Below are positions 1-64,000 of a stretch of 64,000 nt of DNA, piece by piece; position 1 is the first letter of the stretch, and the number at the start of each line of letters is the position of its first letter. The notes beneath the pieces were generated by a model that was not told the DNA's origin, did not search any database, and saw nothing but the letters and a program-made list of their open reading frames with translations. The position numbers were made by a program, and so were the translations under genes. Source of the DNA: Chytridium lagenaria (lineage: Eukaryota; Chytridiomycota; Chytridiomycetes; Chytridiales; Chytridiaceae); the NCBI GenBank assembly GCA_025449115.1, contig JAHLKC010000062.1, positions 124,001-188,000 on the forward strand, given 5' to 3'.

Positions 1-268
1 TCGCCATTGCCCTCAGCACCATTCCCGCTCTTATCATCTACGGAAAATGGGGCCACGGGTATTTCCCAACCCCATTGTTCGGTATACGCTGTCCATCATC
101 ATGGTTATTGTGTGGGCACTTGTTGTTCTGCTCGCGCGTCCTGCACCCGTGTCGAACGCGGATAAGGGCATCGTGAGGTACCTCAGACGTGGTGCGACAA
201 AAATTTCGGCGACGAGCGGAGGGAAAACTTCGAGAGCTGTGAAAGCTGTTGAGGACAAATTGGGTTGA
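1..268 (+). CDS. 3' end of a membrane-protein gene (partial)
   Basis: The frame ending at 268 encodes one clear membrane span of about 20 residues (around positions 80-140, hydrophobic run starting SIIMVIVWALVVLLA), followed by a short basic tail ending KAVEDKLG. This looks like the last transmembrane helix and cytosolic tail of a protein whose body lies left of the window. An acceptor-like ctcag at 12-16 could start this last exon. A different frame (frame 3) at 3-60 also reads hydrophobic (ALSTIPALIIYGKW), so a frame slip near 50-60 is an alternative. The family cannot be named. The methionine at 47 is probably internal rather than a start. Confidence 0.4.
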   Translation, partial: RHCPQHHSRSYHLRKMGPRVFPNPIVRYTLSIIMVIVWALVVLLARPAPVSNADKGIVRYLRRGATKISATSGGKTSRAVKAVEDKLG

Positions 269-1002
269 AGCCTTGTGAATGTTCGAGGTGTTTTGGGTTA
301 AGTGAGGTCAGGGAGGGGGTTGTTGCAGTTTCTCCTGAGAATCATGTGAGATCTGAGGGGGAGCAGGTTATAGTGACGATTGATGGAAATGATGCGGCGA
401 ACCCCTGAACGGAGAAAAGTATCATACTATACCTCGCGTCAAACACTCTGCCCTTTCATTTTGCAGCAAACATTTTTCTTACCCCTGAGAAACAAGAGCC
501 ATCTTACCCCACCAAACGCACAACACATACCGCAATTTGCCTCTGCTGTCAAACGGCACTGTTATTATCATTTCTCCCTGATTGTTCTATGGGGATGTTG
601 TCTATCATTTATCATGCATATCGCTTTATATCTTTAATATATATCTATCAATTATTTTCCAAAATATGGAGCCATCGGATTTTTGACTTCTATACGTGCT
701 AAGAGGTTTTTCAAATGGTTTTTTATTAATTAAAGAAAAAGATGCCGGTGCTATATACCAAAGCAAATGGCAGGGTTTGTGTTCAAAATGCTCGCACAAG
801 AAAAAAGCAGGCTTGGCTACTAAATACCATTCAGGATCATTCTTCCTTCCCGTATGCAGTCAATGCATCCATGGTTTGGTTCTGCTCGCCGCCTATCTCG
901 TCCCGACATCCCTAGCCTCTCGAACACCACTCTCCCGTTCCACCTCGCCGTGCCGAGTCCAGTCATGTTGAGACAGATATCATCTGTCATCTTCGAAAGG
1001 AG
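269..1002. other. intergenic region upstream of the TIR-LRR gene
   Basis: No convincing gene. AT-rich around 600-730. The frame that opens into the TIR-LRR gene is already open from about 915, right after an acceptor-like ccctag at 909-914. An upstream first exon may therefore lie between 690 and 910, but no start codon can be chosen with confidence. Confidence 0.4.
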
Positions 1003-4000
1003 ATGCAAAAGATACAGGAAAGCATAGAACACACTGATCGACACATCGGAGAGTTGAAGGATGCTGTGAACAATGTCTTTAAACCTGTTACGTCAACACT
1101 TCCCGATGAACTGCCGATCAAAAAAGGTAAAAGTCGTCTCATCTTCCAAGATTTACACCCTCTTCACCAGATATCGAGCTCTCCATCCAAACCTTTCTTG
1201 ATAACCACACGGATCAAGAAATCATCACCACTCCCAAACTTCTATCAATCCTCACAACCATCGACGCAAAACTCCACGCCCGTCTCGCCTCCGACGATGC
1301 AGAGCTGACGGCCATCAAATCCAGCATTTCCGACAAGGAGCGAGAATGGCAGGATCAGACCTTATCGTCCTTGGATGATGTTCATGGACTTTACAATATA
1401 TCATGGACATTTTGGCCGTGGACGCAGACATGGGGGTATGAGTTTGATTACTTTATTTCGTATCGGGTGTCGAGTGAGAGTGCTTTGGCGAGAGAGTTGA
1501 GGCTGGAATTAGAGTTGAGAGGGAAGAAGGCGTTTTTGGATCAGGAGGAATTGAAGGATGGTGAGGTATGAAGAAAATCCTGTTGTTTTGAATATGCATT
1601 GAACCGCTTTTTTGAGTAGGATTGGAGACAGGGTTTCGTGATGGGGTTGAAAAAGTCAAAGGTTGTTATTCTTCTTATTTCAAGGGGATGTATCGAACGA
1701 ATGAGAAATTCTTATCGAGATGTTGATAACGTTTTGTTGGAATGGGAGACGGCTCTCTGCGCTCAGGAAATGGGATTCTGTCATGTTGTTCCAGGTACGA
1801 AACAGCCATTCTTTTTAAAAATACTCATAAACCCTCTATAGTTTTCATTGGACTGGGAGAACTCGATTTTAAAGAATACCCAAAAGAACGCGCCCACCTC
1901 CTCCACCACCACAAACGCCATGACATGCCAACAAAGCGCATTCACGACTCTCCATAACGTCAACCATCTCCCTGATCCTCTTTACCACCCTTACCCTAAA
2001 GAAGGCTGCACCAAAGATCTTATCGACGAGTTGATTCACGAACTGGATGTATTCCAGGAATCACATTCCACAACAACCTCTCGTCGAGCCATGCTCGCGT
2101 TCCACGAATTCGCGATGATGGGTGCATTCACGTCACCCAAGGATCTGTTGAACACATGGATAAGCGATACGATTGAGATGGTGCATGTTCCGAGACGAGG
2201 ATTTGAGGCTGCGAGGTTGGTGTTGGAGGAGAATAAGTATTGGAAGCGGTTTATTGTGGGAGGTGGGAATGTCTATTTTTATTTTTTTGTCTAAATGGTT
2301 AGATATGGGAGTGAAAAAGGATTTGATGGGGATGCTGAAAATGGTAATGAAAAAGTCGCCTGTCAGTGTTGAGGTTCGGTATCGAGGTTCGTTGTTCATG
2401 TTTTTCCCCTCTATTCTGCCGTTGTCTCATACCATGTTTTTAGGTTTGGGCGTGTTAGGGGAAGACGATGTGAAGGATCTTTTAAAGTTTACAACCAGTA
2501 AAGAGCAAAGTGAGTCCCCCCCTCCTTTACCGGATATTTACTAAAGAAAAAAAGACTACGTATGGGAAATCCAGGACATACACAGAGGACAATTAGAAAT
2601 AATGAAAGATAATCCTTACAATAGAGTTTTAAGTTAGTGTTTCATACCAAATAATATCTAATTATATAGCTATATCCAAGAACGAGTTAAATGCTGCAAA
2701 AAACGATGGTTCGTTTTACTTTGCACCCGCGCTTAATCGTGTCTAGCTGTAAGATTCGAGAAGAAGATTTGGTGGAAAAGTTAAAGGAGACTAAGGCGGC
2801 AAAGGTGGATCTAGCAGGTACGTTGCTTTCACTTATGTAAGGATCTGACATATCTTAGGCTATATCACTGGAGACCTTGCCACGATTCATTCAATCGCAC
2901 AAGCGCTTGGTGAAAACAAATACATCACGTCTATTGATCTTTCTGGTTAACTCTTCTATATCGAGTATTCCAATACTTACGGAGTTTTTTATAGGGAATT
3001 TATTGGGTGACGAAAAGATTGGGGTTTTGGTATCGCCCATAAGTCGAATGGATCAGTTGGAGGAGTTGAATTTATCAAGTGAGGAATGATATAAAACGGC
3101 TGGCGATTGACTCTTATTTTTTGAAGGAAACTCGATTTCGGACGATGGTGTTGACTCTGGCATTCAACCTTTATTTTCCATGAAATCGTTGAGATCTTTG
3201 CACCTTGACAACAATAATCTTGAGGATTCCGGTTTAAATTGCATCATAAAGTTAATTGAAAAAGGGACATCTGTCGTTCAGCTTTTATTAAACCGTCAGT
3301 AGGCCTCCTTTTTCATATTTGCTATGTTTACCCCTTTTTTTTTCCTATTTATGCTCAAATTTTTTATTTAAATGTAGACAATGAGTTTACAGACACTGGC
3401 GTCCACGATTTCGCCATTGCTCTTCAAAAGTCAACCTCTATACAACGCCTCGAAATCGCAGGTTACCTTCTTCTCTGTTACCCAATTTGTTAAGCATCGT
3501 AGGAGTTTTAGCATCACATCAAACCGTCAACGCTTTTATTAAAGCATACAAATCAAACAAAAACCTATTGATAAGGTTTGACAATGAAGAAGGTAATGTG
3601 GTTTTACCTTATTTTGTTATATTTTGATGTTAAATTTATTTTGTAGCGTTAAATGAGCTTGTAAAGTATGAGTATATGCTTCCAATGCTGTTTCAGTTAA
3701 ATGGCGTGGTTGAAAATAGTCCTTCAAAAAGTAAGCCTTTTTTTCTTTCACTTAATTTCTTCTTCTCACGCGCTAATCCGTTTAACTATAATCAGGCGAG
3801 TCAACCATTATTACATTCAACAAAGGTAAACTCTTTTTCATATATAATCTCATTTCATCCTCCCAGATATCCCAGAAGCTTTCTCTCCCCAAGAACACCA
3901 ACCCGACAACATCCCAACCCTTCTCACCCAAACCAAATCCCGCATCCTACAAGCATCGTCTCAACTCACCCACAAAATCGCTGAAAAGGCCCATCTCCAA

Positions 4001-4231
4001 AACATCCTGACGGCAATGACTTCGATCCAGTTCAACCGTACCAGCGTGACCCACAATTACCTCAACTTTGAACCGACTTGGCCGTTTGAGCTTGGGGATG
4101 CGCCGCCGAGTGTTGTGATGATGGATCGAATTTGGGGTGAGGGTGGGGTGTCGGATGAGGATAAAGCGATTGTGAGGGAGATTGGATTGAGGTTGAGGAA
4201 TGTGAAGGTGGGAGGATGGAGGAGTGGTTGA
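1003..4231 (+). CDS. TIR domain - leucine-rich-repeat receptor-like protein
   Basis: Exons seen: 1003-1126, 1171-1565, 1620-1794, from 1842 on, then LRR exons 2859-2945, 2995-3078, 3127-3294, 3378-3461 and 3512-3592. Residues 1-125 are a helical leader. A TIR domain follows from about residue 131: strand A reads YEFDYFISYR, the BB-loop region LDQEELKDGEDW, then VVILLIS and NVLLEWETAL. Glu214 (first E of LLEWE) falls where SARM1-type TIR NADases carry the catalytic glutamate, and the domain ends with VVPVFIG. About 150 helical residues without a Walker A motif come next, so no NACHT or NB-ARC is seen. RI-type LRRs then carry LxxLxLxxN cores, and the C-terminal region holds WPFELGDAPP. One frame slip lies near 1930-1955 and another probably near 4210, beyond which the frame could continue into the acidic tract and the next gene. 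The start is the first in-frame ATG; the true N-terminus may be further upstream. Likely a cytosolic NAD-cleaving or scaffold-type sensor, by inference from TIR families. Confidence 0.72.
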
Positions 4232-5459
4232 TGAGGGATAAGGAGGAGGAGGACGAGGAGACGAGGTGGATTGGTGAGGATAGGGATGGGAAAGGCGAAG
4301 GAACTGGGGCAGGCGAGGGTGAAAGGAAACGAGAATTGGACGACGGGGGACGTGAAAAAAAATGGAAAGGTTCTGACGAGAAACGGAAAGGTGGTGATGA
4401 TGATGAAGATGCAATTACTGTGGAAGAGAAGGAAGATGAGAGCGAAGGTGATCCAAGTTTAGATGGTGAGGGCGATGAGGAGGAAAACGAGGAGAGCGAG
4501 CCGACGTTGGATGAAAATGAGGAAGACTACACGGAAGGAAAGGAAGAAGCTGAAAAAACTTGGATGCAGAAAACGCGCAGCTTGCCGTGCACGAGAAAGT
4601 AGCTAGTATTGGGTATGAAAAAAACATCTCTTGACGGTGACGGATTAGCTGCGGAAGGGGTTGACGATGAAGCCGTTGCGGAGGAGGAACAGAGCGAAAT
4701 GGAGCCGAGTTTAGACAGCGCGGCGGAGTTTGAAGAAAGTGAGGAGGATATCAAGCATGATATTGCTGACAATGATGGAGGAGTTGAAGAAATATGTAAT
4801 GAAGTTCTTGAAGAAGAAGATTGCGAGAAAGGCGCTTTTGAGATTGAAGCTGAGGACAGCGAAGAATCAAAGTTTGCAGTGGACGAATTGACAAGTGAGG
4901 GAGACGCGGTTGACGTTGTCGATACGAAAAGCGAACGAAGTAATGTTGAGGAGGAAGAGAAGGAAGAGGTGGACAACGAAGAGAAGGTAGAAGACGACGA
5001 AGAGGAACAAGAAGACGAAGAGCAAGAAGAAGTAAAAGTGAAAGAGGATGAGGATGAAGAGAAAGCAGAGGGCTACAAAGATGAAGAGGAAGAAGAAGAA
5101 GAACAAGAAGAGGTAAAGTAGAAGAGACTGAGGATGAAGAGAAAGAAGAGGGCTACAAAGATGAAGAGGAAGAAGAAGAACAAGAAGAGGTAGAAGTAGA
5201 AGAGGATGAGGACGAAGAGAAAGTAGAAGACTACGATGACGAAGAGGAAGAGGAAGAACCAGAAGAAGAGACGAAGAAGAGGAAGACGAAGAAGAGGAGG
5301 AAGACGAAGAAGAAGAGGTCGACTACGATTCGGAAGAAGAACCTGATCCCTCTGCCGACGAGGAACTCCCAGATGACGCTCAAAGTTTTATTCAAAGCAA
5401 TTCCGAGGATCTTAGCAAAAAGATTGTAAAATTTACAGTCAGAAAATCGCAATACCCGA
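4216..5459 (+). repeat. Glu/Asp-rich low-complexity coding tract (GA-purine repeats)
   Basis: About 1.2 kb of purine-rich DNA (GAAGA, GAGGA and GATGA runs) that encodes strongly acidic protein in successive frames. A near-duplicate block recurs: 5053-5110 and 5115-5215 both read DEEKxEGYKDEEEEEE-like sequence. The frame breaks at least at about 4560, 4620, 5110 and 5270, each beside short A or GAA runs. It feeds directly, without a promoter-like gap, into the pseudo-TIR exon at 5518, so it may be an acidic linker joining the flanking TIR-LRR parts into one protein of roughly 2,000 residues. Replication slippage or read error would both explain the frame changes. Confidence 0.6.
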
Positions 5460-8400
5460 AAGTCAAGGTACTTTTCTATTTTCCACTCTCACGTACGTTA
5501 AACTAACTTGAGCAAAGTTTATGAATTCTCGTAAAGCCGCCATTGATAATATGCACAACACCTTTCCAACAGTTGTCATCGTGTTTCTGTCCGAGTCTAT
5601 TATTAAGGACTTATGCGACTCGAAAGAGAAGGTGTGGGCTGCGATTAATGCATGGGATTATATGATGAGGCTAGCGGATGCAAGTCCATTAACTGTTCTT
5701 CCAAGTAGGTCAACTCAATTGTTGCATGGCTTTTGATAACTCTTTCTGACTGCGCCTTGATCTTCCTCATGTTATAGTATTCATTGCATCTCGTGGCGAA
5801 GGTGGTGGAATTATTGGGAGCATGTTTACAAAACTTCGACATGCCCTGTATTTGGTGAGCTCGACGAACTCCGAGACCAGGAACGACACCCAATGTTTAG
5901 ACCGCACACTCAATAATGAGGCAGGGACGACAGAAGATGCCGAAACATCCTTTGCGCGTGCTTTTGATACAATCAACCGCCTTTTCAAGCTTCAAGGAGT
6001 AGTGATAGAGAATCTCCAGCAAGCTAAAGTAGTGGTCGATAAAATTGTGGAAACTTGCAGGCTTCGAATTCGGAGTGAAGTTGGAGCGACTAGTCCGCAT
6101 GTTAAATTACTCAAGAATACAGTTAATGAGTCATTCGTTGCCAGCGGCTTTCATACTGGACATTTCAACATAGTGTTCCCTATCACGAGCGATAACATTG
6201 ATATGGTGCAAGGGTTCTTACCGTTGCCGTATTTCAAAGAATTTGAGGGTATTCTTGGTTTTGAGAAAGGTTTAACTACTTTGATGGAGACATTCAGCAT
6301 GTGTAGTTCACTTGAGTCTATTAATCTTGATGGTAAAACGCTACGACATTTGTCTCCGCTGTTCTAACTTTTTAATTACAGCTGCTATGGATCGTGACTC
6401 CAACGAGAGGACTGATGATGGACTAGCTATCTTATCAAAATATCTGAAAAATTCTCGCTTAATATCGTTGACTCTGCATAGTAAGTGACAGACTTTAATA
6501 TCACGGGAAAACTGACATGTTAAAGTGAACATGATTAGTGGTAAAGCGGCACCTGGCTTGGCGAACGCTATTTCGCGACACCCGACCTTAAAAGAGCTTC
6601 ATCTTAATGGTATTTTGGTTGGAGTCCTTACCGCCTTGATTCTGAATCATCATTATATAGGGTTCGCGTTCCATTTTACTAGGGATATAGCGACAAAACT
6701 CACTACAAATAAAGTTTTAACAAAGTTGACTTTGCGGGGTAAGCATGATTCTCGATGTTTTCAACAATCTTAAAATAAAATAGGTGGACGGATAAAAGAA
6801 AGAGGGATTTTGACATCTTCGCCATTGCCGGACGACGCTATGAAGTCGCTTTGTAATCTATTATTGAGTAACGATACGTTGACACATCTCAATCTTCAAG
6901 GTACTATTTTCAACCTTTCATATTATGTAATCCGTAAAAGGAAATATCTTGCGTACCAAAGATATCGAGCAGCTTGGTGCGGCTCTTGCCCGTAACAACA
7001 CTTTGACCTTTTGGATCTTTCATGTAAGTCAAATCAAGTCTTACTTGCCCTGCCCTGTGTAGATTCATTAACTCTGCTTATGATAAGATTGCTCACTATT
7101 CGATAAAGAGATCGAGATTTTAATGAATCATCTTGTTCATAACCGTTCGCTCAATATTCTTAACTTACAAAGTAAGTGATTGACCTTGTTGATAAACTAT
7201 TGATATTTTTTATAAGTGAACATGTTTGAATGCGAAGGTGGCAAGAAAATTGCTTCATATTTGGCAGCAAATTACACTTTGAAATCGCTTAATTTGAGTT
7301 GCACTTTTGTCGGTGTATCTAGTAGGTTTTTTTATAATGCACCCCTTTTCAGTTTTGCAACCCTTTTATTAACGAATAACTTAATTATTTCAATATCAAG
7401 GTCAGCCGGACTCTCCTGTTATGGGAGATGGCCTTCTGGCTATATTTGAGGCGATGGCGACGAATACATATCTGGAAGAACTGGTGTTAGCTGGTATGTA
7501 ACCCCTTTTCGTATAACTTTTCTCTTGTCTTATCATTTTTACAGGTCAAAGGTTCGGCCCAGACTGTCTGACGTTCTTTCTGGATGCTTTAGAAAGAAAT
7601 AAAGTCTTGCACAAAATCGTCATCCGAAGTAAGATTCCCACTTCATTCTAAATGGACACGGTAGTAACGCGTTGTTTGGTGGATTAAATAGAATGCGGCC
7701 TTGGTGCTGCAGACACGGCAAAAGTGTTGACGGGTATCGCAAAAGCGGGGCGTTTTAAAATCGTTGATATTTCAAGTATGTATTTCTTTCTTATCTGACT
7801 AAATTAGTTAGCAAATGAATTTGATGAGCAGTGCTATCTACAGGTAGTCGAGTGGATCAAGAATGATCATTGTTTGCAAGTTTTCGATGGATGGATTTAT
7901 TGTGAGTGAAACTGGTTGAACCTGGCGACTTAGCTTTCTTTAGCTGTACCGTCTCCTCGAATGTCAAACGAGACTGCATCAAGCCTGCTTAGTGCTATCG
8001 CTAGCAGTGACACTCTCTACGAGTTCCAACTCGACTTACGTCATGGTTTAACATTAGATGTCGAAGATCGTCTAAACAGAAACCGCTGGAATCAGGCTAC
8101 CGAAAACACAACCCGGGCATGGGCGCAGGCTCTCCACAACGACTATAAGGGCGTTAAAATTCACTTGAGGAGTTTGAAAGATTTCGCTGTCTTTCTTAAA
8201 AAGAATCAACATTATCTTCTTTTACTGGCATGGCGAGTATGGGGATGTGGACATGTTGACCGCTGACTTTGATACGGCTGAGTTGGGGTTACTAGAAAAG
8301 CCTAACGCTGAGAGCGAATTGACGCCTTTGGGTCTCGCCATCAAGGGAGGACATATTGACGCTGTCAAGTTCCTTCTCAGCCGCGGTGTGAGGACTATCG

Positions 8401-8912
8401 CCTCTGTCAAGGATGAGAAGAAAATACCCGCTTTTTACTACGCCGCAGGAGTTCACGGAATACCAAGATCGCGCCTTAATTATGTCGCAGGTCACATCGA
8501 CGGATCCTGATGAAATAGTCGATGACGTTAGCGGGGATTTATACGTCCTGGATTCACGGCTCTCCACAAGGCGGCTTTAAACGGATACCATCATGCCGTC
8601 GAAGCTATCCTTCAGTGGACTCGTAAACCGGATGTTGTAGATGCATTTGGATCCACTGCCCTACATGCAGCTGCTCGTGGACAACTACGCGACTGCAATA
8701 ATGAGCCATTGTATGACGACGAGATGAGCATAGCAGAAGTCAGTGCAAGTTATCGAAAGTTGGTCAACGCAGGAGTTCCCATAGATGCGGTGGATGGAAA
8801 GGGTAGAACGGCTCTACAAGTCGCCGAGGTGAAAGAAAGGCATCATCTTGTTAAGGTTTTACAAAGGCTTTCGGCTGAACATTCTGCGAAGACGAACATT
8901 GCCGATATGTAG
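4609..8912 (+). CDS. acidic N-terminus - degenerate TIR - LRR - ankyrin protein
   Basis: After the acidic tract, exon 5518-5704 plus the exon from 5778 encode a TIR-like domain (VVIVFLSES, KVWAAINAWDYMM, LPIFIAS). It aligns ungapped over 47 residues to the TIR of the upstream gene and shares its phase-1 intron just after the VVP/VLP motif. About 180 helical residues follow. About ten LRR exons come next: 6382-6480, 6526-6609, 6661-6738, 6784-6900, 6941-7023, 7088-7171, 7217-~7300, 7401-7493, 7545-7628 and 7692-7775. Then come a charged linker (7960-8200) and ankyrin repeats (TPLGLAIKGGHIDAVKFLL; FTALHKAALNGYHHAVEAIL; GSTALHAAARG; GRTALQVAEVKERHHLVKVL), ending at 8912. The glutamate at the TIR catalytic position is alanine here. 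Frame slips occur near 7005 (LRR exon one base short of 84), 8210, 8440 and 8540. The start at 4609 is arbitrary; this may be the second half of one gene with 1003-4231. Whether it is functional or decaying is unresolved. Confidence 0.6.
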
Positions 8913-9065
8913 TAACATTCTCATTTTCAAATCTATCTTCTTTCCCGGTTGCGATATTTTTCATTCCTTCCATTGTCCATAATTGCATTAATATTAGAAA
9001 ACCACCCCTTTTCTTATATGATTGTTATCACAGGTTTGAGGTATCAAAAAAAGCTTTAACACAAA

Positions 9066-12000
9066 ATGTATGATCCAAAGAAACGCGGCGATCTTCACAG
9101 ATTTCCCTCGGGATTAGATAAAGTGAAGGGGGGAACAGGACGTGGAAAATCAAAGACCAAGGGCGTTCATAATCGCACGTCCACAATGATCTTAAAGGAA
9201 TAGGCCGCAAACCTTGTTAAAGAAGTTGTGCGCAAACTGAGTCAAGAAGCTCTGCCTAACAGATCTTTTGCTTTCTACTCGAACGTTGCTGATACATCTG
9301 TGGATCTTAACAAGCTACAGTGCCACTGTTCTGAGCCCAATCGCATAGCCCTGCCATCAAGGACAAGCAAGCCTAGCCAAATACGTTACCCGTGTAGCGT
9401 CATGAAAGAGAGCACGCAGCATAATGGCCCACAGACATATGGATATGTTGAGGCATCAGCTTTGACCATCTCCCAACCTCCCTCAAATTCTCCACCTATC
9501 CCGCCTCTCCTGTTCGACCTAATATTGTGTCAGGTGAAAACGATGGACTGCAGGAAACAATTTCCACACAATTCAGGACTGACCTAACAGGGTTACCACT
9601 ACCAGGTCATGCGACGAAAGTTTATTATTCAATCTACTGCAACAGATCCTCCATCATTTTCCCGCCCTGTTATTCCGGAGCCTCGTCTCTAGGACGACAC
9701 CATCCATAATTCAAGTCACGGACGCTCCCGAGACTCAACCTCAGAAAAGTGCCATCGATAAATTGAAGCTACAGTCAACACCAGCCCCAATGCCTTAAAT
9801 ACCAGTGGTTCCATCTTCAAACTCCTGCCCTTGGTGGTAATTGTTCACCTTAAGATTATTGCATTCGCAATTTTCTATGTCGGTGTGGTGACAGCAATAG
9901 CATGGGTGACCTTAGAGGGAATTGAGGCGGGTATGCGGTGGAGCGATGAGGTTTCGGAATGAAAGGAGTCAGACGCAATGGAGGGTGCGAGGTTATCTAG
10001 ACAAAGCGTCAGTGTCTGGTGAGATAAAACATTCGCTATCCTAGGGTCTAAATATCCATTCACCTTTCCCAAGTTATCCCATTCTCCTTTCTATTAGAAA
10101 TCTGCTCTGCACACATGATCACAGCTAAATACGTACGTGCTTTTCACTTCATCTATTTCCCAATCCATTATGAAAGGCCGTTTGTAAAGTTGTATAATTT
10201 TTTTAGCTTGGCATGAAGATGATACCCCGACATCTACTTACGACTACACTCCTTACGGTCGGTATTCAAATGGGAATTCTATGCTGGGTGACGATTACAC
10301 TTCGTTAAGGAGGTATTCCAGGATCATCATGATTGTGGGGGTGTGGGTTTCATTTTTATTAGTGAGTAAAACATCTTTTGTTATTCACCTGCTTTATCCA
10401 CTTATCTCAACAGACTAAAGTTATGCTTTAGGTCTTCATTTCTATGCAATCATCGTTTTTCAAGGAAAACCTTTTATAGTGGAAAATGGAGTAGTCAAGC
10501 CAGAAGAAAAGGAATGGTCTTTAAAAAAACGGTGTAAAGCCGTGACCACATTGGTACATTAATGCTACTTGAATCCGTTTCAATTTCTAAACCCAAACCT
10601 TCAGGCTTTTGGAACCGCAACATGGTTTTGTCTAACACTCTTGCTTGTCACCTCGTGCTTTCAAATTGGAAATTCGATGGTATTCCAAGCGACGTTTGCG
10701 CTCATGATCCCAATTATTCAATTTGTTATCTTTAACATCGTAAGTGTTGCTGTACGAACTTGTTCTTTGTACTAATAAATTATTTGGTTTGGTTAATTAC
10801 AGTCTGAGGTTACTTTTGCAGATGAAAGTGCTCTCGTCGTAAGAATTATGAATTTGGCGTTATTGCAGTTTCCAACAAAGGTTTGCTAGTCTTATTTTAA
10901 TCAAAATTAATCTGCTTGAAACAAATATTTTCAAACCAAAGACTCTTCGTTTGCTTAGACCCCGCGTTCGTGATGGTCGGTCCATTTTCTTTAAACATTT
11001 TTTAAAAAAAAAAACTCACATCTTTTTTAAGAGCTATACTGGACATTTCATATCTGCATTATCTTGATCGATCGTCTCTTACCTCGCTTTTTGGTCATTT
11101 TAAAACGGTGGGCAATACGTAAAACAAAAGTCGCGCCACAGGAAAGCATGACGGAATCGGGCGAACACTCCGCAGGGTAGTGAGCCCAGACCTCGGTAGC
11201 ATTTACGAGCAATCTACAGTTAATTCGAGCTATGACATTGATGAGCTGCCGGTCTTAATTGGGACTGAAACTAGGATTGAGGAAAATTTACAAATTAAAC
11301 GGATAGAAACAGAACAGCCTTCGCCAGACATGTCCAAACGCATGAGCTCGAAATATTCGACAGCTATTTCTGAACCTAAAACATCGCTTATGGCGTTTCA
11401 ATCTCACGGCGATGGCAGGCTAGCTCCAGAGCTTGCATCAAACTCAGACCTAAGGGGGCAAGGAAAAAGAGTCTCGGCAGTAAGGTTCTCTGTGCATAAT
11501 TCGGGTAGTTCGGAGCTCCCCATGCCCGATTCTGCGTCAAATCGGGAACAAACCGAACTTACTTCATCAGCATTCGGGAGCAGGACACCATTAATTCACG
11601 AAAACACGGGACTCGACGCAGCATCAACGCGAAGATCGAGAAAAAGCGTGATCGCTGATACGGCACAGAGAGCGATGGCACATGCGGCAAATACCTTGAT
11701 GCAGGAATACTCAAGAAATGACTATACCATGTCGAGCAACCTTTCAACGCTGTATGGGATAACATGTTCACTTTTGCTTTACGACGCTGAGAGGTCTAAT
11801 CTAAGTGTCCTGATCTGCGGTGGTATTTTTTGGGCTATTGAGATATTTTCAGAATTACTACTCGTCATTATTGAGACAAAAAACGGTGAGTTGCAATTAT
11901 GATTGTTTCCTTTCTCCTTCGTTCCTTTCTTGTTCTCACTTCAAACTTTTAAAGGCGTGCCAATTGGACCCGTCAGAACGTTTAGTGGCATGCTCTTTAT

Positions 12001-12664
12001 TGGTCTTTGTTTTGGAAATGCAACATATTATGTGGCAGCCTATGCAGGTGTCAACAACCTGTACGGGTATGTCGAATAAATAGCTTGCTGTACTTGAAAC
12101 GCTGTAGTAAGGAGATTGTTTGCATGTCAACGATTATTACACAAAACCTGGACGATCTGACGCTCAAAACACGACGGATATCAATTCCGATCAAGAAAAG
12201 AGTTTATAATGGCTGTATATCTCCATATACTTGGTTAGGAGTAACTCCTGACCTAATAGCTTTAAACGAACCCGAGGTGGAAGTACAATTCGTAAAATCA
12301 ACGTTTGTGCTGTTATGTCTGCAATACGGTATACTATACTTTTCAATGAATTATGCGAGAAGTTTTATTTATTGTTGGGCAATGGTCATGGGTTATTCCC
12401 GACACTTTCCAAGACTTTGTTTTTTGTCTTTTCGCCGCAACGCCATACAACCTCGCGACATCTACACAAAATCTTCTTCCGGAAGCCATGGACACACTAC
12501 TGGTGGCTTACTTTATCAGGAAACGATTACGGACTTTCCCAATATATTTGGCTCACTTGTGTGCTCATGCTACCGCAGAAGATGTAAATTCATGTCTATG
12601 GCATAAAGCTGTGGCGGTTGGAATGATCTGCTTGCTTGTTGAACTTTTGAGTGAGGCAACATGA
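9066..12664 (+). pseudogene. multi-pass membrane protein gene, apparently decayed
   Basis: A coding-like frame starts at 9066 (MYDPKKRGDLHRF) and is cut by an in-frame TAG at 9201-9203. The same frame continues to 9587. A membrane-span segment at about 9838-9962 (LKIIAFAIFYVGVVTAIAWV) is followed by further in-frame stops. From 10117 short exons encode at least five hydrophobic segments (LTTTLLTVGIQMGILCWV; IIMIVGVWVSFLL; FCLTLLLVTSCFQIG; LMIPIIQFVIFNI; FHICIILIDRLLPRFLVIL). A 240-residue polar stretch at 11180-11902 ends in another span (LICGGIFWAIEIFSELLLVI), and more hydrophobic sequence runs to 12664. Stops and frame slips are denser than in neighbouring metabolic genes. No family recognised. 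It could instead be two genes (9066-10010 and 10113-12664), or an intact gene hidden by consensus errors. Confidence 0.42.
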
Positions 12665-13351
12665 CGTATTCCACGGGAAAAACGACATGGCAAGGCGGAT
12701 TTTGAATAGAGGAGTAACATTAATATCTATACAGGCATCCTGCAGGTGGCGCAAAGTATGTAGCAGCAATTTCCGCGTTTACGGCATCTTTAGCATTGTG
12801 AATTAATAAAATGCTCTAACTTATTGATACTCAACATTTTATTGATACCCAACCAAAATGTTGAGTATTGAAAACAGCGTATCCCTTCAGCTTTCTAAAT
12901 TGTTTGTAATGGAAATAAATGGCTTGTAAGCCGAGGATTTAACATCACCTAGCTGACATACAGTATAATTCACAGGCATGCATTAAGCTCGCCATATTAA
13001 TACACTGCTTTATCACCAATGCACATATAACACTACAGGTTGCTTGAAGCATGCACAGATCATCATTCAAGTTCGCCTTGCCTTTCAATGTTTCGCTCTC
13101 TCATCGTGTTGTTCCTTAGCTTATCTAATGCGTCTCCGTAAAACCACCTCACACATATACGCGTCCTGAATAACTCCCCTTCTTTGTGCCGTAAGTCTCT
13201 GTTTCCTGATCAGCTCCCCTATAAATCCCGGCTTTCTTAATAAAAAAGTTATTACATACACAATATGGATATGTCAGTTCGTGATATCGATTCCCTCGTG
13301 TATTCATAAAGCGATAAAAAAAACTACATGGAGAACACAACAAGTCCATTT
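12665..13351. other. intergenic region between convergent genes
   Basis: About 690 nt between the 3' end of the membrane-protein gene and the 3' end of NDUFB8. It holds an AT-rich hairpin (12827-12868, listed separately) and no coding sequence that I can support. Confidence 0.6.
12827..12868. repeat. perfect 14-bp inverted repeat with 14-nt loop
   Basis: The arm ATACTCAACATTTT at 12827-12840 is matched by its exact reverse complement at 12855-12868. G-T wobble pairs could extend the stem. It lies about 160 nt past the end of the membrane-protein gene, so it could be a 3'-end RNA hairpin or the remnant of a small inverted-repeat element. Confidence 0.8.
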
Positions 13352-14596
13352 TTAAAGGGCCTTGTAGTTAGGGTCGAACTGGTCCTCGTACCGACGCGCC
13401 TAAATAATTCTGTAAGTTTCAAAGAACAAAGACGAACGAAGAGAAGTTGCGAAAGTTGAGCATAACATACCCGAGCGAAGTGTCCCTTAGAGGGGTCGTC
13501 GGGATCACCACCAAGCTCAACACGGAGACCATCGTAAGGGAAGTCCTTGGGCGCCTGATTAAACAAGTTAGAACAAAAGTCAAAAGAGGAAATAATGAGA
13601 GCAAAAACACAAAACAGCAATATAAAAATACATCCAAACAGCAATACTCACAAACCACAAGTTATCCTCAGGATTCCACCAAGCGATACCCGCAGTAACA
13701 ATACCAATAAGTGCAGCAACCTTTAAAGTCTGCTTGATCGCAAACCAAGGGCTCACCTCAGGTCCAACACCCCACTCATCCGTCAAATTATCATATCTAT
13801 GGAGGACATCCCCATAGTTCCTCCTTCCTTGGGGATCCCAGTACTTAAACGGATCCTTCAATTGGGTCCACTGATGTGGGATGTCGGGGTACCCTCCAGG
13901 CGGGGGATTATCGATCCGATCAAATGTAGCAGGGTCGTAACCGGCGGGCGTGCCAATATGAGCAAGGCCGGCGCTGGGTTTGAGGCGTTGATCATACTCG
14001 GGCCACTTAAGTGGATGAGCGAGAGGACCGATAGAGACATCCAGCCTGCCGCGGGGGGTGTACAGGGGGGTGCTGGAGGAGCGCATCTGGGTCTTCGGTG
14101 GGGGTGGTGCCCTTGTTAACGTAGTCGGGGAACTGTTTGGCGGTCCAGAGTTCACTGGAGGATGGTCTTTCGAGCATGTCGGCTTCGGGCGCCTTCTCGA
14201 GAGCTGCGGGACGGGCGAACCTAGAATTTGCAAACCCAAGTCAATGGCGGTCAAAGTTTATCTAAAAAAAGAAGATCCAAGAGCAAGCTGGCTTCATAAT
14301 AAGAAAAAAATGGCTCGTGGTTGAAAAATTCATAGAGCTACATTTAGCCCAGAGCCTCATCCTACAAATGCCATTCAGTCTACTGTCTCCTCTCTTTCGT
14401 TCCGGTATTTTTTTTTCTAACCGAATAGTCCTTCTTGCTTTTGGAAAGCACAACCAGTATCGGAACACAATCCTCACCTATCAGTCGAAGCCCACCGCAT
14501 AGAGACGACTCCAAGAGGCACTGAAAGGCGCTGGTGCGGCTGCCGGGCCGCCTCAGACCCGAGCCTGAACAAAGACTGCAACCTCTGCGGGTTCAT
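13352..14596 (-). CDS. NDUFB8: NADH:ubiquinone oxidoreductase subunit NDUFB8 (ASHI), mitochondrial
   Basis: Accessory subunit of the membrane arm of respiratory complex I. Exon 1 (14596-14478) encodes a typical mitochondrial presequence rich in Arg, Ser and Leu (starting MNPQRLQSLFRLG, ending MRWASTDR). The next exon starts at about 14223 after ctag and reads FARPAALEKAPEAD. A short intron (gtac...ttaag, about 14068-14010) leads into WPEYDQRLKP. The family hallmark is DPFKYWDPQGRRNYGDVLH, followed by WGVGPE and one membrane span (AALIGIVTAGIAWW). Later exons read APKDFPYDGLRVELGGDP and end RRYEDQFDPNYKAL with the stop at 13352-13354. All junctions keep frame when spliced. Intron 1 is long for this window (about 250 nt), so a small extra exon there is possible. 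Presence of complex I argues against a reduced, mitochondrion-poor fungal lineage. Confidence 0.88.
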
Positions 14597-15343
14597 GTCT
14601 GATTTCCGAAAAAGGTTTTAATAAAGCATTCAAGTCGATGAGAAGAATATCGATGTCGTTGGTGATGCCGAGGGAAGCATGGAAAGGGATCAGTAAGCGA
14701 TAATTCGTTCGATCAGCAGAAGAAACCACAAGCATAGAGTGATGGTGGGATTCAAAAGAATGCAGCTATGGTCGATGCAAGGCAGCAGCCCACAGATAGA
14801 TTCACCCATAAATCACAGCTGTAGCTGCAGCCCTTGCACACTCTCTCCCAAGAAATCCCTCGTCGCGGTGAAGGCCATCCATCAACTCTCACCTTTCGTT
14901 TTTTTCTCTTCAAAATTTCTCTGAGGAAAAAATTCTTCGTCATCCCGTATCGCTGGAGATGATGGAGAGCCTTCGCCGTCTTTGCTTCTCGACTGACGAA
15001 AACAATCCCATGGTAATCAAGTGATGATGTTAAGACATTGAGAATGATGGTACACAGATTACAAACATGTAAACATGAGAAAGGAGAATAGTGTGGTTAC
15101 TCATAATATATGTTCTTGAGCTGCTTTGCATGTCAATACTTTTTGAGACAGTTAAACTTTAAACAATGCTATCTCATAAGTATCCTTGAAAAAGCGGACT
15201 TGGTAGTATGCCGTTGCTCAAGAGATGCTGGTGATGCACGGTCAAGCTTCTTCCATTGGTGTGATTGACAATTTACACGCTGACGTTGGAGGGCCACCCA
15301 TTCATTAAAAAAGTCGCCAAAAAAAAGTCTCTTCTTCCAAACC
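14597..15343. promoter_or_regulatory. divergent intergenic region, NDUFB8 / secreted CP-repeat gene
   Basis: About 750 nt between two outward-facing genes, so it should hold both promoters. No coding sequence supported, and no clear named element recognised by eye. Confidence 0.5.
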
Positions 15344-16219
15344 ATGCATTTCATCAAAACGCTTTTCATTTGCATCTTCGTCTCTGTCGCCAGCTTCTCT
15401 CATAGTGAGGCGTCTCTCAGTGCTGTTAGCAAGTGCCCTCTTTCTGGGAAATGCCCGTAAGTGAAGAGTTGTTTTGTAATGCCAGTCAACTAAAACTTGA
15501 GTAATATACTCTCTCCTTAGCTACGTTGCAGTGAGTCTACATTTCATTAAAAAAACCATATGTTCCTTACTTGTCTTCCCCTTTTATACGTAGAACTTTG
15601 AGGGGAAGGCCTCTTCCGGCAGCGGATGCCCCCTGTCCAGCGGAAAATGTCCTTATTACACAGCGAAGAAGGACGGAAAGCTCCCCGGCCTTTTGACTGA
15701 ACCTGACAGTAAATGCCCACTGGCCGGTAAATGCAGCTTTTACAAAGTAAACATTTTTCAATTGTACCCACACCCGGCATCGCTATGTATATAGATTGAC
15801 GATGCATTTTAGGATATTAAAGCTGGAAAGGAAGTTGATTTGAGTGGCTCGGCGTGCCCTTTGAAAGGAAAGTGCCCGTAAGCATTTTCCGTTTCCTTGT
15901 TTCAATTTTAAATTTTTAACATAATATATCACGAACCAAATTTCAACAGCTACTATGCCGACCTTAAGAATAACAAGACTAAAGCTGATAGTTGCCCGCT
16001 CGAACACGCTTGTCCCCGTACGTTTATTCTCTTTCTCTATTTAGACGCTTCTTCTTTTTTTTTGCCTTCTCACAACTTTTTGCAGACTTTAAAAAAGACT
16101 TTGAGAAAGGTGGCAAGAAGGCGCATCGTGGCGACGTAAAGGATGCGCACGACTCAAAGCGGTGCCCTTACCTTCACAAGGAAGGAACCAAGAAGGAGCA
16201 AACTCACTCAGAGCTTTGA
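15344..16219 (+). CDS. small secreted CP-motif repeat protein (CPLxGKCPYY)
   Basis: The start ATG at 15344 opens a signal peptide (hydrophobic core LFICIFVSVASFSHS; cleavage likely near SEA). The mature protein, of about 150 residues, consists of repeats built on the motif CPLxGKCPxY: KCPLSGKCPYVA, GCPLSGKCPYYT, KCPLAGKCSFYK, ACPLKGKCPYYA, SCPLEHACPHFK, then RCPYLHKEG. That gives eleven mature cysteines, ten of them in Cys-Pro pairs, with Lys/Gly-rich spacers and a Lys/His-rich tail. Six exons splice cleanly. Three introns fall inside or just after the second CP of a motif, so exons and repeats are in register and internal duplication built the gene. No catalytic family recognised. The cysteine pairs suggest disulfide-bonded or metal/heme-binding repeats; Cys-Pro is also the core of heme-regulatory motifs. 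Function is unknown and the extracellular location is inferred from the signal peptide. Confidence 0.82.
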
Positions 16220-16521
16220 CATTAGCAAACAGCGAATGCTTTTGTGCTCTCATTATGTAGTTTTACTCAATCTGTCTCTCTTTCGTAATTCATGAATGTT
16301 AGAGGTTTTACTTTAGCATCTTTATCAAAATTAAAAGCAAACAGCCTTATTACTCTCTTAACTTGCGCAATTTTTTCAGAGCATATCAGAGGCCATAATC
16401 AACACATATCTCAACATCGACATGGGTCCACATCATCACCGAAAAAAACGGGAAAAAATAAAAATATAAGCAAGGCGAAAGTAACAGTAAAAAGGGTCCA
16501 GCACACCATTTCACCGACTCT
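16220..16521. other. short 3' intergenic region between convergent genes
   Basis: About 300 nt shared by the 3' ends of the CP-repeat gene and the cytochrome b561 gene. Nothing else seen. Confidence 0.5.
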
Positions 16522-17530
16522 TCAACCCCAAAACCTTTCTCCACTCCATCCCGCCATCACAAGCACCCAAACACCACCCAACCCCGCCGCAACACCCCCC
16601 CTCGCCTCAGGTGATAACTTGGCAACAGCCCATGTTCCCAACATAGCAAACGCACCGGTGAGGATGACGAGGGTGAAAACAAGGTACCCAAACACCCGGT
16701 GTGCAGGGTAAAGGTATTTACGAACACGAAGGGGACCACCCAGCCATCCTGGGAAGGAATGAATGAGGATACCAACAATGGCAATGGCCCAGAGTGAGAG
16801 GAAGGTGAGGATACCGAATTTGCCGTGAGTGCTGTAAAAGTGGGCGAATTATTGCGGTCCTGTTGAGAGATTTTTGTGTATAAGGTTAGGGTGTATGCGG
16901 TAGGATTATACATGAGAAGAGTTTGCTTACTTTGTTAATGTAGATAGCTGTGAAGGCTACTGTTATGGAGATGAGGGCACTGAGTTGGGTGTAAAGGTGG
17001 GCAATGGTGCGCTTGCGTTTCTGAGAGACGGTTGCGTTTTGTTGCAATAAGCTGGAAAAAAAAAAAAGAAAGAAAGAAAGTAAAAAGAAAAAAAGAAAGA
17101 AAGAGGGAAAATGATAAGGTCAGTTATATGTGGATAAGCTTCAATCTTCAGGTGAAAAAAAAAAGGATAGACAAATGTGTATTTCTCAGCAGCATTACTT
17201 CTTTTGCTAGAGTACTCTTACGAGACGAACTAGAGAGCTAAAGAAATATCAAACTGAACAAAACTCACATTCCATTCGTGAAGAGCAACACAAACAAGCC
17301 CACAAAGGTCGGGTGAAGTGAGAACAACACTGCCGGTTAACAGCCGGTCCCACAATAACACCAACAACGGCTAACAAGAGAGCATTGACGCCGGCAAGTT
17401 GAATCCACCTAAACGTTGACAACTTGGGTTCGACAGCAGCAATGGTGGTGGTGTTGGATGAGGTTGTTGCAGCCGGTGTGGTTGAAGTTGAAGGCAAAAG
17501 CCTGTCGGTCTCTAATGCAGCTTCAGGCAT
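16522..17530 (-). CDS. cytochrome b561 family protein (CYB561D2-like)
   Basis: Multi-pass heme b membrane protein that carries electrons across an endomembrane, typically from ascorbate. The N-terminus starts MPEAALETDRLLP; the LL and acidic residues look like an endosomal/vacuolar sorting signal. Spans in order: QLAGVNALLLAVVGVIVGP; LHPTFVGLFVLLFTNGM; IAHLYTQLSALISITVAF; HFYSTHGKFGILTFLSLWAI; AHRVFGYLVFTLVILTGAF; a last hydrophobic stretch; stop at 16522-16524. Histidines in HPTF, AHLY, STHG and AHRV match the four-His heme-ligand pattern of the family, and the layout is that of human CYB561D2. Introns lie after FTNGM (about 17268) and after YINK. The frame breaks at about 17335-17345, between span 1 and LHPTF, with no room for a normal intron, so a one-base slip is likely there. 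Confidence 0.78.
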
Positions 17531-18868
17531 AGTGTCTTGGGATGTGGAGGTAAAGAGGGGGGTGGTGGTAGAGGCTTGGAATAGAAAAGGGATCTTGATG
17601 AGAATGGAATCGAGGCTTCACAGAAGCTTTACGATTCGTGTTACACAATTGGAGTGCAGTCCGATCAGAACGTCGGCCTTGTCAGCGGATGACGCCATGA
17701 CAGACTTTCTTGCTAAGGACATTCGGGATGGGATGCTGTGATTTGTCGACACATGCTCCCGCTTTTAATGTCGAAGAATGTGTTGATGGAAGGATACTAC
17801 CACATAATCATGCTAAACATCATGAGAGATTAGGATCGGTATAGATGGAGGAGTTCAAGCGGATAGTATCAGCACTTGCAATCGTTGCAAGATGCAACAA
17901 CGAATTGATAGCACAATTAATGACTTTTCAAGACACGTTTTTAGAAAAGTACTTGAAAATTCGTCGACGCGTCCACCATACTATAGTGGAATACGATTTA
18001 CCAGGTGAAGACTAGGGATCGATGCAAAGAGCGCGCGTGCAGAGAGAATCGATAAAAGGAAAGAGTACAATGAAGTGGGCCTGTATTCCAAATAGCTATA
18101 ATTAACTTCTTCAGCCGAAGAAAAAAACAACAACCAACTGTTTCAGCGTGGGGCAACAGTACTAACCACTGAGGCTTTCAGCATAAAATGATCAAAGCAT
18201 TAAGAAAATGCCGACAAAACTATATTCATACATACACCGCTACAATTTAATTGCAACCAATCGTCATAAACAACACCTACTATCCACAATTGCACTTATC
18301 CCACCGTTTTCAGAACGAAGAGTTTTTTTATTATCCAAATTTAAGGATGTGGGTCTCTTACAACTTTCATCTCCCGTTTCACTTTCTCATTGGGAGATGA
18401 CGCGGCCGTGTGGGTTTGACTTGAACCAATAAAGAATCAAGCCAAAAGACCGGGAAGGTCTTCAAACTTCAAACGAGGAATGAAGAAAGTCTTCTATAAA
18501 CAGGAGGTTTTTGAGGCTTTGCGCATGAAACAAAGTATGAAATAACGTGATTGGTGGTTAACCACATTTTCAACTCTGGGTAATCGATTTAAATGAAAAA
18601 AAAGGGTGCAAAGAGTGTTTCAATACCATTTTTGTTACCTTTTACGTATCATTCATACTTGGTTTCAGAAAGTTAATGTTAATTTGGCGTTTGAAGACTC
18701 CCATTTTAATTTAAACATCACGGTCGGATTGCCTATGTCGCATGATTGTATAAAGATGCGTCAGAAACCGCTTCTTGCCCCCCTTTCCATTAAATTCACC
18801 TTGCAGGGGTCTTTGGTTATATATTAATTTAACAGACGTAGCAACCAGCTGCCCGCCCTTTTTTTTTC
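17531..18868. promoter_or_regulatory. divergent intergenic region, cytochrome b561 / C2H2 gene
   Basis: About 1.3 kb between outward-facing genes. Small ORFs here (for example 18208-18432) show no domain, bias or splice support. A pyrimidine-rich and CA-rich leader (18860-18905) precedes the C2H2 start codon. Confidence 0.45.
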
Positions 18869-20241
18869 ATGCACTATCACCTCAACACCCCAACCACATC
18901 ACCCATCATGAGTTCCTCCGCGTATAACCAGGACTTGAACGGCATGCTGCAAAGTGTTTTCAGTACCGTCCCGCCTTACACAGGAGGGATACCGGCAGAG
19001 AGTGGAGTTTTGCAACCAACACCAAATATTTATACTTTATCTTGCGCTACGATGGTTCCGACCAATTCATCGACCCCTGTTTGGAGAACATCGCTTGCAG
19101 CTGCTCTTCTCCCCCACGAAAGCATAATATACCAAGGCAGCCCCACGCAAGAATCGACCCAAACGTCATCTCCCTATCCTTCACCTAACCTCATTCCAAT
19201 CGAAGTAGTGCCATCGCCATCACCAACAAATGACAGTCGAACACGCCTCTAATCATCAATACCCGCATCTCTCCTTCTCTCAAAACCCATATCCCATAAC
19301 ATCCTCCACGTCAGCACAAACCCCATCTTCTCCCCATTAACACCATTCCAACCCCACACAACCCTAACCCACTTTCCATCGATATCACCATCCCAAAACG
19401 CCCCTCGCGTCTCCTCTTTCGGCGGTATCCCAACCCCGCGAATATTCCACATCCCCTCAACCCCGCGTCCCAATCACCGCTCCCGCAACCCAATACCCCT
19501 CCTGGCCCACAACCTCCTCCATGACAACAGGCCCAACATGCGTCCCCTCCACTCCAAACACCACACCTTTCCAGCCCGCAACCATCAACTTAACCACACG
19601 CCGTAATTCCCTCCCAACCCTCCCCCCTCCCACGCCGCAATACCCCTTCACCCCAACCGTCCCCTCATCTCAACACACCATTCCTTTGAAACCAAAAGCG
19701 GACACAACCGCGTCACCCGAGAAAAAGAAACCTCGAAAACGTCGATGTCTGGAACTTTCTTGTCCGTTCCCAGGATGCGATAGAGTGTTTCCACGAAAAT
19801 ACAACCTTCGGTCGCATTTAACCTGTCATAGCGGGGAACGCACGAACGCGTGTGAAACCTGTGGGGCGTCGTTTGCGCGAAAAACATGATTTAACACGTC
19901 ATATGAGAACTGTGAGTTTTTCTTTTTTTTTGGCGTTTCCCAACAAGTGTCTTAATTCTAAACCTTATTATTTTGTGCAGTTGCATAATAAGAACGTCCT
20001 TATGCTTGCGCGACGTGTGATCAGAGGTTTGTGAGGGTTGAGCAGCCTTGCGAGGCATATGTTGGGGGAGGCGAGGTGTAAAGGGGCGAGTGTGGCGAAT
20101 GCAGTGTCGTGGCCGTCGATGGGCTTGAAGGAGGAGAATGTGGAGGTTGGGAATGCTTCAGAGGAGTATGAGGATGATGAAGAATTTGATGACGATGAGG
20201 GGATGGAAGACGAGAATCAGGTCGCAACGGTTCAATTTTAA
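18869..20241 (+). CDS. C2H2 zinc-finger transcription factor, three-finger subfamily (copy a)
   Basis: Ser/Thr/Pro-rich N-terminus (first ATG 18869; the ATG at 18908, MSSSAYNQDLNG, sits after a CA-rich leader and is an alternative start). A basic patch (EKKKPRKRRC, a likely nuclear signal) precedes the fingers: CPFPGCDRVFPRKYNLRSH with LTCH, then CETCGASFARK(H)DLTRH, then after an intron CATCDQRFVRVEQLARH. The tail is very acidic (YEDDEEFDDDEGMEDE), a possible activation region. The intron sits in the finger 2-3 linker, just before LHNKERP. As given, the frame breaks at several places: near 19250-19520, at an AAAAA run (19879-19883), at 19990 and at 20045. Each one-base repair restores a consensus finger. 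A nuclear DNA-binding regulator is inferred from the fingers; its targets are unknown. Same architecture and intron position as the copy ending at 25489. Confidence 0.7.
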
Positions 20242-21600
20242 TGAATTTGCAATAAATACCTTGTATATCCAACTTTATGCACTCCAGTATTAGACTTTAA
20301 TCCTCAGTGTGTTTGATAAAAGGATCACATAAAAATCAGATGGTTCAGTAAAAAAGAAATTGTTAATAACTTTTTTGCAAAGCATTTTTTTCATCTCTGG
20401 CATAACAGAAATGAAGTTGGCACAATTTGCTGGAGGGGATTAGGGTAGAGGACGTACGCGCGCGTCGCAGGAGAATGATGAAAGAGTAAAGGGTGGCGTT
20501 GACCAGACTGGTTTCAAGATAATGTATCTCCGTCATAAATGGCTGAGTAAGTATGTAACTCGTTGCGAGAACAAAGTCTGCACGAGAAGCTTATTACATT
20601 ATGATGAGTGTGTATTCTATTTTATTTCTTTATTACTTTTTGGTTATGTTTATTTTGCGGAGGCATTCTTACCTTAATGAGTACATATTTATTTAACCAA
20701 TTCAGCCCATCGAAGATCGATCTCGGATCTTTGAATCATTTTAAATTTAGGGCTTTTTTATTATTTATTGAAAGAATTTATAAATAAATAGGACTGGCAA
20801 AACATTTCCGTAGCCAGCCAGCCGCCCAAAGATATAATAAATACTACCGCCTTCTAATTAACCATATAATTAATTAACCCGAAAAAGGGCCTAGACTTGA
20901 TTCCAATATTTAATATAAAATAATAATATTATTTTTATATATGTGGACCCGCGGATATGTGAAATGTTCCACGCTTTCCTTCATGTTCCATGCTCTCCTT
21001 CATGGCTATTTAATTAATTATTTAATTAATTGGGGTGATTTGATTGGTTGTGAATTTGTTAAAGTCCCGAGTTTAACCTTTTTGCAAAATCTCAAAAGAT
21101 CTTCTTTTTTTTTTTTTTTTTTTTTTATTATGTAAATGTTCCTCCACCTTTTAATTGTAATTTTTATTCATCTTTAAAATATAGTCAAATATGGATAATG
21201 GTAGCAATTTACCAAATTGGGATAAAGACCGCTTTAATATTAATTAATTAATTATTTATTTATTCATTCATTCATTCATTTCTGCTGACGGGGCGGCTAT
21301 TATTTATTTATCATTGTTTTTTCTGTTTCCTTCCGTCCTTACTTTATTGCATACCCGTACAGTATTCCTCAAACTAAAAATATAAAAATAGAATATAAAG
21401 AATGTGTTGAGAAAAAGGAACATGGGCATGGTGCTTCTTTCTCCAACGGTGCATGTTGCCTCACCACAAGAACCTTCTCTCCTCAACTTCCTCATCCTTT
21501 ACTCTTCCAACACATCAACAGCGGTCTTGTTATACCTACCACTAGCCCGTACTCTTGGCACTTGTAAACATCTCCTTCCACATCAGTTTGTCTGTAGCAT
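20242..21600. other. AT-rich intergenic region with simple repeats
   Basis: No gene supported. Holds TTAATTAA-type AT blocks (20870-21060), a T tract near 21106-21126, and ATT(T/C)-type repeats (ATTAATTAATTATTTATT then TTCATTCATTCA) around 21238-21280. This is likely spacer and promoter DNA for the downstream Ser/Pro-rich gene. Confidence 0.5.
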
Positions 21601-22481
21601 GCATCCGTCCTCATCATCCATGCACAAGCTCTCGGACGAGGCCAGTACCACATTGAGAGAGGCATCATTGCCATCCGCACTTCGACCTCGATCCAGGTCG
21701 TTTGTAGAGACATCCTTGCAACGACGGCCATCCGTCAACTCCCTCTCACAAGCTATGGACTATACTCCATCTCCTTCACCCCCTCGTCCTCTCCGCTGGA
21801 TTCCATACGATTCAATACCCCTTCCTCCATTCCATCGTTCAAACCCAACACCGCATCATCCTTTGCCGGATGCCTTGCATCCGCCATCCTCTTCACACTC
21901 GCACATGCTTGATGGTGTACATCAAAACCAGCCACAACCGCAGCAAGACTTTCGCACACTTCGTCGGCATCACACTGCACCCGCAGCAAGTTCTCTGGGG
22001 GATCTCCCTGTAACGGGCAACAACCCTTCCCAGTTTCTCGTCTATGCTGACAACCAGCAACATCCGGCCGGCCACCGGACACTCACCCTTTGCACAATCA
22101 TCCATCCCGCGTCATCCTCCTCAATATGAATTACACGACACCTCAGTGGTTCCTCCACCTTGCACAACCATCGCAAACCACCACCAGCCATACCGCATCC
22201 CTTCCATCGAATTTTAACCTTGTGGCCTCCCTTTCCTCAGTTTCAACAGAGGCATGGGGGCGTTTTTCCACGTCTGAGGGGGCTCCAGGACTCGGTCATG
22301 AAGTCATTTTGTCACGGTGCGGACGAGCACCCCTCTAGAAAGGGACGGGCGTGAGCACAGAGCCAGGGACTCGGATGCGGCATTGACAGCATTGAGGGGT
22401 GAAATTGAACAAGAACAAAGAAGTAAATATGAGGAGGGAAGGGGTGCCATTCGCCTCTCATTCAACTCGTCATGTTCCTGA
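21601..22481 (+). CDS. Ser/Pro/His-rich regulator-like ORF without zinc fingers
   Basis: Starts MHPSSSSMHKLSDEA and is rich in Ser, Pro, His and Gln (LQRRPSVNSLSQAMDYTPSPSPPRP; HHTAPAASSLGDLP), the same style as the N-terminal regions of the neighbouring C2H2 genes. Frame slips occur near 22085-22100 and again around 22220-22340. The last part reads DSDAALTALRGEIEQEQRSK and stops at 22481, with no finger. It may be a C2H2 paralog that lost its fingers, or the 5' part of the gene ending at 25489 separated by a long intron. The start could also be the ATG at 21404. Confidence 0.4.
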
Positions 22482-23423
22482 TAACCACTCAGAGGTGAGA
22501 ATCCCAACATTGTTTGTGTTTTTCTTAGTCATTTTCCACATCACGTATAATACTTGCCCTCAGAGTTGCCTTTTGTTTTCTTTTTAAATCACATTCTTAT
22601 TGGGGTTGGTCGCTTTTCATAGTGCCAACTCGACTCCGGATACTTTTTTTTTTTTCTTTTTTTTCTTTCCTGGTTCCATTTTTTATCTATTGGTCACACA
22701 ATCTCTCTCTTTCGGCTTTAATCTTAAAATTTTTAGACTTCTCATTTCATTTCGGCGAAACCAAAATTAATTTTTTTTAAAAAAATTTTAACCCCGTTTT
22801 CGGACATTTTTCTTTAACAGGCGTCCAACCATCATTTTGGCCTTCATCACAACCACCAAATCCATCCAACTCCCAATCGTGCTCCATTTCATTGGCTCAA
22901 CAATAACCTGCGACAATGTAGATAACTACAACCCCCTTCCAAGACCCAACAACAATTCGCGTCATCCATCCGTACCCTCTCCTGCAATTCCTGCTTCAAA
23001 TGCAATCGCAGTGTCTTTAATAGGGGCAACGCCTGCACTGACGATCCAAAACAAGGGGTTCAGAAGTGAGAATATGACGTCGAGCGATATGAAACTTCAA
23101 ACTCACCCTCGGTCGGATTGGCAAGGGCAGCCCACACAAAGCGCCATTGGTCATCAAGACTTTCACCCGAACTCTACCTTCCATCTTCGCAAGGACCCCA
23201 AACAACAACAATTAGATGAAAAGTGCCATGGGCTTACGAAACTTTGTTTGAAAGACTGTTCTTTTAATCCCGGGCGTCAGGCCCAGAATTTTGGGACCGC
23301 GACCCTGCTTCTGAACCCTGAGAAGACATTAGAAAAGAGGGACCCCCGACGCAAAAAGTTCTCGACCCTCTAAACTTTTAACGGCGGTCCAGCGGCGGAG
23401 CATCTTCTTGTCTTTCGAGAGGG
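22482..23423. other. pyrimidine-rich upstream region with an unassigned ORF
   Basis: 22610-22830 is T/C-rich, promoter-like. An open frame of 178 codons at 22837-23373 has no recognised domain and could be an upstream exon of the following C2H2 gene. No decision possible by eye. Confidence 0.35.
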
Positions 23424-25489
23424 TTGCACGGAGCAGAGGGACAAACCAGTGAAGAAGTTGCAGTTGTGGGGTCGAGGATCAACGGCAGGAATCCAAACTT
23501 TACGATGGATCGACAGGAAAGGCCGTCTGAGAACCTGCACCTGCACTTGCAGGTGTCTGGCAGTAAAGGTGCCAGTGCTTTCGTGAGACGGTCTTCTATG
23601 TTCAGCTCAGCCTCAACCACCTCACCGAGCTACCTTTCAGCCTCTCCTTCCACGTCGACCCCTCCTTCTTCAGCCTCCGTCACAGGACTCACCATCAACA
23701 AACTCCATATCCTCCTTCTCCATGCACAACGGCATGCCTCCTTCACATCCCTCACCGTCTTCGTCAATGCTGTCGTCGTCTTCCGTCATGGTTACTCCAC
23801 CCCTTGCGGGCGGAGGTTCAAACTCATCCTATTTTGCTTTGCACGACCATCAGGATTCGCCTCTCCACCATCAAAGCCAACAGCTTCAAGACCATCTCCA
23901 GCAACAGCGGTCAACGAAGGGTCTCCTATCCTTTCCTCGCAGGTGAAGGCATCGTCACCACCACTTCAAATAACGCGATGATGGGGATTTCGTTTGAAGG
24001 GGAACCCTCCTCATGATGCACCCATGGGTGTGTCGATGGGTGTCGACTCTATGGCTGCCCCACCCGCCTACCCGCATCCCATGGATCCAAATAGCCTTCC
24101 TCCTCATCCACAAAACCTTCGTCCATCATTCCATCAATACAACCATTCATCCACACCTGCTGCATCTACATCCTCACCTCAAGTTTCATCTGGTCCAACC
24201 CGTCGATTGTCCTTCACATCTGCCGCTGCCGCTGCCGCCACCTCCCCTCACCACCGATCCAACCACGCCCCTCCCCCTCTCTACCGTCGTCGTCGTGTTC
24301 AATCTCTCCAATCCCTATCCATCTCCAACCCATCCGCAAGACCCTCCGCATCCACCATGTCCGCCATGCATCAACCCCACATCCACTCAACCTCCATGCC
24401 CACATACCCGTCCTCCGCAATGCCCAACATCATGTCTCCTTACCCCGTGTCCCCTTCCATCCCAAACCATCATGAACGGGTTCAACGATATCGCTGTCTC
24501 ATCCCCCATCTCCACATCTCCATACACCACCAATTACTCCCAACCTCCTCTTCCCTCCACTACTCCTCCACGCCATCCACAGAATCCTCTTTCCTCTTCT
24601 TGCCATCCACCCCCGTTTTTGACGTCTCCCCGCATCCGTTCGCCCAGCCATCGCCCTACCCTTCGCAAACCCATCCGCCAACCATCGTACCATCAACCCC
24701 AACAGATCCCATGTTCCCGCACCAGGAACCTGCATGGCCCGCGTTCACAGGTCTAACTTATGACGACCATGAAGCTCTTGGTGGGATGGTTGGCGTCGAT
24801 AGATCTGTGCGATCATTATCTCCATCCTCACCTCCCACGCTATACGCGTCGTTACGATGATTCGCATCACTACCAAAACATGAAACGACAACCCACCTTA
24901 CCATGATCCACGCGAAACCCTCCACACCGCCCAATTTTACCATCCACGAACCCATCTCCACCCACCGCCCCTTCAACCCTATCGACCACCACACCCACCC
25001 TCCCGATCCCTCCTTCACCACCCCTCCCTCCGTCACGTCCCTCCCAGCTCCTTCCACAACCTCATCCGACTCCGACTCCCCCACCCCCTCAACCGCCCCC
25101 ACTCACCGCTCAATCCGCCATCAAACACATCACTCCAAAAGGTCTCACCTTCTACGAATGTCCCTTCCCCACCTGTTCCCGGATGTTTCGTCGTCGCTAC
25201 AACCTCTCAAGTCATCTATTCTGTCACACGGGGGAACGTAGCCAGGTGTGTCATGTTTGTGGGTGGGGGTTTGCGAGGCGGCATGATTTTAAAGAGACAT
25301 GTGAAAACAGTAAGTCACCCCCCCCCTTTTCAACACTCTGACCCTTTTTTTTTGTCGTAGCTCCATAATGATGAACGACCTTTTAGCTGCACGGTCTGCA
25401 ACCAACGGTTTTTGAAAGAGGAAATGTTGGCGCGGCATCGTAATGTTTGTGATGGAGGGAGTAGCAGCGGTTTTTCACGATCAAGTTAA
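23424..25489 (+). CDS. C2H2 zinc-finger transcription factor, three-finger subfamily (copy c)
   Basis: A long Ser/Pro/His/Gln-rich N-terminus (SSMFSSASTTSPSYLSASPS; PPAYPHPMDPNSLPPHPQN; TSAAAAAATSPHHRS) is followed by fingers near the end: CPFPTCSRMFRRRYNLSSH with LFCH, CHVCGWGFARRHDLKRH, then after an intron CTVCNQRFLKEEMLARH, stopping at 25489. The finger layout and the intron just before LHNDERP match the copy at 18869-20241, so the two are paralogs. The frame slips several times in the Pro-rich part and once in finger 2 at a TTTT run (25290-25293); one T fewer restores HDLKRHVKT. Likely a nuclear DNA-binding regulator. The start is uncertain (it may be upstream, see 22837). Confidence 0.65.
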
Positions 25490-26100
25490 AGGAGAGGAAT
25501 GACATTTTCTTTTTTTCCCTCTTTTTTTTTTATGTTTTGTATTATACACGCACATCACCTCCCTTTCTTTTTTTTTTGCCTCGAAAAAAGCATCTACGTA
25601 CATATATCTCATTTTTAAAAAAAGCGTTACTATTTTTATTTATCCTTGTTTTGCTTTAGACGTATGGAGTGGATTAAATTATATAAAGAGCTTCTGTGTG
25701 AGAGTATTTGGGTAGTTTGAAAATGTGTGAGTTTTGTGAGGTAAAGCTTCAAGCAGGGTATAAAGAAGCACATGTGATAACATAAACTATCGCTCAAAAT
25801 GACCGATGGCTTCCCTCACCCCTTACCTCCTCTGGCCTCCTCTCTTTATTCAACGTTCACCTCGCAATCCTTCAAATCCGCCATAACCTGGCTGAGTTGG
25901 CCGGTTAATGCAACTTGAGGCTGGTTCCCGTTGTTGACCCGATATAGGAAAATTTTGCTGTTTTAATAAATATAAGGAGGTGTAAGCAGGGGTTGTTTGT
26001 GGAAGAAAGCAAACCTGCTTGCCACTCACTCAACGACGGACACAGCGTCAAACGAGCCCGTTTAGGCAAAGCTTTCAAAAAAAAGTGGTTTTGAGAGATA
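25490..26100. other. intergenic region between C2H2 copies
   Basis: T-rich 3' flank of the upstream gene. A 39-codon ORF at 25799-25918 (MTDGFPHPLPPLASSLYST) could be a 5' exon of the next C2H2 gene; unproven. Confidence 0.35.
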
Positions 26101-27995
26101 GTGGGGGTTAAAGGTGGGAAAGGACATGCTTTCAAATGTGAGAAAGCGGTCATGCAGAACATGAGTGATGGTTCTAGATGGGATGATCTACATGAGTTGA
26201 GGGATGCGGGGGATGATTACGATTTCTTGTTGAACGGAACCAAGACACAGGAGACGGTTGTGACGGAGACGAATGAATTGGATTTCATGATGCTTGCGAG
26301 TCCGACTGTACCTGATGCTGCTGGGTCGTCGTTTCAAGGTTTGGGATGAAGGGTCGAATGTGATGCAGAATCTTGGGATACTGGGTGGATCGTCGACGCT
26401 GTTCCAATGCAAGCCCGATGGCGTCGTATCCGCAGGTGGGGAAACGGGAAGAGTTTGGCGGAACTCGTTTATGAGAAGAAACTGTTGGATGAGATGGAGA
26501 AGCAGTTGAATGAGTTGGCTTCGGATGGGTATATGGGGAATGGGATGGAGTCTTTGGGGACACCTTTGACTTCTCCTATTGGGATGTATGCTGGGACGCC
26601 GATGACGTCGCCGATTGGGATGTATGCGGGGACTCCCATAACGTCGCCTATTGGGATGTATGTGGGGACTCCTATAACGGGCTGCGTTGAACCCATCACC
26701 GCATGCATCCCCGATGATGCCTCCACCCATTGGTGCTGCCTCGTTTTTTCATTACAAGTCACCGATAATGGCGCTAGCTGATTCGATGGGAACCAACCCA
26801 TCCCCTCTGTCAAATCCGTCTGTGACCAACAACACTGCATATCTGCAGCATCCTTCCCCACTCCTCACCTTGGCTGATCCCATGGGCAACAATAGCCTTC
26901 TCCCATGTTTGGAACCAACCCCATAAGAACCCCAGCCCTTCCACCTCTGGATCTCAATCATCTTTCAAGTCGTTCACCCAATTCAGGAACAACCCCAGAT
27001 TTCTCGTTAAGCGTCAGCACTCCCACTGGAACCGTTTATCCTTTACTCGAAAATGATTTCGGTCTTGGCACCACCACCGCTGCCTCTGCAACCTCTCTCT
27101 CCTCAACCTCATCTCTCAACCCTAACCCAACCTCTGCATCAGCTTCCCTCGACTCCCTCCCCTTCGCAACCTCCCCCCACAACCTCCCCGTCAACCCCTC
27201 CTCGTCCACTCCCCATCCCTCCAAGCCCTCGAATACGGCCTGGACGACCTCACCCTCGCCTCCAAATCCCCCGACCTCTACCTCACCCACCCCTCCTCCT
27301 ACTCCACCCTCACCCCCAACATCCCCTTTATCCCTCATCTCTCCCCGCAACACTCCCCAAACCTATACTCCCCCCACCTCTCCCCACACGTGTCCCCACA
27401 CAAACCGCGGGAACACTGGCTCCCTCGACTCTCTCCAAGACACAGGCATGGACCTCATGGACGAACTCCTCGGCATCAACGCCACCCCCCCCGACCCCCC
27501 CCCCGCGGTCGTCGTCGCAGCATCAGCACCACCCGTCCTCGCAGCGTCTCCCCATACGCCCGTCATCCCCGCACCGCGGCCGACATTGAAGCCTCCCTCC
27601 CGCGTCCTGATGAGCCCGTTGTTTGTGTGCAGGCAGTGTGGACGTGGGTTTGCTCGGAAACATGATATGCAGAGACATGAGCGGTTGCATGAGGGGGTGA
27701 GATGGAGTGTGGGAGTTGTGGACGGACTTTTGCGAGGGCGGATGGGTTGAAGAGGCATTTGAGGACTTCGATGGAGGCGGCGAGGAAGGGGGGGGGAGTG
27801 GATGTGTGGGGGTGGGGAGGAGGAGGTGGTGACGGAGGCGGGGTGATGGGCTTTCTTTTTGGGAGTTGTAAAAGTGGGGGCTTTTTGGTTTTGGGGTGGT
27901 GGGGAGTGTGTTTGTTGATTTTGGAGGTTTTTTTTGTTATGATGTCTTTGTGTTTTTATGAGATTTTATTTACTCTGAAAGAGCCTCCTCCATAA
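26101..27995 (+). CDS. C2H2 zinc-finger transcription factor, two-finger subfamily (copy d)
   Basis: N-terminal part with acidic/Ser-rich sequence (DDLHELRDAGDDYDFLLNG), a short helical stretch (SLAELVYEKKLLDEMEKQL), a 12-residue tandem repeat (GTPxTSPIGMYA, listed separately) and a long Ser/Thr/Pro region (TTAASATSLSSTSSLNPNP). The fingers near 27630-27770 read CRQCGRGFARKHDMQRH and CGSCGRTFARADGLKRHLRT. Between the fingers one G is missing from a GG run at about 27705; adding it gives HEGVRWECGSCG. Frames also slip near 26345, 26690 and 26920. The 3' end is uncertain: the Gly-rich continuation to 27995 may not be coding. It lies tail-to-tail with the paralogous gene 28780-30160. The start is uncertain. 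Confidence 0.58.
26557..26679 (+). repeat. 36-bp coding tandem repeat (about 3.4 copies)
   Basis: In-frame 36-nt unit encoding GTPLTSPIGMYA, GTPMTSPIGMYA, GTPITSPIGMYV, then GTPIT. Copies differ mostly at third positions, so it has persisted under some constraint and is not a fresh expansion. Confidence 0.85.
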
Positions 27996-28779
27996 ATTCT
28001 ATCTGTTTATCTTATCTTTTTTTACATTTATTTTTTATACATTATGGGAATGGAATTCACTCTGGACTTTTTTTTAGGCCTTCTATCATCTACATATGAG
28101 AAATAAAGAAGAAAGCATTATACAAACGCCTAATTCCCCATTTCCTCGTTAAAAACGTGAACACCAGTTAAAAAAAATAATTTGTAATAACACACGAGAT
28201 ATTTATTCAATGTTTTTTCTTTGGGATGGGGAGAAGGGGGGTGATGGATGGATATTCGATGTATTTTTCCTTTTTTTTTTCACAACAAACAAACAATAAC
28301 ACAAGACAATAAGTTAACACCATTTTTCCAACAAAGATACAAAAAGGTTAGCCTCAAAAGAGAGTATACATACAAAAGATATCTGTGCAAAGGACATAGG
28401 CGGGGGAAAACAATAGGGGGTTGTGAACATATCGTCATGTTCTTTTTCAAAATGACAGCCAAATATAAAAAGAGGATAAAAGTAGAGTACAAAATAAGGA
28501 TAAACAAAATACGGGAGGGGGGAAGGATCAAATACCGGTGGTGTTTTTTTTTTTGTTGTTTTGTTGTTTTCTTCTTCATATTGGGAGGGATGTCAAAAGA
28601 ATAAATAATATACACGGTGAAAGAGAGTTTTTTTGCAAAAAAAAGAAAAGGGAAAAAGTAGTTGTAGAAAAAGAGAGAGTTGGTTTCTTTGACAAAGGGA
28701 TTTGGTGGTGTGGGCAATAAAAATAAAATAAAAAGTTGGGGAAGAAGGAGGGGGAAATATAGAATATAGGGACGAATCA
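27996..28779. other. 3' flank between convergent C2H2 genes
   Basis: AT- and purine-rich DNA without a supported gene. Long open frames on both strands here (28248-28604 and 28280-28783) are low-complexity artefacts. Confidence 0.5.
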
Positions 28780-30160
28780 TCAAAACCCATTTTCTCTCCT
28801 CCTCCTCATCCCTTCACAGCACCTCTTCCTCACATGCCTAACCAACCCATCCTTCCTCGCAAACAATTTCCACAATCCCCACACGCAATCTTCTCTCCAG
28901 CATGAAGTTTTCGATGTCTCAACATGTCGTGTTTCCGAAGAAATCTGCGTGAGCAAGTCTCACAGGCGAATTTACGATCCTCGTCGTCTTCTGGAACGTC
29001 ATAGGGACGACGTTGAATTCGATGACGACGGGATCGGAGAGGAGGGGGGAGGGAGGGGGAGGAAGCGGGGGAGGTGGAGTCGGTGTCGGTGGGATCTTCT
29101 TGTGGATCTATGGAGGAGGTGGAGGAACCGTCCCAGGCAGAGTTTTCGACTTGGGAGTCTGTGTCGAGGAGGTGGAGGTCGGCGGAGGAGAGGGGGAGGG
29201 GTGGAAGAAGGATGTGTGTTGTGACACGTCATTCGGGTCAAAGACAAATTCTGAGTTTGGCAAATCTTCTTGGTTGTCATCTGTGTTGTAGAAGGAGTTG
29301 GAGAGAGGAGCCGAGGTGGAGAGGAGGTGATGAAGCATTTGGTCGTGGTTGGGAAGAGGTGACTTTGACATGATGGAGAGAGGGGAGGGTGGAGGTGTTG
29401 AGGAGGTGATGTGGCCAAAATTGAGGGTGTCATTGGTGATGGGATTGTAGGAGAATGTGGAGGGGGTTCGCGAGGTCCTAGAAAAGGGTTGGATGGCAGA
29501 GGTGTCCAAGGTAGATTGGTTGGGGAGGGGCTTAGAGGACAAGGCAGGGGTCATCAGACCGTATTGCATAAAGGGATGCATGGACGATGATGACGATGAT
29601 GATGACGTGGATGCCTGTTGGTGAAATGGGACAGGCATGTCGACAGTTGTAGGAGACTGAGACATGGCGTTGAGATGGTCTTGTTGCTGCTGCAACAATT
29701 CCCATTGGCGTTCAAGGTCCCAAAGAATCTGCATAGTGGACCGCGATGGTGGAGCCGGAAGGTTCTGGAAGGGGTAGGCGGGGAAGTAACCCATTGAGGA
29801 GTTGAATGGGAAGGGCATAAAATTTGGGGTTGGGATGCGGAAACGCGGATGAATGATGGAAGAGGATGATGAGGACGATGTCGACGCGGGGTAATACATG
29901 TCTGTGAATGAGCCGGGGGGAGGGCTTGGCAGAACGGCAAAGGGGCCGTCTGGAGAGAAGATGGTGTCTGGAGAGTGAAGATGGGCAAAGTTGGATGCAG
30001 ACAGGTCATCCGATGACGCTGTCGTTGAGATGAAATTCTCTTGGTGGAGTTTGAGGGCTGGAAGATCTCTGCTGCGGATGTTGCTTGAACGCCTGCGCGG
30101 AGCACTATCTTGCTGGTACAGCAAGTCTTTGGTGTCGAGAGGATGACGAGTGTCGACCAT
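28780..30160 (-). CDS. C2H2 zinc-finger transcription factor, two-finger subfamily (copy e)
   Basis: The start ATG at 30160 opens an uninterrupted frame of about 350 codons. It is Ser/Pro/Gln-rich (two serine runs, a QLLQQQQDHL patch) with repeated MP and FP motifs. Near 29190-29225 the frame changes; the correct one reads DTDSQVENSAWDG and RSRRHRIQRRPYDVPEDDED before the fingers CETCSRRFLRKHDMLRH and, after adding one A in an AAA run near 28860, CGDCGKLFARKDGLVRH. It ends RKRCCEGMRRRREN with stop at 28780-28782. The finger pair matches copy d, in opposite orientation. A nuclear regulator by inference. Its upstream region carries the long GACT microsatellite at 30438-30541. Confidence 0.7.
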
Positions 30161-30386
30161 CTTTTTTTTTTTTTTTTCAAACTGCTGGCTTTGATGGATG
30201 GATGAGACGCGTCGAATATAGACCTTGCTTTGCAGGATGGTAGAAGGAGCAGCAATGAATATGGTGGGGTGGACAGCAGTTGCTTTGTGCTGGCTAGACT
30301 GTACAGACTAGTAGAGCGCTTTGTTTTTGTTGAGAGGACAGGAACGGAGGTTTAAGAAAAAAAAAAAGTACTGGTATGTAAGGTAT

Positions 30387-30427
30387 GGATGAATGAATGA
30401 ATGAATGGATGGATGGATGGATGAATG
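30387..30427. repeat. GAAT/GGAT tetranucleotide microsatellite
   Basis: Runs of GAAT then GGAT, about ten units, just beside the GACT tract and upstream of the minus-strand C2H2 gene. Confidence 0.9.
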
Positions 30428-30437
30428 TGGAATGTGG

Positions 30438-30541
30438 GACTGACTGACTGACTGACTGACTGACTGACTGACTGACTGACTGACTGACTGACTGACTGAC
30501 TGACTGACTGACTGACTGACTGACTGACTGACTGACTGACT
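30438..30541. repeat. GACT tetranucleotide microsatellite, 26 perfect copies
   Basis: 104 nt of uninterrupted GACT. The six-frame translation gives an SQSV-repeat ORF, which is an artefact. It lies about 280-380 nt upstream of the start codon of the minus-strand C2H2 gene. Confidence 0.97.
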
Positions 30542-31905
30542 GGGGATAAGGTGGGTGGAGGTGAAGTATGTAATTGATGGGGGGTAAGTAAGTAGCTGAG
30601 TTGAAGTGAGGTGAGGTGTTGTGGGGAAAGAGGATCAAATTGAATGTGGATGGATCTTAGGGTGGTGATGATGATGATGTAAGTGGTGCATGTAAATAAA
30701 TAAAATAGGAATAAATAAATAAAAATATGTATGTTGGATAAGCACAAGTTTATTTATTTATTTATTTATTATTTATTAAATGAATAAAAGAAATTTAATA
30801 AATTTATTAAACTTTTTAAGGAGGAATTTCTTTTTCTTCTTTTTTTCTTTTTTCTTCTTTTTCATATTCATTGTTTGTTTCTTGATTAGGTACTTTTGTT
30901 TTCAGATTCATCAACAAATACCATTAAAAAGTGATTTAGTCAGTCAGTCAGTCAGTCAGTCAGTCAGTGAGTAAGTGAGTGAGTAAGCACGCAAGTGGTG
31001 AGTAAAAGCAAGTGAATTGATCGCATGCAAATGATGGAGGAAAAGGAAAAGGAGTGGAATAGAGAAACGGAGGGAAAGAATAGGGAATGAGAGAGAGAGA
31101 GAGAGAGGACAGGCGGAGGTATGAGCTTGATTTGACCTTCCTCTTCACATTCCGTGCATAACATGTACCGCATAAATAAATAGTAATTTACTTAACCTCC
31201 CTAAAATGAAAATGGTATGACACTTTATGTAAATATTATGTGAGGGCCATGGCTTGCTTGTCCGTCAGTCGGTGGCGTCAAAACGCGTTTTATGGAATTT
31301 TAGAATTTGGAGTCTAATTAGTAATAAAGTTAATTAATGTTATAATTTTTTATATTTACATAGCAATTAATGATTAATAATAATAAATAATACATTTTGA
31401 ATGTCATGTGTATATTTAATTTCACAGGTGTCTTAATCGAGGGGTTTAACGGTGGCTGTGCAACAAAGAATCATTGGTTGGAATATTCGATCGACACATT
31501 TAAAACTCCGCTTGACACACTTGATACTTTGTCCAAAATGAAAATTATCCGGAATCGTGGAAAACTCCATAAAAGGCGACAATGTCCTTTCCGAACTATC
31601 CAGGCATTGCGCCACTTGGCAAGTTAATCCGAGGTGTTAACAAGACGTTCTGCGGAGACAAAAGAAGGCAACGAGACCAACCTCACGATAGTATGTGAAA
31701 CTGCGGCCTCCTACCACGAATGCAAGAATGTGGTACGTAGGAGTTTAAATAGGTACTCGTAATGTATATTTTACAAAGTAGGATCGCGCAAAATTCATCC
31801 AACATGTTGAGCCAAGTCGACATAAACGTAACTGATAAAAAAGAACAGCTTTCAGTTTAAAATAGCTCAGCCATTCTTGGATGCTATAGCAAGAAAACAG
31901 TTCGT
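30542..31905. other. intergenic, microsatellite-rich
   Basis: Apart from the tetranucleotide tracts it holds an AG repeat (31090-31108) and AT-rich DNA. An ORF at 31397-31627 has no recognisable domain or splice support. Confidence 0.5.
30938..30968. repeat. AGTC tetranucleotide microsatellite (reverse complement of the 30.4-kb tract)
   Basis: About 7.75 copies of AGTC followed by degenerate GAGT/AAGT units to about 30990. It is the inverted partner of the GACT tract about 400 nt away. Confidence 0.95.
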
Positions 31906-32217
31906 TCAACTTTCTACTCCGATGCCAGATAGCAGTCGCGTTCTATTTAGACTTTGAAAAACCTGGTTGGTACAGACTCTGAAAAACCTGGTTGGTACAC
32001 GGAACGGGCAAGGGATGGGGAGGTTCTTGAATCTGATATCGCAGGTAGACTTGGAGGAAGTGCAGGAGGTGAAGAAGTTGGTAGGTAAGGGTGGAACCTT
32101 TGATGGTGATAGATCCACCCGTCGTATTAAGGGAAGACGCTTTAACTTTAAATTCTTTGGAAGGGGGTAAATCATAATCAAGGCTGCTGATAAGCAACGG
32201 AGCCACTTTTCCAGCAT
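31906..32217 (-). pseudogene. fragment of the two-TM membrane-protein gene at 44 kb
   Basis: The minus strand reads PSKEFKVKASSL, GGSITI and STCDIRFKNLPI, matching the C-terminal third of the gene at 43829-45416 (PSKEFKVKASSL, GGSITI, STCDIRFKSLPI). DNA identity is high over about 180 nt (32000-32170 against 44125-44300), but the fragment has frame differences, lacks the rest of the gene, and is flanked by a 25-nt tandem duplication. It reads as a partial duplicate that has lost function. Confidence 0.75.
31949..31998. repeat. 25-bp tandem duplication at the pseudogene edge
   Basis: Two adjacent 25-nt copies (AGACTTTGAAAAACC and so on) differing at one base, placed where similarity to the parent gene stops. 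It may mark the duplication breakpoint. Confidence 0.8.
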
Positions 32218-33349
32218 CTAACTTCTCAAATACCCAGGAATTAACCCCAAGAGGAGTAAAATTTGTTTACAGCAAACGTTCGTGGCGGTAAGCATTGCGC
32301 CTATTCACAAAAAAGTCGATCTTCGTTCCAAGGTTTCCCTGAGAAAGTACACAAGTAGATGAGTACGACATCGATGTAATAATGGGAAACTGTGTATTCG
32401 GGGCGAATAAATACCTAAAAAGTAAAGAATAAAAAGAGAACGGCACGAATATTTTCTAACGGCAAACTGTGCCGTACCTACAAGGAGAGGTCGAGGGATA
32501 TACATATATATGCAAAAGGAACACGTAATAAGAGCAGCGGCAATATTGCCGCAGGCCGCTGTGGGAAAGGATGAGGGAGACAGATGGGGGCTGAAGAAAG
32601 AAAAGAAAAAAACACGTAAAACGGGAGACGCGATGACATGGTACATACTCAGTCGTGACAAGAAGGGACTTCCGCAATCCCATAGATCTCGAGTAGAGAG
32701 TAAACCCACACTGACCTTTATGTTGATACCGCCATCGACCATCATCAGCGTCATTTAATAAAGGAGCCATCAAGTATTGAGAGAGCGTAAATTTTAGTGA
32801 AGTATGACTGCCAACTGAAGCGCACTAAAAATCATCAAGGGCATGTACGGAGATTGGAAGTGATTAAAGATAGTCAACATATACAATGAAAAAATAGATA
32901 CATTGATTAACGCTTTGCTGCAGCTCTAATACGACGTGCTCAATCCACCTAAATATTATTACTGTTAATTCTGAATATAAAAAGTTAAACCCAAATATGA
33001 TAGGAAGAAAGGAAGAAAGCAAAGACCGAAGGCAGGAGCGTGGGAGCCCTATACTTCCATCATGTGATACTCTTTACTTTTAAACGCGATAAGGAAGTAA
33101 ATCGCGCAAAGAAAGAGGCACAGCGCAACAATTGAAAGTTATCTTTGCTTGCTTGTCTCCAAGGATGTCACATCATGCCATGTTATCGTGGGAAGCGGAG
33201 GGGGTCAAGCGCTGTCCATCAACCAAAGCTGATAGCAAGTGATTCATCATTCCGTTTTCGCCTTCATAAAAGTCTTTCATACATCCAAAGGAAGCCTTCA
33301 TTGAGACGAAACCAAACCAGCATTAGGAAGACGAAGCAAAACCACCATC
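32218..33349. promoter_or_regulatory. upstream region of the giant GTPase gene
   Basis: No gene supported. Contains AT-rich stretches, a GGAAGAAA repeat (33004-33020) and the 5' flank of the start codon at 33350 (leader ...accaccatcatg). The ORFs at 32305-32773 lack domains. Confidence 0.45.
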
Positions 33350-36300
33350 ATGAATTTGAACGAAGTGCTGCTCCGAAGTGCTGCAGGACGACTGATCTGC
33401 TCCATAGATGAAGAGACTGAAGCTACCATGATCTGTGTTGATTGCATTGGTTCCCCGCCGTTGTGTGATGACTGTGAAGCTGTTGGTCATCGGTCGAAAG
33501 CCAAACAAGAACACCGCCGTCTCAAGTTGAGCGAATTGATGACGGGCTACCATCTTTCAAACTCCTTGTATGTAAAGGATGAGGTCGTTCCTGACTCTTC
33601 CGAGGGGTCCGTCGCGGTTGATTCTGCTCAAGTTGGTGAGCTCACCATCACTGACTTGGGTCTTGACCCACCAAAATCTGACAATCATGATGATGTGGCC
33701 TTCACACCCTCGTTCGCACCCTCCCAAGCTGACCCCGATATATTGGCGTCCAGCCCGCTGTTGGCGCGTTATCCTGGCTTCTATAAGCTTTTAGAGATTG
33801 TGCAAGATACATCGTCGAACGGTTTAGGTACATTATTGTTTTTCGAGTTTCGATATTCCTTCCATATCTTTTTAAAGTCTCTTGAACATTACCCTCATTC
33901 TTCCTATTTTTCTCTCACACTCTGACTCTGCTTTTATTCAAGTCGACAAGATTGTTATCTCGCAACCCTTTCTGCGAAAATTATGTAACGACCTGGTTCC
34001 AGGGAGCTACAAGTCCGAGTCCAACATTGATTTCGGTGCTCTGGAGAAGCTAAACCTGCGATTTGTGGGAGTTTACGGCAACCAGGCTAGTATCGCCAAG
34101 TACTTGCTTCTAAAAAACGCTATTTCACACGATTTGTAAGTTTCTCTATGAGATATTCCAGTTTGACCTCTAATGTTGTTATAGCTTTGAGGATCTTATT
34201 GCGTCCTCGATGATGGATAACCCTCATATGGGCGGTGCGGCCCTGTTCACTCTCCCTCCAGGAATGTATCTGGTGATCCCTCCTCCCACTTTAAAGGTCG
34301 GCTACGTGATCCACTGGCCCGAAGTTGGAGCCTACAAAGATTCCGCTGAAGAGACCTATTCAAGCACCCACAAGAGCACAGTGAACCTTCAACGATATCT
34401 TACCAAGATTTGCGACCAGATTATTTGCGCAATGACGGACGAGGAGCTTGATGCCTTTGACTTTTCTTCTATCGCTACCTCGGAGATGAAGGGGAATGAT
34501 GATTTTGATGACGATGAAGATCTTACATCCATGACGAACATGTTCCAAGTCACCACGAATCAGTCTCAAAAGGAGAATTTCACGATGCATCCTGGTTTTA
34601 AGGTATGTCTTTTTATTTTATTGAGCTAACTGTTTTGTTTTTTCAAAGATCCCCAATATAACGGCTCTCCCCGTCGTTTCCGAAACCGCAAAAGAATTCT
34701 CCCCCATTATCGCAAGCAGTGATCTGTTCCAAACTGTTCTCATTCCTAAAATCAAGGCATCCGTTGTAGAGACGACTGAGATTACTAAGGGGATTTACTC
34801 CGACAGCGAGGCTATTAATTTTTTACTGGGACGATCGACAAAGGGCAACGACACCGCGCCATCGGATATGATGAACCAAAGTGCCCTCCGTCTTCATAAG
34901 GATCTACCGTTCAACGATTTCCAAACGCTAGCCCCAATTTTAGATAAGCTGCTGGGGATCAAGCGGAAGGCCTTTCTTGCTAAGGAACCATTCAAGGGAA
35001 GTCAAAGAGTGAGACGAAGACTGCAAAGTCGGAAGAGTTGAGGCAATCTTCGGTAGCCTCGGATGTCACGGAAGCGGTTGATTCTCAGGATATTAACGAT
35101 GATAAAAAGTCAAAGCATCCGCTGGAAGATTTAGAATTGTTTCCTGAAGACACTTTTGTTCGGATTCTAAAGGAGGGCTCCAAGCGACGTAATTTGCTCA
35201 GGGAATCTGTTGATGCTAAGCTTAGCGACATTAGCATTGAAACATCGAAAAAGGAGATGGAAGCAAAGGAGACAATCCGGCTTGCTCGTCAGTATCTCCT
35301 CTGGAGAGAATTCGGGTTCGTTTAGATTTAAATTGATTTGTGTTGTATGCATCTACATGCTGTTGTTTAACTTATTTTCTCTGCAGGTCAGAAAAACTTT
35401 CTCTATTTTTGAGGCATACCGCGACTAAGAAATGCTCTGTGCTTCTTGGTCTGGACGATGACGGAAAACTTTCTTCTGCTTTTCGTGAAGAGGTGGCAGA
35501 AATGTCTGGTATCGGAGCAAGTTCTCATTCAAATATTTCGTCTGCGAATTCTCTGCAAGAGAAAGACGTTCGTGTTCCTATCCCATCGTCGGCATCTAAT
35601 TCAAATCTTCGGCCTGAAAATCTTTCGCAAGAGGAGGACGTTCTTGTACATTGTCGGCATCTGCAGAGAATGAAGGACGGGACAAGTCCTTTTCAAGCTC
35701 TTGTCTTCCAATTACCAAGGATCTTTCAGAAGCGCCAGGCGTCGTTATTAAAACGGACATTATTCACTCCGAATCAAGCGTTGCTATGGTTGGGAAAGGT
35801 TAGGCGTTCTCTTAATACTATAACTCTAACTGTTTCTGTTTTTTTTTTCTCTCGGACTTCAGGGCGCCTACCGAAGGATCTCCCTATCTTGAAACACGGA
35901 CAGCACGGTATGTTTCTGCTAATGTGATGATGCGTAAAAATATTTTCCTAATACATATTTTCCTCCACTTTGGCATCAGCATTCAGTAAATGTGAGCAAA
36001 TATTTCCTGAAGCTGCGGATTCTATCCGCAATGAGTGTAATCGGCTTACGGGGCAATGGCGATCATTTGTGCGTAATATAGTCTTCGCGAATCGATTTGT
36101 CGACGTCGTGTTAAAAGAAACTAAGAGGAAGAAGGGGTCTTTAAAGAATAACTGGAAGGAAGAACTCTTTTACGACGTTTTTAAAAACGTTCAGAGGGCA
36201 GGGATATCCTACGGAGATACGGTGGCATCTTTCTCGGTTTCAAAGATAAAGTCGCGCTTTGAGCAAATCAAAATATCAATTTGCGAATTTATCGACGGGG

Positions 36301-39300
36301 TTTCTGTGGAAGATGATGATGATAATAAGACATTGTCTGACTCACTCAGGATGCTGGTGTTAGATATTGAGGGAGCTAAGACCTTTGATTATACCGCTGA
36401 AGCATGGACAACAATTGAGCAGATGCTTAACGGTATACTTTTGCATCAAGGCAAGGGATCTTACGCGGACGTCACTAGGAGAACTCCGCATTTCAAAGCC
36501 GTCAAGTATTATTTCGACATTTTCCACGAGGTGTTTGTCTCTACGGATGTCCCAATGCACCTTTTACCTGATTTTTCGAAAGAAAGTAAGGTTCTACAGG
36601 ATGAGATTACGGCATATATCGAGATCGAGAACGGTAGAGTTGGCCAGTCTACTGTTGAGACAGCTGGATCCGTATTAGCAGGCCTTTTCCCTGACGGGTT
36701 GGTATTTTTCGTACATATTTACAATTGTGTATTGGTAAAGTTCTTTTTTAAGTTAACATATTTTAAAGCACTCCAGTTACGATAACAAGCTGGAGTATGT
36801 ATTTACCTTTAATGCTTCTTATTTATCTAATATTTATGTAGATGGTGGCGCTTGGTACACCGGCAATTCTACTCAGGTACGGGTGCAATTCGAGAGCAAA
36901 TCACATGAAAGCATCGTCTACGACATAATCAGGACCGCCTTGCGAGATGACGATCGTCGAAAACTTGCGATTGCCAGCTCATCAGAAGTTTTTGGAATTT
37001 TAACCCCTAGAACCACTGGCATTATTGAAAGCTTTTCTATGGATATGAATTCTGAACTCATGTAAGTCCATGATCATCAGCGTCCTTGCTCATTTAATAC
37101 TCGTTTCCTTTTTTTCAAATAACTCACGCAAACACTACACTAGTAAGGTCTTCCACTGCGAAAACAGTAAGCTACTCCTATTTTACAAGACGGTTGCGAA
37201 CGCCACCAAAATGCAATACGGAACAATACGGGATATTAATAAGGCGATCTCGGAAGGGAATAGTACGAAGTTTTTTCGCAGAGGGTGCGATTTTCTTGAT
37301 TATCATGATGGTGACGGGGTTTTGGTTTTATATGACCACGAAAAAGCAAATGTTAGGTGTTTTGAATCTTGCTCACCGTTGATTGTTTTATTGATAAATC
37401 TGCTAGATTGCCGTTTATAAATTCGATGAGGCCCGCATTGAACTTTCTCCTGTTCAAAAGCAGCACAACGTTTTGGCTTGGTATAATAACGAGACACCCG
37501 ATCTTGTTTGTATCAAATTTGCTCAAAGCAGTGCGGAGGAGATTTGTTTTGTCGAGAGGACTGGTCGAACTCGAGTATTCAACATTGCTTCACTTCAGTT
37601 TCAGCCTCGAGATTTTATGCTCCCTTGTTTCAACTCAACGTCATCAATTCTTCGTACGCCGGGAGGAGAAATGCCTTTTGGTGATTGCGGAAGTTGACAC
37701 CGAAAGTGGCCAGCAAGTAGAGACGTTGCCCACTGACAGTCCGATAATGGAGAATGACAAGATGCTAGGGCCGCAAAATATCGACGTTCTTAAGCAAACG
37801 GAGGTTGTGACGCATGAGGTATTTATCTTCCTTTGTAATTTGTTTACTTATATTGCAGTCATTTGAAGCAACGTCAGACGTTTGGAGTGAGGGCGATGAT
37901 CAGTTTAGCGATTCCGAAGGATCCGAGTTCTCTCTCGTTGGCTGCGACAAAAAGCGTACTACAAACGTCAGGACGGATGAGCTGATGCCGCTGAAAACGA
38001 CAGAAGTTAACGGTGATCCACCCGTTAAGGGAAATGGGAGCGATGAGCGGCCTTTATCGATGCCTTTGACCACAAAGGGTCTCGTCTGCTTTGTCTTCTT
38101 TGCCTCCAAGCTAGGAGAAGTGGAACCTCTGAAAATAGAGTTACCAAACCGAATCACGCCGGCGATCGCCAAAACTTTCACCGTGTCTCTTATTGAAAAG
38201 AGACAGCTTCATCTCGTTGGAATTGACGAGGTTTGTGCTATCTGAAACCCCTACCCAAACATTATTTTTTTCCCAAACCTTACATCTATCTTCCCTTCGG
38301 TTTATGCTAGGAGGGTCAAGTGTTTTCATTCTTGCTCGACATCTGCGTTGAGAAGAAAAGTTATGATTTCGTCAAGAGAGATTTCGCACAACGGAATTTA
38401 ATTATAGTTGAATCCGGTGGTCTCATTTTCAAGCTAAAATCAAGCGCTGCCTCTCAGTCCGTGAAGGGTCGGGTTGGCGATTCAATCGTCATTGGTAAAG
38501 AGACGAGAACTATTGTTGGAATACGAGGCCGGTCCATTGAAGTGGATGCCCCGTTAACGGTCGCCGTCTCTCCCGCGGAGGTCGCATTTGAGATTATACG
38601 CCGCAACAATTCCAATGGACTTCTGGACTGTTTCCGGCATATCTATGTGAGATACCCCATTGAATCGGTTCTTGGCGATAATTCCTCGAGCATTGTGCCG
38701 CATTTGATAATCTCAGTGATCGACTCAAGTGAAAAAGACGTGATTAAATCAGGATCGCTTAAATCAGGATCTTTTGAATTACCGTTCGATATGACAGCGT
38801 CTATGTCCTTGACGCAATGGACGAGTCTCCAATCCCGAGCACCTATTGCAACCTTGATCGTCAAATTTGTCGCGTACCTGGAAGCTCTTTTCACGCATCT
38901 ACAAAACGCCACGAAAAAGGATTGTTCAAAGCTTATGGTTTTTTCGAAAACGGTTAAAGTCGACATACTCTCTTGCCAAGACTCATTGCATTTTTTGCCT
39001 TCAAAACCAATTGGCTCGTGGATGACGGGCTTACTCTGCTTGCTTCCGCTGCAAATTGCGACGACACGGTCAGGGCAACTACTACCTCTGAAGGACGGCA
39101 TTTACTCAAATGTGATGGAGGGTCTTGACCTTGCTGGGATATCGCGGGCGATCACGTTTGGGTGGCTAGAATCCATTTTTACATTTTATGGGAAGAAAAA
39201 ACTCCCGATTAAGGTACGTACTTATGTATAATAATCTGTTAAAACTTCGCCGTACTCCATTGTAATTGAGTAGTAATTAATAACTTCGTTTTAAAAAAAA

Positions 39301-42300
39301 AGGTTTTGTCCGTCATGGGCGCCCAATCTACCGGCAAATCGTTCATGATAAATCATATTGCCGGCACGCACTTCGACGGAAATGCTATGGTATGTATATG
39401 TTGTGAAATTAATATAACAATGAAAGCGCTGCACGGAAGGTGTTTGGATGTCTGTTCGGCCTACTATCGATACCATCTACGTGTGCCTGGATTACGAAGG
39501 TCTTGGATCAGTTGAGCGGAGTCCGCAAGAAGATATGCTACTCTCTCTTCTGAACGCCGGTACAAGTCACTTGATTCTTTACAAGGTTTTTATTCCAATC
39601 GTCATATTCGCTCTCTCTTTATTATTTCTTTTAATTTATCCTAAAGCTAACTAATCTCTCAGACAAACTTATCTCTTGGAAGATCGATGAGCGAGCTGTT
39701 CCAAATGTTCCAAGATGGCGTAAAGCTTTTCGATCAGGGAAAGAATGATCGCTTATTTAAGGGTCATTTGTTTGTTCAAGTTAACGACGTAAGTGAGGCT
39801 GATCGATATGGAATCGTCCAAGAGTTTCAGACAAAGCTAGCGAATATTGTGCAGAATGGTTTGTGCTTGCCTCCTTTTCTTTACATAACAGGACTGATAA
39901 AGAAAAACTTTTCTGTAGAGGGCGATGATAATTTTATCACAAGGCTATTTCAGAAGAGAATGAACATTGAGGTAAGATTTAAAAGAAGAAGAAATTATTA
40001 ACGTTTTCAGCCTTGGCCACTTTTTAGTGACTCCGACTTCTACTCTAAAATGAAGGTAGTTCGAGCGTTTGCGAGGAAAATTCAAACACCTTACATGAGC
40101 GCGGTAGAGTGGAGAGAGGACACGAAGGTATGAGTATCACTGTAGTAGCACCCCTAAAACGATTCAGATGCTTTTGGCCAAACTAATGATTTGCGATTGG
40201 GGTTCTATCGATGACGACTTAATAGAGTCAAGAATGAAATTGATAATGTCTCTCCTTCCGACTGCTCTTAAATACGGTTGTGAAGATGAATCTATGGAGA
40301 AGGAGCCATTACGTTGCCGAGATTCAGGGGAACTCATAACTGAGAGCGAGGAATTCATTGACCTTTCTTCGCTGCACGTCAAAGGCTGCAGACTTTTTAA
40401 AGAAGGATCTGTAGATTTTTCGATGGGGCTGGACACCGACCGCATATTTCCGTATGAGCCTTCCGTCACTCTCGGAACGTGCATTCGGGATCTTGTCATC
40501 GATTTTTCACGAAACGTTGCGGATCGCAAGGACGCCAAATCTGATCAAGACTGGTTTCTGTCGTTCAAGGCATTCATTGGATATTTCGTGAGCAGGAGAC
40601 TGAGACGCGTTCAGGAATTTGTTGACCAGAATTTTGCGAGGTTTCCGGAAATCGACACGCGATTAAGTAACACCCTTTTGGACATTCAGAAAGAGGTTAG
40701 GAGGTTTGAATCAGCTTGGACTCTATGTGGAAGATTTTGCAGCGAATGCGAGCTAAGGTGCCTTGAGCGGGACGGACACGATGGGCTGCATCACTGCGGT
40801 ACGGACCACAGATGTTATCATCTCTGCGAATATATAGAGAGTCATGGAACGGAACGGCCTGTATGCAAATCTAAGGTACTTTGTCATTTTTGGCTTTCTT
40901 TGTCATTTTTTGACCTTAACTTAACGTGCGGCCGTTAAAAGGCTGGGCACCGTTTGAACGACTCCGGGCGATCGCATGCATGCGATGAATCGGGCCACTT
41001 CTGTGGTCAGCCGTGTATAGTAAGCTTGTCATCTCTCTATAATTTACTCATATAATCTCAAGTTCAAGGACTGGAGAAACTGCCAGCAAGTATGCACATT
41101 AGAACTTTACCACAGCGGAGACGAACATTTTTGCAAAGCGCGCGCGCATTTCTGCGATAACCCTTGCTCTCTTCAAACAAAGGAATTTAAATGCTCCGGT
41201 AGATGCGTGGAGACCTGCGAGGACAATTTGGACCATAGTTACCACCGCTGTGAGAACCGCGGATGTCCTGTGACGTGTGTCATGCCTGGTTGTACGGAGA
41301 AATGTGGAGATAACGACCACTTTCATGATTTATCTTTGGGAGCTCTGCATATTTGCGGGTAAGTTTTATAGATTTTTAGAAATACTTTAATGTTTTCTTA
41401 TACGTTTTTATGTCAACATCAGAAAACCGCACAGATGCGAAGAAGATTGTCAGAGTCAAGGTGTTTGTGATATCTCGACACAACCGGAGGTTGAAGAGAC
41501 TTTGCAGAGATTGAAGTATGGGGCCCTTAAATTTACAAAGGTATTTATTCAGTTGACTCGATTTTTCTTTAGCATTATAGAGCTGTTTTTCTTTAGCATT
41601 ATAGAGCTGCACATTAATGTTTTTCAGTATACTCAAGTCGGTAAACGACTGAAATGCTATAAGGTTATATTGCCCGGACAGACGAAACACGAAGGAGTGC
41701 ACAGCCACTGTGAGAATGACTTCCACTTTTGCGAAATGAAATGCCCGTTCTGCAACTACTTCTGTACTCTTCCCATTGGCCATCGTCAAGAGCATTCTAC
41801 ATCGCACGGCAATATGTCGCGAACAAAGTTTACACTTGCCGACGGCGACGGTGATTTCGAATATGAAAATCAGAAGTTTTCAAGCGGAGATTCAGGAATC
41901 GCCTTCCTGTGCTCTATGGTAATTTAAAAATTCTTGCGTTGTAAGAATACTAACATTTTTTTTAGTATTGTAAGCAATTGGGGCGTCATTCGCATATCGA
42001 TTTTTGTCCGAATCCGGGTGGTTGCCTAGATAGTGATCACATTCGGCACCTGTCACACCCCATTCTACCAGATCCACTCCGGAAGAAGGAGCAGATCACT
42101 CACTCGCTGTTTTGGAAAAGAGCCGGATTCCAGGTATTTTCATATTTTCAATCCTACTGGCTTTGCGCGTGGGCAAACTCTAATTTAGTTTTCAGGATCC
42201 ATACTCGATGGAGGAACGTGAACGCTTCACCTTGTGTGAAGCAGAGTGCGCTGGAGAGGAACACAAAAATGGGAATTCGCACGGATCCTCCTGCACTCGG

Positions 42301-43283
42301 CCCATGTTTCACAAGCCTCTTGCGGCATCTGGCGGAATTCCAAGAGGAATTGGACATATTTCCATAGTCAGTCTTGCTCAATATCTACTTCTCTAATTAT
42401 CTGTCAGGATGGACATCATTTTGAATGTCAAGCCCCTGTTCAACGGTCGGGATACCATTTAGTCTTTGTTATTGACAAAAGCGGGTCAATGGAGAGTCAC
42501 GACATTCAACCGCAAAGGGGAACTCCGTACTATGCAGAGCTAAGTAAAAATCGTTACGGTGCTGCGTTAGAAGCGTGCTGTCGCTTCGTGGATCATTCTC
42601 TAGCAGGCAATATTTGCGGAACTGTGGCGGACACATTGTCACTTGTCGTGTTCCACGATTCACCACAAGTCTTAATCGCAAATCAAGCTGGGTGTACAAG
42701 TGCGCAAATCTTACAATGTGCTCGAAATACTCGTCCCAACGGCGGCACTAATTTTAATGCGGCCATAGAAAGGGCTCAGGACTTAGTATTGAGCTGCTGG
42801 GTCCCAGGAAGGTGAAGACAAGGGGTTTTCATTTTTCTGACGTTTGGTCATCTAATAATAACGTTAAACTTCACATTGCAGAATCCCGGTGGTTATCTTC
42901 CTTTCTGATGGAGAAAGTTTTTGCAACTTTTCGAAGTTGAAAGCCTTTAAAAACATTTGTCTTAGAAATGGGTAAGAGTGACAATATCTTCGCCTTCCCT
43001 TCAAGCTTCATGGTAATACTGAATCCTATTTTCCATCCTCCCCCCATCCAGCCACGGTCTACGCTTGTTCACGGTGCTGTTTTCATCTACAGAAAGTTCA
43101 CCGGTCCTCGCCGAAATGGCCCAAATGGTTCTCGTCTCCCACAACGCGAAGCCATCGGAGTCTGCTGCTTATGGTGGTTTTTTCCAAGCCATTGATGGAA
43201 TTCAACTCAGCCAGCATTTCGTTGGCGTGGCCAAAAGTTTGCTAAAGTCGAAGCCGTCACTTATTTCAGTGAAGCGAAGTTAG
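33350..43283 (+). CDS. giant VLIG/GBP-like GTPase with B-box, Cys/His-rich region and vWA domain
   Basis: A many-exon gene of about 9.9 kb. The ATG at 33350 is followed by a B-box zinc finger (CVDCIGSPPLCDDCEAVGH with a distal EHR). A long helical region follows, including YGNQASIAKYLLLKNAI. From 39300 comes a dynamin-superfamily GTPase domain: P-loop GAQSTGKS (G1), TEGVWMS (G2), DYEGLGS (G3) and VQVNDV as possible G4. After more helices comes a Cys/His-rich array of about 250 residues (40730-41480; CGRFCSECELRC, HHCGTDHRCYHLC, HFCGQPC, HFCDNPC, CPVTCVMPGCTEKCG), then further CxxxC/H clusters to 42440. A C-terminal vWA domain has an intact MIDAS: DKSGS, GGTNFN and FLSDGES. The stop is at 43281-43283. 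Exons join cleanly across 39213-39302 into the G domain. Slips occur near 35000 and 35645. The family is known as large interferon-inducible-type GTPases in animals; fusions with vWA are the unusual part. Probably a cytosolic, oligomerising GTPase; the ligand is unknown. Confidence 0.8.
41562..41609 (+). repeat. 24-bp tandem duplication inside an intron of the GTPase gene
   Basis: Two exact adjacent copies of a 24-nt unit (TTTTTCTTTAGCATTATAG and so on), each with a pyrimidine tract and AG dinucleotides, just before the apparent acceptor tttttcag at about 41628. The intron thus carries duplicated decoy acceptors. Confidence 0.85.
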
Positions 43284-43828
43284 CATTAACGTGAATATTG
43301 AAGTTTGCTGTTATTTTTGCGAGCGCCTTTTTTAAATGGTCATCGATTTTCCTCTTTTTTTTTTATGAAGCACTGTTATTTTTCCTTTGACGCTTTTTTC
43401 TAACAAATCGTCTTCTTAGTGCCTGCCTGCGTCTTTTCCTGCATATCATCCATATCTTTTTGTGGATTTAATACACTTGCCTGCAACATTTTCCAACCGG
43501 CATTTTTATATTAATTGCGTCCTTGCTTCCTTTATCTTTATTGCCCCATCGGCTTCATCAATACTTTATATGACCTCATCTTCTTTACCTTCAATTTGCG
43601 TCATATTTTTTAGAACAGCGACCTATAAATGGTATGGTCTAGGACAAAGAAATCAGTGGACAGTAAAAATGAGGTCGTGCTTTATTCGCGTAATGTGATC
43701 AAACGCCACTAAACAATACGAAACCATGAAAAAGAGCAAAACAAAACAAAAATCACCATAAATTTTAAAAGAAAACTGACCGAAGAAAGAAAAAAAGAAA
43801 AGAAAAAAAAACAACTGAAAAAAGGGCG
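43284..43828. other. 3' intergenic region between convergent genes
   Basis: AT-rich 3' flanks of the GTPase gene and the minus-strand membrane-protein gene, with A-rich low-complexity DNA at 43730-43825. No gene supported. Confidence 0.5.
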
Positions 43829-45416
43829 TCATAAGATATGAGCTTCAAGGTTCGCTTGGAACACTTTGATAAGAAACGATAACTCCACCTCTGCTCCTCT
43901 CCCTCTCCCTTCCCCTAATCTTATTAACGGCATCAACAGGTGAGAATCCGCAACAACAAGTCGTAAGCGAAAACACAAACAATCCAAGAACAAGCACCAA
44001 AGCCAATACTCTAAGCGGTCCATAAATTAAAACTTTCCCAACTGCGATGTAGGGGAAAGTTTCGTCGATTGCCTTAGACCCAACGGCGGGGCGGGTGTCA
44101 ATAAGGAGAAGTTTGGCGTAGCGTGAACGGATGGGGAGGCTCTTAAATCTGATATCGCAGGTAGAGTTGAAGGAAGTGCAGGAGGTGAGCGAGTTGGTAG
44201 GTAAGGGGAAGGTGGGGGTGGAACCTCTGATGGTGATAGAGCCACCCGTTGCAGTAAGGGAAGACGCTTTAACTTTAAATTCTTTTGAAGGGGGTAAAGC
44301 GGCGAAGATCAGAAAGTGATGACCGTAGGTGCGGGCTTCAAACTCAAAATTGCCTTTGCAACCGAGGTTCTCGTTTCTAAATATGAGAAAGTAACAATTC
44401 GCAATGTCAAAATGAAACGTGATCGTGGTAAAGGGGCTTACAGGTCGACGATAACGCTGAAGGATTCAAGGTCAAAGCGATCTAGGTTAATAAAAGCGAC
44501 GTGGACGGAAAAGTCGGGATTGCTTCTACAAGCCTCATCTGGAAGGACGTAATCCACCGACAGCTTAAGATATCATAAACCACACATCGAAGATACAAAG
44601 TAGATTTACCTTTCCGCCCTTGTGGAGACCATAATGGCGCTGCCAAAAGACAAGGCCGTCTTCCATATCCTTTAAATCCTGAGAACGAGAGGGCATGCGA
44701 TCGCTATGGGCTTTGAGCGTGGAAAGAATATTCTTGTCCGATCCGTAGACCCACGAAAAGTCGTCTGTGGTGGTCTTGAAGACGGTGTGGTCGGTCTCTT
44801 CAGGGATATCTGCGATAACGTGAACTTGGGTGTGTTGCTGGATATTAAACTGGGCTTGCTTTAAGTAACGGGTATCTACTTCAATGACCCTGGTGAGGAA
44901 ATGAGTATAAGGTTAGATAATGGCTTCACTTATATAATACTCACTGACGATCACCCGGAGTTCTCATCAGATAAAACGGCCCGGTCCAGGGAAGAGCAAT
45001 CCAGAAGAGATAGAGGAAGAAGGTGGCAAAGAATAGGAAGGGAAATAGTATCCTTTAATTGACGTACGAGGTGAAGATTAAGCGGATGACCATGAAAAGA
45101 TGAACTTACCGCATGCACGAGCAAAATTCCAGCAGACGCTTCTGATACTGCAGCGACGATTTGGTGCAGGATTCAAAACAACAAGAGGAAGACTGAAATG
45201 AAGTTAGGGAGACCACCGATTGCATGGCACTTACCTCTGGTCGGGAACAGTGATAGCATGCTGAGTGATCAACGGCGTTCGCTCACTTGGTGGTTGGGAA
45301 GAACCAGCAGATGCCTGAACGCTTTGAGGAAAGATTTTACCGATGGTTTCGCCAGTCGGTGTGTAGGCAGGAGGCATTGTCGCAGAGGACTTTGGCTCTT
45401 TCTCAGGAGAGGTCAT
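43829..45416 (-). CDS. fungal membrane protein with N- and C-terminal spans, unknown function
   Basis: The ATG at 45416 opens a Pro/Ser-rich cytosolic N-terminus (MTSPEKEPKSSATMPPAY). A span follows at about 45060-44990 (FPFLFFATFFLYLFWIALPW). A lumenal or extracellular domain includes YLMRTPGDRQVIEVDTRYL, TVFKTTTDDFSWVYGSD, LSVDYVLPDEACRSNPDFSV, GGSITIRGS and STCDIRFKSLPI. A second span lies near the end (GPLRVLALVLVLGLFVFSL) with a short basic tail, stopping at 43829. Introns (for example starting gtaaatct at about 44611) keep frame, and no slip is needed. The topology suggests both ends are cytosolic with a large lumenal domain. I do not recognise the family. A broken partial copy lies at 31906-32217, so this gene has been duplicated within the window. 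Confidence 0.72.
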
Positions 45417-46285
45417 TTATAGTTCTTGTGTTTGAGCTTGTCACATATCAGCGACACCGACAGCTTGTCGTATTTAGTACTTAAAATCACCATCCCTCTG
45501 ACTTGGCTGTAAAGGTATGAACAATTTTATCTTTATTTCTTGTAAGAGTATAAAATAAATACCTCATGGCCCTAACCCATCTAAATACTTTGTTCATTCA
45601 TTTCAACGCATACCACCCCGCACTGTACACTGCATGGATTTATTTGACCATAGCTTGGTGTCTCAAAGTTGAATGATCCCCATTGCTGCCAAATGTTTCG
45701 TGACTAATAATATATACATACATCGTAGAAGTAAAGTTAAGCGGCAAAAGTTCATTAAGAAAATAATAGGAATTCTATAAAACATGGGTGCACGCACACT
45801 TACACGTCGAAGATCGCGTCAGTAGATATGATCTACACTTGTATCGCATACTTGCTCTGCAGGGAGAAGGGTTGTATGCGGCCACCATCCCTCATTCCAT
45901 GCGGTGGATATTAGGGAGGGTAGTTGACCAAACAGGCTGTCTGTCTGTGGCTGGCTTGATCTACGCAATTCAAATAATAATAATAATATTTTACAAAAAG
46001 AAATTTTTGCAATTTGGCTGTGTCTTCATTAAAATATTTATTTTCCAAAGAACTCTTCAAACATTCCGCCTCAATAACCTTTAAATCAAACACCAACATT
46101 CATTCAACACTCCAACATCTACACATCTGCACCACATCGTCAATCATCATCACATTCACATTCACGTTCATCAACCTCCTTTGATCCAACACCTCCCACT
46201 CCCCCTGCCCCACTAGCTTTAGCTTACGCGCATCCATCCAATCCTATCAACTTCATCTTACACTTCAACTACACAAGCAAACAAA
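45417..46285. promoter_or_regulatory. divergent intergenic region, membrane protein / GH16
   Basis: About 870 nt. The 200 nt before the GH16 start are CA- and CT-rich (46090-46280), typical of strongly expressed fungal genes. No coding sequence supported. Confidence 0.5.
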
Positions 46286-47938
46286 ATGTTGACCCACAAG
46301 GCTCTGATTGCGCTGGCTGTTGCTGCCGCATCGTCCATAGCATGGTCTCCTGCAATGGCTGCAAATACAACAACCACTGCACCTCCCTCTACGTCCTCAG
46401 ATACTTCAGGGACGTTGGACCCTGCAACGCAAGGCAATTGTTTGGTAAGAGAGATTGGGGTCATCACGTATTTGATCTTGTCTGGAGGCTCGCTTGAGCT
46501 TGCTCTTGTTGCACTTTAATTCTTCATTGACATCTTACATGGCCCGTCAATTTTATTGATTTATTTCCAAAGACGGGATCTTTCAGCTACGACCCCAAGC
46601 GCATGTATGTTGTTCCCGTTGGACGAGTGCCTGCAGGAGAACATTATCCCCCAGGATTGCCAGAGGTTTGTTGTTCTCACTTCCTTAGTACATGTATTGA
46701 CAAGACGTTTGTGTAGGTTGACTGGTCAGGCTATGACTGGACGATTGACTATGCTCCCGATAACGTGAGTTGTTTGTTTGAAGAACGTTGAAGGGGTGTC
46801 TTTGTAAAAATACTGTGTCGATATGTTCACCTATTTGTCATCTTTAAGAATGTGACTGCAGGCTTAATAACGCTACTTCCTAATCTAGGTCGAGGCAAAA
46901 AACCACACTTTGGGTCTTAAGGTGGTCAAGATCCCTGGTGGCGGTGTCGGCTCTCGTGTTTCAACCACTCGTCACATCCTCTATGGACGGTTTACTATGA
47001 AGCTTAAGGCTATCGGTGTCAAGGGCATGATTACGTCTTTCATTACTATGAGTGATCGCGGTGACGAGATTGACTGGTTCGTGTCTACTGCCATAATAGG
47101 CGTTAGCTTCTTTTTTCCTTTTGGTAACATTCTACTTTGTCAATAGGGAAATAATCAACACCAACCCTGGTACACCCGCCACTACCAACATTTTCTACAA
47201 GCGTATTTTGCAATTCGGGTTGAGGAATAGGGAGCACCCCATCCCTGGAGATGGCAAGTCCGATCAAGAGCATGGTAAGAATACCTTCTCCGTGCCCATA
47301 AAGCATTTAAAAAAATCTGCAAAAATTCTTACAACACGTTGTTCCTTTTAGAATACACCATTGACTGGAACAGCGAACGTATTCAATGGTACATTGACGA
47401 TACCCTTATTCGTACCTACACGCGCGCTGAATCTCTTTATGACGGCGAACTCGAAGGCAAGGGTGAACGATTCTACCCATCCACTCCCTCCATGATTCAA
47501 TTTGGTGCCTGGAACGGTGGTGACTCCACCTCCCCTGGTCTCTCCTCCTGGGCCGGTGGTCCCGTCCCTTGGGGAGACCGCACCTTCTTTGAAGCCGAGT
47601 TTGGTCCCCTCAACGTCCAATGTTACGACGACAAGAACCGTCCTGTCCCCATGTGGCCTGTTGCAGGAAACAGGGGCCGGACTGAGCCTACTCCTCAACC
47701 TAGCCCCACTGTCTCTCTCGCACCGGCCGCTACCATCTCCCTCCTGCCTGGATTGTCTAGCGGGCCTAAGGATGCTCCCGCTGCTGGCGCGATTGGTAAT
47801 GTCCCTACGGCTTCGGCGAGGGTCGCCCTTGGGTTGAATAACCCTAACAGTGCTAACGGATTGGGTGCTAGCACTTCTTTCATCTCATGGGTTGCTGGTA
47901 CTGCCTTTGCAGTTTTGGTCCCCCTTGCATTCTTCTGA
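46286..47938 (+). CDS. GH16 (CRH-type) cell-wall chitin-glucan transglycosylase, GPI-anchored
   Basis: Exons 46286-46444, 46573-46665, 46717-46764, 46889-47076, 47147-47274 and 47352-47938 splice in frame. A signal peptide (MLTHKALIALAVAAASSIAWS, cut near AMA) is followed by a Thr/Ser-rich stretch, then the GH16 fold: VSTTRHILYGRFTMKLKA, the catalytic block GDEIDWEI (ExDxxE: nucleophile and acid/base glutamates) and YTIDWNSERIQWYIDD. The last two catalytic-block residues are joined across an intron. WAGGPVPWGDRTFFEAEFG follows. The Ser/Pro/Ala-rich tail and C-terminal hydrophobic stretch (VAGTAFAVLVPLAFF) fit a GPI-anchor signal. CRH enzymes cross-link chitin to beta-glucan at the cell surface, so the host has a chitinous, glucan-containing wall. 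The length of about 390 residues is usual for the family. The reading frame is clean. Confidence 0.92.
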
Positions 47939-48508
47939 TCGTATCCCATGATCCATATCCACGCTTTTTATCTTCCTCCATATTTTTCTTCACGTTCTTT
48001 TGCTCTATTTGCCCAAGTCTTTGTCACTATTTCATATCCCTCCCATCTTCACCTCTTTTCTTAAACATGCTTTTTTATATCTTCTTTTGTCTGAAAGATA
48101 TTCACGTCTTTTTAAATGTGATTTTACACCGATTCCCCCCGGACTTTCTAATCCAAATACGATTGTTATTTTTTGTTTCTTTCTTCTTCTTGATCATACT
48201 TGCTTTCGTCGGTCTTCAACGTCGTTTTTTTGTTTGTTCTTTGTTCTTTTGCTTGAATGAGACTGTGTACTATATAAATAGTGGGTGCACGTAGTTTAAC
48301 GTTACATCTATATTTCTACAAGCTCTTCATTGTTTAATAGTGATTCATCCAGCCGGTTCAACCGAGTTCGATGGGATATACTTATTTCAAAGCCAGAAGG
48401 AACGAAGAGTACAAAAATTATACAACAACGGCACCGAAGTAGAATCAAAATATTGCTTAATGTGAGAAGCTTAAGACCTAATGATAGAACTTTTTATGAA
48501 GAATATAT
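47939..48508. other. 3' intergenic region between convergent genes
   Basis: T/C-rich 3' flanks of the GH16 gene and of the prolidase gene. No gene supported. Confidence 0.5.
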
Positions 48509-50305
48509 TCATTGAGCCATGATCGCCTCAATATCCGCAACACTCTTGGGGACCTGCAGAAATATGACATTAAATAAAACCTACTTAAAAAAACAAGTAT
48601 GATGAACTGACCCATCCAGTGAGGTTGTCAATGCCAGTCTCAGTGATGGCCACATCGTCCTCAATACGGACTCCTCCCACGTTCTTGTGGAACCGCGCAA
48701 GAACGTCAATGTTCAGGAACTCCCTCAAAACAGGGTCGGCTGTGATGCGACAAAGATGAGTAGCAAAAGTCAGTGAATATTATTTCGCCGCCATGTTCTT
48801 TAAAACGCCACGAACTCACCAAGTGCTTTCTCAAGAATGGGATCAACAAAATAGAGACCGGGTTCCACAGTCACAACCTTTGAAAGGCATTATGATATAA
48901 GCAGCCACTTATTACGTACCATTCCAGGGACAAGGGGTCGGCGCATCCTCAAGTATCGGATTCCGGGCTCCTGAATCCTTTCAACGCCAGCGGGATAACC
49001 TCCACAGTCATGAACGTCAATACCAATGAGGTGACCAAGTCCTAAACCAATTTAAGTATCATTATCAGAGGAAGGAGATATACCATGAGGGAAAAATAGA
49101 GCCGGAATATGGTGTTTCAAAAGGTCGTCCTTATTGCCCTTGACAATGCCCGCCTAGAAAATAGTTCCTTAAGATATAATGCCAGACGCGCCAACAAAAG
49201 AGAGAAAAACAAACCTTCAAAAGCCCGTCACAAGTTACACTCTCCGCGAGCCTATGCATATCCTCCCAAAGTACACCCGGCTTCATAGCCGCCAACACCG
49301 CCATCTGCACCTCCAACACAATCTCGTAAACAACCTTAAAATCTCCCTCAAACTTTCCTCCAGTCGGGAAGCATCTTGTGATATCACTCGCATAACACGC
49401 AAGCTCACATGCCGCATCCACAAGAACAAGATCAGATTTGTTGGCGGGGATCGGTGCATTATTCTTAGTGTAATGGAGAATAGATCCGGATCGGCCGGAC
49501 GCAAAGATACCGGTGTAGGCCTGGAGATGGGCTCCGGACTTTGTGCATTCGTGGATGAAGGTAGCTTGGAGATCACGTTCGGTGCCGATACCGGGACGGA
49601 CCGTCTTCATGAGGGCAATGTGAGCGTTACCGCTGATGCGGCCGGCGCGACGCATGAGCTCAATTTCTTCCTGGCACTTAATGACGCGGGCTTCGGTTAT
49701 AGCGCTAATGTTGGAGCGAGTTAATACTTGTATGCCGGAGACAAGAAAGCGTCAACACTCACGTCTTAAGCCTGTCCGCAGTAATATTGACCTCAGACAT
49801 CTGATGAAGAGCATCCTCCCCCTCAATAACATGCACAGTCTTTGAATCCCCAGCAGCAGCCTCTAAAACCGCCTTAAGCTCATCCGCAAAAAGCACCTTG
49901 ATCTGATGCTTTGTCTGTAAAGCCTCCACAGAAGGCGGGGCACCACACCATAGAGTATAATCATCATCATATCGCGGGACCAAAAGAGTCGACTCCTGTG
50001 TCTTTAATGATACGACAAGGTGACAGTCAGGATCTTCCACGCCTGTCAAGTAGCTGGTGTCAAACGTTAGACTGTAAGAGAGGGTTATAAGGCTTACTAG
50101 AAGTTGGATTCTTGACGGAAGGGTTCCTCAGTGTCTGTTGTCATGGTCAGATGAATGCTTATCTTCTGTACGCACCTGTCCAGCGACGGGTAAGGACAGA
50201 GCCGCCCTTGACGTAGATGGCGCCATCAGTGAGACCAAGATTCTTGATGGTCTTCAAGCGGTTGGCCGCTGCCACTTTTGCAAACGAGAACGCTTCCACA
50301 GTCAT
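48509..50305 (-). CDS. PEPD: Xaa-Pro dipeptidase (prolidase, peptidase M24B)
   Basis: Cytosolic dimetal enzyme that splits Xaa-Pro dipeptides and recycles proline. Start ATG at 50305 ([18 protein letters not shown]). The N-terminal domain, split by an intron after RRWT, continues [20 protein letters not shown]. The pita-bread catalytic domain keeps all ligand motifs: LVLVDAACE (first Asp) with [11 protein letters not shown] (second Asp), [17 protein letters not shown] (His), VTVEPGLYF (Glu) and [12 protein letters not shown] (Glu). It ends IMAQ with the stop at 48509-48511. The usual GGE after the first Asp is AACE here, a minor change. Several introns, all consistent. It lies 243 nt downstream of the Old Yellow Enzyme gene on the same strand. 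Confidence 0.92.
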
Positions 50306-50548
50306 ATTACTTTTCAAGCTCGTTGACGCTGAGACCGTTCTTTGAATGAGTCGAAACAGCTTTGCGGTGAAAATTTATCCAAAAAGCCTTGCATGCACTC
50401 CGTTAACGAAACGGAATATTAATAAGGAAAAGCAGCCATACCAACATAAGTTTATAAATCCATGAATCGAGTATGGATGGGGCATGCAAAGTAAGTTTAT
50501 TCTGGTAAGAAACGTGAAAGGAAACGATAAAAAAGTCGGAGTGAATGT

Positions 50549-51967
50549 CTAGACTTTGGCAGCAGGGGAAACATCAGCAAAGGGGTAGTCCGTGTAGCCA
50601 GTCTCGTCGTTCGTGTAAAAGGTGCTACGGTCGTAAGGAGTAAGAGGAATGCCATGCTGGATACGGTACGGAAGGTCCGGGTTTGAAATAAAGTAACGTC
50701 CAAAAGCAACAAGATCAGCGTCTTTTTTCGCAATGACCGACTCTGCACTGTCCGGTAAAAATCCACCAGCAGTAATCATGAGACCCTTGTACGCTTCTCT
50801 AAAAGGCTTCAAGGACTTTTCGGTAGTATCTTGAGCAGAATCGGACGCACCGTCAATTCGGGCTTCAACGAGATGAACGAACGCAAGATCGAGCTTGTTG
50901 AGTTGTTTAAGGAGAGTGCTCCAGGTGGTAATGGGATCAGAGTCACCCATGCCTTGAAAGTTGGACCAAGGAGAGAGACGGATACCGACACGGCCTCCAC
51001 CAATGGCCTTAGCGAGGGCTTCGGCGACTTGGAAGGAGAATCTGACACGGTTTTCAACGGTACCTCCGTATTCGTCGGTTCTTCCGACATTGATGTTATC
51101 GTTGATGAATTGGTCAAGAAGGTAGCCATTGGCAGAGTGGATTTCGACACCGTCAAATCCAGCCGCAATGGAATTTTTGCCCGCTTCGACGTAACTTTTC
51201 AACTTAGTAAGTTGGCTGTATGGTATATCTGAACTTACTCTTGAATGATCTCGTGAATTTCTTCCCTAGTGATCGCTCGAGGGACTTCATAAGGCTGTGG
51301 GCCCGTCGGTGTGCCAGCCATTCCAGTCTAAACACAGTCAGTAAGACCCCTCTGCTCTAGCTCTACCTTGGGAACGGGGGCAGATGAAGGAGGAGGTAGT
51401 CCCTTGGGATTGAATGCTGTACACGATATTCAGTATATATCTTTAAGCTGTTTCCGAACACTATCGAGCGGTACCTGAGTGCGAGCTCCTCCCAACATGC
51501 CTACACAAGCAAAGTTAGACTAACAAAGAACACTATAAGCTAAGCATTGTTTAAACGCACCACAGCTGAGCAAAAATGATACCTCCTTTCTTGTGAACAG
51601 CCTAATATACAATTGGTTAGCTTCAAAACATACATGTCTCCAACGTACATCTGTAACCTTCTTCCAGCTTTCAACATGAGAGTCCTTGTAAATGGAGGGA
51701 ATGGACAAAGCAACCCTTGCCTCCGCAGAAATGGGAGTACCCTCACTAATCAAAAGCCCGCCATCCGAAGCCCTCTGCTCGTAGTAAGTCACCATACGAT
51801 CCGTCGCTTCATTGTCTTCGCCTCTAGCACGGCTAAAAGTTATTTAGTCACGATCCGAAAAAGTCAATCCAAATCAAATCCGCACTAAAATCTTACGTTA
51901 AAGGCGCGAGTACGATACGATGCTTAAGGAGGTAACGGCCGACTTTGATGGGTTCGAAGAGGGCCAT
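50549..51967 (-). CDS. Old Yellow Enzyme family NAD(P)H:flavin oxidoreductase
   Basis: FMN-dependent ene-reductase (12-oxophytodienoate reductase / NADH:flavin oxidoreductase type) reducing activated alkenes. Start ATG at 51967 (MALFEPIKVGRYLLKHRIVLAPLT). Exons then read RMVTYYEQRAS, GLLISEGTPIS, GGIIFAQLWHVGRSSH, AFNPKGLPPPSSAPV, AITREEIHEIIQDY, GFDGVEIHSANGYLLDQF (the HxxNxY substrate/flavin motif intact), GRTDEYGGTVENRVRF, VGIRLSPWSNF, and FGRYFISNPDLPYRI (FMN phosphate region), stopping at 50549. Five or more short introns, all splicing in frame. Length about 370 residues, usual for the family. It shares a 446-nt divergent promoter region with the secreted Lys/Asp-rich protein gene. Confidence 0.92.
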
Positions 51968-52413
51968 GATGGATGATGTGGGATTATTGAAGGTAAAAAA
52001 GCGGGTGAATGCTAGATTTATGTAATAGAGTCTATTTGTCATCTTTTGACGACAAGCCTTGACAGGGGAAAGGAGTTTTGACTCTCGTTTCCGACGAGAC
52101 GGTGGTGCAACGACCGAATGTACTTAAAAGGTCTGTCTCCCAAATCAAAATCCATCACTGCAAGCAAAAAAAAACTAAAGCCCACGTCAATACAGTAGGA
52201 ATGAGAGAGCTCGTGAGCTCAAGAACCATGACGCGTGAAGCTAGCTTCGTGACGAAATCAAAGTTTTAACTTTCGCCCCCCCCCTCCGCGGACTTCGATG
52301 ACGCAAAGGTTTAACTCCAGAGGTCAGATAAAAGGCAGCGCTTCATTCAATGACTTTCTCTTATCTCACCACACCTTCCAATTCTCGGCTACTCGAACCT
52401 TTATCTCTTCATC
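51968..52413. promoter_or_regulatory. divergent promoter region, OYE / secreted Lys/Asp-rich gene
   Basis: 446 nt. Near the + gene it carries CTTATCTCACCACACCTTCC, recurring as CTTATCTCACCACATCTTTC at 53944-53963 before the paralogous gene, so the promoter/leader was duplicated together with the coding sequence. A C-rich run (52276-52286) and a TAAAAGG element at 52328 lie just upstream. Confidence 0.6.
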
Positions 52414-53162
52414 ATGCGCTTCGCTTCCGTTGTTGTAGCTGCTGTCGCTACTTGCTCGACTGCGGTCTTGAGTGCGCCAGCTCCCCAGGCCCCCGCCACT
52501 CTCATCGCCAACACCGTTGCCGTCAAGCCTGCCGAAGTGACCGCATCAGGTGAAAAGGAGCTGGTGAAAAAAGATTCGAAGATTCACAAGAAGGGTCATC
52601 ACAAGAAAGGTGGTCGCGGCAAAAAGGACGACAGCGATGACGATAAGAGCGGTAGCGACTCTGATGATGACAAGGGCAGTGACAGTGATTCCGGTATGCT
52701 TGAGATTCCTCCTCCCTTTCGTTATGATGATGCATAAAATGTATTATTACGTTTATTATATATATTGTTTGCATAACCACCTCCATAATTACATTTTTTC
52801 CTCACTAAACCACGACGCAACACCAATAGATGGCAAGGACTCGAAGATCTCCATCAAGTCAGGCGGCGTGTCAGTGGCTGGGGAGAAGAAGGTCGTGAAG
52901 AAAAACACCAAAGTTCACAAGGCGGGTAGCCGCAAAAAGGGTCGTGGCAAGAAAGACGATAGCGACTCTGATGACAGCAAGAGCGGTAGCGATTTCGATG
53001 ATGATAAGAAGGGAGAAAGCGACTCTGATGATGGTAATTTTAAATCATTTTGAGTTTTACGTGAACTTTTTTCCATTCACTCACGTGTTTAAACACTTAG
53101 ATTTCGACGGCAAGGACTCCAGGGTTTCGATCAAATCCGCCGTTGGTCCCAAGAGGCGTTAA
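52414..53162 (+). CDS. secreted Lys/Asp-rich repeat protein (copy 1)
   Basis: Signal peptide (MRFASVVVAAVATCSTAVLS) and a short Pro/Ala segment. Two charge-block repeats follow: a lysine/histidine/glycine block (HKKGHHKKGGRGKK; then HKAGSRKKGRGKK), each followed by an acidic Ser/Asp run (DDSDDDKSGSDSDDDKG; DDSDSDDSKSGSD). Each repeat is followed by GKDSxxSIKS (DGKDSKISIKSGGVS, DGKDSRVSIKSAV), and the protein ends GPKRR. Exons 52414-52690, then from about 52831 (after accaatag) and 53100-53162, splice in frame with phase-1 introns. Alternating strongly basic and acidic blocks suggest a disordered, polyion-binding secreted protein. Function unknown. A diverged tandem copy lies at 53986-54691. 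Confidence 0.75.
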
Positions 53163-53985
53163 CTCCATCTACTTTTTACTCCCAGCTTGTTCTTGCAAAA
53201 CCCATTTATTCTAGCTGCTCAAATCACGAATCCTGCTGCCATATTTTAGATCATGAATGTCTCTTTTATGTCTTAGCTGCTGGCTTATCCCCTTTATTCA
53301 TGGAATATTTTTTTGGCTGCTCGTTGATGTTGTGCATTTAGTAATAAAGCAGTATGTGTTATCAGTAATAAAGCAGTATGTGTTATCAGTAATATTAAAG
53401 CAGTATGTGTTATCAGTAATAAAGGAGTATGTGTTATCGATACAATAAATCTATGAACGGAAAAAAGCAGACAGGAAAATAATATCAAACAGGGTGTAAT
53501 TGGGGGGTGACCCTGACGAAAGGGCCAGAAAGTTTACATACTCAAACAAGAGCAACGAGACAAACGATATAACACGCGTCATGCACCCTCCAACAACGCA
53601 TTACGCCTTCCCAAGGGCGTTGAGTGAAAGTCGATTGTACAAGAAGGAATGCAGATAAGAAACAATTATCAACATATATCTACATTTTTTAGAAAAGATT
53701 GGAGGCATGATTTACTAGGCATGATTTAGACAGCTGTATATTACTGTTGTCGCGTGCAGAGAATCTTCGTTACTTTGACAGGCTCAATGTCGTCACCCAC
53801 TCAATTACTCCAAGGGTATTCAAGAATCATGACGTTAATAGCCTGGAAACATAGGCTTTTTCATTTTCACTCCAAACCTATAAATTCCGTCTCCCCCAAT
53901 CTCCGCGGGTTTCGATGACGCCCACAAATAATTCCACCACCTTTTCTTATCTCACCACATCTTTCAATTCACTTAGCTCTTTGAC
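53163..53985. other. intergenic between the tandem secreted-protein copies
   Basis: 3' flank with a 24-nt tandem repeat carrying AATAAA (listed separately), then unassigned sequence and the duplicated promoter/leader of copy 2 (from about 53890). No gene supported. Confidence 0.5.
53340..53438 (+). repeat. 24-bp tandem repeat carrying AATAAA (four copies)
   Basis: Units at 53340-53363, 53364-53387, 53388-53414 (27 nt) and 53415-53438. Three carry AATAAA, and all carry the T/G-rich string AGTATGTGTTATC. Starts 178 nt after the stop of copy 1 on its sense strand. Looks like a repeated polyadenylation-signal module. Confidence 0.85.
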
Positions 53986-54691
53986 ATGCGAATCACCTCA
54001 GCTCTCATCGCCGTCATGACTACCTGCTCAACAGCGGGCCTGAGTGCTCCCGCTCCCAGGGCCCCCACCGCCACCAGTTCCAACACCGCTTCCATCAAAG
54101 CCGCAGACGCGTCCACAACCGGGAAGGAGAGGGTCGTGAAGAAGGACACGAAAGCCCACAAGAAGGGTCATCACAAGAAAGGTGGTCGTGGCAAAAAGGA
54201 CTCTGACGACGACAGCTTAAGAGCGATAGCTGTGATTCTGATGACGACAGAAAGGGCAGCATCACCCCCCTTTTCGTCATATTATTTTAGGACGTGCACC
54301 TCGATCGGGTGTTTGTGTTATTCGTCAACACTTTGCTCACTCGATATTGTTTTTCTGCTATCATGTTTAGATTCCGGCAAGGACTCAAGGATCTCCATCA
54401 AGTCAGGCGGAGTGTCAGTGGCGGGTGCGAAGAAGGTGGTCGGGGAAAGAAGGATTCCGACAATGACAGCAAGAGCGATAGCGTCTCTGATGATGTTAGG
54501 AAGCGATCAAGGTATTTACGACGCTTTTTGAACTTCATCCCTCCCGTGTTTTTTTCTTGCAATGTGTTTCTTGTCCTTGAACACGCTTCGTTAATCTCTT
54601 TACTTACTGGTCTGTTGTTCTTTCATCACGATTATATTCAGGCAAGGACTTCGGGATCTCCAAGTCCGTTCTTGGTTCAAAGAGACGTTAA
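53986..54691 (+). CDS. secreted Lys/Asp-rich repeat protein (copy 2, degenerate)
   Basis: Signal peptide (MRITSALIAVMTTCSTAGLS) and first block (VVKKDTKAHKKGHHKKGGRGKKDSDDD) closely match copy 1. The frame then shifts at 54213 (agcttaagagc, where agcaagagc is expected), giving non-repeat residues. The second exon (from about 54370: DSRISIKSGGVSVAG) lacks most of the basic block and also changes frame (GRGKKDSDNDSKSDSVSDD is in another frame). The last exon ends SVLGSKRR at 54691, equivalent to SAVGPKRR in copy 1. Likely a decaying duplicate; indel errors in the assembly are an alternative. Confidence 0.6.
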
Positions 54692-55040
54692 ATCGGTTTA
54701 TTCCTCATCATCATCCCCAATATTCTAGCTGCCTTTTTTTCACGAAAGTGCTGCCGTGATTTATGTATCATTTCAATGAAATAAAGTCTCAATCCTTCAA
54801 TTGATTAAAATAACGAAACCTCCTCAAGAGAAAAAGCACATAAGCAAAATGCGGAACGACACGGAGAATATTCTTATATGAGTGTACAATTGGATAAAAA
54901 CAATAAGTGAGTTTTTTATATAACTTGACCGCGAAAACATCAAACCTTGTCAGCTTAAGCAAAAGGGTAAAAACACAGTCATCAGGGAAAGAAATAAATA
55001 AAAAGTATGACTCTAAAATGGATATCAAATGGGTTTGTTG
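54692..55040. other. 3' intergenic region between convergent genes
   Basis: AT-rich 3' flanks of copy 2 and of the lipase gene, with AATAAAG at 54779-54785. No gene supported. Confidence 0.5.
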
Positions 55041-58000
55041 TTAAGCAATTGGAGACAAAGGCCTCGACGACCCCATAGACGTCGTTGTCCCCGTCGTATT
55101 CCCACCCCTCCCCCCAAACACCGCCTTCCCCAAAGCCTCTAAAGCATCCTCATAACTCTTTGGTGTATGATCCGACATGACGCGTGGCGAAAACATGGGT
55201 TCACTAAACATCTCCTTGACATCATCACACCGCTGCAAGACAACCCTCGACACGGATTTCTTGGTCCCAGTTTTCACATCCGTGGTTTCCGTCACGGCTG
55301 CCGCATTCATCCAGTAGGTGAGTCCAGCAGGGTACAGCCGTTCACTGTTCATGCTTTGACGGAGACGTGTGATGATGCTCCAAAAGAATTCTTCTTCTTC
55401 AATTGGGGAGACTTCTGGGGTCGTAGTTTCAGAGGAAATGTCAGTGGGTGGAGCTGGGGTGGAAGCGGTTGCGCCTCGTTGTAAACCGAGCGTTCGGGAG
55501 ATGATACGTTCACTGAGTCCCTTGTTGGCGGGATCAAGGAGTGACATGGTGACAATCTTAAAGTCACGGATGAGACCGAGACTGATGGTCGGAACAATGT
55601 CGTCACCATTGACGAGGGTAGACACGAGACCCTTGGCGGAAGCAGAGAGATCCAGGGTTGCAACACAGGGGGAGCCGTAAGAGTAGCAATGAATGGGTCT
55701 TCCAGCTGGTAAACCGCTAGAGGGCGACGTGACGAAAGGTGTTCTTGCGCTACGAGCCATAACGGCGTCATCGAGAGTTGACACAGGACACGACCATTCC
55801 ATGGCCATGAGAACTGCAACACCCCCGCCAAGCGAATGACCAGTCTAATCGGGGACAAGAAAATGATAACATTAACCAACGGAATAAAATAGTGCCAAAA
55901 AAATTAAAAAGCCACTCACCACAACAAGCCCATACCCCGGGTTTTCCCTCAAAGCCCTATCTACCGCCTTAAACACCTCTGTCCCCCTCCTAAACTTCAT
56001 AGCCGCACTCCTCAACATCCCAGCATGCACGCGACCTCCCCCAAACTCAGCATAATCAAACCTCATATCCGTCAACACATCACTCAATCCAAGCGTCCCA
56101 CGTAACGCCACAACCACAACCTTTGCCGCACGATCAAGCACAACATAATGATTCAAAGGCTGCATCCGTGGGGAGAGAGGGGCCGCAGCGGCAGGGTCGC
56201 GGCCATTGTCAAAGGAGGAATGAACAATGTCGTTGACGGCGACACCCGTGTGGATGGCAAAGGCGTAGTGGTTGGCGTGGATTCGGGGATCGGTTGTATG
56301 GATATCACGGATTTTACCAACACCCAAAAGGATCATGAGGTCACGTCCTAAAAAAAGAATATATTATCAGCACTGTTTATATTTTTTAAAAGGAACGGAT
56401 AACAACGAGGCAGAAAAGTCACAATCACCCACCATAAGCAGCCGTCGCAAACCTCGCATACCTCTCCAAATTCCTCAACAAATTCCGTAAAGGATAATGT
56501 CCATAATTCGGTACAGACACCTCCCGATTCCCCATCCCCTCATCCATCAACATTGTCGGTGAAAGCGTCCCAGGTCTAGGTCGCGGTGTCGATGTTTCCG
56601 GTGAAATCGATCGTGTGGGTGTTCGATCGCCCTCTACCTTCTCTCCACGACTTCTCTCATCCAGCCCCCTCGCCGTCAAAGCTGGGGACGCCGCGGGTGT
56701 TAGAACAAGCGGCGACGAGGTGGTAATGGTGGCTGGTGCGGGTAAACCTTTTTGAAGCTCAAACACGGATTTCAGGGACGGTCTTGGGGCAGAGGATTGC
56801 TTCCTTCCGGGCATTTTCATAGCTTCGCCTGCCAAAATCGAGGTGGAGTGAGGAACAGGAGATGCTGGAGGAGATGAAGGAGTGGAGATGGTATCAGGTG
56901 TAAGACGTCCTAGATTTGAGAGAGCCGCTGAATCAAGCTGGGAATCATGAACACGGATAGTGGCTTTCCGTGTAGTAACTCCTCCATCAGCTTCACGTTC
57001 AACAGTACTAGTCTACAAAACGTAACAATTAGTTACCATTAACAACCTAACGTCCGAAATGTATAGAAAACCAGCTTTCGCTCAGCAAAAACCAACAAGT
57101 GAATAGCAGCAACTCACTTGATCAAACATCGTCACCATCCCTCCCTTTGCTGTCCTCGCATTGACCCGTCCCCCAACCTGGCCTCCAGGCGGCTTCCCAC
57201 TCCCCCTATTCGGCGACACCAACCCCCTCAACATACTCGTAAACGACGTTTTTCTCGGCGCAACAACCGGCATCACCTCCTCCCCTGTCTCGGTCGTCGA
57301 AAACGACGTACTCGCCGTCCGGAACGACATGACCGATTCCGTGTCATCCACATCCACCGGGACGGGTTTCGACGGTCTCCGTCCACCGAAAACCCCTGCC
57401 CAACCACCACCCCCGTTAGTGGATGTCAACGATGACGCCGCCAATGTGGAGTCGGGTCGTCGAGCTCGGTCCATGGATGCGGCAGAGGTGAAGGAGGATG
57501 CTTGAGCGGAGGAGTCAAAGAAGGAGGGAGATTCGGACATGTCAGTGGCGTCATCGTCTTTCCCATGGGCGATGGTCGATATCCCAGAGATGGAACCTTG
57601 GGGTGTGGCTACAGCCGATGAGGATCCAATACGATGATGAGGGGTTGCGTAATTTGCGATACCTTCGACGGCAGGCGACACAGGGTTCGCGCGACGAGGG
57701 GAGAAGGTCGGAGATGTGGGTGAGGACGGTGTCGGAGGAGATGGCGAAGATGGGGGACCGGGTGCCTGGAAATGATGCATTCGGAAAAAGAGTGGAACAG
57801 GGGGAAGGTCTTTCTGACGATGAGCAAAAGAAGCGGAAGGTGATAACGTAGGTGTAGTCGGAGCACTTCCATTCGCAGAAGCCGACGATGCAGCGGTTCC
57901 GCTTGTGAGAATGACTCTCTCAAGATCAGCCAGATCCTTTCCACTAAAATCCCGCGAAATCCGGTTCATGAGGTCACGGTTCTCATCAAACGCGCGACGG

Positions 58001-60596
58001 GGATACCCTGTTGACGAAGAGGAAGAGGTGTTGGAGGATGCTGCCGAAGCGACCGACATGGATCTTTTGGAATATGCGGCGCGTCGTCGGGCTTCAGCAT
58101 CCTCAGTGCTCATCCCCTCGGGTATAGTTGAAGATATAGTAAGTGTGGGAAGAACTCCAACATGTCGCATAGTCCGAGGCCGATGCTGAGAATCAAGTCT
58201 GCTCCCTGTCGAGAAGGTCAATCCTTCATCATCATGATCCGTGACAGGACTCGACCCATACCCATCCCCTCTAGCCCTCATCGGCTCATCTCCATGCATT
58301 GAATAAGCAGAAGACCCCAAGGACGGCAAAGAAGCCGATGAAGCCAACGCCACACCCTCTTCCTCAATAAAGGATTTCGCGTCGTCAATAATATGGACTC
58401 CTTCGCCTCCATCCTCCCCATACGCAAGCTGTTGCTGCGCTTCCTCAATAAAGGACCTCGCATCATCCAACGTCAACATCGACGCTGCATCCCCAAGATG
58501 CGACACAAAAGATGCCGTGCGTCCCAGAGCAACCCGTTGTCCCGGCATAGGAGACCCAGGTGCGGAATTTCCATCCCCCTTGTGCTCCTCAATCTCAATC
58601 GTGAGCTCCCCACCATCATGTCCATCATCTCGATGCCACCGAATCACCACCTCCTCGCCCGCACTAGTCACGCCATCGACGTGGCCATCCGCCGCCACAA
58701 ATATATTCGGATCTTCCGTTAAAGCCACTCCATCCTCCAACAATAACAACGTAGAAGGCGGTCCAGCAAGCATATCATTCCCAAAAGCACCACCACCCGT
58801 CTCTGTCCCTCCGCCGGTGGCCACAATCCCTTCATAAAGTCTCGTAAGCTTCCGTGCCTCAAGTGTTCGCCGAGAAGTCATGACTTGGAGACACGCAAAC
58901 GCGGTCAACGCTTTAGTGAGACTTCCCATGAGGACAATAGTGTTAAAGGTTTTGCCTAGGATACCATTTCCTGGAAGTGATCCGCGGCCGTCGTTCAGGT
59001 CGTTCATTTCGTCGCGGATGAGTTGAACGAGAGCAGAAAGAGCGCGACTGGTTTCGGTTGATCCAAATATACCATCAAAGATTTGAACGGTTTCTTGAGC
59101 GGCCTATCAAATGAAATTGGTTTAGAGGATGAAAATTAAAACGTGCTTAAATCTTACCCTTAGAGTAAATCGTACACTTGATCTTGCAAGATGCCATGTT
59201 GCGCATGTGAATAATTCGGCAAGAGAAAAGAGATGATTGACCGCTCCGACACTATAATCCGTGTACTATATATAAAAAAAAAGAGGGAATTAAACCAACA
59301 AGTCCGAAAATATAATCTATTTATGATTTTCTGTGCTCACGGTATCTAATGCCTGATGGAAAAGCCATAAATCCGCGGGCCTACTAAGAAAACACATAAA
59401 ATTAGACAAAAGAATGATAAACCACTAAAGCAAATCAGAAAGTAAAAATTAAAATACTTACCTCTGCCTTGACATTGTCCCGTTAGGCGTCAAATTCGGC
59501 GCCAAATTAGCTCCAGCTCCACCCATCGAGACCGTCATTGCCCCTCCGTTCATTCGGTCTGACGATGCCTCAATCCCGCCATCCTCAGCAGACTCGCCAC
59601 CCAAAGTGATCGGTAACGGAGAAGAATGAATGGCGACAACGGTGCCTCCTGGGACGTTGTGGCTACCAGGAGTTCGATGGAGCAATCGAGCACTCGAGAG
59701 TGCGCCGACGAGGATGGAACGTCCCATGCCGAGGGTAAGGGCGGTTCCCCTGCATAATAGTGAGTGGGATGAGGAGAGAGGAGGGAGACTTACCATTTGG
59801 CGGTGGCCAATGCAACGTCTGATACGGCGGCCGCGGCCGCGATGGATACACGGGCGGTATGGGCAACAACAGAGACACCCTTTATACCAAAGATTAAAAA
59901 TTAAATATAGGAGAAAGCGTGGGAAGGAATGCAAATAACATAGCAATGTGTTTTAAAAAGCTTACCGTTGCCAAAGATTCAAACAATAGCGGTGGGTGCG
60001 CAACATGATGGTCAAAATCCAGATCTGTGGACTGTCTGGGACTTGCCCCGTCAAGACTTGCGGGTGGGGACGAAGGAGAGGGAGTAGGCGATGCAGAGGT
60101 TGAGGGAGTGGTATATGTGGACTCTGGGCTGCTGTATTGTCGTCTTCGTGGCCACCCACACGATACTGTGCTAGGAGGGTGGATGAGTGTAATGGAGGAG
60201 TTCGGAGAGGAATCGAAGTTGAGGCAGGTGGTGCGGAGGGTTGTGGTGTGGGAATTGTGATAACGGGAATCTGCATGCCGATGGCGTCGTCTTCCATGAG
60301 GATGCTATCGTCATCGTAGGTTGAAGTGGGACTGGAGGCACGTATGTGATGAGCAAAGTTGAATGGATCGTTTGATGTGGGAGAGACGGGGTGAGGGAGG
60401 GGAGGTCTGTCGGTAAAGGAGGTGCAAGGTCAGGGATAGTGGATTCGTGAGAGGGATTTGGTGAGCCTTTATGATGTTCTAGCTTATCTGCCATGCTTGT
60501 TCCATCGTTACGGCCACCTTCCCTTGAAGGAGAGGTGGCATTTTTTGGCTTTTGCAACGACGGTGTTGAAGGTCGTTTGAATATGGATCCCCACAT
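55041..60596 (-). CDS. sn-1-specific diacylglycerol lipase-like protein (lipase class 3)
   Basis: Serine hydrolase expected to cleave the sn-1 acyl chain of diacylglycerol at membranes. The ATG at 60596 opens a Ser/Pro-rich N-terminus with frame slips near 60390-60440 and 60105. Small exons then lead to AAQETVQIFDGIFGSTETS and a 641-codon exon stretch (57082-59007) that is mostly a long Ser-rich disordered insert. The catalytic part is GKIRDIHTTDPRIHANHYAFAI, VVVVALRGTLGLSDVLTDMR, then across an intron GLVV-TGHSLGGGVAVLMAMEW (nucleophile Ser in GHSLGGG), GSPCVATLDLS, LVNGDDIVP (Asp) and a C-terminal candidate His in MSDHTPKSYEDAL. It ends at 55041. The RGT, GHSLGGG and DDIVP series is that of the DAGL alpha/beta branch. 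The long insertion between the N-terminal helices and the lipase core is unusual in size. Exon joins in the lower half are clean. Confidence 0.82.
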
Positions 60597-61286
60597 GATG
60601 GGCAGAAGAGAATACAGATGGCAAGACAGTCAAGTACTTTAGTTTTTTGGCTATGCTTGAATGCGAGTGTGAGATGCTGCAAACTTGGAAACAAGCCCTA
60701 ACAGCATGAAGCCTCTGCGAGAGGGAGACAAAGGACGCGCAGAGCAGTGTTTGTTGTCTCCCTCACTTTAATGAACAAAGTATCGTATATGGAGTATATA
60801 AACAGGAGACGAATGACGGATGATGGCCGTCGTCCGGTCGTTCTACCCTTTCTCGCAGTCTCGGCTGTCTCTTATCCCACGTAAATCCCACCAAGTCCGA
60901 CTCGTCACCCTGTGATCCCCTTGTTTTTATTAAGAATCTCCCTTTCTTGTGACACTTGATGTCAGGTTTTGGGGAAATACAGCCTTTTTTTTTTTCCGTC
61001 ATAGATACCATATAGATGGAAGGATGCTCTTTATTATGTTCTGTGTTGCTTTCTCGCATTAAAGAATAACGTAATTTTGGAAGCGTGACGACACGCGTTG
61101 ATGCATGCAGAATGATATTTATGATATGATTGAGGCTGAATCGGAAATATACAAGTTTGTTTGAATATTTGAATGTGCACATTTCAACCTCCGCCATTAA
61201 ATATAATATTAATTTGAATATAATAAAATAAAATACCCCACATTCATTTGTACCAAACAACCTATATACACACATGCACTCACACG

Positions 61287-61312
61287 CACTCACTCACTCA
61301 CTCACTCACTCA
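61287..61312. repeat. CACT microsatellite
   Basis: About 6.5 perfect CACT units between less regular CACTCACACG sequence. Confidence 0.9.
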
Positions 61313-61855
61313 CACCTCTGAAATACTCTGTAAAGTCCTTTATTAGTTTAAAGTATTTATTTACATCCACTATATACGGTTTCTCTCTTGGCAAAGAGAG
61401 AATAAGTATATATATCTAGCCTTATAAATAAATAATAATAATACGGAATCTGTGAATAATTAATAATATACATATCATCATCCAAGTCAGCTGGTTGATT
61501 TGTACAGTAATACAATATAATAACGATAAAATAATAATAATATTAATAGTTGAGCATGTGATCTTCAATTACAAATCTTGTATAACCATAGGCGCCTCCT
61601 TTCTTTATTTCTTTCTTTCTTAATTTCTTGTTCGATCTTCTTGTTTATATAATAATTTAATCATTTAATTATTATTATTATTATTTATTTGATTTGCTGA
61701 TAAAGATAAGAAAAAATTATTAATAAAAAAAAATATAATAAATTATTGATATTCATATGAACTGTCTAATATGATATATTTATATACTGAACTGTATTTA
61801 TATTTATCTGATTATAAACCCAAAATAAAATAAACTACAATTTCCTTAAATATGT

Positions 61856-61905
61856 TCACCCACGTCTCACCCACTGCTTCACCCACTCTCACCCAGCTTC
61901 ACCCA
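61856..61905 (+). promoter_or_regulatory. five phased TCACCCA motifs before the recombinase gene
   Basis: TCACCCA at 61856, 61867, 61879, 61889 and 61899: spacings 11, 12, 10 and 10 nt, about one DNA turn each, ending 42 nt before the ATG at 61948. The cluster could be a promoter element, or binding sites for the recombinase near the end of its element. Confidence 0.7.
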
Positions 61906-61947
61906 ATATTCGGACTTCAAATTTTTATACTTTGACACCAAAGCATT

Positions 61948-64000
61948 ATGCCCCGGCAAAAGCAAGCGAAAAAACTCCAGAGAAGCCGGACGAAAGTTGC
62001 GGCAAGGCAAATAAAAGTTGAAAAAATGAACAACGAGAGAAGAACAGCCATCCAGGCGCTTGCTGATGCGGGTCTAGCAGCAGCCATTCAGAGGATAGGA
62101 TGCGTCATGGAGGAGACTTCCAAGACCATGACCTCCATGAAACACGAGCCCAACACTCAACGGGCGTACGAGAAACACTTCCGTGGACTCAGGAAGTTTT
62201 TTGAGCGTATTGGGGATTATGATAGCCTCATCATTCTGGAAGAGAAGCCTCCGAAGCATTTTTGCCCATCCATGAGGCCGGAATCCATCGACCTTTACGT
62301 CCAATGGAAGAGGAGGGACCCGGACGAGTATCCATTGCTTTTGGACCGGGATGATAATCTTGTGAAGGATGTTTTGGGGGAGCCAATCCCAACGGACGGA
62401 AAATGGTCGGACCCGCGCAACCTCGACCAACTGTACTCGGCGATTGGAGATTTACATCTTACCCGGAAGCAAAATGGGCCCTACAAGGAGGTTTGCGAGC
62501 TATGTGCTGCAAATGCCATTCTTCACGAGATTCCAAAAGGATGCCGATGGCATCCGCTGGTGCCGCAGGTGTGGAGTGCAGGAAATCCTACTGAAAGTCG
62601 TCTTCTTAAACACACCAAAGGAGAGAACACGAAGAATGGATCATCCTACCAGGCCTCTGGAGATTCAGCCATCTTACCGCATGAACTCTTGGACATTCGC
62701 GATCACTTAATCGGTTCTGAAGCTACAACCTTGTGGGACCTGGAACTGTGGGTTTGCACCCTCATCGCGATACGTCTTTTCCTGCGGTGTGATGAAGTCA
62801 TCAATATTGAATTTGAGGACATTCAGGAGAATCTTTCATTAATAACGACAGATTTGACGCTAGAGAGCTTGGTCATCAAAATACAGGTTGGTTACGATTT
62901 ATATATATTTTATTTCTCTAACATGATTATTGCGTTGCAAAGGGAAAGAGCGACAAGAGCCCAGTCTATCTTACCTTATGGCGGGACGACACATTTCCTC
63001 AATTATGCCCTATTCGTCACCTCCTGATTTACGTCAAACTTCTCGGCGTGGTCTCCGGCTTCCTTTTCCCTGACAAGGATCAATTAACGGCTCTTCTCGC
63101 CTCACCAAACCCAGACAAGAGCGTGAAGAATAATATTTCGTATGACGCCTACCAAACCGCATACAAGAATCTTTGCCACAAGGTCATCAAGAGACCGGGA
63201 CCTTTTGGCACTCACTCAAATCGAAAAACAGGCTACCTCTTTGCCGTTTGGGGTGATGGTGGAGAGGCAGAAATCATGCTCTCCGCACGGCACAAATCCA
63301 TTTCCAGCTCAGCGAAGTACAGGAAGGACGCGAGCACACTCCTGGAACTATACAAACGAAAAACTCAAATGGACAACTCCGAATCTGTGATCCCTAAGCT
63401 CAAGTGGACATCAGTTTACAATCAAGATCTGCAAATCGTTCAAAGGATAGCTAATAACGGTGATATTACGAAGCTACCTGTATTAGCCGAACGATTTTTT
63501 ACAGACCACTGTAAAATCAATCCCGCGCGACCCGATTATTCCATCCGACGGGCCCTCATTTCTGCAGAGGAATACTCTTCAGCACCCACCATTCGCGACA
63601 ACATTAACAGGATTGTGAAGGGGCACCTCAACCAAACTTTGGCGGATGATCTACTCACCTTGATTGAACTCTACGTTCTTCAACGACGCAATGCAACAAA
63701 ATCCAATCCAAGTGGAATTGAACCACAAGAAGAGGGACAGATAGGGGAGGAAGACGTCGCTCAAGCAGTGGATGGAGGTGGAGAGACGGGTCTACGAGAA
63801 GAGGAGCAAAGGGATGGGGAGGGAACGATGGAAATTGAGACTACCCGCTCATCCACACACCTATCTCCAAAGCTCAAAAGATCAAGGGAAGATGATGTTG
63901 TGGTGAATACAGGGGAGAAAAGGAAACGAAGAGGTGGGGTAAATGACTTACCTGAGAGGTTTAGATTAGCGGAGCAGAAATCAGGGGAAGATAAGCTAAC
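61948..64000 (+). CDS. Crypton-like tyrosine recombinase (3' end beyond window)
   Basis: The ATG at 61948 opens a very basic start (MPRQKQAKKLQRSRTKVAAR). A SAM-like core-binding region follows (NTQRAYEKHFRGLRKFFERI), then Cys/His-containing sequence (CELCAANAILHEIPKGCRWH). The catalytic domain has Arg280 in FLRCDEVINIEF, His404 and Arg407 in THSNRKTGY, His430 in ARHKSIS and Tyr439 in AKYRKDA, which is the R...HxxR...H...Y series of tyrosine recombinases. One intron (62887-62941) splices in frame. The C-terminal region is acidic, then basic (KLKRSRED, GEKRKRRGG; likely nuclear signals), and is open to the window edge. Such genes define Crypton DNA transposons in fungi, so this is probably the coding part of a mobile element, and its intact frame suggests recent activity or domestication. 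Element ends were not found. Confidence 0.8.

Follow-up and report, generated by a model that had tools for sequence, protein, structure and literature searches.

A locus of Chytridium lagenaria raises the question of whether a fungus can join TIR, LRR and ankyrin (ANK) parts in one protein without the nucleotide switch of NLRs, and of what such a protein might do. We addressed it for a gene in the window, the 64,000-nucleotide stretch at positions 124001-188000 of contig C62 (JAHLKC010000062.1) analysed here. A first-pass annotation had listed a TIR, an LRR block, an acidic linker, a degenerate TIR, a second LRR block and ankyrin repeats; all of these parts are present, with the placement of the acidic tract relative to the second TIR corrected below. 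Read from sequence and gene models, the + strand from about 916 to 8912 is one multi-exon gene, which would encode in order an N-terminal region, TIR1, a helical region, LRR1, an acidic tract, a degenerate TIR2, a helical region, LRR2 and ankyrin repeats. Its features are as follows.

916 to 1126, + strand: N-terminal coding part (BLAST to relatives' N-termini; exon end by hand splicing)
1171 to 1565, 1620 to 1794 and 1842 to about 1950, + strand: exons of a coiled-coil-like stretch and TIR1 (hand splicing, Pfam, PDB profile search)
1932 to 2262, 2303 to 2386 and 2444 to 2509, + strand: exons of the helical region after TIR1 (hand splicing, Pfam)
2754 to 3730, + strand: LRR1, mostly one repeat per exon (hand splicing, Pfam); exons 2754-2817 (lead-in), 2859-2945, 2995-3078, 3127-3294, 3378-3461, 3512-3592 and 3647-3730
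3867 to 4228, + strand: stretch that follows LRR1 and precedes the acidic tract; at its end, about 4105-4190 is probably the N-terminal half of TIR2 (suggestive)
4229 to 5350, + strand: acidic tract, with frame breaks
5412 to 5870, + strand: C-terminal half of TIR2 (an exon end to 5467, exon 5518-5704 and the start of exon 5778-6332)
5871 to 6332, + strand: helical region after TIR2
6382 to 7775, + strand: LRR2, ten exons
7944 to 8912, + strand: C-terminal region with ankyrin repeats and the stop codon, with frame breaks near 8240 and 8450-8570

Splicing was done by hand and with a small home-made gene finder trained on 20 introns of 40-83 bases. The gene finder makes wrong exons, such as the third TIR1 exon of the window copy, so the hand-spliced reading was used there; exon structure between 2510 and 2754 is uncertain in this copy. 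Position 1003, originally taken as the left edge, falls inside coding sequence. Frame-1 sequence from 916 already aligns by BLAST with the N-termini of Phlyctochytrium and Dinochytrium relatives (P0003, E 1e-9; P0001, E 5e-9), and the true start codon lies farther upstream, perhaps at 854, across a frame break. The exons that include TIR1 hold the motif DNVLLEWE at 1725 and a frame break near 1950; a 158-base tandem repeat occupies 4978-5313 inside the acidic tract. Elsewhere in the window, long tetranucleotide repeat arrays lie at 30385-30987, and a large multi-exon gene region on the + strand (33305-42812) matches VWA_2 (46.1 bits) and, weakly and below cut-off, a B-box (21.9 bits).

The suggestion that these parts might possibly stand in the same protein is borne out by a paralogue. 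Whole-genome searches with TIR1 and module 2 (41.9 Mb, 356 contigs) recovered two more copies in tandem on contig C6, at about 393.1-401.5 and 402.5-410.9 kb, and both (L038 and L039) keep the domain order of the window copy. In L038 the end of module 1, the acidic tract and the beginning of TIR2 all lie in one exon (5472-6250) that stays open in one frame, while the remaining two contain 8 and 31 stops; a gene-finder model also runs across L038. A deposited C. lagenaria model, P0024 (BC829DRAFT_242419), covers this DNA too, extending from LRR1 into TIR2; where it aligns (23% of the query), its identity to the C6 paralogue is 100%. Because of the open exon and the independent gene models (P0024 and long models in other species), we read the locus as a single gene; two separate genes are ruled out on the same grounds.

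The first-pass annotation had also proposed looking for the same architecture in other early-diverging fungi. Among 18 matches, 12 are long deposited relatives (P0001-P0012; 1,798-2,632 residues) from four other Chytridiales species, Dinochytrium kinnereticum, Phlyctochytrium planicorne, P. bullatum and Zopfochytrium polystomum, and they have the same module order as the window gene where tested. The best single BLAST alignment covered 99-100% of the query in two of the 12 and 14-72% in the rest. Pfam cut-offs were passed for TIR_2 in 9/12 and for Ank_2 in 11/12; LRR_6 passed in four (P0002, P0006, P0010 and P0012) and in P0014, and elsewhere the LRR assignment rests on alignment. TIR2 was detected by BLAST at E 1e-3 in 11 of the 12, P0010 differing in that its TIR2 C-terminal half gave no match, and the segment preceding the acidic tract was detected at E 1e-5 in 10 (P0006 and P0012 miss). 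P0012 differs in its acidic C-terminus and in having no Pfam ANK. The P0002 model (D. kinnereticum) ends in PCRF and RF-1 release-factor domains and is probably two genes joined by annotation. P. planicorne accounts for eight proteins, of which six form three pairs, each pair on contigs of equal length. Shorter TIR-bearing relatives occur in Obelidium, Blyttiomyces and Podochytrium and, by name only, in Nowakowskiella. Five of the 18 matches were unused: P0013, P0015 and P0017 (environmental, 10-13% of the query covered), which are LRR proteins with precomputed NACHT and a weak match to part of the query, and the ankyrin proteins P0016 and P0018. A second search gave five matches, of which P0021, P0022 and P0023 were left out of the analysis. 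Many relatives carry the precomputed annotation PF27087, and the name 'NAD(+) hydrolase sarm1' on P0001 and P0004 is justified at most by the TIR. The family is common to Chytridiales. The architecture described at first as unfamiliar in fungi is thus real, and we found no description of a chytrid TIR-LRR family in the open-licence literature on chytrid TIR, LRR or NLR, but members had already been deposited under hypothetical or automatic names.

TIR1 of the window copy matches Pfam TIR_2 at 48.5 bits (cut-off 28). Among solved structures it is closest to the TIR of SARM1 (E 2.7e-6 with the window sequence as query, 2e-9 with a profile of nine sequences), and the printed PDB alignment places the Glu of DNVLLEWE over the Glu of SARM1's WVHKE, which we take to be catalytic E642. 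Of 18 sequences examined, 15 keep DNVLLEWE: 12 among the 15 deposited proteins, plus all three C. lagenaria copies. The catalytic segment is missing from P0008, P0009 and P0011 of P. planicorne, which share the same other sequence in its place; they could form a dead sub-group, or their gene models could have one error in common. By these alignments TIR1 is SARM1-like with the catalytic glutamate kept, and it may cleave NAD+. Four residues before the catalytic Glu, TIR1 has Asn where SARM1 has Trp. Since that Trp matters for NAD binding in SARM1, the Asn calls for caution in assuming NADase activity and may weaken the predicted activity. The same substitution would suit a TIR1 that is a pure adaptor, which would signal through contacts with further TIR proteins, such as the genome's own TIR-NTPase-WD40 proteins, and have no enzyme activity. 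The presence of other TIR genes in C. lagenaria and the retention of TIR2 despite its missing Glu also fit an adaptor, but the widely kept Glu motif does not, and we hold this alternative to be doubtful. No inner branch of the TIR1 tree was strongly supported, so we draw no evolutionary history from it.

Several other TIR genes of the genome have different partners. L048 (C76:174000-183900), L042 and L043 look like a TIR followed by an NTPase domain and then WD40 repeats, the WD40 scan covering L042 among the three; L048 matches NPHP3_N at 62.8 bits, with TIR_2 (21.4, cut-off 28) and NACHT (21.4) both below cut-off. L046 and L047 (C36:171000-190000) have a TIR joined to Sel1 repeats (for L046 as read, TIR_2 59.8 bits and Sel1 172.6 bits), to which the gene finder adds a very long, repetitive tail. 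L044 (C300) and L049 (C17) are TIR genes for which the gene finder predicts C-terminal modules that repeat, apparently in tandem in L049.

We sought to establish what the second TIR is. As an ordinary TIR it was rejected: TIR2 gave no TIR match in Pfam, nor an external TIR in the PDB profile search. Yet in profile comparisons the C-terminal half of TIR2 aligns with the strand C to strand D part of TIR1, with P 5.8e-7 over 58 columns and P 2e-6 over 57 columns, and the score of 46.9 compares with at most 22.0 when columns were shuffled 100 times. In the hhalign register, the Glu position of TIR2 holds Asn, Asp, His, Gln or Ser in 13 aligned rows. On this profile evidence we class TIR2 as derived from a TIR but lacking the catalytic Glu, in keeping with the original description of it as degenerate. 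The acidic tract of the window copy comprises about 380 residues with 52% Asp+Glu (X-marked reading). The conserved segment before it, found at the three C. lagenaria copies plus one E 0.35 match on C71, shows a suggestive likeness to the N-terminal half of TIR1 (hhalign P 0.0088, probability 4.6%), with a score of 19.2 vs at most 16.0 in 60 shuffles. When all 894 columns of module 1 are offered, its match falls at residues 184-222 (P 0.15), the expected place just before the match of the TIR2 C-terminal half at 251-302. A co-linear TIR2/TIR1 alignment of 219 columns was obtained at a very permissive setting and is not taken as proof. We lean towards an acidic tract that sits inside TIR2 and splits it. 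The acidic linker of the first-pass annotation is present, but probably within the degenerate TIR rather than before it.

In the window copy, LRR1 matches LRR_6 at 37.1 bits (cut-off 23.4), LRR2 at 25.8 bits (29.3 and 41.3 in the two paralogues, with a short stretch of the L038 reading left out of the scan as a probable wrong exon) and ANK matches Ank_2 at 40.4 bits (cut-off 27.3). Exons of 84 bases, one 28-residue repeat each, make up three of six LRR1 exons and four of ten LRR2 exons in this copy. The profile search that had been proposed at the outset thus places TIR1, both LRR blocks and ANK above Pfam cut-off, with no match to NACHT.

The claim that the protein has no nucleotide-binding module, and no Walker A motif between TIR and LRR, agrees with both kinds of scan. 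Pfam gave no NACHT or NB-ARC match in the window segments, nor in 13 relatives at E 0.1, and no match at E 1 to the helical region after TIR1. The P-loop pattern is absent from the three C. lagenaria readings; in the 13 relatives it matched twice (P0002:1615 and P0014:821), neither match lying between TIR1 and the start of LRR1. The C-terminal superstructure-forming repeats of an NLR are present (LRR, ANK). With no NOD found between effector and repeats, assignment to the NLR class (STAND with NACHT or NB-ARC) was rejected. ARM and SAM were likewise absent from the Pfam scans of the window segments and 13 relatives. By Kyte-Doolittle hydropathy, the one measure used, there is no convincing membrane span in the window copy, L038, L039 or the 13 relatives. 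Windows of 19 residues above 1.6 occur in seven of the 13 relatives (three in the TIR2 core, P0008 and P0011 at 706-732, P0010 at 628 and P0012 at 996), in neither the window copy nor L038, and three times at one place in L039 that looks like a misread intron. The encoded protein is probably cytosolic.

The C. lagenaria copies contain frame breaks, and some of these copies may be decaying. The gene finder assigned 5 breaks to the window copy, 2 to L038 and 6 to L039, counts that depend on its penalty (0, 2 and 1 at a stiffer setting); by eye there are further, uncounted breaks in the window copy near 920, 1950, 2740, 8240 and 8450-8570. These breaks would fit a window copy, or all three copies, reduced to relics that no longer make protein. 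Some of them, however, lie in or adjoin runs of A, as assembly errors would, and intact long models exist in other species. Against the two paralogues, the window copy has pS 0.80 and 0.77 and pN 0.25 and 0.28 (1110 and 1114 codons), and TIR2 alone has pN 0.21 and 0.31. Synonymous change far above amino-acid change argues that the sequence has long been selected as protein, TIR2 included; dN/dS is mostly undefined because synonymous sites are saturated. We regard decay to relics as very unlikely.

Taken together, the sequences give good support to a conserved, multi-copy chytrid family that joins a SARM1-like TIR to LRR and ankyrin repeats and has no NLR switch. The best explanation, to which we assign a probability of about 0.5, is a ligand-gated cytosolic TIR-LRR sensor in which TIR1 would be enzyme or recruiter and TIR2 scaffold or lock. 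LRR1, LRR2 and ANK would bind a ligand, microbial or altered-self, and keep the protein inactive; ligand binding would let the N-terminal TIR domains assemble. Given the lack of a NACHT/NB-ARC switch, assembly would go through TIR-TIR and coiled-coil contacts. The assembled TIR1 would then cleave NAD+ or a related nucleotide, or recruit other TIR proteins, with cell shutdown or an alarm signal as the outcome. TIR2, without its catalytic glutamate and probably split by the acidic tract, would act as scaffold or lock and not as enzyme. Nothing in the window gene's sequence points to a ligand. More tentatively, and with real doubt, these proteins could form a chytrid class of their own, LRR-based cytosolic receptors that need no nucleotide switch to fire a SARM1-like TIR enzyme and that are autoinhibited by a dead TIR with an acidic insert; if so, they would hold an autoinhibitory pair of TIR and pseudo-TIR in one chain.

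A protein of this kind might also serve self/non-self recognition or development and not anti-microbial sensing. To our knowledge, chytrids do not undergo the hyphal fusion seen in known incompatibility systems, which we counted against allorecognition. The family is repeat-rich and multi-copy, as fungal incompatibility genes are in the portions available of PMC4986451, and on balance we find such a role unlikely. This multi-copy TIR-LRR family of Chytridiales, with its low amino-acid change, offers a concrete candidate for the means by which zoosporic fungi perceive microbes or self. It would also be a natural case of a TIR sensor that has no nucleotide switch and whose chain includes a second, dead TIR.

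How, then, does the family compare with known systems? We take PMC4986451 to be Dyrka et al. (2014), PMC9815663 Wojciechowski et al. (2022), PMC7075850 Toshchakov and Neuwald (2020) and PMC6040629 Richter et al. (2018). In the parts available of the relevant surveys, fungi have hardly any LRR receptors (Soanes and Talbot, 2010; PMC2939053), and fungal NLRs are without LRR, with no NLR matches in the chytrids then analysed (PMC4986451). Excerpts of other papers report TIR in NLRs of Chytridiomycota (PMC9815663), mention TIR in fungi (PMC7075850) and describe TLRs, TIR-kinase and TIR-ANK proteins in choanoflagellates (PMC6040629). The combination of TIR, LRR and ANK resembles animal and plant immune receptors, and such earlier surveys, as far as those parts extend, did not find it in fungi.

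Fungal NLRs (NACHT or NB-ARC with ANK, WD40 or TPR) are similar in being fungal, with the effector domain first and repeats last, ANK among them; the chytrid gene differs in that no NOD was found and in its LRR, which the available part of PMC4986451 did not find in fungal NLRs. Plant TIR-NB-ARC-LRR receptors likewise place TIR before LRR; the chytrid protein is probably cytosolic like them and differs in its doubled module, its ANK and the absence of a detected NB-ARC. Toll-like receptors of animals and choanoflagellates also hold TIR and LRR in one chain. Their layout is an outer LRR, a single membrane span and an inner C-terminal TIR, whereas the chytrid TIR is N-terminal and precedes the LRR, with no convincing span, a degenerate TIR2 and an ankyrin tail. 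Compared with the NAD+ hydrolases SARM1 and TIR-1, the family has LRR and ANK instead of ARM or SAM, and Asn for the SARM1 Trp, but its TIR1 is closest to theirs among solved structures and the aligned Glu is kept.
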